In this document: piece after piece, positions 1 to 64,000 of the stretch
How the letters are laid out: every line of letters starts with the position of its first letter
Position numbering within the stretch: position 1 is the first letter of the stretch
NCBI GenBank assembly: GCA_025964715.1
Contig: JAOPYH010000375.1
Span: forward strand, 1-64,000
Direction of reading: 5' to 3'
DNA length: 64,000 bases
Source of the DNA: Streptosporangiaceae bacterium
Lineage (GTDB): Bacteria > Actinomycetota > Actinomycetes > Streptosporangiales > Streptosporangiaceae
Translations under genes and position numbers: made by a program
The notes under the pieces: generated by a model
The model's input: the letters and a program-made list of their open reading frames with translations, nothing else
Database searches by the model: none
What the model was told of the DNA's origin: nothing

Positions 1-519
1 CTCCACAATGGCCCGGCGGACCCGCGCGGCCAGCTGTCGAGCAGTAAGGCCCGGCGCCTCCGGCAACACCAACCCCTCCACCCGCCGCGCCGCCGCATCG
101 CTGACGCCGATCACACCGTCACAGACAGCCCTGGCCTTATCGATGTCGATACGGCCCTCCGCGAGAGCACGGGCCGTCTCCGGCACCACCCGATCCAACG
201 CCATCGCCAACCCCAGCCGCGGAGCCGCCGCCGTACCCGACAACGTCAACGCCGCAGACACCTCATCAGCCAGCGCCCGGCTCATCTCCACCGACCACGC
301 CCCACACCGGTCCGCATCCCGCTGCCGACGCCGCTCCAACTCCCCGATCGCCGACAACTCCACCGAATCAGCCCACGACGCCAACCGCCGAGCCGCCCGC
401 ATCAACTCCACAAGAGCATGCTCATCAAGCCCCGCCGGAGACACCCCCGCAACAACGGCCGCCAGCTCCGGACCCGGAAGCATCCCGGCCAGATCTTCGG
501 CAATCCCCACGACCCTCAC
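1..519 (-). CDS. DUF222-domain protein, N-terminal part (HNH endonuclease family), cut by the window edge
   Basis: The reverse strand is open from a GTG at 519 to base 1, giving 173 residues without a stop. The protein begins MRVVGIAEDLAGMLPGPELA and continues as an Ala/Arg/Glu-rich helical domain typical of DUF222. Actinobacterial proteins of this kind usually end in an HNH nuclease domain, which would lie beyond the left edge and cannot be checked here. The start is set by a GAGGAGGT ribosome-binding site about 10 nt upstream. These proteins are often multicopy and their biological role is not established. A LexA-like box lies 39 bp upstream. I am fairly sure of the family; nuclease activity is only inferred. 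Confidence 0.72.
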   Translation of the reverse strand, partial: MRVVGIAEDLAGMLPGPELAAVVAGVSPAGLDEHALVELMRAARRLASWADSVELSAIGELERRRQRDADRCGAWSVEMSRALADEVSAALTLSGTAAAPRLGLAMALDRVVPETARALAEGRIDIDKARAVCDGVIGVSDAAARRVEGLVLPEAPGLTARQLAARVRRAIVE

Positions 520-914
520 CACCCCGGAACACCTCCTCGAACCCGGCGCTATTTCCTTCGAACATCCTATCGAATCTCAGCAAATTCGGCACCGCAAACA
601 GCCATTCATTCGGGCGGAGTAATCGCGCTTTTGCCGCAATCTTCGCTTTCACCTCGGTCGCCCGATATCGCCGCCGGGTTGTTCGTGAACATCCCTGGGT
701 GGGTCGCAACAGGCAGAAGATGCACGCCGTACTGGCGCGCGACCGGGTGATCACCGCGGAGGACCGGCAGCGGATGCTCGCCGGCGCGGCCGCGTGGCCG
801 AACGGCCGTGCGATCTGCAGGCCGCCGGGACCCGCAGGGTCAGGTTGGTGTGCCTGGTCAGGTTCCGGGTACCCCCGGAGAAAGCGAACCGTCGTGACAT
901 GGCCGGGGGTAGCC
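520..914. other. Intergenic region between the DUF222 gene and cydA
   Basis: About 395 bp separate two divergent genes. The left part is AT-richer and carries the LexA-like box. The right part is GC-rich. A possible upstream GTG start for cydA lies at 894. No convincing small gene is seen here. Confidence 0.5.
558..573. promoter_or_regulatory. LexA (SOS) box-like site upstream of the DUF222 gene
   Basis: The 16 bases read TCGAAC-ATCC-TATCGA. The actinobacterial and Gram-positive SOS consensus is roughly CGAAC-N4-GTTCG. The left half-site is perfect and the right half differs at two positions. The site sits 39 bp upstream of the DUF222 start codon, a sensible place for a repressor. LexA control is inferred. 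Confidence 0.5.
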
Positions 915-2270
915 GTGGCTGACCTGTTCGCCGCCGGGGCGTCGCCGGCCGACCTCGTGGCGGCACGCACGCAGATGGCGTTGTCTCTCGGGTGGCACAT
1001 AATCCTGGCGTGCTTCGGCGTGGGCATGCCGGTACTCACCGTCTTCGCCGAATGGCGCGGTTACCGGACCGGCGAAGAGGCCTACGTCCGGCTGGCCCGC
1101 CGCTGGGCCAAGGTGATGGGCGTGCTGTTCGCCGTGGGGGCGGTGTCCGGCACGATCCTGACGTTCGAGATGGGCCTGCTGTGGCCGGCGCTGATGGCGA
1201 CGTACGGGCAGGTGTTCGGGCTCCCGTTCGCACTCGAAGGGTTCGCCTTCTTCATCGAGGCGATCTTCCTGGGCATCTATCTGTACTCCTGGGACCGGCT
1301 GCCACCCCGCCTGCACGTGATCACCGGCCTGCCCGTGTGCATTGCCGGGGTCGCCTCGGCCTTCTTCGTCGTGGCGGCGAACGCGTGGATGAACGCGCCG
1401 CGCGGCTTCGACCTGGTCGGCGGCCGGGTGACCAATGTGCACCCGTGGCGGGGGATGTTCAACCCGGCGACGCCACTGCAGACCGCGCACATGATCCTGG
1501 CGGCGTTCATGGTCGCCGGCTTCGGCATCGCCAGTGTCTACGCGGTCGGCATGCTGCGCGGCCGGCGGGACCGCTACCACCGGGTGGGGTTCCTGCTCCC
1601 GTTCGTGGTGGCCGCGGCGGTGGCGCCTTTTCAGGTGCTGGTCGGGGACACTCTCGCCCGGCACCTGGCGACCGCTCAGCCGGCCAAGCTGGCCGGGATC
1701 GAAGGACTCAACCAGACGGGCTCGCACGTGCCGTTGTCGGTCGGCGGCGTCTACATAGACGGGCAGATGCGCTACGCCGTCCGCATCCCCGACGCGCTGT
1801 CCCTCCTGGTGGGCTACCGGCCGAGCACGGTGGTCCAAGGCCTCGACGTCGTGCCACCGGGCGACCGGCCGCCGATCAACCCGGTGCACCTGAGCTTCCA
1901 GGCGATGGTGGCGATCGGGTTCGCGCTGATCCTGCTCGGTGTCTGGCTCGCCCTGGCCTGGTGGCGCCGACGCGACCTGCCCCGGACGAAGTGGTTCCTG
2001 CGGTTCTCAGCGCTGTCCGGCATCGCGTCCGTCGTGGCGCTGGAGACCGGCTGGGTCACCACGGAGGTGGGGCGGCAGCCGTGGGTGGTCTGGCATCACC
2101 AGCGTACGGCCGATGCGGTCAACCCGGCCCCCGGGCTGTGGGGCGGGCTCATCGCGGTGGTCGCGGTCTATCTGATCATGACCGTGGCGGTCGTCTACGT
2201 CCTCAACCGGCTGCGCAGCCAGCGGGTCACCGCCCCACAGGAGGGCTGGGCCGAGGAGTACGTACCATGA
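915..2270 (+). CDS. cydA: Cytochrome bd-type quinol oxidase subunit I
   Basis: This is the haem-bearing, quinol-oxidising membrane subunit of cytochrome bd oxidase, which reduces O2 to water at high affinity. About nine hydrophobic helices are visible. The expected ligands and conserved residues are present: a histidine in LGWH near residue 28, two glutamates in EGFAFFIEAIFLG, a histidine in QTAHMIL, and a methionine in SFQAMVAIG. The family signature near the C-terminus reads TTEVGRQPW. At about 451 residues it is a short Q-loop form. I chose the GTG at 915 because ADLFAAG...ARTQMALSLGWH matches how this subfamily begins. A GTG at 894 is an alternative. It overlaps cydB by 4 bp. No cydDC assembly transporter genes follow. 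Confidence 0.9.
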   Translation: MADLFAAGASPADLVAARTQMALSLGWHIILACFGVGMPVLTVFAEWRGYRTGEEAYVRLARRWAKVMGVLFAVGAVSGTILTFEMGLLWPALMATYGQVFGLPFALEGFAFFIEAIFLGIYLYSWDRLPPRLHVITGLPVCIAGVASAFFVVAANAWMNAPRGFDLVGGRVTNVHPWRGMFNPATPLQTAHMILAAFMVAGFGIASVYAVGMLRGRRDRYHRVGFLLPFVVAAAVAPFQVLVGDTLARHLATAQPAKLAGIEGLNQTGSHVPLSVGGVYIDGQMRYAVRIPDALSLLVGYRPSTVVQGLDVVPPGDRPPINPVHLSFQAMVAIGFALILLGVWLALAWWRRRDLPRTKWFLRFSALSGIASVVALETGWVTTEVGRQPWVVWHHQRTADAVNPAPGLWGGLIAVVAVYLIMTVAVVYVLNRLRSQRVTAPQEGWAEEYVP

Positions 2271-3316
2271 CCGCGGCACAATGGCTGCTGATCCTCGCCT
2301 GGCTCGGGTTGACGCTGTACGTGCTCCTGGGCGGGGCCGACTTCGGCGGTGGCTTCTGGGACGCGCTGGCCGGGGAGTCCGCCCGCGGCCTGGCCCAGCG
2401 CAAGCTGATCGAGCACTCGATCGGCCCGGTCTGGGAGGCCAACCACGTATGGCTGATCTTCGTCATCGTGATGTTCTGGACCTGTTTCCCGCTCGTCTTC
2501 GCCTCGGTAGCCTCCACGATGTACATCCCGCTCACCCTCGTGGCGCTGGGCATCATCGCGCGCGGCGCCGCGTTCGCCTTCCGTAAGGCCAGCACCGAGC
2601 TGTGGCAGCTGCGGCTCTTCGGGGGCGCGTTCGCCGTGTCCTCCGTGCTGACCCCGTTCTTCCTCGGGACCATCGCCGGCGGCGTCGCCTCGCAACGGGT
2701 GCCCCTGGGGCTCGCGCGGGGCCCGCTGATCGGGAGCTGGCTGAACCCGACCTCGATCCTGTCGGGAGTGCTCGCCATCGGCGTCACGGCCTATCTGGCG
2801 GCGATCTACCTCACCGCGGACGCGCGCCGCCGCGGCCGCGTCGATCTCGCCGAGCAGTTCCGCCGCCGCGGCCTGGTGACCGCCTTCGCCACCGGGGTCG
2901 TCGTGCTCGCCGGCATCGCGGTGCTGCACGCGGACGCACCCCGGCTTTACGCCGGCCTCATCGGACGGGCCTTGCCGATCGTCCTGATCTCGGGGATCTC
3001 CGGGCTCGTCTCACTCGTACTGCTCGTCAAGCGCCGCTACATCCCGGTCCGCCTCACCGCGGCGCTGGCCGTGGCCGCCGTCCTGTGGGCATGGGCCGTC
3101 GCGCAGTATCCGCTGCTGCTGCCACCCGACGGCACCATCACCCGGACTGCGGCCGGACCGAGCGTCCTGCAGGCGACGCTGGCGTCGGTCGTGGCCGGGA
3201 TGCTCTTGCTGATCCCGTCGCTGCTGTGGCTCTTCGCCATGTTCCAGACCGAGGGTCCCGAAGCGGCACGCACCGCGGGAGGAGCACCCGGGGGCGGCGG
3301 GGGCGCCCCGCCGTAG
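2267..3316 (+). CDS. cydB: Cytochrome bd-type quinol oxidase subunit II
   Basis: This is the second integral membrane subunit of cytochrome bd oxidase, needed to assemble the haem b595/d site. The protein has 349 residues and about eight membrane helices. It shows family landmarks such as GGADFGGGFWDAL near residue 25 and GPVWEANHVWLIF near residue 55. Its ATG overlaps the cydA stop codon (ATGA), so the two are translationally coupled. The C-terminal 20 residues are Gly/Pro/Ala-rich and probably disordered. The downstream ferritin-like gene is convergent and only about 35 bp away. Confidence 0.92.
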   Translation: MTAAQWLLILAWLGLTLYVLLGGADFGGGFWDALAGESARGLAQRKLIEHSIGPVWEANHVWLIFVIVMFWTCFPLVFASVASTMYIPLTLVALGIIARGAAFAFRKASTELWQLRLFGGAFAVSSVLTPFFLGTIAGGVASQRVPLGLARGPLIGSWLNPTSILSGVLAIGVTAYLAAIYLTADARRRGRVDLAEQFRRRGLVTAFATGVVVLAGIAVLHADAPRLYAGLIGRALPIVLISGISGLVSLVLLVKRRYIPVRLTAALAVAAVLWAWAVAQYPLLLPPDGTITRTAAGPSVLQATLASVVAGMLLLIPSLLWLFAMFQTEGPEAARTAGGAPGGGGGAPP

Positions 3317-3352
3317 ACGGCGGGAATCACCCCCGGACACCGGCGGCAGGAT

Positions 3353-3907
3353 TCAGCCCCCGGACCTCTGCAGGTCCGCCGGAAGCCGCTCGAGCAGGCC
3401 CCTCAGGTCGTCGGCGTGCTCCTCCTCGTTGGCGAGCAGGTACTCGAACAGCCGGCGGGTCGTGGGGTCCCCGTCACCGATCCATTGAGCGATCTCGGTG
3501 TAGGACGCGATCGCGATGCGCTCCGCGACCAGGTCCTCCTTGATCATTTCAACCAGGTCGGTGCTGGCGTCGTACTCCGTGTGCGACCGCATGGCCAGGC
3601 CTTTCGGGTCCAGGTCCGGCTTACCGCCGAGCTGCACGATCCGCTCGGCCAGCCGGTCGGCGTGGTCCTGCTCGTCCGCGGCGTGCTCGAGGAACTCCTT
3701 GGCGACCGGCTCGGCGTGGATGCCCGTGGCCGTGTAGTAGTGCCGCTTGTACCTCAGCACGCAGACGATCTCCGTGGCCAGCGCCTCGTTGCAGACCTGG
3801 ATGACCCGATCCAGGTCGGCGCCGTACGCATCGGTCACGGGACCCTTCTCTATCTCCTCGCGCGCCCGCTCGCGCAGCGTCTTGATGTCGCTGAGAAATT
3901 CCGCCAT
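3353..3907 (-). CDS. Bacterioferritin-like (ferritin-like diiron) protein
   Basis: This 184-residue, all-helical protein has the alternating Glu/His pattern of ferritin-like four-helix bundles: EALATEIVCVLRYKRHYY, EFLEHAADEQDHADRL, DLVAERIAIASYTEIA and EYLLANEEEHADDL. These supply the carboxylate and histidine ligands of a diiron site, so iron oxidation and storage or peroxide detoxification is likely. The ATG at 3907 follows a GGGGAGAA ribosome-binding site. An upstream extension of the frame has no support. It is convergent with cydAB. Bacterioferritin and Dps-like roles cannot be separated from sequence alone. Confidence 0.8.
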   Translation of the reverse strand: MAEFLSDIKTLRERAREEIEKGPVTDAYGADLDRVIQVCNEALATEIVCVLRYKRHYYTATGIHAEPVAKEFLEHAADEQDHADRLAERIVQLGGKPDLDPKGLAMRSHTEYDASTDLVEMIKEDLVAERIAIASYTEIAQWIGDGDPTTRRLFEYLLANEEEHADDLRGLLERLPADLQRSGG

Positions 3908-4947
3908 CGCTTGTTCTCCCCGAGGTTCTGGTCGGTTACTACCCGCCCCTTTACCCAACAGAATGCGGTTACACCATGTCGTCATCACAACCGGCCAATC
4001 CAGCGACCGCCACTCCGCACTCCTCGAGGAGATGCGGCGCATCGTCAGCCGATCGCGCGCGCCGAGCTCCTCGCCCGCCGGCCGCTCAAGAGGTTGCCGC
4101 TCATGTCCTGGGCCATCGAACACGGCGCCCTCGTCGGCCGGCCCCGGGGATGTGGCGAGGCCTGGACGGCGCTCCTTGGCTCGTCGCCAAGCGGAGGAGC
4201 GCTGCGGCGAGAGCGCCCAGGGCCACGTCGACGGGATCCGAGTCACCGTATTGGCGGACCGTATTGGCGGACCGCCGACTGTCGTACCCCTCCGCGCATG
4301 TACGGTGACGTTGTGCGACCGTCCCGGGGGGGGCGAGGAGAACGGCCCGGCTGCTGCAGCCGGGTCGTTCGGTTGCCCGGGCTCCGGCGCTGGCCTTCAT
4401 CGGCCATGCCCCACCGCAGCGATCACGTCTGGGTCGGCGGCCCGGGCCGGCAGTACGACCGATCCCGGTTCGATCAGGAACTCAGGGAGCAGCGGAAGTA
4501 ACCCCGTGCTCAACGATCGTCTGGGCGGCGTGGCCGTACGTTACCCATCCGAGGACGAATACGACACCGACACAGACGGGTCCAACCCGTTCTGGACGCC
4601 GGAGCTACCCGACGATCTGAACCTGGACTGGCTTCTATCGAATCCAGGTCTCCGGGGTCTGACAGGCGACCCTCATCGCCGCGACGACATGGGGGTCGGC
4701 GGTGCCTGGATGAGGAGCTTCCACGTGTCTTGGCGCTTCGCGGCAGCGTCGGCGGCGTTCTCTGCCCGCCCTCATCCTGCCAGTGATCTCTTCGGTGTGA
4801 ACTACGGGCAATGGGATCGGGCGAGGTCCGGTAGGAGGTCAGGCGGGCTGTTGCGATCCCTCGTGGCCTGGTTCTACTCGGTTGGCTGCTGTACTGGTTG
4901 CTGTACGCGCTTCGGGCCGCGGATTTACCGGGGCCGATCGGCGTGGG
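3908..4947. other. Gene-poor 1-kb region between the ferritin-like gene and kup
   Basis: No recognisable gene fills this stretch. It contains a perfect 13-bp tandem duplication (GTATTGGCGGACC twice, 4248-4273). It also has a short GC3-rich frame at 4406-4501 (31 codons, ending DRSRFDQELREQRK) and an open frame from a GTG at 4506. The patchy codon usage suggests decayed sequence, possibly linked to the recombinase remnant past kup. No terminator or tRNA is seen. Confidence 0.5.
4248..4273. repeat. 13-bp perfect tandem duplication
   Basis: GTATTGGCGGACC occurs twice with no spacer inside the gene-poor region. It looks like a recent slippage or duplication event with no obvious function. Confidence 0.85.
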
Positions 4948-4970
4948 TCAGACGGGGACTTCGGCGCTGA
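4506..4970 (+). CDS. Possible small hypothetical protein or decayed gene
   Basis: A frame opens with GTG at 4506, only 4 nt after a 31-codon frame that ends at 4501. The first 60 or so residues are acidic and look protein-like (YPSEDEYDTDTDGSNPFW, LPDDLNLDWLLSNPGL). The rest is Arg/Ser/Gly/Cys-rich and looks non-coding, and the 3' end runs into the kup gene on the other strand. Third-position GC is lower than in neighbouring genes. No family is recognised. It may be the first part of a short protein whose real stop was lost. Confidence 0.2.
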   Translation: MLNDRLGGVAVRYPSEDEYDTDTDGSNPFWTPELPDDLNLDWLLSNPGLRGLTGDPHRRDDMGVGGAWMRSFHVSWRFAAASAAFSARPHPASDLFGVNYGQWDRARSGRRSGGLLRSLVAWFYSVGCCTGCCTRFGPRIYRGRSAWVRRGLRR

Positions 4971-6921
4971 GGATGATGGTGTCTTCCTCGGGCAGGTGAA
5001 GGAACTCGGCTTGGCTGGCGGCGTTGTGAGCGAGGGTGATGAACAGGCGTTTCCGCCAGGCGGCCATACCGGGGCGGCCGGTACGCCGCAGTGTGATCTT
5101 GGAGACGAAGTACGAGACCTGGTCGCGGGTGAGCCCTTTGGCGAGGGGGTGGGCGGCGGCGCGGCGCAGGACCTCGGGGAAGTCGGTCGGGTCCTGGAAG
5201 CCGAAGACGGCGGTGATGTGGACGATGCCATCGTTCGGGTCGCCGAGGTCGTCGATGGTCAGCCGCGCATGCCAGGGGATGTGCGGGACGTTCGCGGTCC
5301 GACCTGTGATCATCACGATTTTGTTGTGGCGGACGTGGTTGTGGGCGACGTTCGCGCGCAGTGCCAGCGGGGTGGTCTCCTTGTTCTGGTGGGGGAACAT
5401 GGCGGTGCCCGGCACCCACGGGATGTTCATGGCGTGCAGGCTGTCGATGAAGTCCGGTAGTGGGCCTTCCCGTTCGATGCGGCGTGCGGTGACCAGTTCG
5501 CGTCCGCGCTGCCAGGTCACCATGATCGTGAACACAATGGCCGCGATGAGCAGCGTCAGCCAGCCACCATGGGTGATCTTGGTCAGGTTCGCGGTGAAGA
5601 AGGTCAGTTCGATGCTGCCGAAGACCACCCCGAACAGCACCACCCGCCAGGCGGGCCAGCGCCACATCCCGTGGGCGACGATCAGGAACAGGGTCGTGGT
5701 GATCAGGAACGTGCCGGTGACCGCCACGCCGTAGGCGGTGGCCAGCCGGGTCGAGGAGCGGAACGTGAACACCACCAGCAGGACCGCGGCGAACAGGCCC
5801 CAGTTCACCGCGGGCGAGTAGATCTGCCCGTACTCGCGGGGGGAGGTCTGCCGGATGCGCAGGTGCGGCAGGAAACCCAGCCGCATGGCCTCCCGCGACA
5901 TGGAGAACGCCCCGGCGATCACCGACTGCGACGCGATCACGGTGGCGACGGTGGCCAGGATGACCATCGGCAGCCGCGCCCAGTGCGGCAGCAGCAGGAA
6001 GAACGGATTGGCCCGGCTGGTCGGTGACCCCAGGATCAACGCGCCCTGGCCGAGGTAGTTCAGCGTCAACGCGGGGAACACGATCGCGAACCAGGCCCGG
6101 CGGATCGGGGCTCGGCCGAAGTGGCCCATGTCGGCGTAGAGCGCTTCGGCGCCGGTGATCGCCAGCACCACGGCGCCCATCGCGACGAACGCGATGAACG
6201 GGTGGCCGACGACGAACAGGGCCGCGTAGGCCGGCGACAGCCCGGCGACAATACTCGGGTGGCGTAGCACCTCCGCCACGCCGGCGGCACCCAGGCAGAT
6301 GAACCAGATCAGCATGATCGGCCCGAACACGGCGCCGACCCGTCCGGTGCCCCATCGCTGGCCGGCGAACAGCAGGGTCAGGATCACCGCTGCCACCGGC
6401 AGCACGAGCTCCGCCCACTGCGGGGCGGTGACCTCCAGCCCTTCCATTGCCGACAACACCGAGATCGCCGGGGTGATCACGCTGTCGCCGTAGAACAGGG
6501 CGGCGCCGAGCGCCCCGAGCGTCATCACCACGGCGGAGCGCCTGGCGTCGGCGCTGCTCAGCGCCTTCCGGGCGAGGGCGGCCAGGGCCATCACGCCGCC
6601 CTCGCGGTCGTTGTCGGCTCGCAAGATGAAGATCACATATTTGATCGACACGATCAGGGTGATCGACCAGAAGACCAGTGAGATGACGCCGAACACATCG
6701 TGGGCGTTCGGGCGTACCACACCACCGTTGAGCGAGAACAGCGTCTGCAGCGAGTACAGCGGGCTGGTGCCGATATCGCCGTACACCACGCCCAATGTGG
6801 CCAACAGCAGCGCCGACCTCGCCGGCACATGACCCGGCGGCGACGCCGGGGTCACCCCACGGTCCGTTCTTGCCCCGTCGTCGTTTACCGCGCCCTGCTC
6901 AGGATTGGGACGTTCCGACAC
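4948..6921 (-). CDS. kup: KUP/HAK/KT-family potassium uptake protein
   Basis: This is a proton-coupled K+ importer of the KUP family in the cytoplasmic membrane. It has 657 residues, close to the usual 620-660. The family signature VVYGDIGTSPLYSLQTLF lies near residue 47, about twelve membrane helices follow, and a soluble C-terminal domain of roughly 180 residues ends it. The GTG at 6921 has GAGGT immediately in front, which is too close to be an ideal ribosome-binding site. An internal start shortly before VPARSALL is therefore possible. It stands alone, and no K+-sensing riboswitch was recognised upstream. An inverted repeat (CCCGAGCC at 6938, GGCTCGGG at 6974) lies in the leader region. 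Confidence 0.9.
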   Translation of the reverse strand: MSERPNPEQGAVNDDGARTDRGVTPASPPGHVPARSALLLATLGVVYGDIGTSPLYSLQTLFSLNGGVVRPNAHDVFGVISLVFWSITLIVSIKYVIFILRADNDREGGVMALAALARKALSSADARRSAVVMTLGALGAALFYGDSVITPAISVLSAMEGLEVTAPQWAELVLPVAAVILTLLFAGQRWGTGRVGAVFGPIMLIWFICLGAAGVAEVLRHPSIVAGLSPAYAALFVVGHPFIAFVAMGAVVLAITGAEALYADMGHFGRAPIRRAWFAIVFPALTLNYLGQGALILGSPTSRANPFFLLLPHWARLPMVILATVATVIASQSVIAGAFSMSREAMRLGFLPHLRIRQTSPREYGQIYSPAVNWGLFAAVLLVVFTFRSSTRLATAYGVAVTGTFLITTTLFLIVAHGMWRWPAWRVVLFGVVFGSIELTFFTANLTKITHGGWLTLLIAAIVFTIMVTWQRGRELVTARRIEREGPLPDFIDSLHAMNIPWVPGTAMFPHQNKETTPLALRANVAHNHVRHNKIVMITGRTANVPHIPWHARLTIDDLGDPNDGIVHITAVFGFQDPTDFPEVLRRAAAHPLAKGLTRDQVSYFVSKITLRRTGRPGMAAWRKRLFITLAHNAASQAEFLHLPEEDTIILSAEVPV

Positions 6922-7027
6922 ACCTCAGACATACCAACCCGAGCCCCGCCTCTCCACGTCACCCCCATCGGTTGGCTCGGGATATCAAAACCGCGTGAAA
7001 ATCGGGGCGTTACAGGAAAAGCAGGCA

Positions 7028-7543
7028 TGTGAGGAACCTGCCGATGCCTGGGGTGAACTTCACTTGCGGAGTCCGACGCCGGACGCCGGCCGTGAATGGA
7101 CGGACGACGGAAGCCACCGCGAGCAGCGCAGACAACTTAAGCACAGGGCCGAAGGCCAGGAGCGCCGTGTCCCATGCCCTCCGGAACTGACGAAGATCCT
7201 GCGTGCGCATCTCCGGGATCACGTCGCCGAGGCTACCGACGCGCGTCTCTTCACCGGTGTGCGAGGCGGAGACCTACCGAGGATCACCTACCGACGCGCC
7301 TGGAGACAAGCCCGCAGGACGGTCTTCACCGACCAGCAGTACGAGTCTCCGCTCGCTCGACGGCCGTACGACCTTCGGCACGCCTACGTGTCAATGTGGC
7401 TCAACGGCGGCGTTGCACCCACGCAGGTAGCCAAGTGGGCGGGTCACAGCGTGGACGTGCTGCTGCGGACCTACGCCTCATGTCTCGAAGGACAGGACGA
7501 GATCGCCAAGCGGCGGATCGCCGAAGCGCTTCGGGATCACTGA
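7028..7543 (+). pseudogene. Truncated tyrosine recombinase (phage/AICE-type integrase), C-terminal remnant
   Basis: About 170 residues align with the C-terminal catalytic half of actinobacterial integrases: LKHRAEG..RRVPCPPELTKILRAHL, RLFTGVRGG, and RRPYDLRHAYVSMWLNGG with the Arg-x-x-His pair. A second His in GHSVDVLLRTYASC and the presumed nucleophile Tyr follow. The N-terminal DNA-binding domain and the region with the first catalytic arginine are missing. No start codon with a ribosome-binding site precedes it, so I call it a remnant. It lies 55 bp from the 3' end of a tRNA-Val gene, a classic integration target, which suggests a deleted integrative element. Confidence 0.8.
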
Positions 7544-7598
7544 TCTCGGCCACGCGGGATCCGCAGGTCAGGCGCCGTTTTCGTTGATCGTTGCAAGG

Positions 7599-7671
7599 TG
7601 GGCACAGCTGGATTCGAACCAGCGACCCCTGGTTTGTAAGACCAGTGCTCTAACCGCTGAGCTATGCGCCC
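7599..7671 (-). tRNA. tRNA-Val (anticodon TAC)
   Basis: The reverse strand folds into a 73-nt cloverleaf. The acceptor stem is GGGCGCA/TGTGCCC with one G-T pair, the D-stem is GCTC/GAGC, and the anticodon stem CTGGT/ACCAG closes the loop CTTACAA. The T-arm is GCTGG-TTCGAAT-CCAGC. The anticodon TAC (7636-7638 on the complement) reads GUA valine codons. The discriminator base is A and the terminal CCA is not fully encoded. The integrase remnant at its 3' side suggests it has served as an attachment site. Confidence 0.93.
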
Positions 7672-7753
7672 GCAACGGGACCAGGGGGTCCCGAGACCGG
7701 GAAAGCGTATCCGGTCCGTACGGGGTTCGCGAAACCGTCGCCGTGCGGCCCCG

Positions 7754-8653
7754 CTAGGGCTGCGGGTCCGAGCCGTCCTGCTCGGCGAGGAACCGCTCGA
7801 ACTCGGCGCCGAGCTCCTCGGCCGTGGGCATCTCCTGCTCCTGCGCCAGCAGGCTCTCGCGGCCTTCTCCTCCGGCGAAAGCGTCGTACTGCTGTTCCAG
7901 TGCGCGCACCACCTTCTCCACCTCGTCGGAACCGGCGACCTGCTGGGCGATCTCGGCGTCGGCCTTGGACGCGGCCTCGCGGAGCTGGTCTGAGGGAATC
8001 ACCAGGCCGGTCGCGGTCATCACTGCGTCCAGCGCGGCCACCGCGGCCGCCGGATACTCCGACTGCGCCAGGTAGTGCGGCACGTGAACGGCGAAGCCCA
8101 GGGCATCGTGCCCGGCCTCGCCGAGCCGCAGCTCGAGCAGCGCCGCGGCACTGCCCGGGACCTTCACCGTGCCGAACCACGACGACTTCGTGATCAGCTC
8201 GGGCCTCGTGGCGTGCGAGCTCAGCCCCACAGGACGGGTGTGGGGCACGCCCATCGGCACTCCGTGGAAACCGACCGTGAGGCTGACCCCGAGCCGCTCG
8301 ATGAGCGATCGCACGGCCGTGGTGAAGCCCTCCCAGAGCCGGTCGGGCTCGGGGCCGGTGAAGAGCAGAAAGGGGCTGCCGGCCTCGTCGTGGACGAGGT
8401 GCACGACGAGCTCCGGCGCGTCATAGGTGGCCCAGCGGTCCTCGTCATAGGTCATCACCGGCCGCCGCGCGCGGTAGTCGATGAGTTCATCGACGTCGAA
8501 CCGTGCGATGACGCGGTGTTCGAGGTTCTCCAGGATCTGCTCGCGTACGAGCTGTCCCACCGACCCGGCGTCCATGAAGCCGTCGAGGCTGTGCAGCAGC
8601 ACCGGCCTGGTCAGCTCGGGCAGATCCGACTCGAGCTCGTAAAGATTACGCAC
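7754..8653 (-). CDS. PAC2-family protein (proteasome assembly chaperone-like)
   Basis: This 299-residue protein belongs to the PAC2 family found across actinobacteria that possess proteasomes. It begins MRNLYELESDLPELTRPVLL. It contains LDGFMDAGSVGQL near residue 24, a hallmark of the family fold, and GVPMGVPHTRPVGLSSHA in the middle. The C-terminal 80 residues are helical and Glu/Ala/Gln-rich. The biochemical role in bacteria is not settled, and the link to proteasome assembly is by homology to eukaryotic PAC2 only. It stands alone, downstream of tRNA-Val on the same strand. Confidence 0.85.
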   Translation of the reverse strand: MRNLYELESDLPELTRPVLLHSLDGFMDAGSVGQLVREQILENLEHRVIARFDVDELIDYRARRPVMTYDEDRWATYDAPELVVHLVHDEAGSPFLLFTGPEPDRLWEGFTTAVRSLIERLGVSLTVGFHGVPMGVPHTRPVGLSSHATRPELITKSSWFGTVKVPGSAAALLELRLGEAGHDALGFAVHVPHYLAQSEYPAAAVAALDAVMTATGLVIPSDQLREAASKADAEIAQQVAGSDEVEKVVRALEQQYDAFAGGEGRESLLAQEQEMPTAEELGAEFERFLAEQDGSDPQP

Positions 8654-8846
8654 CGTCTCCCCTACCTCTTGCCCTCGTTGGCCAAAGTACGCCCACTCGG
8701 ATCAACAACGCACAGGACGTCCTACATCCCGGCGTTGCGGGCACACCTCGCATGACCAGCCTACGAGGTTGATCCGGCAACCATCGAGTCGTACCCGACA
8801 CCGCACGTCCGGGCGGTATACGGCCATGTGGCGGCGGGGTGAGGGT

Positions 8847-9869
8847 TTAGGTCGGCAGGCCCACGGCACGTTCACCGTTGCGGCGCTGCTGGATCACGAC
8901 AGCGATGACGAGCAGCCCGCCCTGCGCGACGTTCTGCCAGAAGGTGTTGACGCCCACCACGTTGAGCCCGTTCTCGAGCGCGCCGAGCAGCAGGACGGCC
9001 AGGAGGGTTCCGCCGATCCCGCCCTTGCCGCCGGCCAGGGCGCACCCGCCGAGGGCCGCCGCGGTGATGGCCTTGAGCTCGAGACCCTCGCTGCCGGACG
9101 TCGGCTGCCCCGATCCCGTACGGGCGGTCAGGCAGATGCCCGCGATGGCCGCGACCACGCCGGCCAGGGCATAGACCGAGATGAGGTACTTGTTGATGTT
9201 GATACCGGCCAGGCGGGCCGCGGTGTCGTTGCCGCCGATCGCATAGATGTTGCGCCCGATGTCGGTGTATTTCAGCAGCACGTGCACCGCGAGCGCCACC
9301 ACGAGGAAGATCCATACCTGTACGGGCAGGCCGAGCATCTTGCCGCGGGCGATGAAGACGAACAGATCGTCGCCGAGCACGAAACCCTGGGCCCGGCCGC
9401 TGGACATCAGCTGCGCCACGCCCTTGAAGGCGGCCAGGGTGGCGAGCGTGGCGATGACCGGGTTGACCCGGCCGTACACGATGATGACGCCGTTGACCAA
9501 CCCTGCCACGACGCCCACGGCGACCGCCGCGCCGATGCCGAGCAAGGGGTTGTGGCCGGTGGACATGAAGGCCATCGCGCTCACCACGGAGGCGATCCCC
9601 GTCTGCGAGCCGACCGAGATGTCCAGCGCGCCGCAGATGATGACGACGGTCTGCACGACCGCCAGCAGCCCGGACACGGTGACGGTCTCCCCGATCACCG
9701 ACATGTTCGACCAGGTCAGGTAACCGGGGTTGAGCCAGCTGAAGATGCCGACGACCACGATGAGCGCGCCGATGAGGCTGACGTTCTGCGTGCCCACCGC
9801 TCCGAGGAGCCGGCCTGGACCGCGAGATGGTGCGGCGGCCTGGGCCGCCTTCTCGCCGAGCATGGTCAT
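8847..9869 (-). CDS. Sugar ABC transporter permease (RbsC/AraH type)
   Basis: This is the 340-residue membrane subunit of a CUT2-class sugar importer. It has about ten hydrophobic segments and the family motifs GALDISVGSQTGIASVV, NGVIIVYGRVNPVIATLAT, YAIGGNDTAARLAGI and LGALENGLNVV. Its ATG overlaps the stop of the ATPase gene by 4 bp, so it is the last gene of a four-gene operon: binding protein, GH27 enzyme, ATPase, permease. The substrate is probably an aldose such as L-arabinose or galactose, judging from its partners. Confidence 0.9.
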   Translation of the reverse strand: MTMLGEKAAQAAAPSRGPGRLLGAVGTQNVSLIGALIVVVGIFSWLNPGYLTWSNMSVIGETVTVSGLLAVVQTVVIICGALDISVGSQTGIASVVSAMAFMSTGHNPLLGIGAAVAVGVVAGLVNGVIIVYGRVNPVIATLATLAAFKGVAQLMSSGRAQGFVLGDDLFVFIARGKMLGLPVQVWIFLVVALAVHVLLKYTDIGRNIYAIGGNDTAARLAGININKYLISVYALAGVVAAIAGICLTARTGSGQPTSGSEGLELKAITAAALGGCALAGGKGGIGGTLLAVLLLGALENGLNVVGVNTFWQNVAQGGLLVIAVVIQQRRNGERAVGLPT

Positions 9870-11389
9870 TCATGTCCTCCGTGTCCGGATCGAGAAAGGT
9901 CATCGGCCATGGCGAGGCCGAGGATGGCCTCTTCCGTGGCGCTTGAGCTGTCGAGTTCCCCGGTGACGCGTCCGCGCTGCATCACCACGATCCGGTCGGC
10001 GAGGCCGAGGACCTCGGGCAGCTCGGAGGAGATCACCAGGATGGCCACGCCGGAGCGGGCGAGGTCGTCGATGAGGTGGTAGATCTCGGCCTTGGCGCCG
10101 ACGTCGATGCCACGCGTCGGCTCGTCCAGGATCAGCACCTTGGGCCTGCGGGCCAGCCACCGGGCCAGCACGACCTTCTGCTGGTTGCCACCGGAGAGCT
10201 TCCTGACCTCGTGCTCGATGGACGGCGTACGGACGTTGAGCCGGTCGACGTACTCCCGGGCGAGGGCCCGCTCCGCCGCGCGCCGCACGAACCGGAACCG
10301 GCGTAGCCGGTCGAGCACCGCCAGGCTGGTGTTGTCGCGAACCGTCCCGTCCAGGAAGAGCGCCTGGGCCTTGCGTTCCTCGGGGGCGTAGCCCACCCCG
10401 GCCCGCACCGCGTCACGCGGCTGCCGGAGCCGGAGCCGCCGGCCCTCGACCCGTACCTCCCCCGAGGTGATCGGCAGGTCTCCGACGAGCGCACCGGCCA
10501 GCTCGGAGCGGCCCGCGCCCACGAGGCCGGCCAACGCGACCACCTCACCGGCGCGGACCTCCAGGCTGACGTCACGCACGTCCTCCGTCGTGACGCCGCG
10601 GACCTGGAGCACGACCTGGTCGGAGGCGGCGTGCTCGCGGGCGAACATCGCCGACAGGTCGCGGCCGACCATCATGCGCACGACCTCCCGCTCACTGGTG
10701 TCGGCCGCGTCCCGCACGCCGACGAGGGCGCCGTCGCGGAGCACGGCGATCCGGTCGGCGAGCCGGAAGATCTCCTGCATGCGGTGGGAGACATAGATGA
10801 TCGCCAGCCCCTGCTCGCGCAGCCGCCGGATGAGCTCGAACAGCGCCTCGGCCTCGTGTTCCGACAGCGACGACGTCGGCTCGTCGAAGGCGATGATCTT
10901 GGCGTCCGTGGTGAGCGCCCGCAGGATCTCCACGAGCTGGCGCTGGGCCGGGGTGAGGCGGGACCCGAGCGTGTCCGGGGACAGTGCCTTGGCGAAGCCG
11001 AGCCGCTCGAGGTCGGCCCGCATCCGCCGCCGCAGCGCCGCGCGGTCCAGCACCCGGCCGGCCCTGCGGGGCAGCGCACCGGCGTAGACGTTCTCGGCGA
11101 CGGAGACATGCGGGATGATCTCCGGCTCCTGGGCGATGACCCGGATGCCGCTGCGCCGGGCGTCGGCCGGTGAGTGGAGTTCGAGCGGCACACCGTCGAG
11201 GAGGACCCTGCCGCCATCCGGGCGGTAGTCACCATTGATGATCTTGATGAGGGTCGACTTGCCGGCGCCGTTCTCCCCCATCAGCGCCGTCACCGTGCCC
11301 CCGGGAAAGTCGAGGGTCACGTCGGCCAGCGCCCGCACTCCCGCGAAGCGCTTGGCGATATCCGCGACACGGAGTATCGCATCGGTCAT
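9866..11389 (-). CDS. Sugar ABC transporter ATP-binding protein with two nucleotide-binding domains (AraG/RbsA type)
   Basis: This 507-residue protein holds two tandem ABC domains, as in RbsA, AraG and MglA. The first has a Walker A at GENGAGKST (about residue 38), a Q-loop at IAQEPEI, and a degenerate signature LTPAQRQLVEI. The second has the signature KLSGGNQQKVVLARWLA and Walker B VLILDEPTRGIDVGAKAEI. A second Walker A lies in the less conserved GLVGAGRSEL, as is normal in this family. The ATG at 11389 gives the standard length. It powers import through the overlapping downstream permease. Confidence 0.93.
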   Translation of the reverse strand: MTDAILRVADIAKRFAGVRALADVTLDFPGGTVTALMGENGAGKSTLIKIINGDYRPDGGRVLLDGVPLELHSPADARRSGIRVIAQEPEIIPHVSVAENVYAGALPRRAGRVLDRAALRRRMRADLERLGFAKALSPDTLGSRLTPAQRQLVEILRALTTDAKIIAFDEPTSSLSEHEAEALFELIRRLREQGLAIIYVSHRMQEIFRLADRIAVLRDGALVGVRDAADTSEREVVRMMVGRDLSAMFAREHAASDQVVLQVRGVTTEDVRDVSLEVRAGEVVALAGLVGAGRSELAGALVGDLPITSGEVRVEGRRLRLRQPRDAVRAGVGYAPEERKAQALFLDGTVRDNTSLAVLDRLRRFRFVRRAAERALAREYVDRLNVRTPSIEHEVRKLSGGNQQKVVLARWLARRPKVLILDEPTRGIDVGAKAEIYHLIDDLARSGVAILVISSELPEVLGLADRIVVMQRGRVTGELDSSSATEEAILGLAMADDLSRSGHGGHE

Positions 11390-11460
11390 GTGCAGGCTCT
11401 CCTTGCCTGTCCGGGCCTCTCCGGAGCGTGGCGGCCCTGGCCGGGCCGCCACGCGGCCGG

Positions 11461-13485
11461 TCAGGAGCAGGTGATCGTGGCGTTGGCCCAGTCCGCGTGG
11501 TCGGAGTCGTTGCCATCGCCGCCATCGGTGACGACGAGGCGGACGAACTGTGCGCCGCCGACCGCGGCCGTCAGGTGCTGGGCCGGGTCGGCGGTGGTCA
11601 GGCGGCCGCTGTCGGCGGCCTTGGTCCCGTCGGCCCAGATCTCGAAGGTCACCGAGCCCTTGGCGTTCTTCTCGTCGTCCACGCCCACGTCCGCCGACAC
11701 CGACGTGCAGCTCCCGGCCGTGTAGTACTCGACCGAGCCCGTCGCGTGCACGCCGAGGCCCTTCTTGTACACAGCGCCGTTGATGGTGATCGGAGCACCG
11801 TCGCCGGCGGCCTGCTCACCGTTGCTGGTGTCCTTCTCCACCGGCCCCCAGGCGTTGGAGGTCCGCAGCCAGGCGACGTCGCTGAGGTAGGACCTGCCCG
11901 ACGGGGGCCGGGCCGTCCTGAGCACGGCCACCTGGATGGTCGACTCGGCCACCGACCTGCCCGGCTCGAAGGTGCTCCAGGCGGTCAGGTCATAGGTGCC
12001 GGGCTTGGCGTCGGCCGGTGGACGCACCGTCCAGGACGTGGCGAACGTACGGCCGGAGCCGAGGACCGGCTTCGCCCGCGCGGAGGTCGCCGTGACCGTC
12101 CAGCCCTCCGGGCCCGTCAGTTCGTCGCGTACGGCCACCGCGGGGAACCTGCCGGAGTTCGTCGCCGTCGTCCGCAGCGTCATGGGCTTGCCCGGCTCGG
12201 CGAACGGCGCCGCGCCCGGGTAGGCCGTCGCCACCTCGATAGCGGAGTCCACCGCGGGCGGGTACATCCCCCATCGGCGGTCCGTGCCCAGGCGCAGCAT
12301 CACCGTGCCGTGGGCGGGGACCATGGCGGTGATGGCGCCGGCGGTCTCGCGGGCGATGTGCGTCCACAGGTCGCGGACGCGGTAGGCCGGTGCCGCCGGC
12401 AGGCCGATGGCCTGCGCGGAGGTCGTGATCCGCTGCGGCGCGTCGGTCTCGTTGAACAGCGCGACCGCCCTGTCCCCGCCCGCCAACGGCTTGACGAAGA
12501 CGTCGCGGCCGCCCTCGGTCGAGATCGGCGAACCCTGGACGCCGAGCGGGTCCTGGTCGATCGCGACGACGTCCTTGTTGCTCAGGATCCCCATGGTCTC
12601 CGGCGTCGCCTTACGCAGGTCGGACCCGATCAGGAGCGGCGCGGCCATGACCGACCACAGGCTGAAGTGGCTGCGGTACTCGATGTCGGTCATGCCCCCG
12701 TTGCCGACCTCGAGCATGTCCGGGTCATTCCAGTGCCCCGGGCCGGCGTACTGCGCCAGGCCCATGTTCTGGTGCACGATCGAAAGCATGCTGGAGTAGT
12801 TGTCGCTGATGTCGCCGGTCGTACGCCAGGAGTTGCCCGCGTCCTTGGCCCACAGCCAGGGCTTGTTCTGCCCCCACTCGCAAATGGCGTAGAGGATGTT
12901 GCGGCCCGTCTTCTTCAGCGCGTCCCGCATCGCGGTGTAGCGCTGCTGTGCGTCGACGCCCTGGTTGTTGCAGTTGTCGTACTTCAGATAGTCGATGCCC
13001 CAGGACGCCCACAGGTTCGCGTCCCGCTGCTCATGACCGAGGCCGCCCGGAAGGCCCTTGGAATCGCAGGTCTTCGTTCCGGCGCTCGAGTAGATGCCCA
13101 TTTTCAGGCCCTTGGAATGGACGTAGTCGGCCACCGCCTTGATGCCCTTGGGGAACCGCACCGGGTCAGGTTGCAGATTCCCGTCGGAGCCGCGCTGCGG
13201 CAACGCCCAGCAGTCGTCGAGGTTGACGTACTCATAGCCGGCGTCCTTGAGACCGGAGGACACCAACAGGTCGGCGATGCCGTGGACCATCGCCTCGTTG
13301 AAGTCCGCACCGCAGTGCGTGGCGTTCCAGTTGTTGAACCCCATCTGCGGGGTCCGGGCCAGGCCGTTGTCCAGGGCCATGGCCGGCGGGGCCACGGCCG
13401 CCGCCCCGATGGTGATCGTCGCCGCGCCGGTGGCGGCCATGGCGAGTGCGGTGAGGGCGGATACCGCGGAGCGGATTGCGCGCAT
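11461..13485 (-). CDS. Secreted GH27 glycosidase (alpha-galactosidase or beta-L-arabinopyranosidase) with NPCBM domain
   Basis: This 674-residue enzyme starts with a signal peptide (MRAIRSAV..., cleavage near AMA-LD at residue 36). The GH27 barrel follows: RTPQMGFNNWNATHCG, YEYVNLDDCW, the nucleophile aspartate in YLKYDNCNN, the likely acid/base aspartate in TTGDISDNY, and GHWNDPDMLEVGNGG. A beta-sandwich domain and an Ig-like domain come next, and the last 150 residues form an NPCBM/CBM51-type module (SYLSDVAWL...GLGVHATGSVEYY). GH27 includes both alpha-galactosidases and beta-L-arabinopyranosidases, and this chain cannot be assigned to one. It sits inside the sugar ABC operon, so it probably releases the sugar that the transporter imports. 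Confidence 0.88.
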   Translation of the reverse strand: MRAIRSAVSALTALAMAATGAATITIGAAAVAPPAMALDNGLARTPQMGFNNWNATHCGADFNEAMVHGIADLLVSSGLKDAGYEYVNLDDCWALPQRGSDGNLQPDPVRFPKGIKAVADYVHSKGLKMGIYSSAGTKTCDSKGLPGGLGHEQRDANLWASWGIDYLKYDNCNNQGVDAQQRYTAMRDALKKTGRNILYAICEWGQNKPWLWAKDAGNSWRTTGDISDNYSSMLSIVHQNMGLAQYAGPGHWNDPDMLEVGNGGMTDIEYRSHFSLWSVMAAPLLIGSDLRKATPETMGILSNKDVVAIDQDPLGVQGSPISTEGGRDVFVKPLAGGDRAVALFNETDAPQRITTSAQAIGLPAAPAYRVRDLWTHIARETAGAITAMVPAHGTVMLRLGTDRRWGMYPPAVDSAIEVATAYPGAAPFAEPGKPMTLRTTATNSGRFPAVAVRDELTGPEGWTVTATSARAKPVLGSGRTFATSWTVRPPADAKPGTYDLTAWSTFEPGRSVAESTIQVAVLRTARPPSGRSYLSDVAWLRTSNAWGPVEKDTSNGEQAAGDGAPITINGAVYKKGLGVHATGSVEYYTAGSCTSVSADVGVDDEKNAKGSVTFEIWADGTKAADSGRLTTADPAQHLTAAVGGAQFVRLVVTDGGDGNDSDHADWANATITCS

Positions 13486-13573
13486 CGGCGTTCTCCTCGG
13501 GGGTAGGGATTCACGCCTGTTCACGGCGTGGCCGGCCGAGGGGATCGCCGGCCACGCGTCCGGTGGGGTCAGC

Positions 13574-14617
13574 TCACGTGCACTTGACGCCGGCCTGTTT
13601 CCAGGTGGAGGCGTCGACCATCTTGGTCGGGGCGAAGGCCTCCGGCGGCAGGGTCTTGCCGTTCTTCAGCCGGTCGACCATCGTCTGGACCGCCAGGCCG
13701 CCGACGTCATAGCCGTTGATGAACAGGGCCGCCTTCATGCCGGTGGCCTTGCCACTGCCCCAGTCCTTGCAGGCGAGGTAGGCGCCGAGGCCGACCCCGA
13801 TCACGTCCCCGGCCTGGTAGCCGGCGTTCTGGATCGCGGTGACGCCGCCGCTGACGTTCTCGTCGTTGCAGCCCCAGAGGATCCAGTGCTTGTACGACCG
13901 GTTGCCGCTGACGACCGCGGCCACCTTGCTCTGCGCGTCCGGCGGGGTGTTGTCCGTGCCGACGTTCAGCACCTTGACGTCCGCGCCCGCGGCCTGCTTG
14001 AACGCCTGCCCGGCGGCCGTGACGCGGTCGGTGCACACCGTCACGTCCTGCTTCCAGGCGGCGATGACGGCCGTCTCGGCGGGCTTCCACCCGGCCTTCT
14101 TGAAGTCCTCGCCGGCCCGCCGGCCCACCTCGGTGCCCATCTGCGCGCCGCTGAAGCCCACCCGCGGCACCAGGTTGTCCTTGGTGCACTTGGCGGGGTC
14201 CGTGCCGTTGGCGCAGATCTGGTCGTCGGAGGCCAGGAGCGCGGCCTTGGCGCTCTGCGCCGTCTGCACGATCTGCGGGCCCACCGCCGGGTCGGGCACC
14301 ACGATGATGATGCCGTTGACCTTCTGGGCGATGGCCGACTGGACCTCGCTGACCGCCTTGTTCGTGTCGTTGCCGAGGTTGACGACCTTCAGGTCGGCGC
14401 CGAGCTGCCGGGCCTTGGCCTTGGCGCCCGCGGCCTCGTCGATGAAGTACTGCTGGTCGCCCTGTTTCTGCAGATAGGCGATGGTCACCTTGCCCGTGAC
14501 CTTGCCGCCGGTGCCCGACGTCGTGGTCCCCTTGCCGGACGAGCATGCGGCGAGGCTCAGGGCGACCGCCACTCCGGCCACGACCGCCGTGCCGCACCGT
14601 GTGCGCCTACGGACCAT
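13574..14617 (-). CDS. Sugar ABC transporter substrate-binding lipoprotein (AraF-like)
   Basis: This 347-residue lipoprotein has a signal sequence with lipobox LAAC and lipid-anchored Cys25. The mature part is a periplasmic-binding-protein type 1 fold. Segments such as IVVPDPAVGPQIVQTAQ, ALLASDDQ, HWILWGCNDENVSGGV and AGDVIGVGLGAYLAC resemble the L-arabinose-binding protein AraF more than ribose- or galactose-binding proteins. Arabinose or a related pyranose is therefore the favoured ligand. It is the first gene of the operon, transcribed divergently from the DeoR-family regulator. Confidence 0.85.
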   Translation of the reverse strand: MVRRRTRCGTAVVAGVAVALSLAACSSGKGTTTSGTGGKVTGKVTIAYLQKQGDQQYFIDEAAGAKAKARQLGADLKVVNLGNDTNKAVSEVQSAIAQKVNGIIIVVPDPAVGPQIVQTAQSAKAALLASDDQICANGTDPAKCTKDNLVPRVGFSGAQMGTEVGRRAGEDFKKAGWKPAETAVIAAWKQDVTVCTDRVTAAGQAFKQAAGADVKVLNVGTDNTPPDAQSKVAAVVSGNRSYKHWILWGCNDENVSGGVTAIQNAGYQAGDVIGVGLGAYLACKDWGSGKATGMKAALFINGYDVGGLAVQTMVDRLKNGKTLPPEAFAPTKMVDASTWKQAGVKCT

Positions 14618-14670
14618 GATTGCGCTCCTCCTGCTGTGGGCCCGCCGTACGATCTGGTCGGCCCACGTTT

Positions 14671-14828
14671 CCGACATGTTTCACCGAGATGTGCGATATT
14701 CCTACCATTCCGAACATGTTCCAACAAGGCTCGGTTGAATAACGGTGGCGTTTTGGCGGCCGGCCTGCAGAAAGGGCCTTCCGGCCCGACTTCGCGTGCA
14801 GATCATTGTTCGAATGTGTTGACATGTG
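14671..14828. promoter_or_regulatory. Putative operator cluster between the sugar operon and the DeoR-family gene
   Basis: The 290-bp divergent intergenic region contains repeated ACATGT-type motifs. These are CGACATGTTTC at 14672, the perfect palindrome GAACATGTTC at 14712-14721, and TGTTCG..TGTTGACATGTG around 14808-14828. Such repeats fit binding of the adjacent DeoR-type repressor at both promoters. The assignment is inferred from position and repetition only. Confidence 0.45.
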
Positions 14829-14907
14829 ATGACCGCGGATACCACGCTGCTCAGCGACAGCCCCCTGGCGTGCCCTCTCCGCCACGGAGGGACGGAGGGA
14901 AGAGGCC

Positions 14908-15696
14908 ATGCTTGCCCCGCAACGCCGGCAGACGATCCTGGCCAGGATCCGCGAGCGCGGCGCGGTCCGGGTCGCCGATCTGGTGCGCGAGCTCGGTGTC
15001 TCGGACATGACGGTCCGCCGCGACCTCGAGGCGCTCGCGGAACGCGGGCTCGTCGACAAGGTGCACGGCGGGGCGACCTCGGTGGGGCCCGGCTCGACCG
15101 AGGAGCCCGGGTTCGCTGCCAAGTCCGTACGCCAGCGGCGCGAGAAGGAGGCGATCGCCGCGCACGCGGCCGAGCTCGTCCGGCCGGGCAGCGCCGTCGC
15201 CCTCTCGGCGGGGACCACCACGTGGACGCTGGCGCAGCACCTCACCGGCGTGCCCGGCCTGACCGTGGTCACGAACTCGATCCAGGTGGCCGACACGTTC
15301 TATCGCTCCGGCCGAGCCGACCAGACGGTGGTGCTGACCGGCGGCGTCCGCACCCCCTCGGACGCGCTGGTGGGTCCGGTCGCGGTCGCGGCCCTGCGGT
15401 CCCTCAACGTGGACCTGCTACTGCTCGGCGTGCACGGGGTGAGCACGCACGCCGGGTTCACGACCCCCAATCTGATGGAGGCCGAGACCGACCGCGCCAT
15501 GGTCGGCGCCGCCCGCCGGTTGATCGTCCTGGCCGACCACACCAAATGGGGAGTGATCGGCATCAGCACCATCGCCGGGCTGGGCGACGCCGACGTGCTG
15601 ATCGCCGACTCGGGGCTGGAGGACGGCGCGCGGGCCGCGCTGTCCGAAGCGGTCGGCGAGCTCGTGGTGGTCCCGGTCCCCGGAGGCCAGGCCTGA
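14908..15696 (+). CDS. DeoR/GlpR-family transcriptional regulator
   Basis: This is a 262-residue sugar-responsive repressor. An N-terminal winged helix-turn-helix (RRQTILARIRERGAVRVADL, then ELGVSDMTVRRDLEALAERG) is followed by a DeoR effector domain of the sugar-isomerase-like fold (ALSAGTTTWTLAQHL, VVTNSIQVADTF, TGGVRTPSDALVGP, DADVLIADSG). The ATG at 14908 follows GGGAAGAGG. It is divergent from the GH27/ABC operon and almost certainly controls it, relieved by a sugar phosphate. It converges on cbbX with a 40-bp gap. Confidence 0.9.
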   Translation: MLAPQRRQTILARIRERGAVRVADLVRELGVSDMTVRRDLEALAERGLVDKVHGGATSVGPGSTEEPGFAAKSVRQRREKEAIAAHAAELVRPGSAVALSAGTTTWTLAQHLTGVPGLTVVTNSIQVADTFYRSGRADQTVVLTGGVRTPSDALVGPVAVAALRSLNVDLLLLGVHGVSTHAGFTTPNLMEAETDRAMVGAARRLIVLADHTKWGVIGISTIAGLGDADVLIADSGLEDGARAALSEAVGELVVVPVPGGQA

Positions 15697-15736
15697 ACCG
15701 GCCCGTCACCGGCGCGGCCGCTCCGGTACGAGGAGG

Positions 15737-16723
15737 TCAGTCCCGGCCGAAGACCCGGCTGGCCAGGAAGTCCCCGGCGCACAGCGTGGTGAGGTCGTCC
15801 CGGCCGATCTCGCCGCCGTCCGCCAGGAGCCGGCCGGCGTGGCGGAGCCGGGCCCTTTCGATGGCGTTGCGCACCGAGCGGGCGTTGGCGAACCGAGGGT
15901 GCTCCCTGCGGCGGTCCAGATAGTCGCGGAACACCGGGACGGCCTCCTCGGCCAGCCGGTAGCCCGCCCCCTCGATCATCAGCCTGCCGATGGCCTCCAG
16001 CTCGTCGCCGGTGTAGTCGGGAAAGTCGATGTGGTGGGCGACGCGCGAGCTCATCCCCGGGTTGGAGGCGAAGAAGGCGTCCATCCGATCCTGGTAGCCC
16101 GCGAGCACCACGACGAGGTCCTCGCGCCGGCTCTCCATCACTTGGAGCAGGATCTCGATGGCCTCCTGCCCGTAGTCCCGGTCGTTCTCGGCCCGGTAGA
16201 GGTAATAGGCCTCGTCGATGAACAGCACCCCTCCCATCGCCCGCTTGAGGACCTCCTTGGTCTTGGGCGCCGTGTGCCCGACGTACTGCCCGACGAGGTC
16301 GTCCCGGGTCACCGACACGAGGTGACCGCGCCGGATGTAGCCGAGCCGGTGCAGCAGCTCGGCGAGCCGCTCCGCCACCGTGGTCTTGCCGGTCCCCGGG
16401 CTGCCGGTGAAGCACATGTGCAGGTTCGGCCGGGTGGAGCCGATCCCGAACCGCTCCCGGGCCCGCTCGACCAGCAGGAGCGCGGCGATCTCCCGGATCC
16501 TGCTCTTGACCGGCGCCAGGCCCACGAGGTCGTCGAGGGCGTCGAGGACCTCGCCCGCATGCGACCGGGCCCACTCCCGGGTGAGGTCGAGCCGCGCCCC
16601 CTCCCCGAGCGGCTCGGCTGTTGGGACAGATTCGGCCGGTTCCGTGCCGGGCTCGTCGCCGCTTGTCCCGTTGCCGGCCACCGCCGGCCGCATCCCGAAT
16701 CCGGCTCGCTCGGCCACTGTCAT
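15737..16723 (-). CDS. cbbX: CbbX, AAA+ red-type RuBisCO activase
   Basis: CbbX is a hexameric AAA+ motor that remodels red-type RuBisCO to eject inhibitory sugar phosphates such as bound RuBP. The 328-residue protein shows Walker [10 protein letters not shown] (about 107-115), Walker [11 protein letters not shown] (about 166-175), a pore loop around VGQYVGHTA, and a sensor region near [20 protein letters not shown]. About 45 residues at the N-terminus are low-complexity and longer than in proteobacterial CbbX. Its ATG overlaps the cbbS stop (ATGA), giving the classic cbbL-cbbS-cbbX order. This partner is diagnostic for a red-type (Form IC-like) enzyme. Confidence 0.93.
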
Positions 16724-17145
16724 GGCGTCCCGTAACGGTCGCCTTCGGGGCGGTCCAGGGCGTACGGATGCATCCGGACCCGCACGCGCCGATCGCTCGT
16801 CTCCTCCCGGTCCAGCCGGAAGCCCGGCTCCTCGGCGGGCCGCTGCACGATGAAGGACAGCGCGGTCGTCTGCCGTCCATAGCGGGCGTCGTAGGCGTTG
16901 AGCCGTATGTACCGGTCCGGGTAGGCGCGGCGGCACTCAGCGATCTCGAGGAACACGGCCGCCGGATCGGCCAGGTCGAACATGGGCAGACCCCACATCT
17001 CCCAGTACGAGTTCCGGGGGTGCGGGTCATCGGTGAACTCCACCGAGCACGGCCAGCCGTTGCCCAGCGCGTACGCGATCTGCTGGGTGATCTCGTCATC
17101 GGTGAGGTCGGGCAGATAGGAGAAGGTGCCCTGGGTGATGCGCAT
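16720..17145 (-). CDS. cbbS: RuBisCO small subunit (red type)
   Basis: The small subunit caps the L8 core of Form I RuBisCO. The 141-residue chain starts [19 protein letters not shown], a red-type opening. It has [26 protein letters not shown] and a C-terminal extension after residue 110 ([13 protein letters not shown]) of the kind that forms the extra beta-hairpin of red-type small subunits. It follows cbbL by 39 bp and overlaps cbbX by 4 bp, so the three are cotranscribed. Confidence 0.93.
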
Positions 17146-17184
17146 CGTGGCCTCTCTGGGACGGGTGCGAACGGCGGCCAGGGT

Positions 17185-19601
<2,417 letters not shown>

Positions 19602-19644
19602 CCGGACCGACAGAATCGCCTTCGCAACCGCGAGAGGAAGCCCC

Positions 19645-20823
19645 ATGACCACCGCCCGCACGTACGACATCGTCCTGTTCGGTGCCACCGGCTTCACCGG
19701 TGGCCTGACCGCCGAATACCTGGCGGCGCACGCCCCGGCGAAGACCCGCTGGGCCCTGGCCGGCCGTGACCGGGGCAAGCTCGAGGACCTGCGGGATCGG
19801 CTCACCGCCATCAACCCGGCCTGCGCGGACCTGCCGCTGCTGCACGCGGACGTGACCGAGCCGCAGAGCCTGCAGGACGTCGCGACGGCCACCAGGCTCG
19901 TCATCACCACGGTCGGCCCCTACATCGCCCATGGCGAGCCCCTGGTAGCGGCCTGCGCCGCGGCCGGCACCGACTACGTGGACCTGACCGGCGAGCCGGA
20001 GTTCGCCGACCTGATGTACGTCCGCTACCACGCGCAGGCGATGGCGACCGGAGCGCGGATCGTGCACGCCTGCGGCTTCGACTCCATCCCGCACGACCTC
20101 GGCGTGTACTTCACCGTCCGACAGCTCCCCGCGGACTCCCCCATCCGGGTCGAGGGCTTCGTCCGGGCCCACGGTTCGGCCTCCGGCGGCACCATCCATT
20201 CGGCGATCAATGCCTTCTCCCGCGGCCGGCAGACCCTGCGGGCGGCGCGGGCCCGGTCCCGGGTGGAACCGCGGCCCTCGGGCCGCGAGATCCGGATACA
20301 CCGGGGCCCGTCCAGGTTCGCGCCGGCGCCCGGCGCGTGGGCACTCCCGCTTCCGACCATCGACCCGCAGATCGTGTGCCGTTCCGCCGGCCTGCTGGAC
20401 TGCTACGGCCCCGACTTCGGCTATGGCCACTTCGCCGCGGTGAAGCACCTGACCACCGCGGTCGGCGCGGTGGCCGGCGTGACAGGACTCTTCGCGCTCG
20501 CGCAGCTGCCGCCGGCCCGCGGCCTGCTGCTCAAGGCCTTCCCGGCCGGCGAGGGTCCGTCGGCCGAGCGGCGGGCGAAGAGCTGGTTCAACGTGCGCTT
20601 CGTCGGCGAGGGTGGCGGGCGGCGCGTCGTCACCGAGGTCGCGGGCGGCGACCCCGGTTACGGCGAGACCGCGAAGATGCTCGCCGAGTCCGCGCTGTGC
20701 CTCGTCCACGACGACGTGCCGGTCACCGCGGGGCAGGTCACGACCGCCGCGGCCATGGGCGACGCGCTCATCGACCGGCTCCGGAAGGCCGGCATGACCT
20801 TCCGGGTCCTCAAGACCAGCTGA
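19645..20823 (+). CDS. Saccharopine dehydrogenase-like NAD(P)-binding oxidoreductase
   Basis: This 392-residue protein has a Rossmann fold at its N-terminus (DIVLFGATGFTGGLTAEYLA, residues 8-27) and the trans-acting enoyl reductase/saccharopine dehydrogenase-like architecture: TTVGPYIAHGEPLVAACAAAGTDYVDLTGE and VHACGFDSIPHDLGVYF. Mycobacterial relatives act in lipid synthesis. The substrate here is unknown. It follows cbbR by 43 bp on the same strand and converges on phosphoribulokinase, so it lies physically inside the Calvin-cycle cluster. Whether it works with it is open. The start has a GAGAGGAAG ribosome-binding site. Confidence 0.8.
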   Translation: MTTARTYDIVLFGATGFTGGLTAEYLAAHAPAKTRWALAGRDRGKLEDLRDRLTAINPACADLPLLHADVTEPQSLQDVATATRLVITTVGPYIAHGEPLVAACAAAGTDYVDLTGEPEFADLMYVRYHAQAMATGARIVHACGFDSIPHDLGVYFTVRQLPADSPIRVEGFVRAHGSASGGTIHSAINAFSRGRQTLRAARARSRVEPRPSGREIRIHRGPSRFAPAPGAWALPLPTIDPQIVCRSAGLLDCYGPDFGYGHFAAVKHLTTAVGAVAGVTGLFALAQLPPARGLLLKAFPAGEGPSAERRAKSWFNVRFVGEGGGRRVVTEVAGGDPGYGETAKMLAESALCLVHDDVPVTAGQVTTAAAMGDALIDRLRKAGMTFRVLKTS

Positions 20824-20840
20824 CCCCGAACCCGGGTCAG
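20820..20840. terminator. Compact bidirectional hairpin between convergent genes
   Basis: CTGACCC and GGGTCAG form a 7-bp stem around a 7-nt loop. The stem arms contain the TGA stop codons of both convergent genes. There is no T tract. It probably serves both transcripts as a short terminator or 3'-end stabiliser. Confidence 0.5.
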
Positions 20841-21799
20841 GCGGCTTGCCGGCGGTCGGCGTCCAGGATGTGGTAGAGCAGCAGGAGCTGGGTGATGGCC
20901 AGGGGATCGCTCGTGGTTCCGTCCGCGAGCCGGCCCAGGGATCGCGGGATGCCGGCGCGGAGGTCGAGCCGTTGCCAGATGGCTTTCTTCACCATCCCCG
21001 ACTCCTCCGGCGACACGTATCCGTGCACGTGCAGCGCGTCGACCGGACGGCCGTCGGTGTCGCGGTGCAGGCGCAGGTGCATCGTGGTCCGCTCGGCGGC
21101 CGGCTCGGCGTCCTTCACCACACCGGTGAGCTCCGGATGATCGATGGTCGGCCGCAGCAGGAGCTCGGCGGACAGGGGCGTTCCAGGCGGGTCACCGCGG
21201 CCGCTGATCGGCGCGAAGCGGACGACGATGTCGGCGAAGCGCCGCTGCGGACGGATGTAGGCGGTGCTCTCCGGCTCGCGGCAGAGGAGTTCGGCACGGA
21301 CCTGATCGGGGGCGTAGCCACGCTTGGCGCAGTCGCGCTGGATCTTCCAATCGGACCTCAGCGCCTCCGGCGGGTCGAGGAACACCGTGATGTCGAAGCA
21401 GGCGCGGGCCGCCCGGGTGTGCAGCGGAAGCAGGCCCTCCACGATCACGAAGTCCCGGGGCCGCACCAGCTCGGGCCGGACCAGCTGTCCGGTCGAATGG
21501 TCGTACACCGGCTTGAGGATCGGCTCGCCCATCGCCAGCAACTGCAGGTGCTGCTCCATGATGTCGATGTGGTTGCAGTCAGGGTGCAGCGCCGTGAAGG
21601 GCTTGTCCTTGCGCTCCTGCCGGTCATAACGGTGGTAGTCGTCCACGCAGACCGCGGTCATCCGGTCCGCGCCCAGACACTCGACGAGTCCCCGCGTGAG
21701 TGTGGTCTTGCCCGCCGCGCTGTCGCCCGCGATGGCCAGCATGACGGGACGCCGACCTGAGCCGAGCGCCCGGAGCATGTGCACGAGCCGATCGGCCAC
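20837..21799 (-). CDS. prk: Phosphoribulokinase
   Basis: Phosphoribulokinase uses ATP to convert ribulose-5-phosphate to ribulose-1,5-bisphosphate, the RuBisCO substrate. The 320-residue protein has a P-loop AIAGDSAAGKTTLTRGL (about 23-37), VDDYHRYDRQERK (52-64) with the catalytic Asp pair, LHPDCNHIDIM, KPVYDHSTG, VIVEGLLPLH, and WKIQRDCAKRGY. This pattern is closer to the class found in plants, cyanobacteria and archaea than to the ~290-residue proteobacterial CbbP. It lacks the two redox cysteines of the plastid enzyme near the P-loop. It lies 2.2 kb from cbbL and completes the pair of Calvin-cycle-specific enzymes. Confidence 0.92.
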   Translation of the reverse strand: MADRLVHMLRALGSGRRPVMLAIAGDSAAGKTTLTRGLVECLGADRMTAVCVDDYHRYDRQERKDKPFTALHPDCNHIDIMEQHLQLLAMGEPILKPVYDHSTGQLVRPELVRPRDFVIVEGLLPLHTRAARACFDITVFLDPPEALRSDWKIQRDCAKRGYAPDQVRAELLCREPESTAYIRPQRRFADIVVRFAPISGRGDPPGTPLSAELLLRPTIDHPELTGVVKDAEPAAERTTMHLRLHRDTDGRPVDALHVHGYVSPEESGMVKKAIWQRLDLRAGIPRSLGRLADGTTSDPLAITQLLLLYHILDADRRQAA

Positions 21800-21933
21800 C
21801 TGGTCCTCCGTCCCTGGACTCTCGCGTCGTCCCCCTGGACGGTACGGACGGGAAGCGGCCCCTTCTTCACCCCAACGGGGGAGAGGGAGGGGGATGTGCC
21901 CTACTCTGCGGTAGCGATCCTTGTTATGTTCCG

Positions 21934-22593
21934 GTGATGGCGGCCCCCGTGCGCGTGGTCCTGGTCGACGACCAGGAGATGATTCTCGCCGGTCTGTCCG
22001 CTATGCTCGCCGGCTTCCCCGGCCGGGTCCGCGTGGTGGGCCAGGCCGGCACCTCGGCCGAGGCGATTCGCCTGGTCACTACCCTGCGGCCCGACATCGT
22101 GCTCCTGGACGTCCGCTTGGGCGGGGAGAGCGGGCTGGACCTGTGCAGATCCCTGACCGAGCGGGCCCCGGACACCCGAGTCGTCTTCCTGTCGGTGTAC
22201 GACGACGAGCCGTACGTCTTCGAGGCCCTGCGCGCCGGCGCCTCCGGTTACCTGCTCAAACGGGTGGACGGGCCCGAGCTCCTGCGGCGGCTCGAGGAGG
22301 TCGTGGGCGGGGAGACCGTAGTGGACCCGACGCTCGCCGGCCGGATGGCCGTGAGCGCGGCGCGCATGCGGCGCGGGGAGTTCTGGCCAGGGGCCGACCG
22401 GGGCCTGACGCAGCGCGAGAGCGAGGTCCTGTCCTTACTGGTGACCGGCCTGTCCAACCGGGCCATCGCGGGCCGGCTCGTGCTGAGCGAGGAGACCGTG
22501 AAGAGCCACCTGCGCGGGGTCTACCGCAAGCTCGAGGTGAACGACCGCTCCGCGGCCATCGCGATGGCCCTGCGCGAAGGCCTGTTCCGATGA
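21934..22593 (+). CDS. NarL/LuxR-family response regulator
   Basis: This 219-residue regulator has a receiver domain (VLVDDQEMI, phospho-acceptor D59 in IVLLDVRL, the conserved S/T in VVFLSVYDD and Lys in YLLKR) and a C-terminal LuxR HTH (LTQRESEVLSLLVTGLSNRAIAGRLVLSEETVKSHLRGVYRKL). Start codons GTG 21934 and ATG 21937 are adjacent and either could be used. Its stop overlaps the start of the sensor kinase gene (ATGA), so the two form one system. It is divergent from phosphoribulokinase across about 135 bp. Confidence 0.92.
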   Translation: MMAAPVRVVLVDDQEMILAGLSAMLAGFPGRVRVVGQAGTSAEAIRLVTTLRPDIVLLDVRLGGESGLDLCRSLTERAPDTRVVFLSVYDDEPYVFEALRAGASGYLLKRVDGPELLRRLEEVVGGETVVDPTLAGRMAVSAARMRRGEFWPGADRGLTQRESEVLSLLVTGLSNRAIAGRLVLSEETVKSHLRGVYRKLEVNDRSAAIAMALREGLFR

Positions 22594-23744
22594 CCGGCCC
22601 GATGCCGGGCGACCGGGCTCTCGCGCTGCTGGCCGAGCGCGGCGCGGACCTGCTGGCCCGCACCACGTCCGTGGCCTGTTCCGGCCGCGAGCTGCCCGAC
22701 CTGGCCGACGAACTGGCCGGTCTGGTGGTGCGGTCGGCCAGCTCACTCACCTTCTGCCACGTGTACGTCCTGGACGAGGAGGAACGCACCCTCGAGAGCA
22801 GGGGGACGGCTCCGGCTCTGCTCGGTGAGGGCGACGTCGGCTGGGTCGCCGCGCACGGACTGGCTCGATCGCACGGCGACGGACGCGGAGCCGCACTGCC
22901 CGTACGCTCCGCGGAGACCGGCCGCACGATCGCCGTGATCGACGTCCGCACGGCGGACAGGTGCCCGGACGAAGACCTGGAGCTGGTGACCGCCCTGGCC
23001 GTGCTCTTCGCCCCCGTGCTCGCCTCGGGGCGGCGGCTGCGCACGGCGCGTGAGCGCGAGCACTCGGCCGAGCGCTTCGCGGAGCGGGCCATCGAGGTGC
23101 AGGAGGCCGAACGCGCCCGGGTGTCCCGTGACATCCATGACGGCATCGCGCAGCGCCTGGCCGGCCTGGGCTTTCACCTGTCGGCCGCCGAGCGAGCGCT
23201 GCCCGGCGACCCGGGCCGGGCGCGCGCCCAGATCAAGCTCGCCCGCACATTGTGCGAGCTCGCGGCCGCGGAGACCCGCGCCGCCATCGGTGGCCTGCGC
23301 CCGCCGGTGCTCGATGACCTCGGCCTGTCCGCGGCGCTGGCCACTCTCGCCCGGGAGGCGAGCCGGCGGCAGGCGTCCCTGAACGTCGGCGTGGCGGTGT
23401 CCGGAGAGCTGGAGGCCGAGCTCCCCGACCACCTCCAGACCGCGCTCTACCGCATCGCCCAGGAGGCGGTCGGGAACTGCCTCCGGCACGCCGCGGCGGA
23501 AGGCGTCGACATCGTGCTGGCGCAGGGCCGGGACCGGGTGATCCTCACCGTCATCGACGACGGCCGGGGCTTCCCCGTACAGGACGTGTTCGCCCCGGAC
23601 CGTTCGCCCGGCACCTATGGCCTGCGGGGTATGGCCGAACGCGCGGAGCTGCTCGGCGGCCGCCTGAGCGTGACCAGCAGGCCCGGTGCGGGCACCACCG
23701 TCCGGGCGACCATTCCGGTCCCTTCCGAACGGGACGGGACATAG
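22590..23744 (+). CDS. GAF-domain sensor histidine kinase (HisKA_3/NarX type)
   Basis: This 384-residue kinase has no membrane segment, so it senses a cytoplasmic signal. The first 150 residues form a GAF-like domain (ELVTALAVLFAPVL near its end). The dimerisation and phosphotransfer helix carries H183 in SRDIHDGIAQRLAGLGFHL. The ATPase domain has the N-box QTALYRIAQEAVGNCLRHA, the G1 box IDDGRGF and the G2 box GTYGLRGMAERAELLGG. It phosphorylates the overlapping response regulator. A membrane-anchored coiled-coil gene follows 76 bp downstream. Confidence 0.92.
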   Translation: MTGPMPGDRALALLAERGADLLARTTSVACSGRELPDLADELAGLVVRSASSLTFCHVYVLDEEERTLESRGTAPALLGEGDVGWVAAHGLARSHGDGRGAALPVRSAETGRTIAVIDVRTADRCPDEDLELVTALAVLFAPVLASGRRLRTAREREHSAERFAERAIEVQEAERARVSRDIHDGIAQRLAGLGFHLSAAERALPGDPGRARAQIKLARTLCELAAAETRAAIGGLRPPVLDDLGLSAALATLAREASRRQASLNVGVAVSGELEAELPDHLQTALYRIAQEAVGNCLRHAAAEGVDIVLAQGRDRVILTVIDDGRGFPVQDVFAPDRSPGTYGLRGMAERAELLGGRLSVTSRPGAGTTVRATIPVPSERDGT

Positions 23745-23820
23745 ATTAACCTCGCGATCAACGCTCCACGTCCGTCGTCGTCCTCGCTGGTCCCCCCGCC
23801 CCTGGATCACCAGGAGTCCC

Positions 23821-24924
23821 GTGACAGCCGTCCTAGTCGTGATGTGCCTCGTGGTCGGAGCCCTGGAGCTGTACGCGAGCAGGCGTGCCCGCAACCAGGC
23901 CGAGGCCTTCCAGCACCGGATCGACGAGCTGAAGACTCAGGTCGGCAAGCAGAGCAACGTCCTGGTCACGGTCGGGGAGCAGCTCACCGCCGAGGTCGCC
24001 CGGGTCAAGCGGGAGGTCCTGCCCGGGATGGACTCCCGCCTGCGGCACAACACGCTGCAGCTCCAAGAGTTCAAGGACCTGCTCCGCCAGGCCGACGACC
24101 ACCTCAGAGCCCAGTCGACGCGCCTGCACGAGCTCGAGCAGCAGAAGATCATCTTCTCGGCGCTCCGGCGCAAGCTCACCGACGTCGAGGCCGCGGTGCG
24201 CCCGCTGCTGCGCGACGGGGCCGGCGGCGGCGGCGAGGACAGGGTGGAGACAGCGCTCAGCCGGATCTCCGATCTGGAGCGCGGCGACGACCAGATCCAG
24301 GAGTTGCAGCACGACCTGACCCGCGCGCTCGAGGACGTCGAGGACGCGGTGGCCGATCTGCTGCGCTTCACCGCCGATGAGCTCGACGAGAAGGTGACCG
24401 CGTCGCTGACCGGCCGGCCCGCCGAGGGCGTGACCGTCGCCGGCCGGCTGTTCTCCCATGATCCGCAGCTGCGCGACATCCTGGCCGCGGTGTACGAACA
24501 CTGCGTGGGGGCGAACCTCCTCAGCATCCGGTTCAAGACCACCGATGGCGCGCCCGAGCGGCTGCGCTACTTCCTCGCCGGGCGCAGCATGGCCGAGCTC
24601 GCCCGGGGCTACGCGGCGCTACTCATCTCGATCGGCATGGACCTGGATCGCGGCCTGGCACAGCCGGACGACGCGGTGGCCCTGCGGGCCATGCTGCGGA
24701 CCCTGAACGAGAGCATCGGGGCCACCGCTCAGATCGGCCCTCTGATCGTGGTCCGCACACCCGAGAGGCTGGTGTGCGCCGTGCTGCGGCACACACAGGG
24801 CCTGGAATTCGACAGCTACGGGGTGCTGTGGGATCCCGCGGCGACGGCCGAGTGGCTGAGCCGGCTGCCGGCGCATCAGGTCTGGGATCTGACCGCCTGG
24901 GCCGCCGCCCGGCCGGAGGCGTAG
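23821..24924 (+). CDS. Membrane-anchored coiled-coil protein of unknown function
   Basis: I do not recognise a named family. The 367-residue protein begins with one transmembrane helix (TAVLVVMCLVVGALELYA, residues 2-19). A long charged coiled coil follows to about residue 205 (repeated E/Q/R/L heptads such as LHELEQQKIIFSALRRKL and DDQIQELQHDLTRALEDVEDAV). A globular domain of about 160 residues completes it (LRDILAAVYEHCVGANLLSIRF, LRYFLAGRSMAELARGYAALLISIG, GLEFDSYGVLWDP). The GTG at 23821 follows an AGGAG site. It is downstream of the two-component pair on the same strand and might be coexpressed. Its 3' end overlaps a convergent gene by 49 bp. Confidence 0.7.
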   Translation: MTAVLVVMCLVVGALELYASRRARNQAEAFQHRIDELKTQVGKQSNVLVTVGEQLTAEVARVKREVLPGMDSRLRHNTLQLQEFKDLLRQADDHLRAQSTRLHELEQQKIIFSALRRKLTDVEAAVRPLLRDGAGGGGEDRVETALSRISDLERGDDQIQELQHDLTRALEDVEDAVADLLRFTADELDEKVTASLTGRPAEGVTVAGRLFSHDPQLRDILAAVYEHCVGANLLSIRFKTTDGAPERLRYFLAGRSMAELARGYAALLISIGMDLDRGLAQPDDAVALRAMLRTLNESIGATAQIGPLIVVRTPERLVCAVLRHTQGLEFDSYGVLWDPAATAEWLSRLPAHQVWDLTAWAAARPEA

Positions 24925-25502
24925 GCCCGCACCACCCCCGGGGTCCGGCCGCCGAACCGCACGAACAGGGGGCATGTCGCCGACCGGCTGACGGGGTCGA
25001 CCTCCACGCACAGCCCGACACCCCGATCCGGGTCGAACAGGACCACGTTCTCCACGGCCCGGGCCGCGCGGACCGCCGGGCCGACCGACCCTTCGTCGGC
25101 GGCGGCGAAGAGCGAGTCGAAGGTCAGCCTCCGCGCATAGCGCAGGAGACCCGCGGCGTCCACGATCCGGGTGCCGACCGCCGTGGGCTCCCCCGCGATC
25201 ACGATGCCGACGGACCGCACGTCCCGGCCCCGGACATAGATCTCGCGGCGCGGAGCGGCTGGCACGGCCCGCCGGCCGAGGGACAGGACGAACCCGGACC
25301 GGGCACTGAGGAACACCGGAACGCCGGCCATCGAGGAACGCCCGGCGAAGCGCACCGAACCGGCGGAGACCTCACAACCGGGCAGGACCGCCGCAGCGCC
25401 TCGGACGAGCAGCTTCCAGACGGCCCGGTCGGGCAGGCCGGCGAGAAAGGCCGCCCCCGTGCCGGGCGAGGGGCCCGGCGGGCCCTCGCCCGCGGTGCGC
25501 AT
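24876..25502 (-). CDS. Hypothetical protein with possible nuclease-related fold, family not recognised
   Basis: This 208-residue protein has good codon bias and even composition (ALLPD-like start, VWKLLVRGAAAVLPGCEV, RREIYVRGRDVRSVGIVIAGEP, VLFDPDRGVGLCVEVD), but I cannot name a family. The fold word in the call is a weak guess from alternating beta strands and should not be relied on. The ATG at 25502 is the first that gives sensible protein sequence. Its 3' end overlaps the convergent coiled-coil gene by 49 bp, so its last 16 or so codons double as antisense of that gene. Confidence 0.5.
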   Translation of the reverse strand: MRTAGEGPPGPSPGTGAAFLAGLPDRAVWKLLVRGAAAVLPGCEVSAGSVRFAGRSSMAGVPVFLSARSGFVLSLGRRAVPAAPRREIYVRGRDVRSVGIVIAGEPTAVGTRIVDAAGLLRYARRLTFDSLFAAADEGSVGPAVRAARAVENVVLFDPDRGVGLCVEVDPVSRSATCPLFVRFGGRTPGVVRAYASGRAAAQAVRSQT

Positions 25503-25560
25503 GCGGCCATCTTGCAGGGCCGCACCGGCTGGGGACAAGGGGCCGGAATCGGACAGGAGA

Positions 25561-25941
25561 TCAGGACTCCGGCGGTGTCCCGCGCGGGTCCGGGCCCTTC
25601 CCCAGCACGCGGGCGAGTGCCCGCGCCACCTCGTCGGACAGTCCCGCCGCTCCCGAGGCCTCATGAGCGGCCGTCTCGGAGCCCTCGTCCGCCGCGGCTA
25701 CATCGGCCTCCGTGCGCGCCATGCGCACCTGGCCGCACTGCCGGCACTCGACCTCGCCGAGCCGGCGGACGAGCACGGTTGAGCCACAGGCCGCACACCT
25801 GTCGAGATCATCGGTCCAGCCGTGAACGGCCTGGCAGCCGGGACAGATCAGTACGAGCCGATCCGCCCGTACCCCGCGTTTCCACGGGCTGGCGCCCCGC
25901 ACCGGGTCCGTCTGCCTCGCCCCGCACCTGTAGCAGGGCAT
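25561..25941 (-). CDS. Small zinc-ribbon protein
   Basis: This 126-residue protein has four Cys-x-x-Cys pairs: CYRCG at residue 3, CPGC near 33, CAAC near 48 and CRQC near 64. They make two zinc ribbons. A Glu/Ala-rich helical tail follows, ending ARVLGKGPDPRGTPPES. It probably binds zinc for protein or nucleic-acid contact. No specific function can be assigned. The ATG at 25941 is chosen because CYRCG then starts the protein. It lies between the preceding hypothetical and the peroxiredoxin gene, all on the minus strand. Confidence 0.65.
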   Translation of the reverse strand: MPCYRCGARQTDPVRGASPWKRGVRADRLVLICPGCQAVHGWTDDLDRCAACGSTVLVRRLGEVECRQCGQVRMARTEADVAAADEGSETAAHEASGAAGLSDEVARALARVLGKGPDPRGTPPES

Positions 25942-26052
25942 CGCGCCTCCATACCGGTCCGGCCTCCTTGGAGGGAGACCGGCCCGAGGCCGGCCCGCCA
26001 GGTTCCGAACCACCGGCGGGCCCTCCCGGCACGAGAGGGCCCAGCCGCCGGA

Positions 26053-26514
26053 TCAGAGCTCGACGAGAGCCTTGCGATAGTCGTTGATGTCGCGAGCGTC
26101 GGGGATCGCGTTGGCGACCTTCCAGCGCACGACACCCTCCTTGTCGATGATGTAGGTGCCTCGGGTGGCCAGGCCCGCCTTCTCCTCGAAGACGCCGTAA
26201 GCCTGCGCCACCGCGCCGTGCGGCCAGAAGTCCGACAGCAGGGGGAACTCATAGTTCTCCTGCTCGGCCCACGCCCGATGCGCGAACATCGAGTCGACCG
26301 ACACGGCCAGCACCTGGACGTCTTCCTGGTCCCCCAGCGTGGGCAGCTCATCCCGGATCACGCACAGCTCACCGGTGCAGACGCCGCTGAACGCCAGCGG
26401 ATAGAAGATCAGCACCACGTGCTTCTTCCCGCGGAAGTCCGACAGCTTCACCGGCGTGCCGTGCTGGTCCTTGAGCTCGAAGTCGGGCGCGCTGTCGCCA
26501 ACCTCAATCGCCAT
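26053..26514 (-). CDS. Peroxiredoxin (AhpE/PrxQ type)
   Basis: This 153-residue thiol peroxidase reduces hydrogen peroxide and organic hydroperoxides. The active-site loop reads [16 protein letters not shown]46 is the peroxidatic cysteine and C51 would be a resolving cysteine in the C-x4-C arrangement typical of PrxQ/BCP, whereas mycobacterial AhpE is usually a one-Cys enzyme. The conserved Arg lies downstream in [18 protein letters not shown]. It sits in the conserved actinobacterial neighbourhood peroxiredoxin-DUF3052-aceE. The start has an AGGAG site. Confidence 0.92.
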
Positions 26515-26586
26515 GAGGACTCCTTTCGTCAACCTGAGAGAGAGATCGTTCAGACGCAAGTCTGACAGTCCCCCAGGTGGACGCAC

Positions 26587-27015
26587 TCAGCGGCGGGTCT
26601 TCGGGGCCACCAGGCGGGTGCCCGACCAGTCACTTGCGGCGCTCACGCTGCTGGTCTGTGACAGCCCGGCGATCGGGGCGGCCTCGCCGATGTCACTCGG
26701 CTCGACATGCCCGTCCCGGCCGGCCTTGGGTGTCAGCAACCAGACGTGTCCCCCGCCCGTGACGGCGGTCATCGCGTCGATCAGGCCCTCCACCAGATCG
26801 CCGTCCTCGTCGCGCCACCACAGCAGCACGACATCGACTACTTCCTCGTAGTCCTCGTCGACCAGCTCGCTTCCCGTGACCGCCTCGATTGAGCTGCGGA
26901 GCTCCTCATCGCAGTCGTCGTCGTAGCCGATCTCCTGCACCACCTGGCTGGCCTTGAAGCCGAGCCGTTCGGCCAGGCTGCGCTCAGTCTGCGCCTGACC
27001 CGCGGTCGCGCTCAC
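26587..27015 (-). CDS. DUF3052 family protein
   Basis: This 142-residue protein belongs to DUF3052, widespread in actinobacteria and usually found beside aceE, as here. It begins SATAGQAQTERSLAERLGFKASQVVQEIGYDDDCDE and has an acidic central region with VVLLWWRDEDGDLVEGLIDAM. The tail is low-complexity. The GTG at 27015 is preceded by GGGAGGA. Its function is unknown. It is 72 bp upstream of the peroxiredoxin on the same strand and may be cotranscribed with it. Confidence 0.85.
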   Translation of the reverse strand: MSATAGQAQTERSLAERLGFKASQVVQEIGYDDDCDEELRSSIEAVTGSELVDEDYEEVVDVVLLWWRDEDGDLVEGLIDAMTAVTGGGHVWLLTPKAGRDGHVEPSDIGEAAPIAGLSQTSSVSAASDWSGTRLVAPKTRR

Positions 27016-27169
27016 GAACGTCCTCCCAATGTCGTCGGGCCGCACAGTATTGTCCGGTCCCCTCCGGGACCTTTCAGCTGCGCCGTGCGGTATTGCGGGA
27101 CAGTCCACACAAGTGACCGCCCCTAGCGCAAGTGTCTAACCGGCATCTGAATGAACCTGGCCACTACAG

Positions 27170-27580
27170 TCAGGCTCCCGCGAGGAAGGACAGCCGCACC
27201 TGACGGTCCGCATTATCGACATTCAGGTCCACGATCGACACGGACTGCCATGTACCGAGTGCCATCCGTCCATCAATGACAGGAATCGTCGCATACGGCG
27301 GCACCAGCGCGGGCATCACGTGAGATCGCCCGTGCCCGCGAGATCCGTGGGCGTGCCGCCACCGGTCGTCGACCGGCAAAAGATCTTCCATTGCCGCGAT
27401 CAGGTCCTCGTCGCTCCCCGCCCCGAGCTCGATCAGGGCGACGCCGGCCGTGGCGTGCGGGACGAATACGTGCAGCAGCCCGTCACCTCCGGCCGAGCCG
27501 GCGAACTTCTCGCATTCGGCCGTGATGTCGCACACCGCCTCCTTGCCGCCCGTCGCCACGTTGATCACTGTCGTCCTCAT
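27170..27580 (-). CDS. YjbQ/UPF0047 family protein
   Basis: This 136-residue single-domain protein of the YjbQ family contains HVFVPHATAGVALIELG and HGRSHVMPALVPPYATIPVIDG, with the conserved histidines that line the putative metal-binding active site. Some relatives show thiamin-phosphate synthase activity, but the physiological role is unsettled. The ATG at 27580 lies near a DUF1918 gene on the same strand (45-bp gap). Confidence 0.87.
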   Translation of the reverse strand: MRTTVINVATGGKEAVCDITAECEKFAGSAGGDGLLHVFVPHATAGVALIELGAGSDEDLIAAMEDLLPVDDRWRHAHGSRGHGRSHVMPALVPPYATIPVIDGRMALGTWQSVSIVDLNVDNADRQVRLSFLAGA

Positions 27581-27625
27581 GACATATGTCTACCCCGTTG
27601 ACACCGAACACGCCCGGTGCCGGGG

Positions 27626-27832
27626 TCAGACCTCCCCGTTGTTCTCGGCGCGGCGGGCTTCGACCACGGCGTCCGGCCCCGGGAACACGAGCCCGGTGTG
27701 TCCGTCGTCGAACCGCACGACAAAAGGCGGCTCGCCCCCGTTGCCACGCACCTCGATGATGTCTCCGTTCTTGTCCGGCTGTCCCACCGTGTTCCGGTGG
27801 ACGTGCAGCCGGTCTCCCACTATCGCCTGCAT
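27626..27832 (-). CDS. DUF1918 small protein
   Basis: This 68-residue, SH3-like beta-barrel protein carries the DUF1918 pattern: IVGDRLHVHRNTVGQPDKNG, IIEVRG, PPFVVRFDDGHTGLVFPGPDAVV. Members are common in actinobacteria and their function is unknown. The ATG at 27832 gives the usual length. It is divergent from aceE across about 170 bp. Confidence 0.88.
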   Translation of the reverse strand: MQAIVGDRLHVHRNTVGQPDKNGDIIEVRGNGGEPPFVVRFDDGHTGLVFPGPDAVVEARRAENNGEV

Positions 27833-28003
27833 GTGACCAGCCTCTAACGAGTTCGGCCGCAGGCCAAGAGGGGGAAGGAAGATCTGCGCGTTCCTGCAGG
27901 TTACCGTGTAGTAGAGATGCGTTAGCGGTCATGACGTACCACCATGGACACACCAACATCGACGAACAGTCGCAGCAGAATCAGGCAAGCAAGAGGGGAC
28001 CCT

Positions 28004-30796
28004 GTGGCTTCCGGACGCCAGCGCTTTTCGATCATCAGCGACGGCCTTCCGAGCCAGCTCCCGGACATCGACCCCGATGAGACCCGGGAATGGCTCGAAT
28101 CGCTGGACACGGTCATCAAGACCGAGGGACGCGACCGCGCCCGTTATGTGATGCTCCGGCTGCTGGAACGCGCCCGCGAGCAGCAGGTCGGCGTCCCCAG
28201 CCTGCGCAGCACCGACTACATCAACACCATCCCGCCAGAGCGTGAACCCTGGTTCCCCGGCGACGAGCACATCGAGCGGCGCGTCCGCGCCTACATCCGG
28301 TGGAACGCGGCGATCATGGTGTCGCGGGCCAACCGGCCCGAGCTCTCGGTCGGCGGGCACATCGCGACCTACGCCTCCGCCGCGTCGCTCTACGAAGTCG
28401 GCTTCAACCACTTCTTCCGGGGCAAGGACCACGGCGAGTCGGGCGACCAGGTCTACATCCAGGGCCACGCGGCTCCGGGCATCTACGCTCGCGCCTTCCT
28501 GGAGGGCCGGCTGCCCGAGGAGCGGCTCGACGGCTTCCGTCAGGAGATCTCGCACCCGGGCGGCGGCCTGTCCTCCTACCCGCACCCGCGCCTCATGCCG
28601 GACTTCTGGGAGTTCCCCACGGTGTCCATGGGCCTGGGCGCCATCGGCGCGATCTATCAGGCCCGGTTCAACCGGTACCTCCTGGCCCGCCAGGTCAAGG
28701 ACACCTCCCGGTCGCACGTGTGGGCCTTCCTCGGCGACGGTGAGATGGACGAGCCCGAATCGCTCGGCGCCATCGGCATGGCCGCCCGCGAGGAGCTCGA
28801 CAACCTGACGTTCATCGTCAACTGCAACCTGCAGCGGCTGGACGGGCCCGTACGCGGCAACGGCAAGATCATTCAGGAGCTGGAGTCGTTCTTCCGCGGT
28901 GCCGGCTGGAACGTCATCAAGGTGATCTGGGGCCGGGACTGGGACCCGCTGCTGGCGCAGGACATGGACGGCGTGCTTGTCAACAAGATGAACACCACGC
29001 CGGACGGGCAGTTCCAGACCTTCTCGGTGGAGAAGGGCGGCTACACCCGCGACCGGTTCTTCGGCGACGACCCGCGGCTTCGCAAGATGGTCGAGCACCT
29101 GTCCGACGACGACATCAGCAAGCTGTCCCGGGGTGGGCACGACTACCGCAAGCTCTACGCGGCGTTCAAGTCGGCACGCGAGCACGTGGGCCAGCCGACC
29201 GTGATCCTCGCCCACACCATCAAGGGATGGACGCTCGGCCCGGACTTCGAGGCCCGGATGTCCAGCCACCAGATGAAGAAGCTCACCAAGAACGAGCTCA
29301 AGGACTTCCGGGACCGGCTCTTCCTGGAGATCCCGGACTCGGCGCTGGAAGCCGACCTGCCGCCCTACTTCCACCCGGGCAAGGACTCCGAAGAGATCCA
29401 GTACATGCAGGAGCGCCGGGCCGCGCTGGGTGGCTACCTGCCCAAGCGGGTCGTGCGGGCCAAGCCGCTCAAGCTGCCCGGCGACGCGGTCTACAGCGAG
29501 CTCAAGCAGGGGTCGGGCAAGCAGGCGGTCGCGACCACGATGGCGTTCGTCCGGCTCCTCAAGGACCTGATGAAGGACAAGGAGATCGGCCACCGGTTCG
29601 TGCCGATCATCCCGGACGAGGCCCGTACGTTCGGCATGGACTCGTTGTTCCCCACGGCGAAGATCTACGCGCCGCACGGGCAGACCTACGAACCCGCCGA
29701 CCGGCACCTGATGCTGTCCTACAAGGAGTCCGAGAACGGCCAGATCCTGCACGAGGGCATCAGCGAGGCCGGCGCGATGGCCTCGATGACCGCCGCGGCG
29801 TCGGCCTACGCCACCCATGGCGAATACATGATCCCGATCTACAGCTTCTACTCGATGTTCGGGTTCCAGCGGCCCGGCGACCAGAGGTGGGCGCTCGGCG
29901 ACCAGATGGGCCGGGGCTTCCTCCTCGGCGCCACGGCCGGCCGTACGACGCTCACCGGTGAGGGCCTCCAGCACGCCGACGGCCACTCGCCGCTGCTGGC
30001 CTCGACCAACCCGGCGTGCGTCTACTACGACCCGGCGTGGGCCTTCGAGGTCTCGCATATCGCGCAGGACGCGCTGCGCAGGATGTACGGCTCCACCGAG
30101 GAGCACCCGAACGGCGAGAACATCTTCTACTACCTGACGATCTACAACGAGCCCTATGTCCAGCCGGCGCAGCCGGAGGGCATCGACACCGCGGGGATCC
30201 TCAAGGGGCTCTACCACTACGCCGCGGCTCCGGCCGAGGGCGGCGACGGGGAGCGCCCGCGGGCGCAGATCCTCGCCTCCGGCGTGGCCGGCCGGTGGGC
30301 GCTCGAGGCGCAGCGGATGCTCGCCGAGGACTGGGGCGTCGCCGCGGACATGTGGTCGGCGACGTCGTGGAACGAGCTCCGTCGTGAGGCCATGGACTGC
30401 GACTCCTGGAACCTGCTGCACCCGGACGAGGACGAGCGGGTCCCCTACGTCACGCAGATGCTCGAGGCGGCGCCGGGCCCGATCGTGGCGGTGACCGACT
30501 TCATGCGGGCCGTGCCGGACCAGATCGCGCCGTGGGTGCCGGGTGACTTCTCCTCCCTCGGCACCGACGGGTTCGGTTTCTCCGACACCCGGGCGGCGGC
30601 CCGCCGGTTCTTCCACGTGGACGCCGCCTCGACGACCCTCGCGGTGCTGACCCAGCTGGCCCGGCGCGGTGAGGTCAAGCCGGAGACGCTGCAGGAGGCG
30701 ATCGAGCGCTACCAGCTCGGTGCCGGCGCCGGTGCCGTCGTCGGCCCCGGCGCCACGCCGCCCGAGACGAACACCGACACCATGCAGGTCGGCTGA
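28004..30796 (+). CDS. aceE: Pyruvate dehydrogenase E1 component (homodimeric type)
   Basis: AceE decarboxylates pyruvate with thiamin diphosphate and passes the acetyl unit to the E2 lipoyl domain, feeding acetyl-CoA to the TCA cycle and fatty-acid synthesis. The protein has 930 residues, close to actinobacterial homologues (about 900-930). It shows the thiamin diphosphate motif [13 protein letters not shown]...[12 protein letters not shown] (about 245-285), HTIKGWTLG, and the central [18 protein letters not shown] with [17 protein letters not shown]. The GTG at 28004 has an AGAGGGG site. An upstream ATG at 27944 would add a poorly conserved 20 residues. The last 25 residues are low-complexity. 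Confidence 0.95.
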
Positions 30797-30818
30797 GCCG
30801 GCCGGACTCGCAGGCAGG

Positions 30819-30846
30819 CGCCCCCCGGTCACCATGACGGGGGGCG
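30819..30846. terminator. Bidirectional terminator between aceE and the PucR-type regulator
   Basis: CGCCCCCC pairs with GGGGGGCG, and inside it GTCA pairs with TGAC around a 3-nt loop, with one bulged G. TTCTCCTTT follows on the plus strand, making a reasonable intrinsic terminator for aceE. The convergent regulator ends 20 bp further on. Confidence 0.75.
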
Positions 30847-30866
30847 TTCTCCTTTGCGCTCTGTCC

Positions 30867-32777
30867 TCACCGCAGCGGGAGGCGCAGCCGGTGCAACCGC
30901 AGGGCCAGCTGCAGCTCCAGGGCCCGGTCGGGCTCCTGCCAGTCCGGCCCGAGCAGCTGCCCGATCCGGTCCAGCCGCTGGGTGACGGTGTTGACATGGA
31001 TGTGCAGCCGCTCGGCGGTGCGGGACAGGCTGCCGCCGGTGCTGAAATAGGTCTCCAGCGTCTGTACGAGACCGGTACCGCGCCGGGTGTCATAGTCCAG
31101 GACCGCGCCGAGCGCCGAGGCCAGAAACCCCCGTACGTCCCGCTTGTCGCCGACCAGCAGGCCCACGAAGCCGAGCTCCTCCGAGCTCGCGGCCTCCCCA
31201 CGGCGCCCGAGGGCGATCAGCGCGTCCGTACACCGCTGGGCCTCCTGAAAGGCCGCGGCGACCCGGTCGAATCCGGTGATGGGGCCCGCCGACCCCGCCG
31301 TGGCCGCGACGCCGAGCGACCCACCCAGCTCCTTGGCGACCCATCGCGCGACGGCGCCCGGATCCTGGCCGGGCAGCAGCAGGACCACCTCGTCGCCCCG
31401 GGTCGCGACGAGCCCGTGCTCCACGGCGGCGTGGGAGGCCGCCCAGAAGGCGGCCCGCTGGCGCAGGCCCTGACCATGGGGGCCCCGTTCCGCATCGGCC
31501 GGACGCGCCACGACGACGACATGCGGGGCCTCGGCGTCGACGCTGACCAGCCGTGCCCTGCGCGCCAGCGCGTCCGGATCGGCCAGCCGCCCGGCGAGGA
31601 GGTCGTCGAGCAGCTCTCCCCGCACGCGTCCCTCGGCCTCGGCGACGCTGCGGCCGAACAGCAGCAGGATCGCCGTGACGAGGGCGGCGCGCTCCAGGAT
31701 CCGCTCGTCGGCGTCTGTCACGTCGAAGTCGGTGCGCAGGACCAGCGTGCCGAGGGTCTCGGCACCGGCCGCCACCGAGGCGACCCAGAGTGCTCCGCGC
31801 CGGACCGTACGCCCCATCCCGAGAGAGGACGCCGACGCGGCGGCCACCTCGGCCTCGTCCAGGTCCGCGACCGAGCCGACCGCGGCCAGCCGCCGGCCGT
31901 CGGCGTCCAGCACCACCAGCCCGCCGCCCAGCACGTCGGTGACGACCGCGGCCACGTCCTCGACGCCACCGCCCCGCACCACGACGTCGGTCATGCGGTC
32001 GTGCGCCAGCGCGGCCCGCTCCACCGACGCGCTGTGGGCCCGGATGAACTCGTTCGCGGAGCTGAGCTCCTCGAGCGCGGCCCGGGTCTCCTCTAGCAGG
32101 CGGGCGTTGTCCATGGCCACGGCGGCATGCGCGGCCAGGGAGCAGAGCAGCACCACCTCCTCCTGGACGAAGGGCCGGGCACTGCGGTTGGCCGCGAAGA
32201 GCACACCGAGAACCTTCGGGCCCAGGCGCATGGGCACACCGAGGATCGCGACGATGCCCTCCTCGTCCACGGGACCGTCGATCGAGGTGAGGTGACGGAA
32301 GCGGGCGTCGGCGAAGTAGTCCGGGGTCGTGTAGGGCACCGCCGTCTGGGCGACCAGGCCGCCGAGACCCGCACCCACCGGCAGGCGCAGCGTCCGGAAG
32401 GACGCCGAGACCGAGCCGTCGGTGACCCGCATGTAGGTGTCGCCACGCTCGTCGTCGTGCAGGGTCATGTAGGACACGTCGGTCTTGAGCAGCCGGCGGG
32501 CCCGGTGCACGATCGCCTCGAGCACGGCGTCGAGGTCGCGCAGCCCGGCGAGGTCGCTGGCGGTGTCGAACAGCGCCGAGAGCTCGGCCTCTCGGCGGGC
32601 GCGCCGTTCCAGCAGCGCCCGCACCCGCAGCGCCGAGACCTTGGCCTGCTCGAGCTCCGCCAGCACCTCTGTGCTCGCGCCCGCCGCGCGGGCCTCGATC
32701 AGCGGCCCTTCGAACTCGATCGGCGTGGCTTCGCGGGCCAGCAGCTCGAGGAAGGTCCGGCTCGACATGCGATCCAT
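30867..32777 (-). CDS. GAF-domain PucR/CdaR-type transcriptional regulator
   Basis: This 636-residue regulator has an N-terminal helical segment, a GAF domain (about residues 80-230, FDTASDLAGLRDLDAVLEAIVHRARRLL onward), a central GGDEF-like CdaR region, and a C-terminal PucR HTH (YFSTGGSLSRTAERLHIHVNTVTQRLDRIGQLLG). The ATG at 32777 has a GAGGAAG site. It follows the 3-hydroxybutyrate dehydrogenase gene by 11 bp and is certainly cotranscribed with it. It probably senses a small carboxylate or a redox signal through GAF and activates the PHB-utilisation genes nearby. The target motif proposed for it recurs upstream of all three units. Confidence 0.85.
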   Translation of the reverse strand: MDRMSSRTFLELLAREATPIEFEGPLIEARAAGASTEVLAELEQAKVSALRVRALLERRARREAELSALFDTASDLAGLRDLDAVLEAIVHRARRLLKTDVSYMTLHDDERGDTYMRVTDGSVSASFRTLRLPVGAGLGGLVAQTAVPYTTPDYFADARFRHLTSIDGPVDEEGIVAILGVPMRLGPKVLGVLFAANRSARPFVQEEVVLLCSLAAHAAVAMDNARLLEETRAALEELSSANEFIRAHSASVERAALAHDRMTDVVVRGGGVEDVAAVVTDVLGGGLVVLDADGRRLAAVGSVADLDEAEVAAASASSLGMGRTVRRGALWVASVAAGAETLGTLVLRTDFDVTDADERILERAALVTAILLLFGRSVAEAEGRVRGELLDDLLAGRLADPDALARRARLVSVDAEAPHVVVVARPADAERGPHGQGLRQRAAFWAASHAAVEHGLVATRGDEVVLLLPGQDPGAVARWVAKELGGSLGVAATAGSAGPITGFDRVAAAFQEAQRCTDALIALGRRGEAASSEELGFVGLLVGDKRDVRGFLASALGAVLDYDTRRGTGLVQTLETYFSTGGSLSRTAERLHIHVNTVTQRLDRIGQLLGPDWQEPDRALELQLALRLHRLRLPLR

Positions 32778-32788
32778 TGTGCGCTTCC

Positions 32789-33577
32789 TCAGGACGCCGT
32801 CCATCCGCCGTCGATCGTCAGTGAGGCGCCGGTGATCATGGACGCGTGCGGCGAACAGAGGTAGGCGACGAGCTCGGCCACCTCGTCGGGCTCGATCAGC
32901 CGCTTGATCGCCGCCCTCGCCAGCATGACCCGCTCGACGACCTGCTCGGGCGGCAGGTCGTGGGTGCGGGCCTGGTCGGCGATCTGGTCCTCCACGAGGG
33001 GCGTACGGACGTAGGCGGGGTTCACGCAGTTGGAGGTGACGCCGTGCGGCGCCCCCTCCTGGGCGATGACCTTGGAGAGTCCTTCGAGCGCGTGCTTGGC
33101 GGTGACATAGGCCGACTTGAACGGGGAGGCGCGCAGGCCGTGCACGGACGAGATGTTGATGATCCGGCCCCACTCCCGCTCGTACATGCCGGGTAGTGCC
33201 CGGCGCACGATCCGGAAGGGCGCCTCGACCATGATCCGCAGGATCCGCGCGAACTGCTCCGGCGGGAACTCCTCGATCGGCGCCACGTGCTGCAGCCCCG
33301 CGTTGTTCACGATGATGTCGGCGACGGGATCCAGCTCCTCGACCGCGGCCATGTCGGCCAGGTCCACCGCCCTGGCGGTGGCGCCGATGTCCGCGGCGGC
33401 CTCCATGGCCGCGTCCTCGCGGATGTCGAGGAGCACCACCTCGGCCCCCGCGGCGGCGAGCCGGCGGGCACAGGCCCGGCCGATCCCGCTCGCGGCCCCG
33501 GTCACGAGGGCGCGCCGGCCGGCCAGATCGAGGTCGGCGGACGCGCGGGCCGCCGCATGCGGAGTGAAGCTCGTCAT
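32789..33577 (-). CDS. bdhA: 3-hydroxybutyrate dehydrogenase (SDR family)
   Basis: BdhA oxidises D-3-hydroxybutyrate to acetoacetate with NAD+. The 262-residue short-chain dehydrogenase has the cofactor motif TGAASGIGRA, the NNAGLQHVAPIEEFPPEQF segment that distinguishes 3-hydroxybutyrate dehydrogenases from other SDRs, the catalytic Ser in NISSVHG, and the Tyr/Lys pair in YVTAKHALEGL. CVNPAYVRTPLVEDQI is also typical. It is the first gene of a two-gene unit with the GAF/PucR regulator. The substrate fits the PHB depolymerase next door. Confidence 0.92.
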   Translation of the reverse strand: MTSFTPHAAARASADLDLAGRRALVTGAASGIGRACARRLAAAGAEVVLLDIREDAAMEAAADIGATARAVDLADMAAVEELDPVADIIVNNAGLQHVAPIEEFPPEQFARILRIMVEAPFRIVRRALPGMYEREWGRIINISSVHGLRASPFKSAYVTAKHALEGLSKVIAQEGAPHGVTSNCVNPAYVRTPLVEDQIADQARTHDLPPEQVVERVMLARAAIKRLIEPDEVAELVAYLCSPHASMITGASLTIDGGWTAS

Positions 33578-33603
33578 GGACGCGAACCTACGGAGGCCGC
33601 TGT

Positions 33604-33634
33604 GGCGGGCACATGTGCGGAGCCGACATATTCG
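33604..33634. promoter_or_regulatory. Shared PHB-locus operator, copy 1 (upstream of bdhA)
   Basis: A 31-bp stretch begins GGCGGGCACATGTG and ends CCGACATATTCG, 27-57 bp upstream of the bdhA start codon. Nearly the same sequence occurs on the other strand at 36525-36554, and a shorter relative at 36445-36458. It includes the palindrome GCACATGTGC. It is proposed as a common regulator site. Confidence 0.55.
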
Positions 33635-33658
33635 GGGGGTCTGCGGTGTGGCCCTCGC

Positions 33659-33721
33659 TCCAATGGATCAAGGCCCCGGGTCGCCATAGCGACCTTCTTC
33701 CTTGATCGTCTTCGTTGGAGG
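33659..33721. repeat. Imperfect fold-back repeat, related to the hairpin at 33838
   Basis: Nested inverted repeats are present: CTCCAA/TTGGAG on the outside, GATCAAGG/CCTTGATC in the middle, and GGTCGC/GCGACC around a CATA loop. The core TGGATCAAGGCCCCGGGTCGC resembles TGGATCAAGGGCCGGGGTCGC in the second hairpin 170 bp away, so the two are probably copies of one element. Confidence 0.6.
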
Positions 33722-33837
33722 GCTCCGGTTGTCGCTCCCGGAGGGCGTCCGGCAGACGGTGATCGGACGCAAGGGGGCACGCCTACCGATGGACCGGGAC
33801 AACCGCACCGTGGCCCGCGGCGAGGTGCTCTCAGGGG

Positions 33838-33889
33838 AGTGGATCAAGGGCCGGGGTCGCTATGGGTGCCCCGGCCCTTGATCCACTCG
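33838..33889. terminator. 20-bp perfect hairpin, probable terminator of the PHB hydrolase/depolymerase transcript
   Basis: Positions 33838-33857 pair perfectly with 33870-33889 around a 12-nt loop. It begins 6 bp after the stop codon of the depolymerase gene (minus strand). There is no T tract, which is common in actinomycete terminators. Confidence 0.75.
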
Positions 33890-33894
33890 GAGGT

Positions 33895-34926
33895 CTAGCC
33901 TCCTAGGGCCTTGACCATGGCCATGATGGCCTGCATCTGCTTGCCGGCTTTGACGTCGTAGGACGCGTCGCCGCCGTAGCCCCACCAGTTCCAGCACCCG
34001 TTGGGGTTGCCCAGGGTCCAGCTCGCGGTGGCCTGCGGATAGAGCACCACCATCGCGTTGGTGTCCGCGTATTCGTTGAGGTAGGCCTTGTCGAGGAACT
34101 GGTTGCCGACGGTGCCATAGCTCTGCAGGCAGCCGTGCAGCGCGACCATCAGCCGGCAGCCGGCACCGTCCGAGCAGCCCTTGGGCACATAGGCGAATCC
34201 GTTGGTGCCCATGCTGATCGCGGCGGCACTCCCGCCCGGGGCATAGGCGTTCTGGCCGAACTGGATCAGCTTTCCGTTCAACGCCGAGGCCGGTGCGCTG
34301 ACGCCACCGAACAGGTGGCCGAGCATCGCCTGCTGCGGGTTGTCCCCACAGGTGTTGAGGTACGGGCTGTAGCTCGACGTGCAGGGATTGGGCCCGAGCG
34401 GGCTGACCCAGGAGTGCCCCGCCTGCGAGGTCTTGTTGTAGGACACCCGGCTGCCGAAGTCCCCATAGAACGTGGCGAGGGCGTCGTTGACCGGCTCCTT
34501 GACCGTGGAGTCGCTCCGACCGTGATAGATCCAGACCGGGTCGCCCGACAGGTTGCCCACCGGGTCGATCCGGCCCTGCTGGGCCCGGTCGCGCGCGGTC
34601 TGCTCCAGCTGCCCGAGGTTGATGGCCTGCAGGTTGTTCATGCAGGCCAGCTGCGCCGTGTTGACGTCGCCCTTGGCGCAGCCGTACGGCCCGGCGGCGA
34701 AGATACCGGCTCCGCGGAACGTGGACGAGTAGGCGACGTGCAGCTGGGTGGCCAGGTAGCCGCCGGAGGAGACCCCCGAGGCGTAGACGCCGCTGATGGA
34801 CAGCCGGGTGAGCGAGCCGGGCGTCGGCGGGGGCACCGCCGCATCGGCCGGGGTGGTGCCGAGCCCGGTGGCCACCAGGCCGGCGCAGGCGAGTGCGGTC
34901 AGGGCACGGCGAAGAACGGATTTCAT
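33895..34926 (-). CDS. Secreted poly(3-hydroxybutyrate) depolymerase/esterase
   Basis: This 343-residue secreted esterase has a signal peptide (MKSVLRRALTALACAGLVATGLG, cleavage near ADA-A at residue 30). The alpha/beta-hydrolase core carries the nucleophile S53 in VYASGVSSGGYLA near the N-terminus, VWIYHGRSDSTVK in the middle, and GHSWVSPLG, which fits the acidic and histidine positions. It also has CRLMVALHGCLQSY, typical of the catalytic-domain type 2 PHB depolymerase family. It would release 3-hydroxybutyrate oligomers outside the cell. It follows the upstream hydrolase gene by 37 bp, so the two form one unit. Short-chain esters or related polyesters are possible alternative substrates. 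Confidence 0.82.
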   Translation of the reverse strand: MKSVLRRALTALACAGLVATGLGTTPADAAVPPPTPGSLTRLSISGVYASGVSSGGYLATQLHVAYSSTFRGAGIFAAGPYGCAKGDVNTAQLACMNNLQAINLGQLEQTARDRAQQGRIDPVGNLSGDPVWIYHGRSDSTVKEPVNDALATFYGDFGSRVSYNKTSQAGHSWVSPLGPNPCTSSYSPYLNTCGDNPQQAMLGHLFGGVSAPASALNGKLIQFGQNAYAPGGSAAAISMGTNGFAYVPKGCSDGAGCRLMVALHGCLQSYGTVGNQFLDKAYLNEYADTNAMVVLYPQATASWTLGNPNGCWNWWGYGGDASYDVKAGKQMQAIMAMVKALGG

Positions 34927-34963
34927 GCTGACCTCTTCCTGTGGGCGGGGTCCGCCGGCCGGG

Positions 34964-36343
34964 TCAGCCGGTCAGCGAACAGGTGTTGGCGAGGTCCCCC
35001 GAGGTCGGTCGCGCCAGAGTCGCGCTCGGCGGCGGCGCCTGGCCCCCGGTCGTCCAGCTCTCCATCGCCGCGAAGCCCATGCGGAGGCAGGGCAGGAGGG
35101 GACGGAGCCGGTCCGGGTAGGCGTCGTACAGCCCGTCGACGTGATTGCCGCCCTCGACCCGGTAGTACCGGTGCAGCCGTCCGCCGCCGTGCTGGCCGAT
35201 CATGCGGGCGTAGACGTCGGAGTCCGTGGTGATCGGCAGCAGGGTGTCGAGTGTGCCGTGCAGCGTGATGAGCGGTTTGTGGATGCGCCCGGTCAGCGCG
35301 ATCCGGGCCACCGCCCGGCGTACCTCCGCGGGCCGTGCGGCGTAGTCGTAGTCCGCGTCGCAAGCCGGCGTGCCGGAGGCGCAGAACGGCGTGCCCGCCT
35401 CAGCGGCGCCGTCGTAGGAGGGATCGAGCTCCTCGCGGTAGATCCGCTGGGTCAGGTCCCAGTAGACCTTGTAATGGAAGTCCCAGAGGAACTCCGACCC
35501 CGGCGCGAAGCCCGCCTTCAGGATCTCCGCGTGCGCCGCGGGGTCCCCCGTGGCGGCGTAGCGCGGATAGGCACGGAGCGCGGCCGGCAGGTAGGTGAGC
35601 AGGTTCGGCCCGCCGGCCCGCCACAGCGTGCCCTCCGCGTCGAGGCCGCCGTCGTACAGCCACGGACGGTTCTCCAGTTGCCACCTGACCAGGTAACCGC
35701 CGTTGGAGATGCCGGCGGCATAGGTCCGGCGCGGCACGCTCCCGTACCGCTGCGCCAGCAGGAGCTTGGCGGCCACGGTCAGCTGCGTGACCCGGTCGTT
35801 CCACTCCACGATCGCGTCGCCGGGCCGGGTGCCGTCGCGGTAGAAGTCGGCGCCGCTGTTGCCCTTGTCGGTGGCCGCGAACGCATAGCCCTTGGCGAGG
35901 ACCCAGTCGGAGATCGTGAAGTCGTTCGCGTACTGCCGCCGGGTGCCCGGCGCGCCGGCGACCACGAGGCCCCCGTTCCAGTGGTCCGGCAGCCGGACGA
36001 CGAACTGGGCGTCGTGGTTCCAGCCGTGCAGCGTGTTGAAGGCCGAGGAGTCCGGAAAGTATCCGTCCAGCTGGATGCCCGGCACCCCGGAGGGGTTGCG
36101 CGCTCCGGCCGGATGCAGGCCCGCCCAGTCGGCGGGGACGGTGTGGCCGGTCTTCGTGGTTCCGGCCGTCGTGAGGTCGTCCAGGCAGGCGGCGACCTGC
36201 TTCTGCGCGCCCGGGACCGTGATCCGGTCGATCCGCGCGCAGTGCCCGGGCGCCGCCCCGGGTCCGGTGGCGGCGGAGGCCACCGGGGCCGTGCCGATGA
36301 CCAGCGCCACCGCTGCGGCGAGGGTTCTGCGGATGGGCGCCAT
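34964..36343 (-). CDS. Secreted alpha/beta-hydrolase, 3-hydroxybutyrate oligomer hydrolase-like
   Basis: This 459-residue secreted hydrolase has a signal peptide (MAPIRRTLAAAVALVIGTAP, ending near ASA-A at residue 25). It contains LPDHWNGGLVVAGAPGTRRQYANDF, ATDKGNSG and the nucleophile S213 in TYAAGISNGGYLVRWQ. A late Asp and His occur in LHGTLDTLLPI and GGNHVDG. The pattern resembles 3-hydroxybutyrate oligomer hydrolases and tannase-like esterases. The chain is shorter than classical oligomer hydrolases (about 690). Its position upstream of the PHB depolymerase favours oligomer cleavage. I am less sure of substrate than of fold. Confidence 0.62.
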   Translation of the reverse strand: MAPIRRTLAAAVALVIGTAPVASAATGPGAAPGHCARIDRITVPGAQKQVAACLDDLTTAGTTKTGHTVPADWAGLHPAGARNPSGVPGIQLDGYFPDSSAFNTLHGWNHDAQFVVRLPDHWNGGLVVAGAPGTRRQYANDFTISDWVLAKGYAFAATDKGNSGADFYRDGTRPGDAIVEWNDRVTQLTVAAKLLLAQRYGSVPRRTYAAGISNGGYLVRWQLENRPWLYDGGLDAEGTLWRAGGPNLLTYLPAALRAYPRYAATGDPAAHAEILKAGFAPGSEFLWDFHYKVYWDLTQRIYREELDPSYDGAAEAGTPFCASGTPACDADYDYAARPAEVRRAVARIALTGRIHKPLITLHGTLDTLLPITTDSDVYARMIGQHGGGRLHRYYRVEGGNHVDGLYDAYPDRLRPLLPCLRMGFAAMESWTTGGQAPPPSATLARPTSGDLANTCSLTG

Positions 36344-36444
36344 CGGGGCTCCTCGGGGGGCTCACGCGGTTACAGATCAAGCCAGCCGGTTCAAGCCGGT
36401 AGAGCCGGACCGTACGGCTGCGGCGGGGGCCTTCCTACGTGGCC

Positions 36445-36458
36445 GGGCCACATATCGG
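36445..36458. promoter_or_regulatory. Shared PHB-locus operator, short copy (upstream of the hydrolase operon)
   Basis: The sequence GGGCCACATATCGG resembles the CCGGCACATATTCG end of the longer copies. It lies about 100 bp upstream of the hydrolase start codon. It has the same orientation relative to that gene as the other copies have to theirs. Confidence 0.4.
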
Positions 36459-36524
36459 CAGAGCCCGCGGTGTGACGACACGTCAGGCCCATCGCGGTGT
36501 GGATCACCCCCGTAGCCGGGGTGG

Positions 36525-36554
36525 CGAATATGTGCCGGAGTCACATGGCCCGCC
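36525..36554. promoter_or_regulatory. Shared PHB-locus operator, copy 2 (upstream of the ABC transporter operon)
   Basis: Read on the minus strand, this 30-bp stretch begins GGCGGGCCATGTG and ends CCGGCACATATTCG. It matches the copy upstream of bdhA apart from a one-base gap and a few changes in the 5-6 bp between the two blocks. It lies about 97-126 bp upstream of the transporter start codon. Confidence 0.55.
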
Positions 36555-36650
36555 TCACGGCCGAGACCTAGCGTTCCCCCGACAACAGCCGGGTGTGCCC
36601 TGCATCACACCGGGTCACCCCATGAAGACATGAAGAGGCGAGGAGGGCCT

Positions 36651-37412
36651 ATGACGATGGCCCCCATCCTGACGGCCCGGGGACTGGCGAAGGAGTTCCG
36701 CGGCTTCCGGGCCGTCGACGGTGTGGACCTCGACATCGCCGAGGGTGGAGTGCACGCGCTGGTCGGGCCGAACGGGGCCGGCAAGACGACTCTGTTCAAC
36801 CTGCTCACCGGGTTCCTCAAACCCACCGCCGGACGCATCGCCCTCGGCGACAAGGACCTCACCGGCAGCAGCCCCGAGCAGATCGCGCGGCTCGGCGTCG
36901 CACGCTCGTTCCAGATCACCAGCCTCTTCCCGCAGCTGACGCCGCAGGACCATCTCGAGCTGGCACTGGCCGGCTCGACGACGCTGGGATGGCGGTTCTG
37001 GCGCTCCGACCGGGTGCTCACCCGCTTCCGGGACCGCGCCGCGGAGCTGCTCGAGCAGGTCGGCCTGGCCGATCACGCCGAGGTGCCGGTGGCCACCCTG
37101 GCGTACGGGCGCAAGCGGGCTCTCGAGCTCGCGCTCGCCCTCGCGCTCGACCCCCAGGTGCTGCTGCTCGACGAGCCGACGGCCGGCATGGGCCTGGAGG
37201 ACGTCGACCGCACGGTGGCCCTCATCGATCGCGTGCGCGAGGGCCGGACCGTCGTGCTCGTGGAGCACAACATGAAGGTGGTCTCCAGCCTCGCCGACCG
37301 GGTCACCGTCCTGCAGCACGGCCAGGTGCTCGTGGAGGGACCGTACGCCGAGATCCGCCGGGACCCGCGGGTGATCAGCGCCTATCTGGGAGACGCCGAT
37401 GTTGCGCATTGA
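36651..37412 (+). CDS. Liv-type ABC transporter ATP-binding protein (LivG-like)
   Basis: This 253-residue ATPase has Walker A GPNGAGKTTLFN (about 40-51), Q-loop SFQITSLFPQL, the signature variant LAYGRKRALELALALA, Walker B QVLLLDEPTAGM, and the H-loop VEHNM. The ATG at 36651 has a GGAGGG site. It is the first gene of a five-gene importer operon and overlaps the next ATPase by 14 bp. The substrate is not shown by the sequence. Neighbouring PHB genes suggest 3-hydroxybutyrate or its oligomers instead of a branched-chain amino acid. Confidence 0.92.
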   Translation: MTMAPILTARGLAKEFRGFRAVDGVDLDIAEGGVHALVGPNGAGKTTLFNLLTGFLKPTAGRIALGDKDLTGSSPEQIARLGVARSFQITSLFPQLTPQDHLELALAGSTTLGWRFWRSDRVLTRFRDRAAELLEQVGLADHAEVPVATLAYGRKRALELALALALDPQVLLLDEPTAGMGLEDVDRTVALIDRVREGRTVVLVEHNMKVVSSLADRVTVLQHGQVLVEGPYAEIRRDPRVISAYLGDADVAH

Positions 37413-38091
37413 CCGGCTGTCGGCCTGGTACGGCGAGGCGCAGGTGCTCCGCGACGTATCCCTGGAGGTCGGCGAGGGAGAGATCGTCACGCTGGTCGGC
37501 CGCAACGGCGCCGGAAAGACGACGCTGCTGCGCTGTGTGATGGGCCTGCACGGCCGCTCGACCGGGGCGATCGGCTTCCTCGGCGGCGACATCTCCGGGC
37601 AGGCCGCACACCGCCGGGCCCGCCGCGGGCTCGGCTATGTGCCCGACGACCGGGGCGTCTACGCCACCCTGAGCGTGGAGGAGAACCTCCTGCTCCCGCG
37701 GCCGGTCGGCCCCGATCCGTGGTCGCTGGACAAGGTGTATGAGACGTTCCCGAGATTGCGGGAACGCCGCCGCTCCCCCGGAACCAAGCTCTCCGGCGGC
37801 GAGCAGCAGATGCTGGCCCTGGCACGGGTGCTGCGGATGGGCGCCCGGCTGCTCCTGTGCGACGAACCCACCGAGGGCCTTTCCCCGCTCATCGTGCAGC
37901 AGATCGGCGACATCCTGCGCGCGGTCAAGGCGCAGGGCGTGACCGTGCTGCTGATCGAGCAGAACGTGCACTTCGCCCGGACCGTGGCCGACCGGCACTA
38001 CCTGCTCGCGGAGGGCCGGGTGATCGAGTCCTTGGACAACTCCGAGATGCGCGCCCGCGAGACCGAACTGCTCGAATACCTCGGAATCTGA
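37399..38091 (+). CDS. Liv-type ABC transporter ATP-binding protein (LivF-like)
   Basis: This 230-residue ATPase, the partner of the preceding one, starts inside the previous gene. It has Walker A GRNGAGKTTLLR near residue 37, the signature KLSGGEQQMLALARVL, Walker B ARLLLCDEPTEGLSP and the H-loop LIEQNV. Actively expressed Liv systems need one of each ATPase type, as seen here. The binding-protein gene follows after 12 bp. Confidence 0.93.
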   Translation: MLRIDRLSAWYGEAQVLRDVSLEVGEGEIVTLVGRNGAGKTTLLRCVMGLHGRSTGAIGFLGGDISGQAAHRRARRGLGYVPDDRGVYATLSVEENLLLPRPVGPDPWSLDKVYETFPRLRERRRSPGTKLSGGEQQMLALARVLRMGARLLLCDEPTEGLSPLIVQQIGDILRAVKAQGVTVLLIEQNVHFARTVADRHYLLAEGRVIESLDNSEMRARETELLEYLGI

Positions 38092-38103
38092 AGGAGACGC
38101 ACC

Positions 38104-39339
38104 ATGAGACGCACGCGTCGTACGGCCGCGGTCGCGGTCACGGCGGCACTGCTGGCGGGCTGCGCCGGCGGGCCGGGCGGGGGCGGAGGCAAGATCAGCG
38201 ACGGCAAGGTCGTGCTGGCGGTGCTGAACGACCAGTCGGCCATCTATGCCGACCTGTCCGGCAAGAGCAGCATCGAGGCCGTCAAGATGGCGGTCGCCGA
38301 CTACCGGGCCAAGTACGGCGGCAAGGCGGTCGCGAAGAAGATCGACGTCATCTCGGCCGACCATCAGAACAAGCCGGACATCGCGAACACCAAGGCGCAG
38401 GAGCTGTACGACCGGCAGCGCGCGGACGTCATCCTGGACGTGCCGGCGTCCTCGGCGGCGCTCGCGGTCGCCAATGTCGCCAAGTCCAAGAAGAAGATCT
38501 TCATGGACATCGGGGCCGCCACCACGGCGCTGGAAGGGCAGCAGTGCAACAAGTACACCTTCCACTACGGCTACAACACGCACATGCTGGCGCACACCGG
38601 TGACGCCGTGACCAAGGACGGCCGCAAGAACTGGTACCTCGTCTACCCGGACTACGCGTTCGGACAGGACATGCAGAAGAGCTTCAACGCGGCCATCACC
38701 GGCGCCGGCGGCAAGATCATCAAGGCCGACCCCACGCCGTTCCCGAACGACAACTTCTCCACGTTCCTGCTCAAGGCCCCGGGCCTGCGCCCCAAGCCGG
38801 ACGTACTCGGCGGCATGCAGGCCGGCGGTGACCTGGTCAACCTGGTGAAGCAGTACAACGAGTACAAGCTGCGCGACAAGGGCATCGACCTGGCCGTCGG
38901 TCTGATGTTCATCACCGACATCCACTCGCTCGGCCCGGACGCCCTCGCCGGCACGAAGTTCAGCGACGCGTGGTACTGGAACGGCAGCCCGGACAACCGC
39001 GCGTGGGCGGACAGGTTCCAGGCCAAGACCGGCAAACGCCCGAGCTTCGCGCACGCGGCGAACTACTCCGCCGCGACGCAGTATCTCGAGGCCGTGCAGC
39101 AGGGTGGCACGGACAAGTCGGACGCGGTGGTGCAGCGGCTCGAGGGCAAGAAGTTCAACGACGTGTTCGCCAAGAACGCGACGATCCGCGCCGAGGACCA
39201 CCTGCTCCTGCATGATTCGTATCTCGCCCAGGTCAAGCCGTCCAACGAGGTCAAGGAGCCGTGGGACTACGAGAAGATCCTGAAGACCATCCCGGCGGCC
39301 GAGGCCTTCCAAGCGGCCGATCCCGCCTGCAAGCTCTAA
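38104..39339 (+). CDS. Liv-type ABC transporter substrate-binding lipoprotein
   Basis: This 411-residue lipoprotein has lipobox LLAGC with lipid-anchored Cys20, then a type 1 periplasmic-binding fold: VVLAVLNDQSAIYADLSGKS, DVISADHQNKPDIANTKAQEL, NWYLVYPDYAFGQDM, GGMQAGGDLVNLVKQYNEY. The family includes receptors for amino acids, amides, aromatics and short carboxylates, so the ligand is not fixed by sequence. Location beside PHB degradation genes makes 3-hydroxybutyrate or a small hydroxyacid oligomer a reasonable guess. The ATG has a GAAGGAG site. Confidence 0.88.
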   Translation: MRRTRRTAAVAVTAALLAGCAGGPGGGGGKISDGKVVLAVLNDQSAIYADLSGKSSIEAVKMAVADYRAKYGGKAVAKKIDVISADHQNKPDIANTKAQELYDRQRADVILDVPASSAALAVANVAKSKKKIFMDIGAATTALEGQQCNKYTFHYGYNTHMLAHTGDAVTKDGRKNWYLVYPDYAFGQDMQKSFNAAITGAGGKIIKADPTPFPNDNFSTFLLKAPGLRPKPDVLGGMQAGGDLVNLVKQYNEYKLRDKGIDLAVGLMFITDIHSLGPDALAGTKFSDAWYWNGSPDNRAWADRFQAKTGKRPSFAHAANYSAATQYLEAVQQGGTDKSDAVVQRLEGKKFNDVFAKNATIRAEDHLLLHDSYLAQVKPSNEVKEPWDYEKILKTIPAAEAFQAADPACKL

Positions 39340-39349
39340 AGAGGTCCGC

Positions 39350-40210
39350 GTGCTGCAACAGGCCTTCAACGGCCTGGTCGGCGGTGCCTTCTACGCACTG
39401 CTCGCCCTGGGCCTGTCCGTCATCTTCGGCATGCTCGGCGTGGTGAACTTCGCCCACGGCGCCTTCTACATGCTGGGAGCGTTCGGCGCCTACGTGCTGC
39501 TCAGCTCCTACGGCCTGAACTTCTGGATCGCGCTGGTCGTGGTGCCGCCGGCGCTGGGGCTCCTGGGCGTGGTGCTGGAGCGGCTGTTCATCCGGCGCCT
39601 CACCGGGCTGGACCCGCTCTACAACTTCCTCTTCACCTTCGGGCTCGCCCTGATCCTGCAGGACCTGGTGCGGCGGCAGTACGGGGTGCAGTCGCAGCCC
39701 TATCCACGCCCGCCGGCACTGTCCGGCTCGGTGGACCTCGGGCTGTTCGACTATCCCACCTACCAGGTCTTCGTGCTCGCCCTCTCGGTCCTGGTGTGCG
39801 TGGCGGTGTGGCTGGTCCTCGCCCGTACAAGGATCGGGATGGTGGTACGGGCCGCCACGGAGCGACCGGAGCTGACCCGGGCGCTCGGCATCGACGTGGG
39901 CCGCTGGGTCACGCCGGTGTTCGGCTTCGGTATCGCCCTGGCCGGGCTCGCCGGGGTGCTCGCCGCTCCGATGCGCGCCGTGAATCCCCTCATGGGAGCC
40001 GACCTGATCATCGTCGTCTTCGCGGTCGTGGTGATCGGCGGGCTCGGCTCCCTGTTCGGGTCCGTGGCCGCCGGGTTCGCGATCGGACTGGTGTCGGCGC
40101 TCGGCAACCTCTATGTCCCAGCGCTGTCCCAGACGCTGGTCTTCATCCTCATGGCCGCCGTCCTGCTGTGGCGGCCGGCCGGCCTGTTCGGACGCGAGGA
40201 GGCGCTGTGA
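39350..40210 (+). CDS. Liv-type ABC transporter permease (LivH-like)
   Basis: This 286-residue permease has about eight membrane helices. The opening AFNGLVGGAFYALLALGLSVIFGMLGVVNFAHGAFYMLGAF is characteristic of LivH. ATERPELTRALGIDVGRW carries the coupling-helix EAA-like loop. The GTG at 39350 follows GAGG and is the first codon of the conserved domain. The next permease starts 13 bp downstream. Confidence 0.92.
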   Translation: MLQQAFNGLVGGAFYALLALGLSVIFGMLGVVNFAHGAFYMLGAFGAYVLLSSYGLNFWIALVVVPPALGLLGVVLERLFIRRLTGLDPLYNFLFTFGLALILQDLVRRQYGVQSQPYPRPPALSGSVDLGLFDYPTYQVFVLALSVLVCVAVWLVLARTRIGMVVRAATERPELTRALGIDVGRWVTPVFGFGIALAGLAGVLAAPMRAVNPLMGADLIIVVFAVVVIGGLGSLFGSVAAGFAIGLVSALGNLYVPALSQTLVFILMAAVLLWRPAGLFGREEAL

Positions 40211-40223
40211 GCCGGGAGGCGCT

Positions 40224-41159
40224 GTGTTGATCCGCCTGTTGTCCGGGTCGGCCCGGGGCCGGCTGCTGCTCGCCGCGGGGCTGGTGACCGCCCTGGCACT
40301 GCCCTGGGTCATCTATCCGCCGGTGGCGATGGACATCGCCTGCTGGGCGCTGCTCGCGGTCGCCGTGGACCTGCTGCTCGGCTTCACCGGGCTGCTGTCG
40401 TTCGGGCACGCGGCCTTCTGGGGCGGCTCTGCGTACGTATCCGGCCTGATCGCTGTGCACACCGGCCTCCCCTTTCCGGTGGCGGTGCTGGGCGGCGCCC
40501 TCTTCGCGGCGGCGCTGGCAGTGCCGATCGGCTATCTGTCGGTACGGCTGCGGGGCATCTACTTCGCCATGGTGACGCTGGCGTTCGCGCAGATGATGTA
40601 CTTCGTCGCCAACCAGTGGCGGGGCCTCACCGGGGGCGAGAACGGCCTGCAGGGCATCCCTCGGGACTTCCTCGGGATGGACCTGTCCGACCCGTTCATC
40701 TTCTACTACGTGGCGCTGCCGATCGTGCTCCTCGGTCTGGCGCTGGCCTGGCGGATCACACGGTCCCCGTTCGGCCGGGTCATCATGTCCATCCGGGACA
40801 ACCCGGCGCGGGCCCGGGCGCTCGGCTACCGGGTGGACCGCTATCGGCTGCTGTCCTTCGTGCTGTCGGCCTTCCTCGCCGGGCTGGCCGGTGGGTTGTA
40901 CGCCATCAGTCACGGGTTCGCCTCACTCCAGGAGGTCTACTGGACCACGTCCGGGCAGGCCGTGATGATGGTCGTGCTCGGCGGCATCGGGACCCTGTGG
41001 GGCGGCGTCATCGGCGCCGGCCTCGTGGTCGAGCTCAACGACTACCTGGCCACGGCCGGCTTCGAGGAAATCGGCATCGTCACCGGAACGATCTTCGTCA
41101 TCATCGTCATGGTGTTCCGCAAAGGCATCTGGGGCACCGCCCGCGCCTTGCTCGAGTGA
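40224..41159 (+). CDS. Liv-type ABC transporter permease (LivM-like)
   Basis: This 311-residue second permease has LivM features: LLLGFTGLLSFGHAAFWGGSAYVSGL, LRGIYFAMVTLAFAQMMYF, and a coupling loop around SIRDNPARARALGYRVDRYRL. The GTG at 40224 is preceded by GGGAGG at a proper distance. It ends the operon and is followed 14 bp later by a strong hairpin. Confidence 0.9.
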   Translation: MLIRLLSGSARGRLLLAAGLVTALALPWVIYPPVAMDIACWALLAVAVDLLLGFTGLLSFGHAAFWGGSAYVSGLIAVHTGLPFPVAVLGGALFAAALAVPIGYLSVRLRGIYFAMVTLAFAQMMYFVANQWRGLTGGENGLQGIPRDFLGMDLSDPFIFYYVALPIVLLGLALAWRITRSPFGRVIMSIRDNPARARALGYRVDRYRLLSFVLSAFLAGLAGGLYAISHGFASLQEVYWTTSGQAVMMVVLGGIGTLWGGVIGAGLVVELNDYLATAGFEEIGIVTGTIFVIIVMVFRKGIWGTARALLE

Positions 41160-41173
41160 CGCGGGGGAACAGC

Positions 41174-41221
41174 GGACAACTGCAAGATCACCACTTCCCC
41201 GCCGTGATCTTGCAGTTGTCC
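41174..41221. terminator. 18-bp perfect hairpin after the ABC transporter operon
   Basis: GGACAACTGCAAGATCAC pairs perfectly with its reverse complement around a 12-nt loop. The hairpin begins 14 bp past the last permease stop. It has no T tract. An intrinsic terminator or transcript-stabilising 3' structure is likely. Confidence 0.8.
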
Positions 41222-41460
41222 GTGCGCGAACGCCGCGGCACATCACCGCAGGCGTTACGCGATCAAATTATCCATGACACCCCTTGACACAAAGCCATAT
41301 CTCCCTTCATTTCAGTAGTGCCGTATGATCTTTCCACTCTCGCCATTTCCATTCCAACGGCAGCCGAATCGGGCCGACCGTCCCTCGGCGTGCAGATGAC
41401 CAGGCACAACGGGATAAATCGTCACCTATAGGCGCGCCTGACGCTGTGTCGTCACTGCGT
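41222..41460. other. AT-richer non-coding stretch downstream of the transporter operon
   Basis: This 240-bp interval is visibly AT-richer than its surroundings. It holds a TTGACA hexamer at 41284-41289 without a well-spaced -10 element. No coding frame is convincing. It lies between the transporter terminator and the stop of the convergent PHP gene. Confidence 0.4.
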
Positions 41461-42498
41461 TCATTGACCGCCGGACTCATGACGAGTCCAGGCCAGCAGG
41501 TCGTCGGCGGTCATCGTGTTGACGACCTTTTCCGGCTCGACTCCGCACCTGGCCGCGCGCTCACATCCGTACGGCTGCCAGTCGAGCTGGCCCGGAGCGT
41601 GCGCGTCGGAGTCGATGGACAAGCGGCAGCCGGCCTCGACCGCCAGCCGCAGCAAGCGCTTGGGCGGGTCGAGCCGCTCCGGCCGCGAGTTGATCTCCAC
41701 CGCGACGTCGTAGGCCGCACAGGCGGTGAAGACCAGGTCGGGATCGAACTCCGATTCCGGCCGCACCCCGCCGCGACGGCCGCCGCCCCTGACGATCCTC
41801 CCCGTACAGTGCCCGAGGACATCGACCCGCGGGTCGGAGATGGCCGTGACCATCCGCCGGGTCATGTCGGCGCGCGCCATCCGCAGCTTCGAGTGCACGC
41901 TGGCCACGACCACGTCGAGCCGGTCGAGCAGCTCCGGCTCCTGGTCCAGTGAGCCGTCCTCGCGGATGTCCACCTCGATGCCGGTGAGAATCCGGAACGG
42001 CGCCAGCTCCTCGTTGAGGCCGGCCACGACCTCCAGCTGCTTGCGCAGCCGCTCCGGCGACAGCCCGTTGGCGATCGTGAGCCGGGGCGAGTGGTCGGTC
42101 AGCGCGATGTACTCGTGGCCCAGGCCGCGCGCCGCCTCGGCCATCTCCCGGATCGGGCTGCCGCCGTCGCTCCAGTCCGAATGGGTGTGCAGATCCCCGC
42201 GCAGCGCCTGGCGGAGGGCCGCCGCCGCCTCTTCGAGCGGGGTGTCCTCGGTGGCCTCGAGCCGCCGCAGATATATGGGGACCTCGCCCCGCAGGGCCTC
42301 CTGGATCACGCCGGAGGTGACCTTGCCGATCCCCGGCAGATCCGTGAGCGTGCCCGCCTCGGCCCGCTGGGCGAGCTCGGCCGGGGGCAGCCCCTCCGCG
42401 AGATTCGCGGCCGTGCGGAAGCTCCGCACCCGGAAGGTGGGCTCGAGCGCCCGCTCGAGCAGGAACGCTATGCGGCGCAGTGCCTCGACCGGATCCAC
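41461..42498 (-). CDS. PHP-domain protein with helix-hairpin-helix (polymerase-less PolX-like)
   Basis: This 345-residue protein matches the two ends of bacterial DNA polymerase X without the nucleotidyltransferase core. The N-terminal third has a helix-hairpin-helix DNA-binding motif (LTDLPGIGKVTSGVIQEAL, about 50-68). A PHP phosphoesterase domain follows with metal ligands in GDLHTHSDWSDGG, ALTDHSPRLTIANG, GIEVDI, ASVHSKL, GHCTGR and SIDSDAHAPG. A phosphatase or exonuclease acting on DNA or small phosphates is plausible. It is divergent from fasR across about 104 bp. Confidence 0.85.
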   Translation of the reverse strand: MDPVEALRRIAFLLERALEPTFRVRSFRTAANLAEGLPPAELAQRAEAGTLTDLPGIGKVTSGVIQEALRGEVPIYLRRLEATEDTPLEEAAAALRQALRGDLHTHSDWSDGGSPIREMAEAARGLGHEYIALTDHSPRLTIANGLSPERLRKQLEVVAGLNEELAPFRILTGIEVDIREDGSLDQEPELLDRLDVVVASVHSKLRMARADMTRRMVTAISDPRVDVLGHCTGRIVRGGGRRGGVRPESEFDPDLVFTACAAYDVAVEINSRPERLDPPKRLLRLAVEAGCRLSIDSDAHAPGQLDWQPYGCERAARCGVEPEKVVNTMTADDLLAWTRHESGGQ

Positions 42499-42602
42499 AC
42501 CTCAGAACCGTACGCCCGTACCGCCCCGCGCGACAGAAACCACAGGCCCCGGCCGTGGCGGCCAGCGTGGAGCATCGCCCCGAAGGTGGCACTCTTGGGG
42601 GC

Positions 42603-43796
42603 GTGGACAGCACGAGTGACGCGGCCATCAGGGAGCAGACGACCAAACATCTCGAGGAGGCGATGGGAAGCTTCGGCACCGCCGCACTCGCCCGGATGGA
42701 GGAGCAGCTCCCCTGGTTCCGCCGGATGCCGGCGGAGCACCGATCCTGGATCGGGCTGGTCGCGCAGGCCGGGATCGCGGCGTTCGTGGAGTGGTTCAAG
42801 AACGCCGAGAAGACCCGCCCGGCCATCGCCGGCGAGGTGTTCGGCACCGCCCCACGTGAGCTGATGCGCGCGGTACGACTGCAGCAGACGGTCGAGATGG
42901 TGCGCGTCATCATCGACACGGTCGAGAGCCGGCTGGACGAGCTCGCCGCACCGGGCGGTGAAGTGCAGCTGCGGGAGGCGATCCTTCGTTACACCCGGGA
43001 GGTCGCCTTCGGCGCGGCGGCCGTCTATGCCCGCGCCGCCGAGACCCGGGGCGCGTGGGACGCCCGGCTCGAGGCGCTCATCGTCGACTCGCTGCTGCGC
43101 GGCGAGGTCGACAACAGCCTGCACTCCTGGGCGGCGGCGCTCGGCTGGTCGTCCAAGCCGGTCGTGGTGGTGGCCGGGTACATCCCGGACGAGGAGTCCG
43201 AGACCATCATCGACCAGATCCAGGTGGCCGCGCGCCGCGCCCGCGTGGACGTGCTCGCCGGAGTCCAGGGACACCGGGTCATCGCCATAGTCGGCGGCGC
43301 GGAGGACCCGCTGGCCGCGGCGCGGCCGATAGCCGCCAAGTGCGGACCGGGCCCGGTCGTCGTCGGACACCAGGTGGCCGACCTGTACGGCGCCACCGCC
43401 TCCGCCCGCGCGGCCCTCGCCGGGCTGCAGGCGGCCATCGCCTGGCCCGACGCACCGCGTCCCGTGCACGCCGCCGACCTCCTCCCCGAGCGCGCGCTGG
43501 ACGGCGACGACGAGGCGCGCCGCTATCTCGTCGAGCAGGTGTACGAGCCGATGTGCGCGGCCGGCGCCCCGCTGCTCGACACCCTGACGACCTATCTCGA
43601 ACAGGGCTCCTCGCTCGAGGCGACGGCCCGGCTCCTGTTCGTCCATCCGAACACGGTGCGTTACCGGCTCCGTCGCGTCACCGAGCTCACCGGCCTCGTT
43701 CCCACCGACGGACGGGCTGCCTTCACCCTGCGGATCTCGCTGGCGCTCGGACGGTTCTCCGCTCGCTTTGAGTCACGACCCGGTGGCGCTACGTAG
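42603..43796 (+). CDS. fasR: PucR-family regulator, FasR-like activator of fatty-acid synthesis
   Basis: This 397-residue regulator carries a C-terminal PucR-type HTH (TYLEQGSSLEATARLLFVHPNTVRYRLRRVTELTG). It sits directly upstream of fabD-fabH-acpP-fabF, the position of FasR, which activates that operon in Streptomyces coelicolor. Upstream of the HTH lies a CdaR-like region (VVVVAGYIPDEESETIIDQIQ). The N-terminus is helical and lacks a GAF domain. The GTG at 42603 has a G-rich site directly ahead. It is 137 bp from fabD on the same strand, leaving room for the target promoter. Confidence 0.85.
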   Translation: MDSTSDAAIREQTTKHLEEAMGSFGTAALARMEEQLPWFRRMPAEHRSWIGLVAQAGIAAFVEWFKNAEKTRPAIAGEVFGTAPRELMRAVRLQQTVEMVRVIIDTVESRLDELAAPGGEVQLREAILRYTREVAFGAAAVYARAAETRGAWDARLEALIVDSLLRGEVDNSLHSWAAALGWSSKPVVVVAGYIPDEESETIIDQIQVAARRARVDVLAGVQGHRVIAIVGGAEDPLAAARPIAAKCGPGPVVVGHQVADLYGATASARAALAGLQAAIAWPDAPRPVHAADLLPERALDGDDEARRYLVEQVYEPMCAAGAPLLDTLTTYLEQGSSLEATARLLFVHPNTVRYRLRRVTELTGLVPTDGRAAFTLRISLALGRFSARFESRPGGAT

Positions 43797-43848
43797 GTAG
43801 GAAATCTTTACCGGCATGGCGACCGCTGAAATGCCACGCAGCCGGGCG

Positions 43849-43865
43849 TTGTAGGACACGTACAA
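43849..43865. promoter_or_regulatory. Candidate inverted repeat upstream of fabD
   Basis: TTGTA and TACAA flank a 7-bp spacer in the fasR-fabD gap, about 70 bp before the fabD start. Its position fits a FasR binding site, but the arms are only 5 bp and this is unproven. Confidence 0.35.
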
Positions 43866-43933
43866 AGCCGTGCCGCCAAACTTCGTACTGATCCGCATCC
43901 ACGTGTGCAATGTCTACAGTGCAGGGTGGACAC

Positions 43934-44884
43934 GTGCTCCTCATCGCCGCGCCCGGCCAGGGTGCCCAGACGCCCGGATTCCTGCAGCCATGGCTGGAGG
44001 TGCCCGGCATCGCCGAACGCCTCGAGTGGTGGTCGGCGGTCACCGGGCTGGATCTGGTGCGCTACGGAACGATCGCCGACGCCGAGGAGATCCGCGACAC
44101 GGCGGTCGCGCAGCCACTCTTGGTGACCGCCGCGCTCGCCGCCGCCGAGGCACTGGGTCTTCGCACCGGCGGCCCGGCGGAGGCCGGGGACCGCATCGTG
44201 CCGGACGCCGTCGCCGGGCACAGCGTGGGAGAGCTCGCAGCGGCCGCCATCGCGGGGGTCCTGTCCCCCGAGGCCGCACTGGTGTTCGTACGGGAGCGCG
44301 GCCGGGCCATGGCCGAGGCCGCGGGGCTCGTGCGCACCGGCATGACCGCGGTGCTCGGCGGCGAACCCGATGAGGTGCTCGCCGCCATCGACAAGCACGG
44401 CCTCACGCCGGCCAACCTCAACGGCGCCGGCCAGGTCGTCGCCGCCGGGACGATGGACCAGCTCACGGCGCTGGCCGAGGAGCCGCCGGCCAAGGCCCGC
44501 CTGCGGCCACTGTCGGTCGCCGGGGCCTTCCACACCGCGCACATGGCACCGGCGGTTGACACGCTGCGACGGATCAGCCCGGGAATGCCCGTGGCCGACC
44601 CGGTGACCCGGCTACTGTCGAACCGGGACGGCGCCGTGGTCGGCGCGGGAGCCGACTATGTGTCCCGCCTCGTCGACCAGGTCAGCACTCCGGTGCGCTG
44701 GGACGCCTGCATGCAGACGATGCGCGACCTCGGCGTCACGGCGATCATCGAGCTGCCGCCGGCGGGCACGCTCACCGGGCTGGCCCGCCGCGACCTGCGC
44801 GGCGTCGAACTGCTGGCACTAAAGACACCTGACGATCTGGACAAGGCGCGCGAGCTCATCAGCGCGCACGGCGACGCACGTTGA
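43934..44884 (+). CDS. fabD: Malonyl-CoA:ACP transacylase
   Basis: FabD moves malonyl from CoA to acyl carrier protein. The 316-residue protein starts LLIAAPGQGAQTPGFLQPWL, an opening shared with Streptomyces FabD. It has the active-site serine in GHSVGELAAAAIAG and the catalytic histidine in SVAGAFHTAHM. GTG 43934 is preferred because an AGGGTGGA site precedes it. An ATG at 43910 would add eight residues with no ribosome-binding site. It heads the fab operon downstream of fasR. Confidence 0.94.
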   Translation: MLLIAAPGQGAQTPGFLQPWLEVPGIAERLEWWSAVTGLDLVRYGTIADAEEIRDTAVAQPLLVTAALAAAEALGLRTGGPAEAGDRIVPDAVAGHSVGELAAAAIAGVLSPEAALVFVRERGRAMAEAAGLVRTGMTAVLGGEPDEVLAAIDKHGLTPANLNGAGQVVAAGTMDQLTALAEEPPAKARLRPLSVAGAFHTAHMAPAVDTLRRISPGMPVADPVTRLLSNRDGAVVGAGADYVSRLVDQVSTPVRWDACMQTMRDLGVTAIIELPPAGTLTGLARRDLRGVELLALKTPDDLDKARELISAHGDAR

Positions 44885-44915
44885 CCGGCGGATCGGCAAG
44901 GCGAGGGGAGGCATC

Positions 44916-45881
44916 ATGACCACGTTCACACTTCCGGCGGGTATGCCGGGCGCACGGATCCTCGCCTTCGGGGACTACCAGCCGGCCAAGGTGGTGACCA
45001 ACGCAGACCTGGCGCGGACCGTCGACACCGACGACGAATGGATCCGCAGCCGGGTGGGCATCGCGGAACGCCGCATAGCCGGCCCGGACGAGAGCCTGCT
45101 CGACCTGGCCGTACACGCGGGTGGCAAGGCGCTGGCGGGCAGCGGCCTGTCCGCGGAGGACATCGACCTCGTGGTCGTGGCGACCTGCACGCCGGAGAGC
45201 ACGATCCCTAACGTGTCGGCCTCGGTCGCCCACCATCTGGGCATCAGGGCCCCGGGCGCCTACGACGTCAACGCCGCGTGCGCGGGCTTCTGCTACGCGC
45301 TGGCGAGCGCCTCCGACTCGGTGCGTGCGGGCTCCGCACGCAACGTGCTCGTGATCGGTGCGGAGAAGCTGTCCCAGTGGGTCGACTGGACCGACCGTTC
45401 AACCTGCATCATCTTCGCCGACGGCGCGGGAGCCGCCGTGGTGACGGGCTCCGACACCCCCGGCGTCGGCCCCGTAGTGTGGGGAAGCGCGGGCGAGCAC
45501 CACGACAAGATCACGGTCGCGGATCGGCGCTCGTTCCTCCATCAGGAGGGCCAGGCGGTGTTCCGCTGGGCGACGACGGCACTGCACCCGGTCGCCAGGG
45601 AGGCCTGCGACCGTGCCGGGGTGGCGCCTGAGGAGCTCGCCGCCTTCGTGCCGCACCAGGCCAACCTGCGGATCGTCGAGGCGATCGCGCGCAGGCTCAA
45701 GGCCACCAACGCGGTCATCGCCGACGACATCGTCACCGCCGGGAACACCTCGGCGGCGTCGATCCCCATGGCGTTGTCCCGCATGATCGAGCGTGGGGAG
45801 GTTCCGTCCGGTGCGCCAGCCCTGCTCATGGGGTTCGGTGCCGGGCTGACCTACGCTGCGCAAGTCATTCAGATCCCGTAG
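44916..45881 (+). CDS. fabH: Beta-ketoacyl-ACP synthase III
   Basis: FabH starts fatty-acid chains by condensing an acyl-CoA primer with malonyl-ACP. In actinomycetes the primer is often branched. The 321-residue enzyme has the catalytic triad: C122 in NAACAGFCYAL, His in VPHQANLRIVEAIA and Asn in TAGNTSAASIP. An ATG with a GAGGGGAGG site lies 31 bp after fabD. It is part of the fabD-fabH-acpP-fabF operon. Confidence 0.95.
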   Translation: MTTFTLPAGMPGARILAFGDYQPAKVVTNADLARTVDTDDEWIRSRVGIAERRIAGPDESLLDLAVHAGGKALAGSGLSAEDIDLVVVATCTPESTIPNVSASVAHHLGIRAPGAYDVNAACAGFCYALASASDSVRAGSARNVLVIGAEKLSQWVDWTDRSTCIIFADGAGAAVVTGSDTPGVGPVVWGSAGEHHDKITVADRRSFLHQEGQAVFRWATTALHPVAREACDRAGVAPEELAAFVPHQANLRIVEAIARRLKATNAVIADDIVTAGNTSAASIPMALSRMIERGEVPSGAPALLMGFGAGLTYAAQVIQIP

Positions 45882-45937
45882 GCCCGTCAACCCATTCCCG
45901 CATGGCCTGCGTCCAACAAATGAGGAGAAGCCCGAAC

Positions 45938-46186
45938 ATGGCAGCCACCGAACAGGAGATCCTGACCGGCCTCGGCGAGATCATCGAGGAGATCGTCGGC
46001 ATCCCGGCCGCGGACGTGACCCCCGAGAAGAACTTCATCGACGACCTCGACATCGACTCGCTGTCGATGGTCGAGATCGCGGTGGCGGCTCAGGACAAAT
46101 TCGGCGTCGAGATCCCCGACGACGAGCTCCGCAACCTCAAGACCGTCAAGGACGTCGTCGCTTTTGTCCAGGGCCTCCAGGCCTGA
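45938..46186 (+). CDS. acpP: Acyl carrier protein
   Basis: This 82-residue carrier protein holds growing acyl chains on a phosphopantetheine arm. S41 in DDLDIDSLSMVE is the attachment site. The chain is acidic and helical as expected. The ATG at 45938 has a GAGGAG site. A strong hairpin follows before fabF. Confidence 0.95.
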   Translation: MAATEQEILTGLGEIIEEIVGIPAADVTPEKNFIDDLDIDSLSMVEIAVAAQDKFGVEIPDDELRNLKTVKDVVAFVQGLQA

Positions 46187-46196
46187 GTGGTGTCGT

Positions 46197-46226
46197 GGCG
46201 CGCCGCCCAACGGCGTGCGGCGCGCC
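46197..46226 (+). terminator. Intra-operon hairpin between acpP and fabF
   Basis: GGCGCGCCGC and GCGGCGCGCC form a perfect 10-bp stem around a 10-nt loop, starting 10 bp after the acpP stop. There is no T tract. It may attenuate transcription into fabF or protect the acpP mRNA end, both of which would give more ACP than ketosynthase. Confidence 0.6.
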
Positions 46227-46261
46227 GCCCCATCCCGCAGTAACGAGGAGAAGACAGCATC

Positions 46262-47587
46262 ATGAGCTCTAGCCAGGTCGAGACGGGGGCCGGTCCGCGC
46301 CCCGGCAACGGCACCGTCGTCGTCACCGGCCTCGGTGCCACGACGCCGCTCGGTGGAGACGTCGCCTCGACCTGGGCGGCGTTGCTGGCCGGCAATTCCG
46401 GGGTCCGCGCGCTGGACTGGGCGGAGATCGAGGACCTGCCGACCCGGTTCGCCGCGACCATCGCGGTGGAGCCGGACCAGGTCCTGCCCAAGCACCGGCT
46501 GCGCCGGCTCGACCGCTGCCAGGCGTTCGCGCTCATCGCCACGCACGAGGCCTGGCGCCACGCCGGGCTGGCCTACCGCCCCACGGGGCCGGGGGCGGGC
46601 GAGGAAGTGGACGGCTTCGAGGTCGACCCCGAGCGGCTGGGCGCCGTCGTGTCGAGCGGCATCGGAGGCCTGCTCACGGCACTGAACGGCTACGACGCCT
46701 ACAAGAAGACCGGATGGAAGCGCACCTCTCCCTTCACGGTGCCCATGCTGATGCCCAACGGCTCGGCCGGCCACGTCGGCATCGAGTTCGGCGCGAAGGC
46801 GGGCGTGCACGCGATGGTCAGCGCGTGCGCCTCCAGTTCCGAGGGAATCGGCTACGCCATAGACATGATCCGCTCCGGCCGGGCCGACGTGGTGATCGCC
46901 GGCGGGACCGAGGCCACCATCCACCCGTTCAACCTGGCCGCGTTCGCCGCCATGCGGGCCATGTCGACCCGCAACGACGAGCCCGAGCGCGCGTCCCGCC
47001 CCTACGACAAGAACCGCGACGGCTTCGTGATGGGCGAGGGCGCCGGGACCCTGATCCTCGAGTCCGAGGAGCACGCGCGGGCCCGCGGCGCCAAGATCTA
47101 CGCGATCGCGTCCGGCGCCGGCTACTCCGCCGACGCGCACGACATCGTGCAGCCGGACCCCACCGGGTCGGGCGCCGCCGCCGCCATGCGCCGAGCGCTG
47201 CAGAACTCCGGACTCGTCCCCGAGCAGATCGCGCACATCAATGCGCACGCGACCTCGACCCCCCAGGGGGACGTGGCCGAGATCGCCGCGATCAAGAGCA
47301 CCCTCGGGCCGGCGGCCGCCGCCAAGGTGGCAATCACCGGCACCAAGTCCATGACCGGCCACCTGCTGGGCGCCGCCGGCGCACTCGAGTCCATCGCGAC
47401 CGTCCTGGCCCTCCACGAAGGCGTGGTGCCGGCGACGGCCAACCTCGAGGACCTCGATGACGCGGTGGACCTCGACATCGTGCGCGGCGAGACCCGCCGT
47501 CTTCCCGACGGTCCGCTCGCAGCCCTGAACAACTCTTTCGGCTTCGGCGGCCACAATGTCGCCGTCGCCTTCCAACGCGCTCTCTAG
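46262..47587 (+). CDS. fabF: Beta-ketoacyl-ACP synthase II
   Basis: FabF elongates acyl-ACP by condensation with malonyl-ACP. The 441-residue protein has the active-site cysteine in MVSACASSSEGIGYAIDMI, histidines in HINAHATSTPQGD and in GTKSMTGHLLGAAGA, and the C-terminal NNSFGFGGHNVAVAF. The N-terminus has about 15 extra low-complexity residues. The start has a GAGGAG site. The downstream carboxyltransferase begins 18 bp later. Confidence 0.95.
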   Translation: MSSSQVETGAGPRPGNGTVVVTGLGATTPLGGDVASTWAALLAGNSGVRALDWAEIEDLPTRFAATIAVEPDQVLPKHRLRRLDRCQAFALIATHEAWRHAGLAYRPTGPGAGEEVDGFEVDPERLGAVVSSGIGGLLTALNGYDAYKKTGWKRTSPFTVPMLMPNGSAGHVGIEFGAKAGVHAMVSACASSSEGIGYAIDMIRSGRADVVIAGGTEATIHPFNLAAFAAMRAMSTRNDEPERASRPYDKNRDGFVMGEGAGTLILESEEHARARGAKIYAIASGAGYSADAHDIVQPDPTGSGAAAAMRRALQNSGLVPEQIAHINAHATSTPQGDVAEIAAIKSTLGPAAAAKVAITGTKSMTGHLLGAAGALESIATVLALHEGVVPATANLEDLDDAVDLDIVRGETRRLPDGPLAALNNSFGFGGHNVAVAFQRAL

Positions 47588-47605
47588 CGTAAGGAGCCAT
47601 TCGAC

Positions 47606-49048
47606 GTGACCGTGCTCGATACCGGCATCCGCACCACCACGACCGCAGCCCCCGCCGAGGAGGTGGCCGACCCACGGCACCCGCGGGTCCGGCTCTCGGC
47701 GCTCTTCGACGACGGCACCTTCCGGCCGCTGTCCGACGAGAACGACAAGAGCGGCGCCCTGGTCGGTGTCGGCCGTATCGAAGGCCTCCCCGTGGTCGCG
47801 TTCGCCAGCGACCCGCGCATCCAGGGCGGGGCCATGGGCATGGCCGGCTGTGAGGCCATCGTGTCCGCCTACGACCACGCCATCCGCGAGCGCCTGCCGA
47901 TCATCGGGCTCTGGCACTCGGGCGGCGCCCGGCTGGCCGAGGGCGTCGAGTCCCTGCACGCGGTCGGGATGGTCTTCGCCGCGATGACCAGGGCCTCGGG
48001 GGTGATCCCGCAGATCTCGGTGGTGCTCGGCGCGGCCGCCGGCGGGGCCGCCTACGGCCCGGCCCTCACCGACATCGTGATCCTGTCGCAGGACGGGAGG
48101 ATCTTCGTCACCGGACCCGACGTCGTGAAGTCGGTCACCGGCGAGGAGATCGACATGGCCTCCCTCGGCGGGCCGGAGCCGCACTCGAAGAAGTCCGGCG
48201 TCGTGCACCTCGTCGCCAAGGACGACACCGAGGCGATCGTGCAGGCTCGCAAGATCGCGCTGCTGCTCGGCCACCAGGGGCGGCTCCGGCTCGGCTCGGT
48301 CACCGAGGCCGACTTCTCCGACCTGCTGCCGGAGAACGTCCGCCGGGCCTACAGCGTCAAGCCCCTGGTCCAGGGGATGGTGGACGATGCGGACGGGCTC
48401 GTTGAGCTGCACGCCAAGTGGGCGCCGAACCTGGTGACGGCCCTGGGCAGGCTCGGCGGCCGTACGATCGGCATCATCGCCAACAACCCGCTGCGGCTCG
48501 GTGGCTGCCTGGACTCGACCTCCGCGGAGAAGGCCGCCCGGTTCGTACGGATGTGCGACGCGTTCGGCGTACCGCTCGTGGTGCTGGTGGACGTTCCCGG
48601 CTATCTGCCGGGAGTCGGGCAGGAGCACGACGGGGTGGTGCGCCGCGGCGCCAAGCTGCTGCACGCCTTCGCCGAGGCCACCGTGCCACGGGTCACGGTC
48701 GTGACGCGGAAGGCCTACGGCGGCGCCTACATCGCGATGAACTCCCGTTCCCTGGGCGCTACCCGGGTCTTCGCCTGGCCGACCGCCGAGGTCGCCGTGA
48801 TGGGCGCGGTGGCCGCGGTGCGCGTCCTGCACCGCCGCAAGATCGCCGCCGTCTCGGAGGAGGAGCGTCCGGCCCTGGAGGCCCAGCTCGCGGCCGAGCA
48901 CGAGAAGGTCGCCGGTGGCCTGGAGCGGGCCCGCGACCTCGGCGTCATCGATGAGGTCATCACCCCCACCACGACCCGCCGCGCCGTCGCGCGGGCCATC
49001 GCCGAGGCCATCCCGGCGCGCGGCGCCCACGGGAACATCCCCCTCTAG
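47606..49048 (+). CDS. Acyl-CoA carboxylase carboxyltransferase (beta) subunit, AccD6-like
   Basis: This 480-residue subunit transfers carboxyl from biotin to acetyl- or propionyl-CoA, making malonyl- or methylmalonyl-CoA. It has the two crotonase-like halves of the family: GAMGMAGCEAIVSAYDHAI, WHSGGARLAEGVESL, LGAAAGGAAYGPALTD in the first, and GIIANNPLRLGGCLDSTSAEKAARF, LVDVPGYLPGVGQEHDGVVRRGAKLL, RKAYGGAYIAMNSRSLG in the second. It follows fabF directly, as accD6 follows kasAB in mycobacteria, which supports a role in malonyl-CoA supply. Its acyl-CoA preference is not decided by sequence here. Confidence 0.9.
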   Translation: MTVLDTGIRTTTTAAPAEEVADPRHPRVRLSALFDDGTFRPLSDENDKSGALVGVGRIEGLPVVAFASDPRIQGGAMGMAGCEAIVSAYDHAIRERLPIIGLWHSGGARLAEGVESLHAVGMVFAAMTRASGVIPQISVVLGAAAGGAAYGPALTDIVILSQDGRIFVTGPDVVKSVTGEEIDMASLGGPEPHSKKSGVVHLVAKDDTEAIVQARKIALLLGHQGRLRLGSVTEADFSDLLPENVRRAYSVKPLVQGMVDDADGLVELHAKWAPNLVTALGRLGGRTIGIIANNPLRLGGCLDSTSAEKAARFVRMCDAFGVPLVVLVDVPGYLPGVGQEHDGVVRRGAKLLHAFAEATVPRVTVVTRKAYGGAYIAMNSRSLGATRVFAWPTAEVAVMGAVAAVRVLHRRKIAAVSEEERPALEAQLAAEHEKVAGGLERARDLGVIDEVITPTTTRRAVARAIAEAIPARGAHGNIPL

Positions 49049-49063
49049 GGACCGACCCCAGAT

Positions 49064-49099
49064 CTCGGCCGTGGCCGGCCACGGCCTGCCACGGCCGAG
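49064..49099. terminator. Terminator of the fab operon
   Basis: CTCGGCCGTGGC and GCCACGGCCGAG form a perfect 12-bp stem with a 12-nt loop, 15 bp after the carboxyltransferase stop. It is followed by TTCTTG. The convergent DUF3145 gene ends 40 bp further on. Confidence 0.8.
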
Positions 49100-49138
49100 T
49101 TCTTGTGCGGCCGCGGGACCGGGGTCCCCATCCCACGA

Positions 49139-49633
49139 TCAGCCCGTGGCGTGGAGCCAGCGGACCGGGGCACCGTCGCCGGCCCGGCGGAACGGCTCGA
49201 GCTCATGGTCCCAGGGGATGCCCATCAGCCGCTCGAGCTCGTGCTCGAGACGGGACTTGCCGAGCGCGGCGCCGGCCATGACGTGCCGAAGCCGATCCTC
49301 GGACACCATCACGTCCCCGTTGGCTCCGATGACCGCGGTGAAGACCCCGAGCGACGGTGTGACGCTGTAACGGGCTCCGTCACAGCCTGGCGTCGCGTCC
49401 TCGGTCACCTCGAACCGCAGCAGCTTCCAGTTGCGCAGGGACGACGTGATGCCGGCGGCCGCGCCGGCATTGCCCTCCCAGCGCAGCTCGGCCCGCATGG
49501 TCCCCGGAGCGGCCGGCTGATCCGTCCAAGCCAGGGAAACGGGCACGCCAAGAACACCGCCGGCCGCCCACTCGATATGCGGGCATAGCGCTGGCGGCGC
49601 GGAGTGGACGTAGAAAACGCCACGTGCGGTCAC
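49139..49633 (-). CDS. DUF3145 family protein
   Basis: This 164-residue protein belongs to DUF3145, an actinobacterial family of unknown function often found next to the fab operon. It starts TARGVFYVHSAPPALCPHIEWA and contains RNWKLLRFEVTEDATPG and LGKSRLEHELERLMGIPWDHELEPFRRAGDG. The ATG at 49633 gives the usual length. It is convergent with the fab operon. Confidence 0.88.
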   Translation of the reverse strand: MTARGVFYVHSAPPALCPHIEWAAGGVLGVPVSLAWTDQPAAPGTMRAELRWEGNAGAAAGITSSLRNWKLLRFEVTEDATPGCDGARYSVTPSLGVFTAVIGANGDVMVSEDRLRHVMAGAALGKSRLEHELERLMGIPWDHELEPFRRAGDGAPVRWLHATG

Positions 49634-49763
49634 CGGACCTCCTGGTTACGTACCGAGGCTCGTCTTCCCCTACGGCCTCATACGTCCCAAGAAGGCGTCA
49701 GCGCCCATCATTGTGCCCCATCGATACGAGTCGCACCAGCGGTCATCCGGATCGCGGACCCCC

Positions 49764-51266
49764 TCAGCTGCCTGCGGAGTCTTTTTCTGTCCGCAACCGG
49801 CCGTACAGGAAGCGGGTTGCGGCCGCGCCGCACACGATCAATGCGAGATAGGGCACAACATCGCCGTATCGGTCGTAGGGCGTGCGGGACGTCGCGGACG
49901 GCACCCGCAGGACCACCACGACGTGACCGCGCTGGTCTGTGTCCAGCCGGGCGAGCCGCCGGCCGCGCGAGTCGTAGGCGACCGAGACCCCCGTCAGGGC
50001 GGCCTGCACGCTGGGGCGGCCGGTCTCGGCTGAGCGCACGGCGGCCAGGGCCGCGTGCTGCGCCGGCGCCCAGCTGCCCTGGAACGTGGAGGTCGCGGAC
50101 TGATAGACCACCACCTGCGCGCCCCGGCGGACCACGGCCCGGCCGAGATCGGGGAAGGCCGACTCGAAGCACACGAGGGGCGCGATGGCCACGCCGGCCG
50201 TGGTGAGGACCCGCACGCCGGAGCCGGGCACGCGGTCCTCACCGGCGGCCTTGCTCATGGAGGAGAGCCACCCAAGGACCGGACGGAACGGGATGTACTC
50301 GCCGAACGGCACCAGCCGCGTCTTGACATAGCTCCCGCGGATCCCCGCGGGCCCGATCAGCAGTGACCGCTTGGAGATGCGTCCGCGCGCGTCCCTGGCG
50401 TCCTCGTTGACCAGCAGGTCGGCCGAGGCGGCGAGCGCCCTCAACCGGGTGGTCAGGTCGGTTCGCCGGTCCAGGTCGAAGCCCACGCTGCTCTCGCCCC
50501 AGACCGCGAGACCGACGTCCGGGAGCTTCTCGGTGATCCGCTCGCCGGCCGCGAAGCGCGTGGCCGGGTCGTGCAGCACGCCTGGCTGGACCAGCGCCAC
50601 CCGGAGGGTCCCATCTGCGGGCGGATCCCGGCGCAGGCCGTACGCGAGAGGGCCGGCCAGGCCCATCACCACGGCGAAAGTGATCACGCGGGCCCGCGCC
50701 CGCGGGGACACGAGGACGATGGTCACCGCCGTGTTGACCGCCACCAGCGCGAATCCGACCAGCCAGACGCCGCCGAGCGCGGCCAGGCCGAGCACCGCCG
50801 GGTGCCGCCACTGGCCGGCCCCGAGGAGCGCCCACGGACCGCCGAGCGCGTGCCAGGACCGTCCGTACTCGATCGCCGCCCAGGCGGCAGGGACCAGGAC
50901 GAGCGCCGACAGTGGCCGTACGGGATCGCGAAGGGTGGTCCAGGCGGCGAGCCCCCAGCCCGCCCAGAGCGCCCCGAAAGCGACAGCGACGAGCAGCAGC
51001 CCGGGGCCGATGTCGGGGATGGTCCAATAGAGGGCGGCGAGCAGGAACCCGGCGCCGAACCACCAGCCGCGCACCGCCGCCGTACGGGCGTCCGCGGCGG
51101 ACCGGATGATCAGCAGCCCGGGGACGAGGGCCACCCACCCGAGCCAGTCCAGACCGGCCCGGGGGAAGGCCAGGACCGGAAGGGCTCCGGCCAGCAGCGC
51201 GCACGTGCGCATCGCCCGGCTCGTGCGGAGGCTCGGCCGGGCCGCGGCGACCGTCTCCAGATGCAT
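49764..51266 (-). CDS. lnt: Apolipoprotein N-acyltransferase
   Basis: Lnt adds the third acyl chain to bacterial lipoproteins. The 500-residue membrane enzyme has about seven helices, then a nitrilase-type domain with the catalytic triad intact: E258 in VWGESSVGF, K315 in YVKTRLVPFGEYIPF and C366 in PLVCFESAFPD. The ATG at 51266 is the sensible start. Several lipoproteins in this window (sugar-binding protein, Liv binding protein, MetQ) are possible substrates. It is divergent from the S8 peptidase gene across about 95 bp. Confidence 0.92.
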   Translation of the reverse strand: MHLETVAAARPSLRTSRAMRTCALLAGALPVLAFPRAGLDWLGWVALVPGLLIIRSAADARTAAVRGWWFGAGFLLAALYWTIPDIGPGLLLVAVAFGALWAGWGLAAWTTLRDPVRPLSALVLVPAAWAAIEYGRSWHALGGPWALLGAGQWRHPAVLGLAALGGVWLVGFALVAVNTAVTIVLVSPRARARVITFAVVMGLAGPLAYGLRRDPPADGTLRVALVQPGVLHDPATRFAAGERITEKLPDVGLAVWGESSVGFDLDRRTDLTTRLRALAASADLLVNEDARDARGRISKRSLLIGPAGIRGSYVKTRLVPFGEYIPFRPVLGWLSSMSKAAGEDRVPGSGVRVLTTAGVAIAPLVCFESAFPDLGRAVVRRGAQVVVYQSATSTFQGSWAPAQHAALAAVRSAETGRPSVQAALTGVSVAYDSRGRRLARLDTDQRGHVVVVLRVPSATSRTPYDRYGDVVPYLALIVCGAAATRFLYGRLRTEKDSAGS

Positions 51267-51362
51267 GTTTCCAGTAACGCACCCCGCCCGGCAGGACCTC
51301 AATCGCGGACCGGCATCTCCCGATCGCGTTACAGACAGTAAAGATCCGGGCACACCAGGTGT

Positions 51363-52541
51363 GTGTTCGACCAAGAGGCGCAGCTGGAGCGAGTGCTCGC
51401 CCGCCACCGTGACACCGTCGTCGTGGAGCCCCTGCCCGGCCGCCCGGCGCTCATCCGCCGCGACCAGCTCCTCGTCGCCGACCAGGACATGCCGGCCGTC
51501 GAGGGACTCGTCCGCCGGTGGTACGACTCGCGGCACGACGAGCCAGGTGTCTGCCGGCTGCGGCTACGCTCGCCCGCGCGGGTCGACGTGTGCGAGCTGG
51601 CCGCCCACCTCAGCGGTGAGGGCAGGCACCGCAGGCTCGCCGTGGCGCCGAACCATGTGATCCACGGCCAGCCCGTATGGTGGTCCGGCCCGGCCGACCG
51701 GCCCCGGCCCGCGCCGCCGCTGGACACGCCCTCCGCCGCACCGGTCGCGCGTACGGTCACCGTGGCGGTGCTGGACACGGGGCTGTCGGCCCATCCCTGG
51801 TACAGCGCCCGGGACTGGTACGCCGAGCAGCGTGAAGAGGTGGCCGAGGTACTCGACGCCGACCTGGACTACGAGCTCGACGGGCAGGCCGGCCACGGGA
51901 CCTTCATCGCCGGAGTCGTCCTCCAGCGGGCGCCGGCGGCCCGCATCCGGGCCAAGAAGGTCATCGGCAGCGACGGGATCGGCGACGAGTTCGACCTCGT
52001 CCGGGCACTGACCTGGCTCGCCGGGTGGGGACGGGCCGGCATCGTGAACGTGTCGGCCGGCTGCTACACCTACGACGACCGCCCCTCCCCCGTGCTGGCA
52101 CGCGCGGTGGCCGGACTGAGCCGGGGGGACGGCGCGGTCGTGGTCGCCTGCGCCGGCAACGCGGCCAGTGACCGGCCGTTCTGGCCGGCCGCGCTCAAGC
52201 AGGTCATCGCCGTCGCCGCGCTGGACGGGGACGACCGGGCGTGGTTCTCCAACTACGGCTGGTGGGTCGACGCCTGCGCACCCGGGGTCGAGGTCGCCAG
52301 CTGCTTCGTACGGTTCGGCGGCCCGCGCGGGTCGCGGCAGCGGGTCAGCGGCATCGACCCGGACGAATTCCGCGGCTACGCGACGTGGAGCGGCACCTCC
52401 TTCGCGACCCCGGTGGTCGCCGGGACGATCGCCAGGCGCGCGGCCGCCGAAGACCTCCCGGCCGCCGTGGCCGCCGGCCGGATCTTGGCCGAGGCGAGCG
52501 CCCTTACCCTTCCTGACCTCGGCGTAATCATCAGGGTCTGA
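51363..52541 (+). CDS. S8 (subtilisin-like) serine peptidase, apparently cytoplasmic
   Basis: This 392-residue protein has a helical N-terminal region of about 130 residues and then a subtilase domain. The catalytic triad is complete: D138 in VAVLDTGLS, H178 in GQAGHGTFIAGV and S346 in WSGTSFATPVVAG. The oxyanion Asn266 is in ACAGN. No signal peptide or membrane segment is visible, so it should act inside the cell, unlike most subtilases. The N-terminal region may act as a propeptide or a sensor. It lies 110 bp upstream of an ECF sigma-CHAT operon on the same strand. Substrate and trigger are unknown. Confidence 0.88.
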   Translation: MFDQEAQLERVLARHRDTVVVEPLPGRPALIRRDQLLVADQDMPAVEGLVRRWYDSRHDEPGVCRLRLRSPARVDVCELAAHLSGEGRHRRLAVAPNHVIHGQPVWWSGPADRPRPAPPLDTPSAAPVARTVTVAVLDTGLSAHPWYSARDWYAEQREEVAEVLDADLDYELDGQAGHGTFIAGVVLQRAPAARIRAKKVIGSDGIGDEFDLVRALTWLAGWGRAGIVNVSAGCYTYDDRPSPVLARAVAGLSRGDGAVVVACAGNAASDRPFWPAALKQVIAVAALDGDDRAWFSNYGWWVDACAPGVEVASCFVRFGGPRGSRQRVSGIDPDEFRGYATWSGTSFATPVVAGTIARRAAAEDLPAAVAAGRILAEASALTLPDLGVIIRV

Positions 52542-52651
52542 ACACGAAGCGACGGCGATGAGGTAACCACGGCGCCCGCGGCCAGTGTGACCCGGGACCA
52601 CGGCCCTAAGGTGACTGACCAGCGGGGGGCCGTACGAGGAGGCGAATTCTC

Positions 52652-53194
52652 GTGGGCCCTACAGAAATGAACGACGCGCCGCCCGGCGACCTGGTCGTCT
52701 GGGCGAGGAAGGGCGACCACGCGGCCTGGGCTGCGCTGACGGGACGCTACACGGGCATGGTGTGGGCCATCGCCCGCGGACACGGCCTGGGAGACGCGGA
52801 CGCCGCGGATGTGGTGCAGACGACGTGGCTGCGGCTGGTCGAGCGGATCGACCGGATCCGCAATCCCGACCGGGTGGGGACCTGGTTGGCCGTGACGGCA
52901 CGCCACGAGGCCATCCGTGCGGCGCGCCGGCCTGGCGCGTCCGGGCCGCTGCCCCAGCTGCCTGCGGCCGAACCGGGGCCGGACCACGTCTGCGCGGACC
53001 GCGAGCGCCTGCGCCACGTGATGGCGGCCATCCGGACGCTGCCGGAGCTCTGCCGGAACCTCCTGCGGATGTTCGCGACGGCGCCGGCCTACGCCGAGGT
53101 CGCGGCGGCCCTGGACATGCCGGTCGGGAGCGTCGGGCCCACCCGCGCCCGCTGCCTGGCGTCCCTGCGCCGCCGGATGGGAGCCGGGCGGTGA
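52652..53194 (+). CDS. ECF-family RNA polymerase sigma factor
   Basis: This 180-residue sigma factor has region 2 (DLVVWARKGDHAAWAALTGRYTGMVWAIARG through DVVQTTWLRLVERIDRIRNPDRVGTWLAVTARHEAIR) and region 4 (IRTLPELCRNLLRMFATAPAYAEVAAALDMPVGSVGPTRARCLASLRR). The GTG at 52652 has an AGGAGG site. Its stop overlaps the start of the next gene (GTGA). No transmembrane anti-sigma factor follows. The small protein immediately downstream, or the CHAT protein, may play that part. Confidence 0.92.
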   Translation: MGPTEMNDAPPGDLVVWARKGDHAAWAALTGRYTGMVWAIARGHGLGDADAADVVQTTWLRLVERIDRIRNPDRVGTWLAVTARHEAIRAARRPGASGPLPQLPAAEPGPDHVCADRERLRHVMAAIRTLPELCRNLLRMFATAPAYAEVAAALDMPVGSVGPTRARCLASLRRRMGAGR

Positions 53195-53634
53195 GCCGGC
53201 AGGCGGACGAGGAACTGATGGACGAGGTGCGCGCGGCGTTCGCCGCCCTGGATCCGGTGCCGGCGCTCGTCCTCGCGGCCGGCCGGGAGGCCATCAGGTG
53301 GCGCGAGCCGGACGCCGCGCTCGCCGTGCTGGCCGGCGAATCCCGCACCGGCGTGGCCGGCGTACGCGGCGCGTCCCACCTGCTGACCTTCGAGGGAGGC
53401 CACCTGGTCGTGGAGATCGAGGTGAACGGGACAGGAGCGGACCGGGAGCTCGTCGGGCGCCTCTCGCCGCCGGCGCCCGCACACGTGCGCGTCCGGCACT
53501 TCGGCGGTGAGCTGACGGCCCGGGTGGACCGGGCCGGCCACTTCATCGTCTCGGGCGTGCCGTCCGGCCTGGTCAGCCTGGTGTTCCGGCTCCCCAACGC
53601 CTCCTCGATCGTCACGAGCTGGGTGCGGGTGTGA
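53191..53634 (+). CDS. Small beta-rich protein between the ECF sigma factor and the CHAT peptidase
   Basis: The family is not recognised. The 147-residue protein has an N-terminal helical part (ADEELMDEVRAAFAALDPVPALVLAAGREAIRWREPDAALAVLAGES) and then a beta-sandwich-like part (HLLTFEGGHLVVEIEVNG, HVRVRHFGGELTARVDRAGHFIVSGVPSGLVSLVFRL). The second part resembles carboxypeptidase-regulatory-like or transthyretin-like folds. It overlaps both neighbours by 4 bp, so it is made in step with them. Its position directly after a sigma factor suggests an anti-sigma or sensing role. No zinc-binding HxxxCxxC motif and no membrane helix are present. Confidence 0.6.
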   Translation: MSRQADEELMDEVRAAFAALDPVPALVLAAGREAIRWREPDAALAVLAGESRTGVAGVRGASHLLTFEGGHLVVEIEVNGTGADRELVGRLSPPAPAHVRVRHFGGELTARVDRAGHFIVSGVPSGLVSLVFRLPNASSIVTSWVRV

Positions 53635-56237
53635 ACGCGTCCGTGGTCCGCGGGCCGCGGTCAATGGAGCACGAGCTGCTCCAGCTCGCCGCGGCCGACC
53701 CGAGGCGGGCTCATGACATCGCCCGCGATCTGCTGTCCGGCGCCACGGAGCCGGCGACGCGGGTGGTCGCGCTGCGGGTCCTCGCGCTGGCCGGCAAGGA
53801 GCTCGGCCAGGTGACCGAGGGGCTGGGCCTCCTGGACGATGCCCTGGCCACGGCCACCGCGGAGTGCCTCGTCTACGCGGGTGCGCAGGTCCGGATGAAC
53901 ATGGTCGGGCTGCTCGCGGCGCGCGGGGACGTCGAAGGGGCGCTCGCCGCCGCCGACGCCGCCGAGCCCGTACTGCGCGGCGCCGACGCGGACCGGCTGA
54001 CCGCCAACCGCGCGTTCGCACTCGCTCGCAGCGGCCTCATGGACGAGGCCGTCGCCACGGCCCGGCGGGCGCTGCCCCGGCTGCGGGCGGGCGACGACCC
54101 GGCGGCCCTCGCCGGGTTGCTGTCCACGATCGGGCTGGCCGGCGTCTACCGCGGCGAGCTCGACTGCGCCGAGTCCTTCCTCACCGAGGCGGCGGTCCGC
54201 GCCGAACGCTCCGGGCTGTCCCACCAGGCGGCGGCGGCCCGGAGCAATCTCGCGTTCCTCGCGACCCGTCGCGGGGACCTGTCCCGGGCACTGGGCCTGT
54301 ATGCCGCGGTCGAGCCGGAGCTCACCGCGGAGCGGGTCGCCCAGTGCCGTTTCGACCGGGCGGAGACGCTCATCGCCGCCGGGCTCGCGGCCGAGGCGCG
54401 GACCCTCCTCGCCGAGACGCTGGCCGAGGTGCAGGCCTGCGGCTACGGCGCCGACGTGGCGGACGGCATGCTCCTGCTCGCCCACGCCGAGCTGGCCGAC
54501 GGCGAGCCGCTCCGAGCAGGAGACACGGCCCGCAAGGCGCGTGGGCGGTTCGCCCGGCAGGAGCGCACCGGCTGGCTCCCGCTGCTGGACCACCTCTGGA
54601 TCCGGGCCGCCTGGGCTGCCGGTGAACGTTCGCCGGTGTTCCTGGACAGGGCCCGAACGGTCATGGCCGATCTCGACCGGGCCGGCTGGGCCGAGGCCGC
54701 GGCGGACACGCGGATCGTGACAGCGGTGGCGGCCCTTCGGCTGGGCCGGGGAGAGCAGGCCCGCGAGCTGCTGGGCCGCGTGAGCGCCGCGCGGTGGAAC
54801 GGGCCGGTCGCACTCCGGGTGGCCGCCTGGCACGCGACCGCGCTGGAACGGGTGTCACGCGCCGACCGGCGCGGCGCCGCGGCGGCGATCCGCGCCGGGC
54901 TGCGGGTGGTCGAGGCGCACGCCGCCGCTCTCGGGGCCACGGAGCTGCGCGCCCACGCCGCCGACCTGGCCACCGACCTCGCCGATCTGGGGCTGCGGCA
55001 GGCGGGCTCGGGCCGGGAGCTGCTGGCCGCGGAGGAGCGACGCCGGGCGATCACCGGCCGGCCGGCCGCCGTACGGCCGCCGGCCGATCCGCTGCGGGCC
55101 GCGGCGCTGGCGGATCTGCGGCGGGTCAGCGCTGAGCTCACCAGCGCGACCGCGGCGGGTGCGAGCACGCGAGAGCTGGTCCGGCGGCTGACCGCGCTCG
55201 AGGCGGAGGTACGGACCGAGGCACGCACCAGGGTCGGGAGCGTCGGCAGACCCGTCGCACCCCGGCTGGACCGGCTGACCGGCACGCTGGAAGACCGCGG
55301 TCTCGTGCAGTTCGTGCGGATCGGCTCGGAGCTGCACGCCGTGACGCTGGTGGCGGGCCGCTGCCGCCGTTGGAGCCTTGGACCCTACGAGCGCGGGTCC
55401 CGCGGCGTCACGTTCTCGCGGTTCAACCTGCGGGTGCTGGCCCAGCACGGCGGCGAGGATCCCGCGGCCAGCGCGGGGCTCGCCGCGGCGGTCGCGGACG
55501 CCGAAGAGCTGCTGCTCACCCCGCTGCTTCGCGCTCTGGGCGATCGTGCGCTGGTGCTCGCCCCCACGGGCGTGCTGCACGGCCTGCCGTGGGGTGCACT
55601 ACCGGCACTCGCCGGTCGCCCCGTCACGGTCGTCCCCTCCGCGGCGGCCTGGCTCAGGTCACGCGCACCGGTGCGAGCCGGCCGGCACGAGGCCGCGGCT
55701 CCCGGGGACGCCGGGGAGCGGGTCGTCCTCGTGGCCGGCCCGGATCTCGCCCATGCCCGGGCCGAGGTGGCGGCGCTGGCGGGCGTCTACCCCGGCGCGA
55801 CCGTCCTCGCCGGGAGCTCGGCCCGTGCCGGGACCGTCCGCCGGGAGCTCGACGGCGCCTCGCTCGCGCACGTGGCGGCGCACGGGGAGTTCCGTGACGA
55901 CAACGCCCTGTTCTCCCGGCTGCTGCTCACCGACGGCCCGCTGATCGCCTACGACCTCGACGGGCTCCGCCGGGCGCCACGGGTCGTCGTGCTGTCGGCC
56001 TGTGACGCGGGCCGAGCCGACGCCGGGCACGCGGTCATGGGCATGGTCGGGGTCCTGCTGGACCTGGGCGCCGCCACAGTCGTCGCCAGCGTGGCCCCGG
56101 TCGGCGACGAGGCGACCCGCGAGTTCATGGTCGCCTTCCATGAGCTGCTGTCCGACGGCCTCGCACCCTCGGCCGCCCTCGCGGCGCTCCCCCGGACACC
56201 GGCCGTCGCGGGCTTCACCTGCTTCGGAGCCGGCTGA
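53631..56237 (+). CDS. TPR-containing CHAT-domain peptidase
   Basis: This 868-residue protein has an N-terminal helical array of TPR-like repeats (about residues 10-470: LAAADPRRAHDIARDLLSGA, LFAL-type repeat pairs, RSNLAFLATRRGDLSRALGLY) and a C-terminal CHAT caspase-like domain (about 560-868). The catalytic dyad is present: H751 in VAAHGEFRDDN and C791 in VVLSACDAGRA. CHAT peptidases in other systems are switched on by effector binding at the TPR side and cleave partner proteins. Its GTG overlaps the small-protein stop. It is not secreted. Cleavage targets could be the small protein or the sigma factor, but that is a guess. Confidence 0.9.
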   Translation: MNASVVRGPRSMEHELLQLAAADPRRAHDIARDLLSGATEPATRVVALRVLALAGKELGQVTEGLGLLDDALATATAECLVYAGAQVRMNMVGLLAARGDVEGALAAADAAEPVLRGADADRLTANRAFALARSGLMDEAVATARRALPRLRAGDDPAALAGLLSTIGLAGVYRGELDCAESFLTEAAVRAERSGLSHQAAAARSNLAFLATRRGDLSRALGLYAAVEPELTAERVAQCRFDRAETLIAAGLAAEARTLLAETLAEVQACGYGADVADGMLLLAHAELADGEPLRAGDTARKARGRFARQERTGWLPLLDHLWIRAAWAAGERSPVFLDRARTVMADLDRAGWAEAAADTRIVTAVAALRLGRGEQARELLGRVSAARWNGPVALRVAAWHATALERVSRADRRGAAAAIRAGLRVVEAHAAALGATELRAHAADLATDLADLGLRQAGSGRELLAAEERRRAITGRPAAVRPPADPLRAAALADLRRVSAELTSATAAGASTRELVRRLTALEAEVRTEARTRVGSVGRPVAPRLDRLTGTLEDRGLVQFVRIGSELHAVTLVAGRCRRWSLGPYERGSRGVTFSRFNLRVLAQHGGEDPAASAGLAAAVADAEELLLTPLLRALGDRALVLAPTGVLHGLPWGALPALAGRPVTVVPSAAAWLRSRAPVRAGRHEAAAPGDAGERVVLVAGPDLAHARAEVAALAGVYPGATVLAGSSARAGTVRRELDGASLAHVAAHGEFRDDNALFSRLLLTDGPLIAYDLDGLRRAPRVVVLSACDAGRADAGHAVMGMVGVLLDLGAATVVASVAPVGDEATREFMVAFHELLSDGLAPSAALAALPRTPAVAGFTCFGAG

Positions 56238-56274
56238 CGCCGGCCACCGGAACACCGCGATCACGCGATCGGCC

Positions 56275-57105
56275 TCAGGAGTCGCCGGTGGCGATGGCAT
56301 TGGCCGGGTCGGCGATCCAGTTGGACCAGGAGCCGACGTACAGAGCCGCCGGGACGCCGGCGATCGTGAGGGCGAGAACCTCGTGGGCGGCGGTGACGCC
56401 CGAGCCGCAGTAGGCGCCGACCTCGGCGGCGTCGGTCGCGCCCACCTCGGCGAACCGCTCCCGCAGCAGCTCAGCCGGCAGGAAACGGCCGTCGACCCCC
56501 ACGTTTCCGAGCGTCGGTGCGTTGACGGCGGCGGGGATGTGCCCGGCCACCGGGTCGACGGGCTCGACCTCGCCCCGGTAGCGCTCGGCCGCCCGGGCGT
56601 CCAGGAGCACGCCGCTCTTGGCCAGGGCCGCGGCCCCGTCGGCGTCCAGCAGCGGGAGCCGTCCGGGCCGGGCCGTGAAGTCTCCAGGGGCCACGGCATG
56701 CTCCTCGGCCGTCACGGGCCGCCCGGCGTCGACCCAGGCGCGATGGCCGCCGTCCAGGACGCGGACCCGCTCATGCCCGAAGTAGCGCAGCATCCACCAC
56801 AGCCGGGCGGCCGCGGTCGAGTCGGCGTCGTCGTAGACGACGACCTGCCGGTCGCCGCTGACCCCGGTGCGCCGCATGGCGGCCGTGAAGGCCTCTGCGG
56901 AGGGCAGCGGATGGCGGCCGGGCGGGCCGGGCGGGCCGGCCAGATCCCTGTCCAGGTCCACGAACGCCGCACCCGGCAGATGGCCTCGCCGGTAGGCCTC
57001 GATGCCCGGCGGTCCGGCCAGGTGCCAGCGTACGTCCAGCAGGATGGGCGGCTGCGGGTCCTCGAGCGCGTTCGCCAGCACGGGCACGGTGATGAGTGGC
57101 TGCAC
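56275..57105 (-). CDS. Two-domain sulfurtransferase (rhodanese family)
   Basis: This 276-residue protein has two rhodanese domains. The second carries the active-site cysteine C233 in AYCGSGVTAAH, so it can transfer sulfur from thiosulfate or 3-mercaptopyruvate. The first domain is inactive, as is usual. GTG 57105 starts the conserved QPLITVPVLANAL region. It converges on the CHAT gene with a 37-bp gap and lies downstream of a phosphodiesterase gene on the same strand. Confidence 0.88.
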   Translation of the reverse strand: MQPLITVPVLANALEDPQPPILLDVRWHLAGPPGIEAYRRGHLPGAAFVDLDRDLAGPPGPPGRHPLPSAEAFTAAMRRTGVSGDRQVVVYDDADSTAAARLWWMLRYFGHERVRVLDGGHRAWVDAGRPVTAEEHAVAPGDFTARPGRLPLLDADGAAALAKSGVLLDARAAERYRGEVEPVDPVAGHIPAAVNAPTLGNVGVDGRFLPAELLRERFAEVGATDAAEVGAYCGSGVTAAHEVLALTIAGVPAALYVGSWSNWIADPANAIATGDS

Positions 57106-57195
57106 ATGCCCAGTCTGACCGGTTTCGCCGGTGTCCGGGAGGGGGAGATCACGCCCGGCGGCGGGAAACCGGCCCATCTCGGTCGCCGCCTGAGT

Positions 57196-58314
57196 TCACA
57201 CCGGCCTGCTGAGAAGGGGCACCAGCTGTTCGGCGGGCACCATCGACCCGTGCATGCCGACGAGAGCGGACTCGAGGGGCTCCCCCCGGGTCGCCACGAT
57301 CGCGAGGTCGCCGTGCGGCACCGCGAGGACGTCACCGATGCGGGGCAGCAGCCGCGGGGCCACGGGGCCGAACCAGCCCGCCGCCACGGCCTCGTCCCTG
57401 GAGGCGACCCAGGCACGGTCGCCCAGCAGCTCCCGCCACGCCGAGAGCACGTCCGCGGCCGACCCGGGCTCGGCGTAGACGTGCCGGGCGCGCGGCTCGC
57501 CGCCGAGCAGCCGGACGCCCTCACGGAGCTCGCCGACCTGGTCCACGTCCACCTTGTCGGTGGGGTTGACCATGCCGTGGTCGGCGGTGACGTAGAGCGC
57601 CGTGTCCGGCGGCAGAACCTCCGCGAGCCGCTCCGCCAGAGTGTCCACGAACCGCAGCTGGTGCCGCCACGCGGGCGATCCCGCGCCGTACAGGTGACCG
57701 GTGGAGTCCAGGTCCGCGTGATAGACGGTGACGTAGGCCCGGTCGCCCTCGCGGAGCGCCTCCTCGGCCCGGGCGACGAGCTGCCCCAGGCTGTCGGCCG
57801 GCAGGTAGGTCGCGCCCCGGTGGACGGCCCGGGACAGCCCGCTGTTCTTGTACTGGCCCGACGCGACATAGCCGACGCTGACCCCGGCCGCCGCAGCCCG
57901 CCCGTACACGGTCGGCGCCGGCTGGAAGGTGAGCGGATCCACCTCGTCGTTCCATCGCAGGCAGTTGAGCAGCCGGCCGGTCTCCGGGTTGAGGATCTGA
58001 TAGCCGAGCAGCCCGTGCATGGCCGGGCTGAGCCCGGTGCCGAGCGAGGCCAGGCTGGTGGCCGTGGTAGCGGGGAATCCCGCCGTGATGGACCGGCCGG
58101 GCAGGGACGAAAGGTAGGGCGCCTGCTCCGGATGGGCGCGGAGCAGCTCCCAGCCGAGGCCGTCGATCAGCAGAACGCACGCGCGGGGGAACTCGGGCAG
58201 ATCGAGAATGTTGTCGCCGCCGGGGACCCCCAGGGCCGCGAGCAGCGATGGGGACAGGTCGGCCAGCGCCCCCGAGCCGTAGCGCGGGATCTGCGGGGAG
58301 GGCACCACGTTCAC
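57196..58314 (-). CDS. Alkaline phosphatase-superfamily nucleotide pyrophosphatase/phosphodiesterase
   Basis: This 372-residue protein has the type I phosphodiesterase/nucleotide pyrophosphatase pattern. A metal-binding Asp and nucleophile Thr lie in VLLIDGLGWELL and ITAGFPATTATSLASLGTGLSPAMHGLLGY, further metal ligands in YHADLDSTGHLYG, and TADHGMVNPTDKVDVD follows. No signal peptide is obvious. It may hydrolyse nucleotide or phosphodiester substrates; the substrate is unknown. The GTG at 58314 has a G-rich site upstream. It is 46 bp downstream of the DUF5998 gene. Confidence 0.85.
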   Translation of the reverse strand: MNVVPSPQIPRYGSGALADLSPSLLAALGVPGGDNILDLPEFPRACVLLIDGLGWELLRAHPEQAPYLSSLPGRSITAGFPATTATSLASLGTGLSPAMHGLLGYQILNPETGRLLNCLRWNDEVDPLTFQPAPTVYGRAAAAGVSVGYVASGQYKNSGLSRAVHRGATYLPADSLGQLVARAEEALREGDRAYVTVYHADLDSTGHLYGAGSPAWRHQLRFVDTLAERLAEVLPPDTALYVTADHGMVNPTDKVDVDQVGELREGVRLLGGEPRARHVYAEPGSAADVLSAWRELLGDRAWVASRDEAVAAGWFGPVAPRLLPRIGDVLAVPHGDLAIVATRGEPLESALVGMHGSMVPAEQLVPLLSRPV

Positions 58315-58360
58315 GCGCCCCCCTCGGAGTCCCTCGGCCGGCCCTGCGCGCCGCGCGGGC

Positions 58361-58945
58361 TCACGACCGGGTGGTGGCCTCGGACAGTGCGCCGGCGAAG
58401 GCGAGCACCTGGCCGACCGCCTCCCCGCCGTCGGCGGCCTCACTGACACGCAGCAACAGGTCGTCGGCGGTGATGCTGCCGGTGTAGCCGTGATCGGCCT
58501 CACAGGACTCGTCCCCGCAGGTGGCGGGTTCGACGTCGACGTGGCCGATGGCCCCCCATCCGATCGTGAGGACCGCCTCGGTGGGAGGCATGCCCGGGAC
58601 GTAGGCCGCGGGATCCTGCACCACCCGGGTCAGCGCCACCGACCGGATCCGGTCCAGCCGCACGCCCTCCGTGGTCGTGGAGGCATGCGGACGAGGCACC
58701 GTCTCGCCGGGGGGATGCTCATCGGTATGGCAGACCAGCAGCCGGGAGGGCGTCAGGACCAGCACGGTCACGTGCCGCCGCACCTCCATGGCCGGATCGA
58801 ACGTGGCCTCGTGATGGATGACATAGGCCACCACCTCTTCCGTGCCGACCACGGACTCGACCGCGTCCGCGACCAGCGCAGGGTAGTAGCCGCTCCGCTC
58901 GATTGCCGCGCGCAACCCCTGGGCAGTCGCTCGGGTTTCCCTCAT
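58361..58945 (-). CDS. DUF5998 family protein
   Basis: This 194-residue protein belongs to DUF5998, an actinobacterial family of unknown function. It begins RETRATAQGLRAAIERSGYYPALVADAVESVVG and has a beta-rich centre (AYVIHHEATFDPAMEVRRHVTVLVLTPSRLLVCHTDE) with a Cys pair in ATCGDESCEADHGY. The ATG at 58945 precedes the conserved start. It is probably cotranscribed with the phosphodiesterase and sulfurtransferase genes. Confidence 0.8.
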   Translation of the reverse strand: MRETRATAQGLRAAIERSGYYPALVADAVESVVGTEEVVAYVIHHEATFDPAMEVRRHVTVLVLTPSRLLVCHTDEHPPGETVPRPHASTTTEGVRLDRIRSVALTRVVQDPAAYVPGMPPTEAVLTIGWGAIGHVDVEPATCGDESCEADHGYTGSITADDLLLRVSEAADGGEAVGQVLAFAGALSEATTRS

Positions 58946-59110
58946 GCCCCCATCCTGCCCTGTCCGGGGTGTTACGCGCACATAGGCCTGCGCGGTCGCG
59001 GCCGCGAAGGCCTCATAACGGCAATCCGGGGTATGGGAACACCGTGAACGTCGTACCCGACCGGCCGCAGAGCACGGCCGGCCGCGGATTTTCACGGAAA
59101 GTTGGATTGG

Positions 59111-59365
59111 ATGTCAGACAAGAACACCAGCACCCCCGGCATGCGGACACCGAGACCCGCTGAACCCCCCGCGCCTCCCGGACCGCCGCCGATCCCGCCC
59201 CCGGAGCCCCCCGTACCGCCGCCGGCGCCACCGCGACCCGGTCCTCCCGCTCCGGGACCCGGACCCATGCCCGGCCCCGGGCCGGTGCCCGAACCCCCGC
59301 CCAGCCCCATCCCTCCGACGCCCGAACCCGCGCCGCCGCCGCCCTCGGAAGTCGGCACGGCGTGA
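59111..59365 (+). CDS. Proline-rich small protein, possible gene
   Basis: A frame of 84 codons from the ATG at 59111 encodes a protein that is mostly proline, glycine and alanine (MSDKNTSTPGMRTPRPAEPP then Pro-Pro runs), ending SEVGTA. It has no signal peptide and no recognisable domain. Its weak ribosome-binding site is GGATTGG. The opposite strand is also open across this region, giving a glycine-rich frame. I rate the plus strand more likely because its start is short and sensible. It could also be low-complexity filler. Confidence 0.45.
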   Translation: MSDKNTSTPGMRTPRPAEPPAPPGPPPIPPPEPPVPPPAPPRPGPPAPGPGPMPGPGPVPEPPPSPIPPTPEPAPPPPSEVGTA

Positions 59366-59592
59366 CGACGGTACGGCCGGCAGCGCTCGCGGTGGGTGAG
59401 GCCTGGTAATCCCGAGACGTTACCTACCAAAGAGTAGGGACCCGGGATGTCCGTTCTATCGTCCTGAGCGCTGACAGTTCCGTGTTTTGCTGCGCGTTCG
59501 AGACCTCATCGGGGGGCCTGAGCTGTTACGGTCATCCACACGCCCCCAGGAAATCTCTCAACCGGGCCGTGTTCGAACGAGGTGATGACGTC

Positions 59593-60486
59593 ATGACGCG
59601 CGTTGTCGTGGTCGGTGATCTCATGACCGATGCCGTCGCGCGGGCCGCTCTGCCCTTGGCCAAGGGAAGCGACACGCCTGCAGCTGTGACGATGCACGGC
59701 GGAGGCTCGGGTGCCAACGTGGCCTCCTGGCTCGCCGTGGAGGGTGTCGAGGTCGCCTACGTCGGACGCCGAGGCTCCGACATCGCGGGCCGCAACCGCG
59801 ACATGGAACTGATGGGCTATGGCGTGGACGCCCGTCTCGTCATGGACCCCGAGCGGCCGACCGGCACGTGCGTGGTGCTCGTCACCCACAAGGGCGACCG
59901 CACGATGCTCTCCGATCCGGGAGCGAACGCGGCGCTGCTGCCCGAGGACATCCCGCAGGACCTCTTCGCGGCCGGCGCCCACCTGCACCTGTCGGGCTAC
60001 TCCCTGCTGAACGAGGGCTCCCGGCAGGCGGCGATGCACGCCCTCTCGCTGGCGCGCAAGAGCCAGATGTCGATCTCGGTCGACGGCGGTTCGTCCTCAC
60101 CGCTCAAGCGGATGGGCGCCGAGCCCTTCCTGGAGTGGACGCAGGGCGCCCGGCTGCTCATGATCAACATTGACCAGGCCGAGGTGCTCACCGGACGGGA
60201 CGTGCCGGCGCAGGCCGCCAAGGTCCTCACGGCCTGGTACCCGCAGGTCGTCATCAAGATGGGCGGCGACGGCGCGCTGTGGTACACCAACGGCCGGGGC
60301 GAGCCGATCCAGGTGCCCGCCGAACCGGTCGACAAGATCCTCGACGGCACTGGAGCCGGTGACGCCTTCTGCGCCGGGTTCCTGCCGCCGTGGCTCGACG
60401 GGAAGCCGCCGGGCGAGGCTCTGGCCGCCGGCTGCCGGCTGGCCGCGAGCGCCATGGGCGAGATCGGCGCACGCCCCGGTCTGTGA
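59593..60486 (+). CDS. PfkB-family carbohydrate kinase
   Basis: This 297-residue sugar or nucleoside kinase has the N-terminal VVVVGDLMTDAVARAALPLAKGSDT, the glycine-rich GGGSGANVASWLAVEGVEVAYVGRRGSD, and the catalytic PfkB signature DGTGAGDAFCAGFL near residue 255. The last two fit the ribokinase subfamily. The substrate is unknown. The ATG at 59593 has an AGGTGA site; an upstream extension in the same frame has no support. Confidence 0.88.
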   Translation: MTRVVVVGDLMTDAVARAALPLAKGSDTPAAVTMHGGGSGANVASWLAVEGVEVAYVGRRGSDIAGRNRDMELMGYGVDARLVMDPERPTGTCVVLVTHKGDRTMLSDPGANAALLPEDIPQDLFAAGAHLHLSGYSLLNEGSRQAAMHALSLARKSQMSISVDGGSSSPLKRMGAEPFLEWTQGARLLMINIDQAEVLTGRDVPAQAAKVLTAWYPQVVIKMGGDGALWYTNGRGEPIQVPAEPVDKILDGTGAGDAFCAGFLPPWLDGKPPGEALAAGCRLAASAMGEIGARPGL

Positions 60487-60666
60487 GCAGGCCGCCGTAC
60501 CGCCGTGCCGGTTCGCCCCTTCTGCACTATCCCAAAGCGCCGGAATGGTCGCTTACCAGGAATAGCCGGAGAGTGAAAAGCCCGGCGGGGCGGCGCCATT
60601 GAGAGGCACCGTGCGGCGGATAGGCTAAGGCGCGATTTCCAAGACGGAAGGGCGGGGAATCGCGCC

Positions 60667-61410
60667 ATGGACAAGAGCCGGATCCTCATCGTGCAGCACG
60701 CCCCCTGGGAGGGGCCCGGCCGCTATGCGGAGATCCTCGCCGCCGCGGGCGCACAGCCCGTGACGGTGCGGCCCGATCTCGGCGAAGAGGTCCCCGACCC
60801 GGAAGGCTACGACGGCGTCGTCGTGATGGGCGGCCTGATGGGCGCCACCGATGAGACCACGTTCCCATGGCTGGCCGCGGAGAAGCGCATGCTGGCAGCG
60901 GCCGTCGACGCGCAGACGCCGGTCTTCGCGGTGTGCCTGGGCGCTCAGCTCCTCGCCCTCGCCACCGGCGGCCGGGTCCGGCCGGGTCCCGCACCGGAGC
61001 TCGGAATCCATACGGTGCGGCTCACGCCGGCCGCGCTGACCGACCCGCTCTTCGAGGGGCTGCCCCGGCGGCTGAGTGTCTTCCAGTGGCACGGGGACGC
61101 CTTCGAGCCCGGACCCGGGGCGGTCACGCTCGCGCATTCACCGCTCTATCCCTGCCAGGCCGTGCGCGTCGGCCGTGGCGCCTACGGTCTGCAGTTCCAT
61201 TTGGAGATCTCCGCCGGGATGCTGGCCGAGTGGTCCGACGTCCCGGCATGCGCGGCCGACGCCGAACGCGTCATGGGCCCGGGTGGCTTCAGCGACCTGC
61301 TCGCGGAGCTGAGCCCGCACGAGACCGGCCAGGACGACCTCGCGCGGCACATCTTCGACCGCTGGCTGAAGCTGGTCTCACGGCGGGAGGACCGTCCGGT
61401 CCGGGCGTGA
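60667..61410 (+). CDS. Class I glutamine amidotransferase-like protein
   Basis: This 247-residue protein has the full class I glutaminase triad: C90 in AVCLGAQLLALATGG, and H178 and E180 in AYGLQFHLE. It resembles stand-alone GMP-synthase-like amidotransferase domains and so may release ammonia from glutamine or gamma-glutamyl compounds. Its partner is not in the window. The preceding 180-bp gap holds no gene. The convergent RecQ-like gene ends 14 bp away. Confidence 0.88.
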   Translation: MDKSRILIVQHAPWEGPGRYAEILAAAGAQPVTVRPDLGEEVPDPEGYDGVVVMGGLMGATDETTFPWLAAEKRMLAAAVDAQTPVFAVCLGAQLLALATGGRVRPGPAPELGIHTVRLTPAALTDPLFEGLPRRLSVFQWHGDAFEPGPGAVTLAHSPLYPCQAVRVGRGAYGLQFHLEISAGMLAEWSDVPACAADAERVMGPGGFSDLLAELSPHETGQDDLARHIFDRWLKLVSRREDRPVRA

Positions 61411-61424
61411 GGGAGCGAGGGCGC

Positions 61425-63536
61425 TCAGCTGACCACGGCCAGGGCGAGGGGCAGCACCGCCGTGGCACCGGCCGCGCGCAGCAGCCTCGCGGCCACGGTG
61501 ACGGTCCAGCCGCTCTCGATCCGGTCGTCGACCAGCAGCACCGGGCCCCCGAGGTCCGCGACCGCGGCACTGAGATCCTCGGGCACCCTCAGCGCCTGCG
61601 CCACCGAGCGGAGCCGCTGCGCGCTGTTGTGCTGCCTGGCCACCGGCGGCCCCTGCGGCACGATCTCTCCCACGTAGGGCAGCCGGCCGATCCCGGCGAT
61701 CCGCCGCGCCAGGTCACCGACGAGCAGCGGCCGGGTCCGAGACCCGACGGCGACGACTCCCGCGGGCCGCGTGGTCCAGTCCCAGGCCGCGAGCACCTTC
61801 ACGACCGCGTCGAAGACCTCGGCCGGCACCGGGCCGTCCTCAGCGCCCTCGGCGAACATCTGGCGGAGCCGGTTGCCCCAGCCGATGTCGGTGAGCCGGC
61901 CGAGCACCCGCCCCGGCTCGGCCATGGCCGCCGCCGGGATGCGGCCCGAGAACCCGAGCTCCTTCATCCCGGTCGGCCACATACGCCTGGGCTGTACGTC
62001 CACGCCCGGCCGGCGCAGCCGTTCCCGTGCCTTCGCGGCACCCAGGTCGGACACCTCGGCCGGCCAATGCCGTCCCGTGCAGTTGTCGCAGCGGCCGCAC
62101 GGCACGGCCTCGGGGTCGTCGAGCCGGCGGCGCAGGAACTCCATCCGGCAGCCGTCGGTGCCGATGTAGTCGAGCATCGCCTGCTGCTCGCTGGACCGCT
62201 CCGCCGCGACCCGGGCATAGCGCTCACGGTCGTAGGTCCACTCACGGCCGGTGGCCACCCAGCCGCCGCGCACCCGGCGTACGGCGCCGTCGACGTCGAG
62301 GACCTTGAGCATCATCTCGAGCCGGCTCCGGCTGAGGTCCACGCGGGGCTCCAGAGCACTGGTCGACAGCGGCGTGTCCCCGAGCTCGGCCAGTGTCGTG
62401 CGTACGACCTGTTCGGGCGGGAAGGCCAGCCCGGCGAAATAGGCCCAGATATCGCGGTCCTCCACGCCGGGCAGCAGGATCACCTCGGCCCGCTCCACCC
62501 CGCGGCCGGCCCGGCCGATCTGCTGGTAGTAGGCCACCGGGGACTGCGGCGCGCCGACGTGCACGATGAAGCCCAGGTCGGGCTTGTCGAACCCCATGCC
62601 CAGGGCGCTGGTCGCCACGAGCGCCTTCAGCTTGTTGTCCAGCAGGTCCTGCTCCGCCCGCAGCCGCTCGGCCTGCTCGGTCTGCCCGGAGTAGGCCGCC
62701 ACCTCGTAACCGCGGTCCCTGAGCAGCCCGGCGATGTCACCCGCGGCCGCGACGGTCAGCGTGTAGATGATCCCCGAGCCCGGAAGCTCCGCGAGCCGGT
62801 CGGCCAGCCAGGCGAGGCGCTGCTCGGCCACCGGGAGCCGCACGACGGACAGCCGCAGGCTTTCGCGCTCGAGCGGGCCGCGCAGCACAAGGGTCTCGCC
62901 GGCGGACGCGGCGGTCAGCTGTTCGGCGACGTCGCGGGTGACGCGGGCGTTCGCGGTGGCGGTGGTGGCCAGGACCGGGATGCCCGGCGGAAGCTCGGCG
63001 AGCAGCGTGCGCAGCCGCCGGTAGTCCGGCCGGAAGTCGTGACCCCAGTCGGAGATGCAGTGCGCCTCATCCACGACGACCAGGCCGGCGCCGGCCGCCA
63101 GCTTGGGCAGGACCTGATCACGGAAGTCGGGATTGTTCAGCCGTTCCGGGCTGACCAGGAGCACGTCGACCGCGCCGGCCTCCACGTCGGCATAGACCCG
63201 CTGCCAATCCTCGGTGTTGGCCGAGTTGATCGTACGGGCGTGGATGCCGGCGCGGTCGGCCGCGTCGATCTGGTTGCGCATGAGGGCCAGCAGCGGCGAG
63301 ACGATCACCGTGGGTCCGGCTCCCCTGGCCCTGAGCAGTGCGGTCGCCACGAAGTAGACGGCTGACTTGCCCCACCCGGTGCGCTGCACGACGAGGGCGC
63401 GGCTGCGCTCCACCACGAGTGCCCTGATCGCGGTCCACTGGTCTTCGCGGAGCCGGGCGTGATCGCCGGCCAGGGCCCGCAGCAACCGCTCCGCCTCGGC
63501 CCGCAGGCTCTCATCGCGTGACTCCGTCTCGGCCAT
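61425..63536 (-). CDS. RecQ-like DNA helicase with C-terminal phosphoribosyltransferase-like domain
   Basis: This 703-residue protein has a RecQ-type helicase core: Walker A in VQRTGWGKSAVYF (about 50-62), motif II VVVDEAHCISDWGHDFRPDY, motif III TATA, motif VI QQIGRAGRGVERAEVILL. A zinc-binding cluster follows (DGCRMEFLRRRLDD..VPCGRCDNC). The C-terminal 150 residues are not RecQC/HRDC. They contain a phosphoribosyltransferase-type pyrophosphate motif (GGPVLLVDDRIESGWTVTVAARLLRAAGA). Helicases with such a tail occur in actinobacteria, but the role is unclear. DNA repair is assumed. Confidence 0.87.
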   Translation of the reverse strand: MAETESRDESLRAEAERLLRALAGDHARLREDQWTAIRALVVERSRALVVQRTGWGKSAVYFVATALLRARGAGPTVIVSPLLALMRNQIDAADRAGIHARTINSANTEDWQRVYADVEAGAVDVLLVSPERLNNPDFRDQVLPKLAAGAGLVVVDEAHCISDWGHDFRPDYRRLRTLLAELPPGIPVLATTATANARVTRDVAEQLTAASAGETLVLRGPLERESLRLSVVRLPVAEQRLAWLADRLAELPGSGIIYTLTVAAAGDIAGLLRDRGYEVAAYSGQTEQAERLRAEQDLLDNKLKALVATSALGMGFDKPDLGFIVHVGAPQSPVAYYQQIGRAGRGVERAEVILLPGVEDRDIWAYFAGLAFPPEQVVRTTLAELGDTPLSTSALEPRVDLSRSRLEMMLKVLDVDGAVRRVRGGWVATGREWTYDRERYARVAAERSSEQQAMLDYIGTDGCRMEFLRRRLDDPEAVPCGRCDNCTGRHWPAEVSDLGAAKARERLRRPGVDVQPRRMWPTGMKELGFSGRIPAAAMAEPGRVLGRLTDIGWGNRLRQMFAEGAEDGPVPAEVFDAVVKVLAAWDWTTRPAGVVAVGSRTRPLLVGDLARRIAGIGRLPYVGEIVPQGPPVARQHNSAQRLRSVAQALRVPEDLSAAVADLGGPVLLVDDRIESGWTVTVAARLLRAAGATAVLPLALAVVS

Positions 63537-63684
63537 ACCCCCTTGCTACCAGGCCGGACCGACCGCTCGCGCCGCTTCGGCGGGCCCGGGCGCTCTCCTC
63601 AAGGATCCGACCGGTCGCTCTGGAGGTGCGCGGCCGTACGTCCGGCACGGCGGCGCTGGTTCATCCGCAGGGACGAAGACGGGA

Positions 63685-64000
63685 TCAGACCGCCGGCAGC
63701 ACGGACCCCGCGTACTTCTGCTGGATGAACTTCCTGACCTCCGGTGACCGAAGCAGCCCGGCCAGCTTCTTCACCCGCGCGTCGTCCTTGTTCTGCGGCA
63801 GCGTGACCAGGCCGTTGGCGTAGGGGTTGCCCGCGGCCTTCTCCAGGACCAGGGCATCCTTGGCCGGCGAGAGGCCAGTCTCGATGGCATAGTTACCGTT
63901 GATGACCGCGAGGTCGACGTCGGCGAGGGACCGTGGCAGCTGCGCGGCCTTGAGCGGCCTGAACTTCAGGCCCTTGGGGTTGCTCGCGACGTCCCTCTCG
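63685..64000 (-). CDS. MetQ/NlpA-family substrate-binding lipoprotein, C-terminal part
   Basis: The reverse strand codes for 104 residues to the TGA at 63685-63687, and the gene continues past the right edge. SNPKGLKFRPLKAAQLPRSL, DVDLAVINGNYAIETGL, NPYANGLVTLPQNKDDARV and LRSPEVRKFIQQKYAGSVLPAV fit methionine ABC transporter binding proteins (MetQ/NlpA). The lipoprotein signal is outside the window. D- or L-methionine is the usual ligand. Confidence 0.85.
   Translation of the reverse strand, partial: ERDVASNPKGLKFRPLKAAQLPRSLADVDLAVINGNYAIETGLSPAKDALVLEKAAGNPYANGLVTLPQNKDDARVKKLAGLLRSPEVRKFIQQKYAGSVLPAV

Follow-up and report, generated by a model that had tools for sequence, protein, structure and literature searches.

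A predicted PucR-family operator at three promoters of an actinobacterial PHB locus

Genes of the locus

The window analysed here is a 64,000-nucleotide stretch of DNA from an Actinomadura-like soil bacterium of the Streptosporangiaceae, whose genome assembly (7.1 Mb in 542 contigs) is 86% complete. It contains a PHB locus in which four genes run leftward in the order hydrolase, PHA depolymerase, bdhA and GAF/PucR regulator, while livG-F-K-H-M run rightward from position 36651. The first leftward gene (34964-36343, minus strand) encodes a secreted hydrolase resembling tannases and 3HB-oligomer hydrolases, with matches to the Pfam models Tannase and 3HBOH above their cutoffs. The second (33895-34926, minus strand) encodes an extracellular short-chain-length PHA depolymerase of 343 amino acids with a type 2 catalytic domain (NCBIfam NF050059, 344 bits, above the cutoff). 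The third, bdhA (32789-33577, minus strand), encodes a 3-hydroxybutyrate dehydrogenase of the SDR type (NCBIfam TIGR01963 PHB_DH, 327 bits, above the cutoff).

The regulator gene (30867-32777, minus strand) lies in the same direction as bdhA after a gap of 11 bp and encodes 636 amino acids. In addition to a Pfam GAF domain, the protein has a central GGDEF-like domain (GGDEF_2, 52.1 bits versus a cutoff of 24.5) and a C-terminal PucR HTH (HTH_30, 81.9 bits versus a cutoff of 27), both of which are characteristic of PucR/CdaR-type proteins. It is 85-86% identical to the corresponding proteins of Actinomadura alba and Actinomadura sp. HBU206391, the nearest named relatives.

The rightward genes (36651-41159, plus strand) encode an ABC importer of the LivG, LivF, LivK, LivH, LivM type according to Pfam, and their order with bdh and the regulator gene is conserved. 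Judging only by linkage and gene content, the importer is predicted to carry 3-hydroxybutyrate or a related acid.

Just beyond the end of the depolymerase gene is a perfect 20-bp inverted repeat (33837-33888), which is likely a terminator hairpin dividing this gene from the bdhA promoter. A related hairpin, also a likely terminator, occurs in the same interval at 33664-33707 (GGATCAAGG...CCTTGATCC in the two hairpins). We found no strong additional copies of this hairpin type elsewhere in the genome.

Operators and promoters

We found a 24-bp predicted operator that reads GAATRTGT-N9-ACATGG in the direction of the gene and occurs upstream of bdhA (CGAATATGTCGGCTCCGCACATGT, 33611-33634, minus strand), livG (CGAATATGTGCCGGAGTCACATGG, 36525-36548, plus strand) and the 3HBOH-like hydrolase gene (CCGATATGTGGCCCGGCCACGTAG, 36435-36458, minus strand). 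Each of the three sites is oriented in the same way with respect to its own gene, as a sequence-only reading of this DNA had proposed. That reading had described a near-repeat of about 30 bp, and the blocks it saw as shared between 33604-33634 and 36525-36554 are indeed there. The repeat is real, but the shared unit is longer, consisting of the operator, exactly 20 bp and a TANNNT sequence. Similarly, the segment at 36445-36458 that had been taken for a shorter relative is related, but it is part of the full third site and not a fragment. We dropped one of the blocks, GGCGGGC, because it falls in a spacer that is not conserved in relatives (profile columns 25-31). This sequence (GGCGGGC/GCCCGCC) comes just after the operator, and its two copies are one base out of register with each other.

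The modules in the window are CGAATATGTCGGCTCCGCACATGT-N20-TAGGTT for bdhA, CGAATATGTGCCGGAGTCACATGG-N20-TAGCGT for livG and CCGATATGTGGCCCGGCCACGTAG-N20-TACGGT for the hydrolase operon. Their predicted -10 boxes are at 33585-33590 (minus strand), 36569-36574 (plus strand) and 36409-36414 (minus strand), respectively. The spacing is the same in relatives for bdhA, and is 21 bp in same-genus relatives for the hydrolase operon. The -10 box of bdhA ends 7 nt before the ATG and, for this reason, the transcript is predicted to be leaderless. Leaderless starts are an established pattern in actinobacteria.

The skeleton TGT-N9-ACA is exact in the bdhA and livG sites, and the hydrolase site has TGT-N9-ACG. 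The position of the dyad axis is fixed only to within one base: a centre at 13 scores 0.50 and one at 14 scores 0.53.

Given that the matrix training set had been filtered for TANNNT, we re-tested the spacing without this filter, using promoters that were outside the training set, less than 80% identical and located by the 24-bp core alone. In the resulting 40 independent promoters, TANNNT lies 20 bp from the operator in 28, 21 bp in five, 22 bp in one and 18 bp in two, and at no other distance from 0 to 40 bp downstream. In many relatives outside the same genus, however, the hydrolase site is not followed by a TANNNT box.

When the three window promoters were inspected, the sequence 17-18 bp from the -10 box could not be recognised as a -35 hexamer in any of them. 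If the -10 box is taken as -12 to -7, the operator is centred at about -43/-44. The operator thus overlaps the -35 region at a fixed distance from the -10 box, at promoters lacking a -35 consensus, which is the predicted arrangement of a class II-type activator site. Alternatively, the same regulator could bind the same operators as a repressor relieved by 3-hydroxybutyrate, although we regard this as unlikely. Repression would agree with the overlap between operators and -35 region, and MabR, another PucR-family protein, was initially reported to repress and later to activate (PMC11617747). It agrees less well with the lack of a -35 hexamer or with the rigid spacing to the -10 box, which is expected where a regulator contacts the polymerase; moreover, PucR of Bacillus subtilis is called an activator in a title cited in PMC3412718. 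We therefore favour activation.

A profile of 55 promoter clusters exhibits A.TGTGT and CACATGG, the two halves of the operator, and further conserved elements upstream. One is CACA(C/T), which precedes the proximal CACATG by 33 bp. In the window it corresponds to a distal CACACC half-site at bdhA (33645-33650, minus strand) and, at the same offset, at the hydrolase promoter (36469-36474, minus strand); the two promoters have CACACCGC in common at this position. The other is TGTGG, conserved some 31 bp before the left half (profile columns -26 to -22), which is found at the livG promoter at 36498-36502 (plus strand). The distal half-sites are about three helical turns upstream, and their placement suggests that a second dimer, or a tetramer, could occupy one face of the DNA. 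MabR forms both dimers and tetramers in solution (PMC11617747). In livG promoters of relatives (e.g., loci L113 and L146), a conserved GATGTGGRTCACA box precedes the operator by about 31 bp and is unlike the distal element of bdh promoters.

Conservation and genome-wide distribution

We collected promoters from 60 orthologous loci, in which genes were placed by tblastn. A Gibbs sampler that was not supplied with the motif recovered it from the promoters of relatives. The sequence-only reading had hinged on orthologous promoters carrying the motif, and they do.

Site models were trained on regulator-positive genomes. For a 50-bp matrix, the training promoters were filtered for TANNNT at 20 bp and two same-genus loci were left out. 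This matrix, which draws only on genera other than that of the window, gives its three highest scores in the 64 kb to these sites (23.3, 23.1 and 22.6 bits), and the next match scores 6.8. By contrast, the maximum score in 60 Markov-simulated windows was 13.8 bits. A second profile, R1, which contains one same-genus sequence and none from the window, likewise gives the three sites its highest scores across the 7.1-Mb genome (20.6, 16.4 and 16.0 bits; the next, at 14.5, is a partial match), in a search that scores only the best first-pass candidates and yields rough E-values. The bdhA site is the best match of the independent model in both window and genome, and the hydrolase site, which is conserved in relatives, ranks second or third. 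Thus, the genome scan for further copies that had been suggested identified no strong site beyond the PHB locus.

In the source genome, a core-only model matches the PHB locus and nothing else. The same holds for six of seven relatives (6.7-9.4 Mb), and the seventh has no match. The 7.1 Mb contain three occurrences of RTGT-N9-ACATAT, two of them at the PHB locus; the third, which is on contig C372, is rejected as a site by the full model. A looser pattern, RTGT-N9-ACATGG, is useless by itself, since its 11-24 matches per genome are close to the control count in some genomes.

That the similarity reflects chance, a recent duplication or low-complexity sequence without function is extremely improbable. 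In its favour, no more than 120 bp separate two of the three sites. However, the scores of the real sites are far above those of simulated windows, the site is conserved across families, and the spacers are dissimilar in sequence while the contacts are kept. We rejected this explanation based on the null scores, the cross-family conservation and the fixed spacing to the -10 box.

The site recurs in Actinomadura, Thermomonospora, Micromonospora, Catellatospora, Nocardioides and one further family (f3), in three gene arrangements. In the first, found in the window and Actinomadura, bdh and the regulator gene have their own promoter and the liv operon is apart; sites occur at bdh and livG, and in many loci on the hydrolase side as well. 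In the second, livGFKHM-bdh-reg form a single operon with the hydrolase gene divergent, and a site is present at livG but not at bdh. The third arrangement has no liv genes. Instead, an MFS transporter gene (MHS-like by sequence, PF07690/PF00083) follows the regulator gene, usually together with a hydrolase gene, and the site is upstream of the MFS gene, with a second site at bdh in several loci. The site is therefore kept upstream of livG in all arrangements that have livG, and it follows the promoter of the pathway even when the transporter is swapped. Common regulation, as originally proposed, is well supported by this behaviour, by the deep conservation and by the fixed distance from operator to -10 box.

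Examples in which LivGFKHM is replaced by the non-homologous MFS transporter bearing the operator are L095 (8709-10118, minus strand), L109 (247-1581, plus strand) and L110 (193-1476, plus strand). Some regulator-positive loci (g47, L077, L078 and L104) have weak or no model matches. In L090, L092 and L094, the regulators are about 55% identical and the sites upstream of bdh are altered (CCATAT or CCACAT halves) and score weakly, so that co-evolution of site and regulator is possible. The reading frames of the regulator and hydrolase are fragmented in L202 (Actinomadura sp. CNU-125), perhaps owing to assembly errors.

The predicted regulator and its relatives

Orthologues of the GAF/PucR regulator are present in 208 of 297 family genomes. 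Strong sites (R1, E<=1e-3), counted by hand, occur in 50 of these 208 genomes and in none of the 89 without the regulator, a co-occurrence that partly reflects the shared ancestry of one linked locus. The bdh gene is missing in 18 of 20 regulator-less genomes, and the two that have it exhibit no site upstream of it (n=2). The recognition-helix region of the protein reads HIHVNTVTQRL, and H(I/V)HVNTVxQRL is nearly invariant across clades wherever the motif occurs.

It is quite likely that the three sites are operators of one local regulon that is bound and activated by the adjacent GAF/PucR protein; the binder, the activation, the ligand and the importer substrate are predictions from sequence. 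The sequence-only reading had named the same protein. Linkage and presence or absence across the 297 genomes support it as the predicted binder, as do the bare bdh promoters of the two regulator-less genomes, the confinement of the site to the PHB locus and the TGT-N9-ACA skeleton, which also occurs in established or probable operators of a different regulator of the PucR family.

That other regulator has a counterpart in the window, a second PucR-type protein (42489-43796) resembling FasR/MabR, and the sites could belong to it. Its HTH is of the same family (40% identity over 65 amino acids), its operator skeleton is likewise TGT-N9-ACA, and its gene is only about 6 kb from livG. However, FasR orthologues are found in 61 of 61 family genomes, whereas strong sites occur only alongside the GAF/PucR regulator, so the presence of FasR does not account for the distribution of sites. 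FasR also has a candidate site of its own with other flanks, TTGT-N9-ACAA, between fasR and fabD. Given its ubiquity and this separate site, we set FasR aside as a very unlikely binder.

The half-sites (AATGTG...CACAT) also resemble the TGTG/CACA halves of CRP/FNR-type operators, and a position near -41 would suit general carbon control by such a protein. The CRP consensus, TGTGA-N6-TCACA, amounts to TGTG-N8-CACA, while the spacing here is N9. Many sites would be expected in the genome, but the PHB locus alone is matched, and the presence of the site tracks the PucR regulator. The finding that the core model matches at most one locus in genomes of 6.7-9.4 Mb argues against global regulators such as CRP. 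We rejected this identity, to which we assign as small a probability as to FasR, based on the spacing and the lack of a genome-wide regulon.

With the GAF/PucR protein as the preferred binder, we propose the following mechanism. Its GAF domain would sense a product of PHB breakdown, either 3-hydroxybutyrate or a derivative. A dimer would then bind RTGT-N9-ACAT, whose centre falls some 43-44 bp ahead of the transcription start so that it overlaps the place of the -35, and would activate RNA polymerase at weak promoters that have a TANNNT -10 box and no recognisable -35. The three targets would be bdhA-reg, the operon for the secreted depolymerase and oligomer hydrolase, and the livGFKHM importer. 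Since it would activate the bdhA-reg promoter, the regulator would amplify its own synthesis. As one regulator would act at all three promoters, extracellular digestion, uptake and oxidation would be induced together.

PucR of B. subtilis, which gave the family its name, has the operator WWWCNTTGGTTAA, which differs from the one predicted here, and responds to another nutrient. Like the proposed role of the GAF/PucR protein, its function is to activate a catabolic regulon, namely purine catabolism, including transport and degradation genes, according to work cited in PMC3412718. EtnR1 and the pmoABCD-linked CdaR/GAF regulators of Mycolicibacterium are likewise actinobacterial proteins of the PucR-HTH or GAF-CdaR type, are encoded next to catabolic operons and are presumed activators (PMC8784404). 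However, their neighbours are alkene monooxygenase genes.

MabR (Rv2242, M. tuberculosis) and FasR of Streptomyces share with the GAF/PucR regulator a C-terminal half composed of a GGDEF-like domain and a PucR HTH, and a gene adjoining a target, which is fabD in their case. The N terminus is globin-like in MabR and FasR but a GAF domain here, their targets are fatty-acid genes and not 3-hydroxybutyrate genes, and their operators are flanked by TT..AA instead of GAA..GG. The oligonucleotide bound by MabR in EMSA, GTTTTGTTGGTTATATACAAAAA, is TTTTGT-N9-ACAAAA and thus contains TGT-N9-ACA (PMC11617747). This skeleton is exact in the MabR oligonucleotide and the fasR-fabD site, as it is at bdhA and livG.

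A broader proposal, to which we give somewhat less than even weight, is that TGT-N9-ACA is the common operator geometry of actinobacterial PucR-family regulators, with outer bases setting specificity, and that, across several actinobacterial families, use of extracellular PHB and 3-hydroxybutyrate has this GAF/PucR protein as its master activator. If true, the regulons of many uncharacterised PucR-type regulators in actinobacterial genomes could be read from sequence. We found no description of a PucR-controlled 3-hydroxybutyrate regulon in the open papers searched. The analysis points to a probable sensor protein and the DNA site predicted for it. It offers a sequence-defined, testable regulon through which actinobacteria would break down the bioplastic PHB and use the resulting monomer, and it suggests an operator rule for a large and mostly uncharacterised regulator family.

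The candidate FasR site in the window, TTGT-AGGACACGT-ACAA (43849-43865), matches the MabR target. It is kept in 11 of 30 loci, including the window, with a spacer of 9 only, and is followed by a conserved block resembling AA(A/G)TTCGT.

What the first reader, a model, noticed from the sequence alone, without database searches (positions are those of the whole stretch)
61425..63536. RecQ-like helicase fused to a phosphoribosyltransferase-like domain
The helicase core and zinc cluster are standard, but the C-terminal 150 residues replace RecQC/HRDC with a chain that ends in a PRPP-type motif (VLLVDDRIESGWT). This joins a DNA motor with a nucleotide-metabolism fold and could couple repair to a small-molecule signal.
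Basis: partly seen in the sequence, partly recalled or inferred. Interest (0 to 1): 0.5.

Follow-up and report, generated by a model that had tools for sequence, protein, structure and literature searches.

The report
RqlH helicase with phosphoribosyltransferase tail
The gene encodes a DNA-unwinding motor with a nucleotide-enzyme fold attached; the fusion is real, but it is an already described bacterial protein called RqlH, here an ordinary chromosomal actinobacterial copy.

Summary
Window 61425-63536 (minus) encodes one intact 703-aa protein: RecQ-like motor, zinc cluster, no RQC/HRDC found, and a tail that AlphaFold2 folds confidently (pLDDT 95.6). Its best fold match is ComF (Z 12.6), then ShosT (10.9, tied with adenine phosphoribosyltransferases). 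But the architecture is known: the RqlH clade (PMC4670107), which PADLOC models as PsyrT (E 2.6e-217, residues 12-701). In paired systems RqlH is genotoxic and restrained by a DprA-like partner (RqlI/PsyrA). Here it stands alone: no partner in the window, none among three DprA hits in the 86%-complete assembly, no DprA-like ORF in the flanks of the 80 closest named relatives. It is widespread in its order (145 of 150 sampled genomes, own included). RqlH without RqlI in Gram-positives was published in 2015. Coupling to a small-molecule signal is untested. Small new details: a winged-helix-like linker and loss of phosphoribosyltransferase acids in two actinobacterial clades.

The parts
61425..63536 (-). 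RqlH/PsyrT-family protein, 703 aa, whole ORF
   Evidence: ORF; PADLOC PsyrT PDLC03928 residues 12-701, E 2.6e-217
62442..63536 (-). RecQ-like two-lobe ATPase core (residues 1-365)
   Evidence: DEAD 31-200 and Helicase_C 250-345; with the zinc module it aligns to RecQ cores of BLM, Deinococcus RecQ, WRN and RECQL5 at Z 33-34, 389-403 residues aligned within about 4-490
63363..63380 (-). Walker A motif TGWGKS (residues 53-58)
   Evidence: T53, G54, G56, K57, S58 invariant in alignment A4, 39 sequences with the window
63060..63071 (-). DEAH box (residues 156-159)
   Evidence: invariant in alignment A4, 39 sequences with the window
62229..62441 (-). RqlH linker (residues 366-436), predicted winged-helix-like
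   Evidence: helix-helix-helix-hairpin in the full-length model; weak hits to winged-helix families such as MarR_2 and DprA_WH and HlyU (E 0.024; two RAP-domain proteins rank above it)
62067..62228 (-). Zinc module (residues 437-490), cysteines 463, 480, 483, 486
   Evidence: RecQ_Zn_bind 448-487 at 23.9 bits, just under the cut-off; all four Cys in 79 of 80 named homologues, the 80th having a gap there; absent in L053, L054 and L061
61428..62039 (-). C-terminal ComF-like type I phosphoribosyltransferase domain (residues 500-703)
   Evidence: model pLDDT 95.6; ComF 7p0h Z 12.6 over 168 residues, ShosT 8zvc/8zvd Z 10.9
61623..61628 (-). Conserved Asn-Ser (residues 637-638) of the PRTase domain
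   Evidence: 79 of 80 named homologues; the 80th, L125, has no readable tail in that frame
61503..61541 (-). PRPP-type motif VLLVDDRIESGWT (residues 666-678)
   Evidence: [DE]D in 73 of 80, acidic 674 in 71 of 80, [ST]GW[ST] in 74 of 80 homologues, L125 counted as a miss in each

Best explanation
The gene is a solo chromosomal RqlH (PsyrT family). SHOWN HERE: a RecQ-type motor, a winged-helix-like linker (predicted), a zinc module and a ComF-like PRTase tail (predicted fold) with an intact PRPP-type motif, present in nearly all sampled genomes of its order, without a DprA-like partner gene beside it. INFERRED from characterised relatives: it uses ATP to move 3' to 5' on single-stranded DNA and unwinds duplexes in DNA repair or recombination; the tail is not needed for the motor. 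INFERRED, less sure: the tail binds PRPP-Mg and acts on a base, nucleotide or DNA end that the motor exposes. In forms paired with a DprA-like gene this activity is genotoxic and held in check by that partner; the actinobacterial solo form has a milder, differently controlled or partly regulatory version.
For: PsyrT profile over residues 12-701 at 721 bits, against 317 bits over the motor only for the same assembly's ordinary RecQ. RecQ cores align within residues 4-490. ComF is the best fold match, Z 12.6. In F11 RqlH the D663A and DIVD-to-EVME pocket variants had no notable effect on growth, SOS or filamentation and only modest effects on viable counts; the PRTase is reported as dispensable for ATPase and helicase in M. 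smegmatis (passages). Prevalence: 145 of 150 sampled genomes of the order at E<=1e-100, the window's own included. No DprA-like ORF in the flanks of 80 of 80 named loci, found in 4 of 9 other loci by the same search; 75 of the 80 have at least 1.5 kb downstream. Assembly DprA hits score 46 to 95 bits with the PsyrA model against 452 to 475 for three real partners. Some more distant window neighbours recur: PfkB in 8 of 80, the 58361 gene in 7 of 80.
Against: No biochemistry can be run here. The M. smegmatis and F11 proteins themselves were not fetched; the link rests on the PsyrT model, the architecture and Mycobacteriaceae relatives of 61-62% identity. The single-sequence PRTase hit is below the Pfam cut-off, only 4 Foldseek matches reach E<=0.001 and TM-scores are about 0.3-0.5, so the PRTase is divergent. 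The two immediate neighbours (amidotransferase, NlpA lipoprotein) recur in 0 of 80 loci, so synteny is weak. The assembly is 86% complete, so an unlinked partner could be missing. The 80 loci are the best-scoring 80 of 588, a capped list. [quoted passage not shown] Residue 674 is Glu; the equivalent F11 residue D663 (mapped by motif only) was Glu in the quadruple variant above.
Confidence: 0.82

Rival explanations
1. It is an anti-phage or toxin-antitoxin effector of the PsyrTA type whose DprA-like antitoxin is encoded elsewhere or is replaced by the cell's ordinary DprA.
For: PsyrT match over residues 12-701; paired PsyrTA-type loci on a Nostoc plasmid (L059), within a BREX locus of Acinetobacter (L062) and on a contig classed as viral (L053); ShosT is among the best fold matches.
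Against: No partner in the window or in the flanks of 80 named relatives; none of the three assembly DprAs is PsyrA-like; present in 145 of 150 sampled genomes of the order, unlike the patchy spread usual for defence systems (recalled); published as RqlH-only in 99.6% of Gram-positives.
Confidence: 0.12
2. The tail is a PRPP or nucleotide sensor that regulates the motor; the PRTase does no catalysis. (Overlaps with the last clause of the best explanation.)
For: Two actinobacterial clades keep the Asn-Ser and Ser/Thr-Gly-Trp-Ser/Thr residues but have lost acids: D671 in 5 of 5 Nocardiaceae rows, residue 674 in 6 of 6 readable Nocardioidaceae rows. PurR and PyrR, regulators with this fold (function recalled), are among the fold matches (PurR also).
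Against: 61 of 80 homologues keep the full motif as scored and the window keeps both acids plus Glu674; the motor works without the tail in M. smegmatis (passage).
Confidence: 0.2
3. The PRTase-like match is a coincidence of a short Asp-Asp motif and the tail is another fold.
For: Weak single-sequence score; most PDB profile hits cover mainly the motif; low Foldseek TM-scores.
Against: Confident model with ComF as best match over 168 residues, Z 12.6; conserved Asn-Ser away from the motif.
Confidence: 0.01

Closest known systems
RqlH of Mycobacterium smegmatis (MSMEG_5935) and E. coli F11
   Same: RecQ-like motor and C-terminal PRTase; like M. smegmatis and Streptomyces, no RqlI. The 2012 paper itself is not held; its content is taken from PMC4670107 passages and recall (zinc module, linker and lack of RQC/HRDC are recalled).
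   Different: Neither protein was fetched, so no direct alignment was made. Glu at position 674, where the F11 motif as printed has Asp. E. coli F11 has the RqlI partner in an operon.
PsyrT of the PsyrTA toxin-antitoxin/defence system (PADLOC PDLC03928)
   Same: Profile match over residues 12-701, 721 bits; same domain order.
   Different: No PsyrA next to it; two paired PsyrT proteins score 940 and 1011 bits; conserved chromosomal gene here.
ComF/ComFC phosphoribosyltransferase
   Same: Best fold match of the tail (H. pylori ComF, Z 12.6); profile comparison with the assembly's own ComF aligns 59 columns around the PRPP motif (prob 93%).
   Different: ComF is a separate protein, not fused to a RecQ motor; the assembly's ComF has a weak zinc-ribbon hit.
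ShosT (PDB 8zvc, 8zvd)
   Same: Fold match Z 10.9 over 165-170 residues, tied by Z with adenine PRTases (10.3) that align over fewer. ShosTA is a toxin-antitoxin system with a DprA homologue as antitoxin (passage).
   Different: Chain length 412-424 residues, so no room for a RecQ motor. No ShosT mechanism paper was recognised in the listings.
Canonical RecQ with RQC and HRDC (L002 in the same assembly)
   Same: Motor, 36% identity over residues 8-358.
   Different: RQC and HRDC instead of linker and PRTase.

Membership tests
RqlH clade / PsyrT family | RecQ-like helicase core | tested here: met
RqlH clade / PsyrT family | tetracysteine zinc module after a clade-specific linker (definition recalled) | tested here: met
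   C463, C480, C483, C486 in 79 of 80 named homologues and in the window; linker between RecA2 and the zinc module in the model; RecQ_Zn_bind just below cut-off
RqlH clade / PsyrT family | no RQC and no HRDC domain (definition recalled) | tested here: met
   none listed at E<=1; positive control L002
RqlH clade / PsyrT family | C-terminal ComF-like PRTase module | tested here: met
   sequence hits to ComF are below its cut-off, the fold match carries this
RqlH clade / PsyrT family | 3'-5' translocase and helicase activity | not testable with these tools
   needs purified protein
PsyrTA / RqlHI toxin-antitoxin system | adjacent DprA-like antitoxin (PsyrA/RqlI) | tested here: not met
   neighbours are a glutamine amidotransferase and an NlpA lipoprotein; no PsyrA-like DprA in the assembly
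PsyrTA / RqlHI toxin-antitoxin system | toxicity without the partner | not testable with these tools
   needs expression
Type I phosphoribosyltransferases | PRTase fold | tested here: met
   predicted model
Type I phosphoribosyltransferases | PRPP-type motif (hydrophobic stretch, two acids, loop ending in Ser/Thr-Gly-x-Thr; definition recalled) | tested here: met
   VLLVDDRIESGWT, residues 666-678
Type I phosphoribosyltransferases | Pfam PF00156 gathering score by its own sequence | tested here: not met
   15.2 bits against 26.3
Type I phosphoribosyltransferases | PRPP binding or transfer | not testable with these tools
   needs an assay
Canonical RecQ (TIGR01389) | match at the equivalog cut-off | tested here: not met
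   267.6 bits against 640.2, best stretch 26-367

The most novel reading that the evidence does not exclude
In Actinomycetota RqlH has become a core, partner-free repair helicase whose PRTase was turned from a genotoxic catalyst into a ligand-binding switch: some clades have discarded the catalytic acids while keeping the phosphate-binding loop. The window's Asp-to-Glu change at the base-contacting position (role recalled from HGPRT) would be an intermediate step that makes an antitoxin unnecessary. Against it: PMC4670107 reports no major sequence differences between RqlH proteins with and without RqlI, and most solo homologues keep the full motif.
Probability: 0.15. Interest if true: 0.45.

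Novelty: already known. Interest (0 to 1): 0.13.

Why it matters
As a finding it is ordinary: the fusion is published. What remains open is what the PRTase of RqlH does and why Gram-positive bacteria tolerate it without RqlI (raised in PMC4670107). The clade-wise loss of acids seen here offers natural variants with which to test whether PRTase catalysis matters in solo RqlH.

Tried and rejected
Sought phage or plasmid carriage: 0 of 22 phage records with a match cover 80% of the query; 11 of 133 plasmid records with a match do. IMG/VR gave 5 loci with the single sequence and 39 with the alignment, most of them matching only the motor region. The viral fold library gave nothing at E<=0.001. Promoter and terminator scans were empty.

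A comparison with many more paired RqlH proteins from other phyla could not be set up because the tool needs a genome handle, so 'paired' rests on four loci (L053, L059, L061, L062). In L061 the DprA-like reading frame is split in two in the record; it was left as it is.

Considered and dropped: a reading as DpdF (PADLOC DpdF models hit RecQ motors in general; the ordinary RecQ L002 hits one at 983 bits). The class count of 202 of 296 genomes (E<=1e-60) includes at least two weak ones (G107 and G114, best E 1e-61 to 1e-63) that may be other RecQ-like helicases. In one search, 28 of 41 genomes matched, the own one included.

The tree is a quick one with a midpoint root and long branches; L055 and L125 (no readable tail) were left out, and its change counts leave out 71 ungrouped rows. 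L125 counts as a miss in the tallies. The structure alignments used 58 of 81 usable tails plus the window and 38 homologues plus the window.

Papers: PMC4670107 abstract, passages, section 15 and part 1 of section 16; PMC5512222, PMC13316683, PMC9122126, PMC8790059 and PMC10482375 passages only; the 2012 RqlH paper and Sberro 2013 are not held and are known from citations and recall. Literature searches, listings only: RqlH, RecQ with ComF, PsyrTA, ShosTA and PRTase toxins, RecQ-like helicase with Mycobacterium.

Full report
The reading frame at 61425-63536 on the minus strand is intact, starts with ATG and encodes 703 residues. DEAD (31-200) and Helicase_C (250-345) match strongly, RecQ_Zn_bind (448-487) just below its cut-off, Pribosyltran weakly at 663-693, and no RQC or HRDC is listed at E<=1. 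In the same assembly an ordinary RecQ of 610 residues (L002) has both RQC and HRDC, so the absence is not a failure of the method.

The tail was modelled from residues 500-703 with 58 relatives: pLDDT 95.6, pTM 0.91. Foldseek against the PDB returns PRTases and kin (APRT, HGPRT, PyrR, PurR, ComF) with TM-scores of about 0.3-0.5; only four matches reach E<=0.001. Realignment ranks H. pylori ComF first (Z 12.6, 168 residues, rmsd 4.0). ShosT with phosphate or PRPP-Mg follows (Z 10.9, 165-170 residues), tied by Z with adenine PRTases at about 10 that align over fewer residues. By sequence, at E<=0.1, 16 of 17 tails hit Pribosyltran, 15 of 17 ComF and 14 of 17 PRPP synthetase; the PDB profile search is led by PRPP synthetases over the motif alone. 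The profile aligns with the assembly's own ComF over 59 columns around the motif. So the evidence for ComF kinship is mainly structural.

The motor part of the full-length model (pLDDT 90.6) aligns with RecQ cores of BLM, Deinococcus RecQ, WRN and RECQL5 within residues 4-490 (Z 33-34, 389-403 residues). Residues 366-436, between the second RecA lobe and the zinc module, are predicted as three helices and a hairpin; their profile gives weak hits to winged-helix families, with two RAP-domain proteins ranked above them in the PDB search. This is suggestive only.

The protein belongs to a known family. The PADLOC PsyrT model matches residues 12-701 at E 2.6e-217. PMC4670107 (abstract, passages, section 15, part 1 of section 16) describes RqlH as a RecQ-like helicase with a C-terminal PRTase, first found in M. 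smegmatis (2012 paper not held). It reports that the PRTase is dispensable for ATPase and helicase there; that E. coli pocket variants have no notable effect on growth, SOS or filamentation and modest effects on viable counts; that the PRTase domain alone is not toxic and helicase-dead variants still lower viable counts; that the DprA-like RqlI restrains RqlH; that 99.6% of Gram-positives in its survey have RqlH only; and that no major sequence differences separate RqlH with and without RqlI. PMC9122126 (passage) names rqlHI, shosTA and syrTA as toxin-antitoxin systems with DprA-homologue antitoxins. The M. smegmatis and F11 proteins were not fetched; the nearest checked kin are Mycobacteriaceae loci at 61-62% identity to the window protein.

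Context. Downstream lies a convergent glutamine amidotransferase (60667-61410 plus) and upstream an NlpA lipoprotein gene cut by the window edge. The assembly (7.1 Mb, 542 contigs, 86% complete) has three DprA-domain hits, all generic: 46 to 95 bits with the PsyrA model, against 452 to 475 for the partners in L053, L059 and L062. Relatives, own genome included: 28 of 41, 145 of 150 of the order, 202 of 296 of the class with a few doubtful. In 80 named loci, all actinobacterial and the best-scoring of 588, no DprA-like ORF was found in the flanks, while the same search found one in 4 of 9 other loci (L053, L059, L061, L062); 75 of the 80 have at least 1.5 kb downstream. On the tree the window protein groups with Actinomadura (78% identity). 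The two immediate neighbours recur in 0 of 80 loci, PfkB in 8 and the 58361 gene in 7. High prevalence and a tree that largely follows the families fit a vertically inherited chromosomal gene; synteny adds little.

Active site. Asn637-Ser638 is present in 79 of 80 homologues, two acids at 670-671 in 73, an acid at 674 in 71 (Asp 56, Glu 15) and the [ST]GW[ST] loop in 74; 61 of 80 meet the whole motif as scored. The 19 others include five with Arg for Gly676, a change also seen in paired proteins L053, L059 and L061, and L125, whose tail is not readable in that frame. The window has Glu674. By motif the position corresponds to D663 of F11 RqlH (inferred from the printed DIVD motif); from recall it is the base-contacting Asp of HGPRT. 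D671 is lost in the five Nocardiaceae rows; residue 674 is non-acidic in six Nocardioidaceae rows, Dietzia (which also has Thr670) and one Frankiales row. On the drawn tree the five and the six form one group each (support 94 and 92), Dietzia and the Frankiales row lying apart.

Mechanism. Most likely an ATP-driven 3'-5' DNA motor (inferred from M. smegmatis RqlH) with a PRTase tail that can bind PRPP; what the tail modifies or senses is unknown in the literature seen. The signal-coupling idea stays possible but has no direct evidence here.

Verdict: true observation, known architecture, ordinary member.

Noticed in passing
L107, L110, L112, L126, L133 (Nocardiaceae); L117, L118, L122, L131, L135, L137 (Nocardioidaceae): RqlH tails keep the Asn-Ser and Ser/Thr-Gly-Trp-Ser/Thr residues but have lost D671 (Nocardiaceae) or the acid at 674 (Nocardioidaceae), pointing to clade-wise loss of PRTase catalysis.
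   Followed up: partly
window 62229-62441 (residues 366-436): The RqlH linker before the zinc module is predicted to be winged-helix-like, weakly similar to MarR and DprA winged helices.
   Followed up: partly
L053, L054, L061: These RqlH proteins (two IMG/VR contigs, Sinorhizobium meliloti pSymB) lack all four zinc-cluster cysteines that 79 of 80 actinobacterial homologues have.
   Followed up: no
L062 (Acinetobacter sp. SH20PTE14 plasmid): A PsyrT/PsyrA pair lies inside a BREX locus between pglX and a DUF262 gene.
   Followed up: no
L053 (IMG/VR contig): A PsyrTA-type pair sits on a contig classed as viral; its RqlH is closely related to the one on a Sinorhizobium meliloti pSymB.
   Followed up: no
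L060 (Halanaeroarchaeum plasmid): A haloarchaeal plasmid carries an RqlH with no DprA-like ORF in its flanks and Gly at the position of residue 674.
   Followed up: no
L050 (contig C515 of the window's assembly): A 3.4-kb contig with dprA next to a plsY-like gene is unlike the dprA locus of L051; possibly contamination of the assembly (not tested).
   Followed up: no
L183 (Tsukamurella plasmid): RqlH lies just upstream of yajC-secD-secF, an adenine phosphoribosyltransferase and a RelA/SpoT gene on a plasmid record.
   Followed up: no
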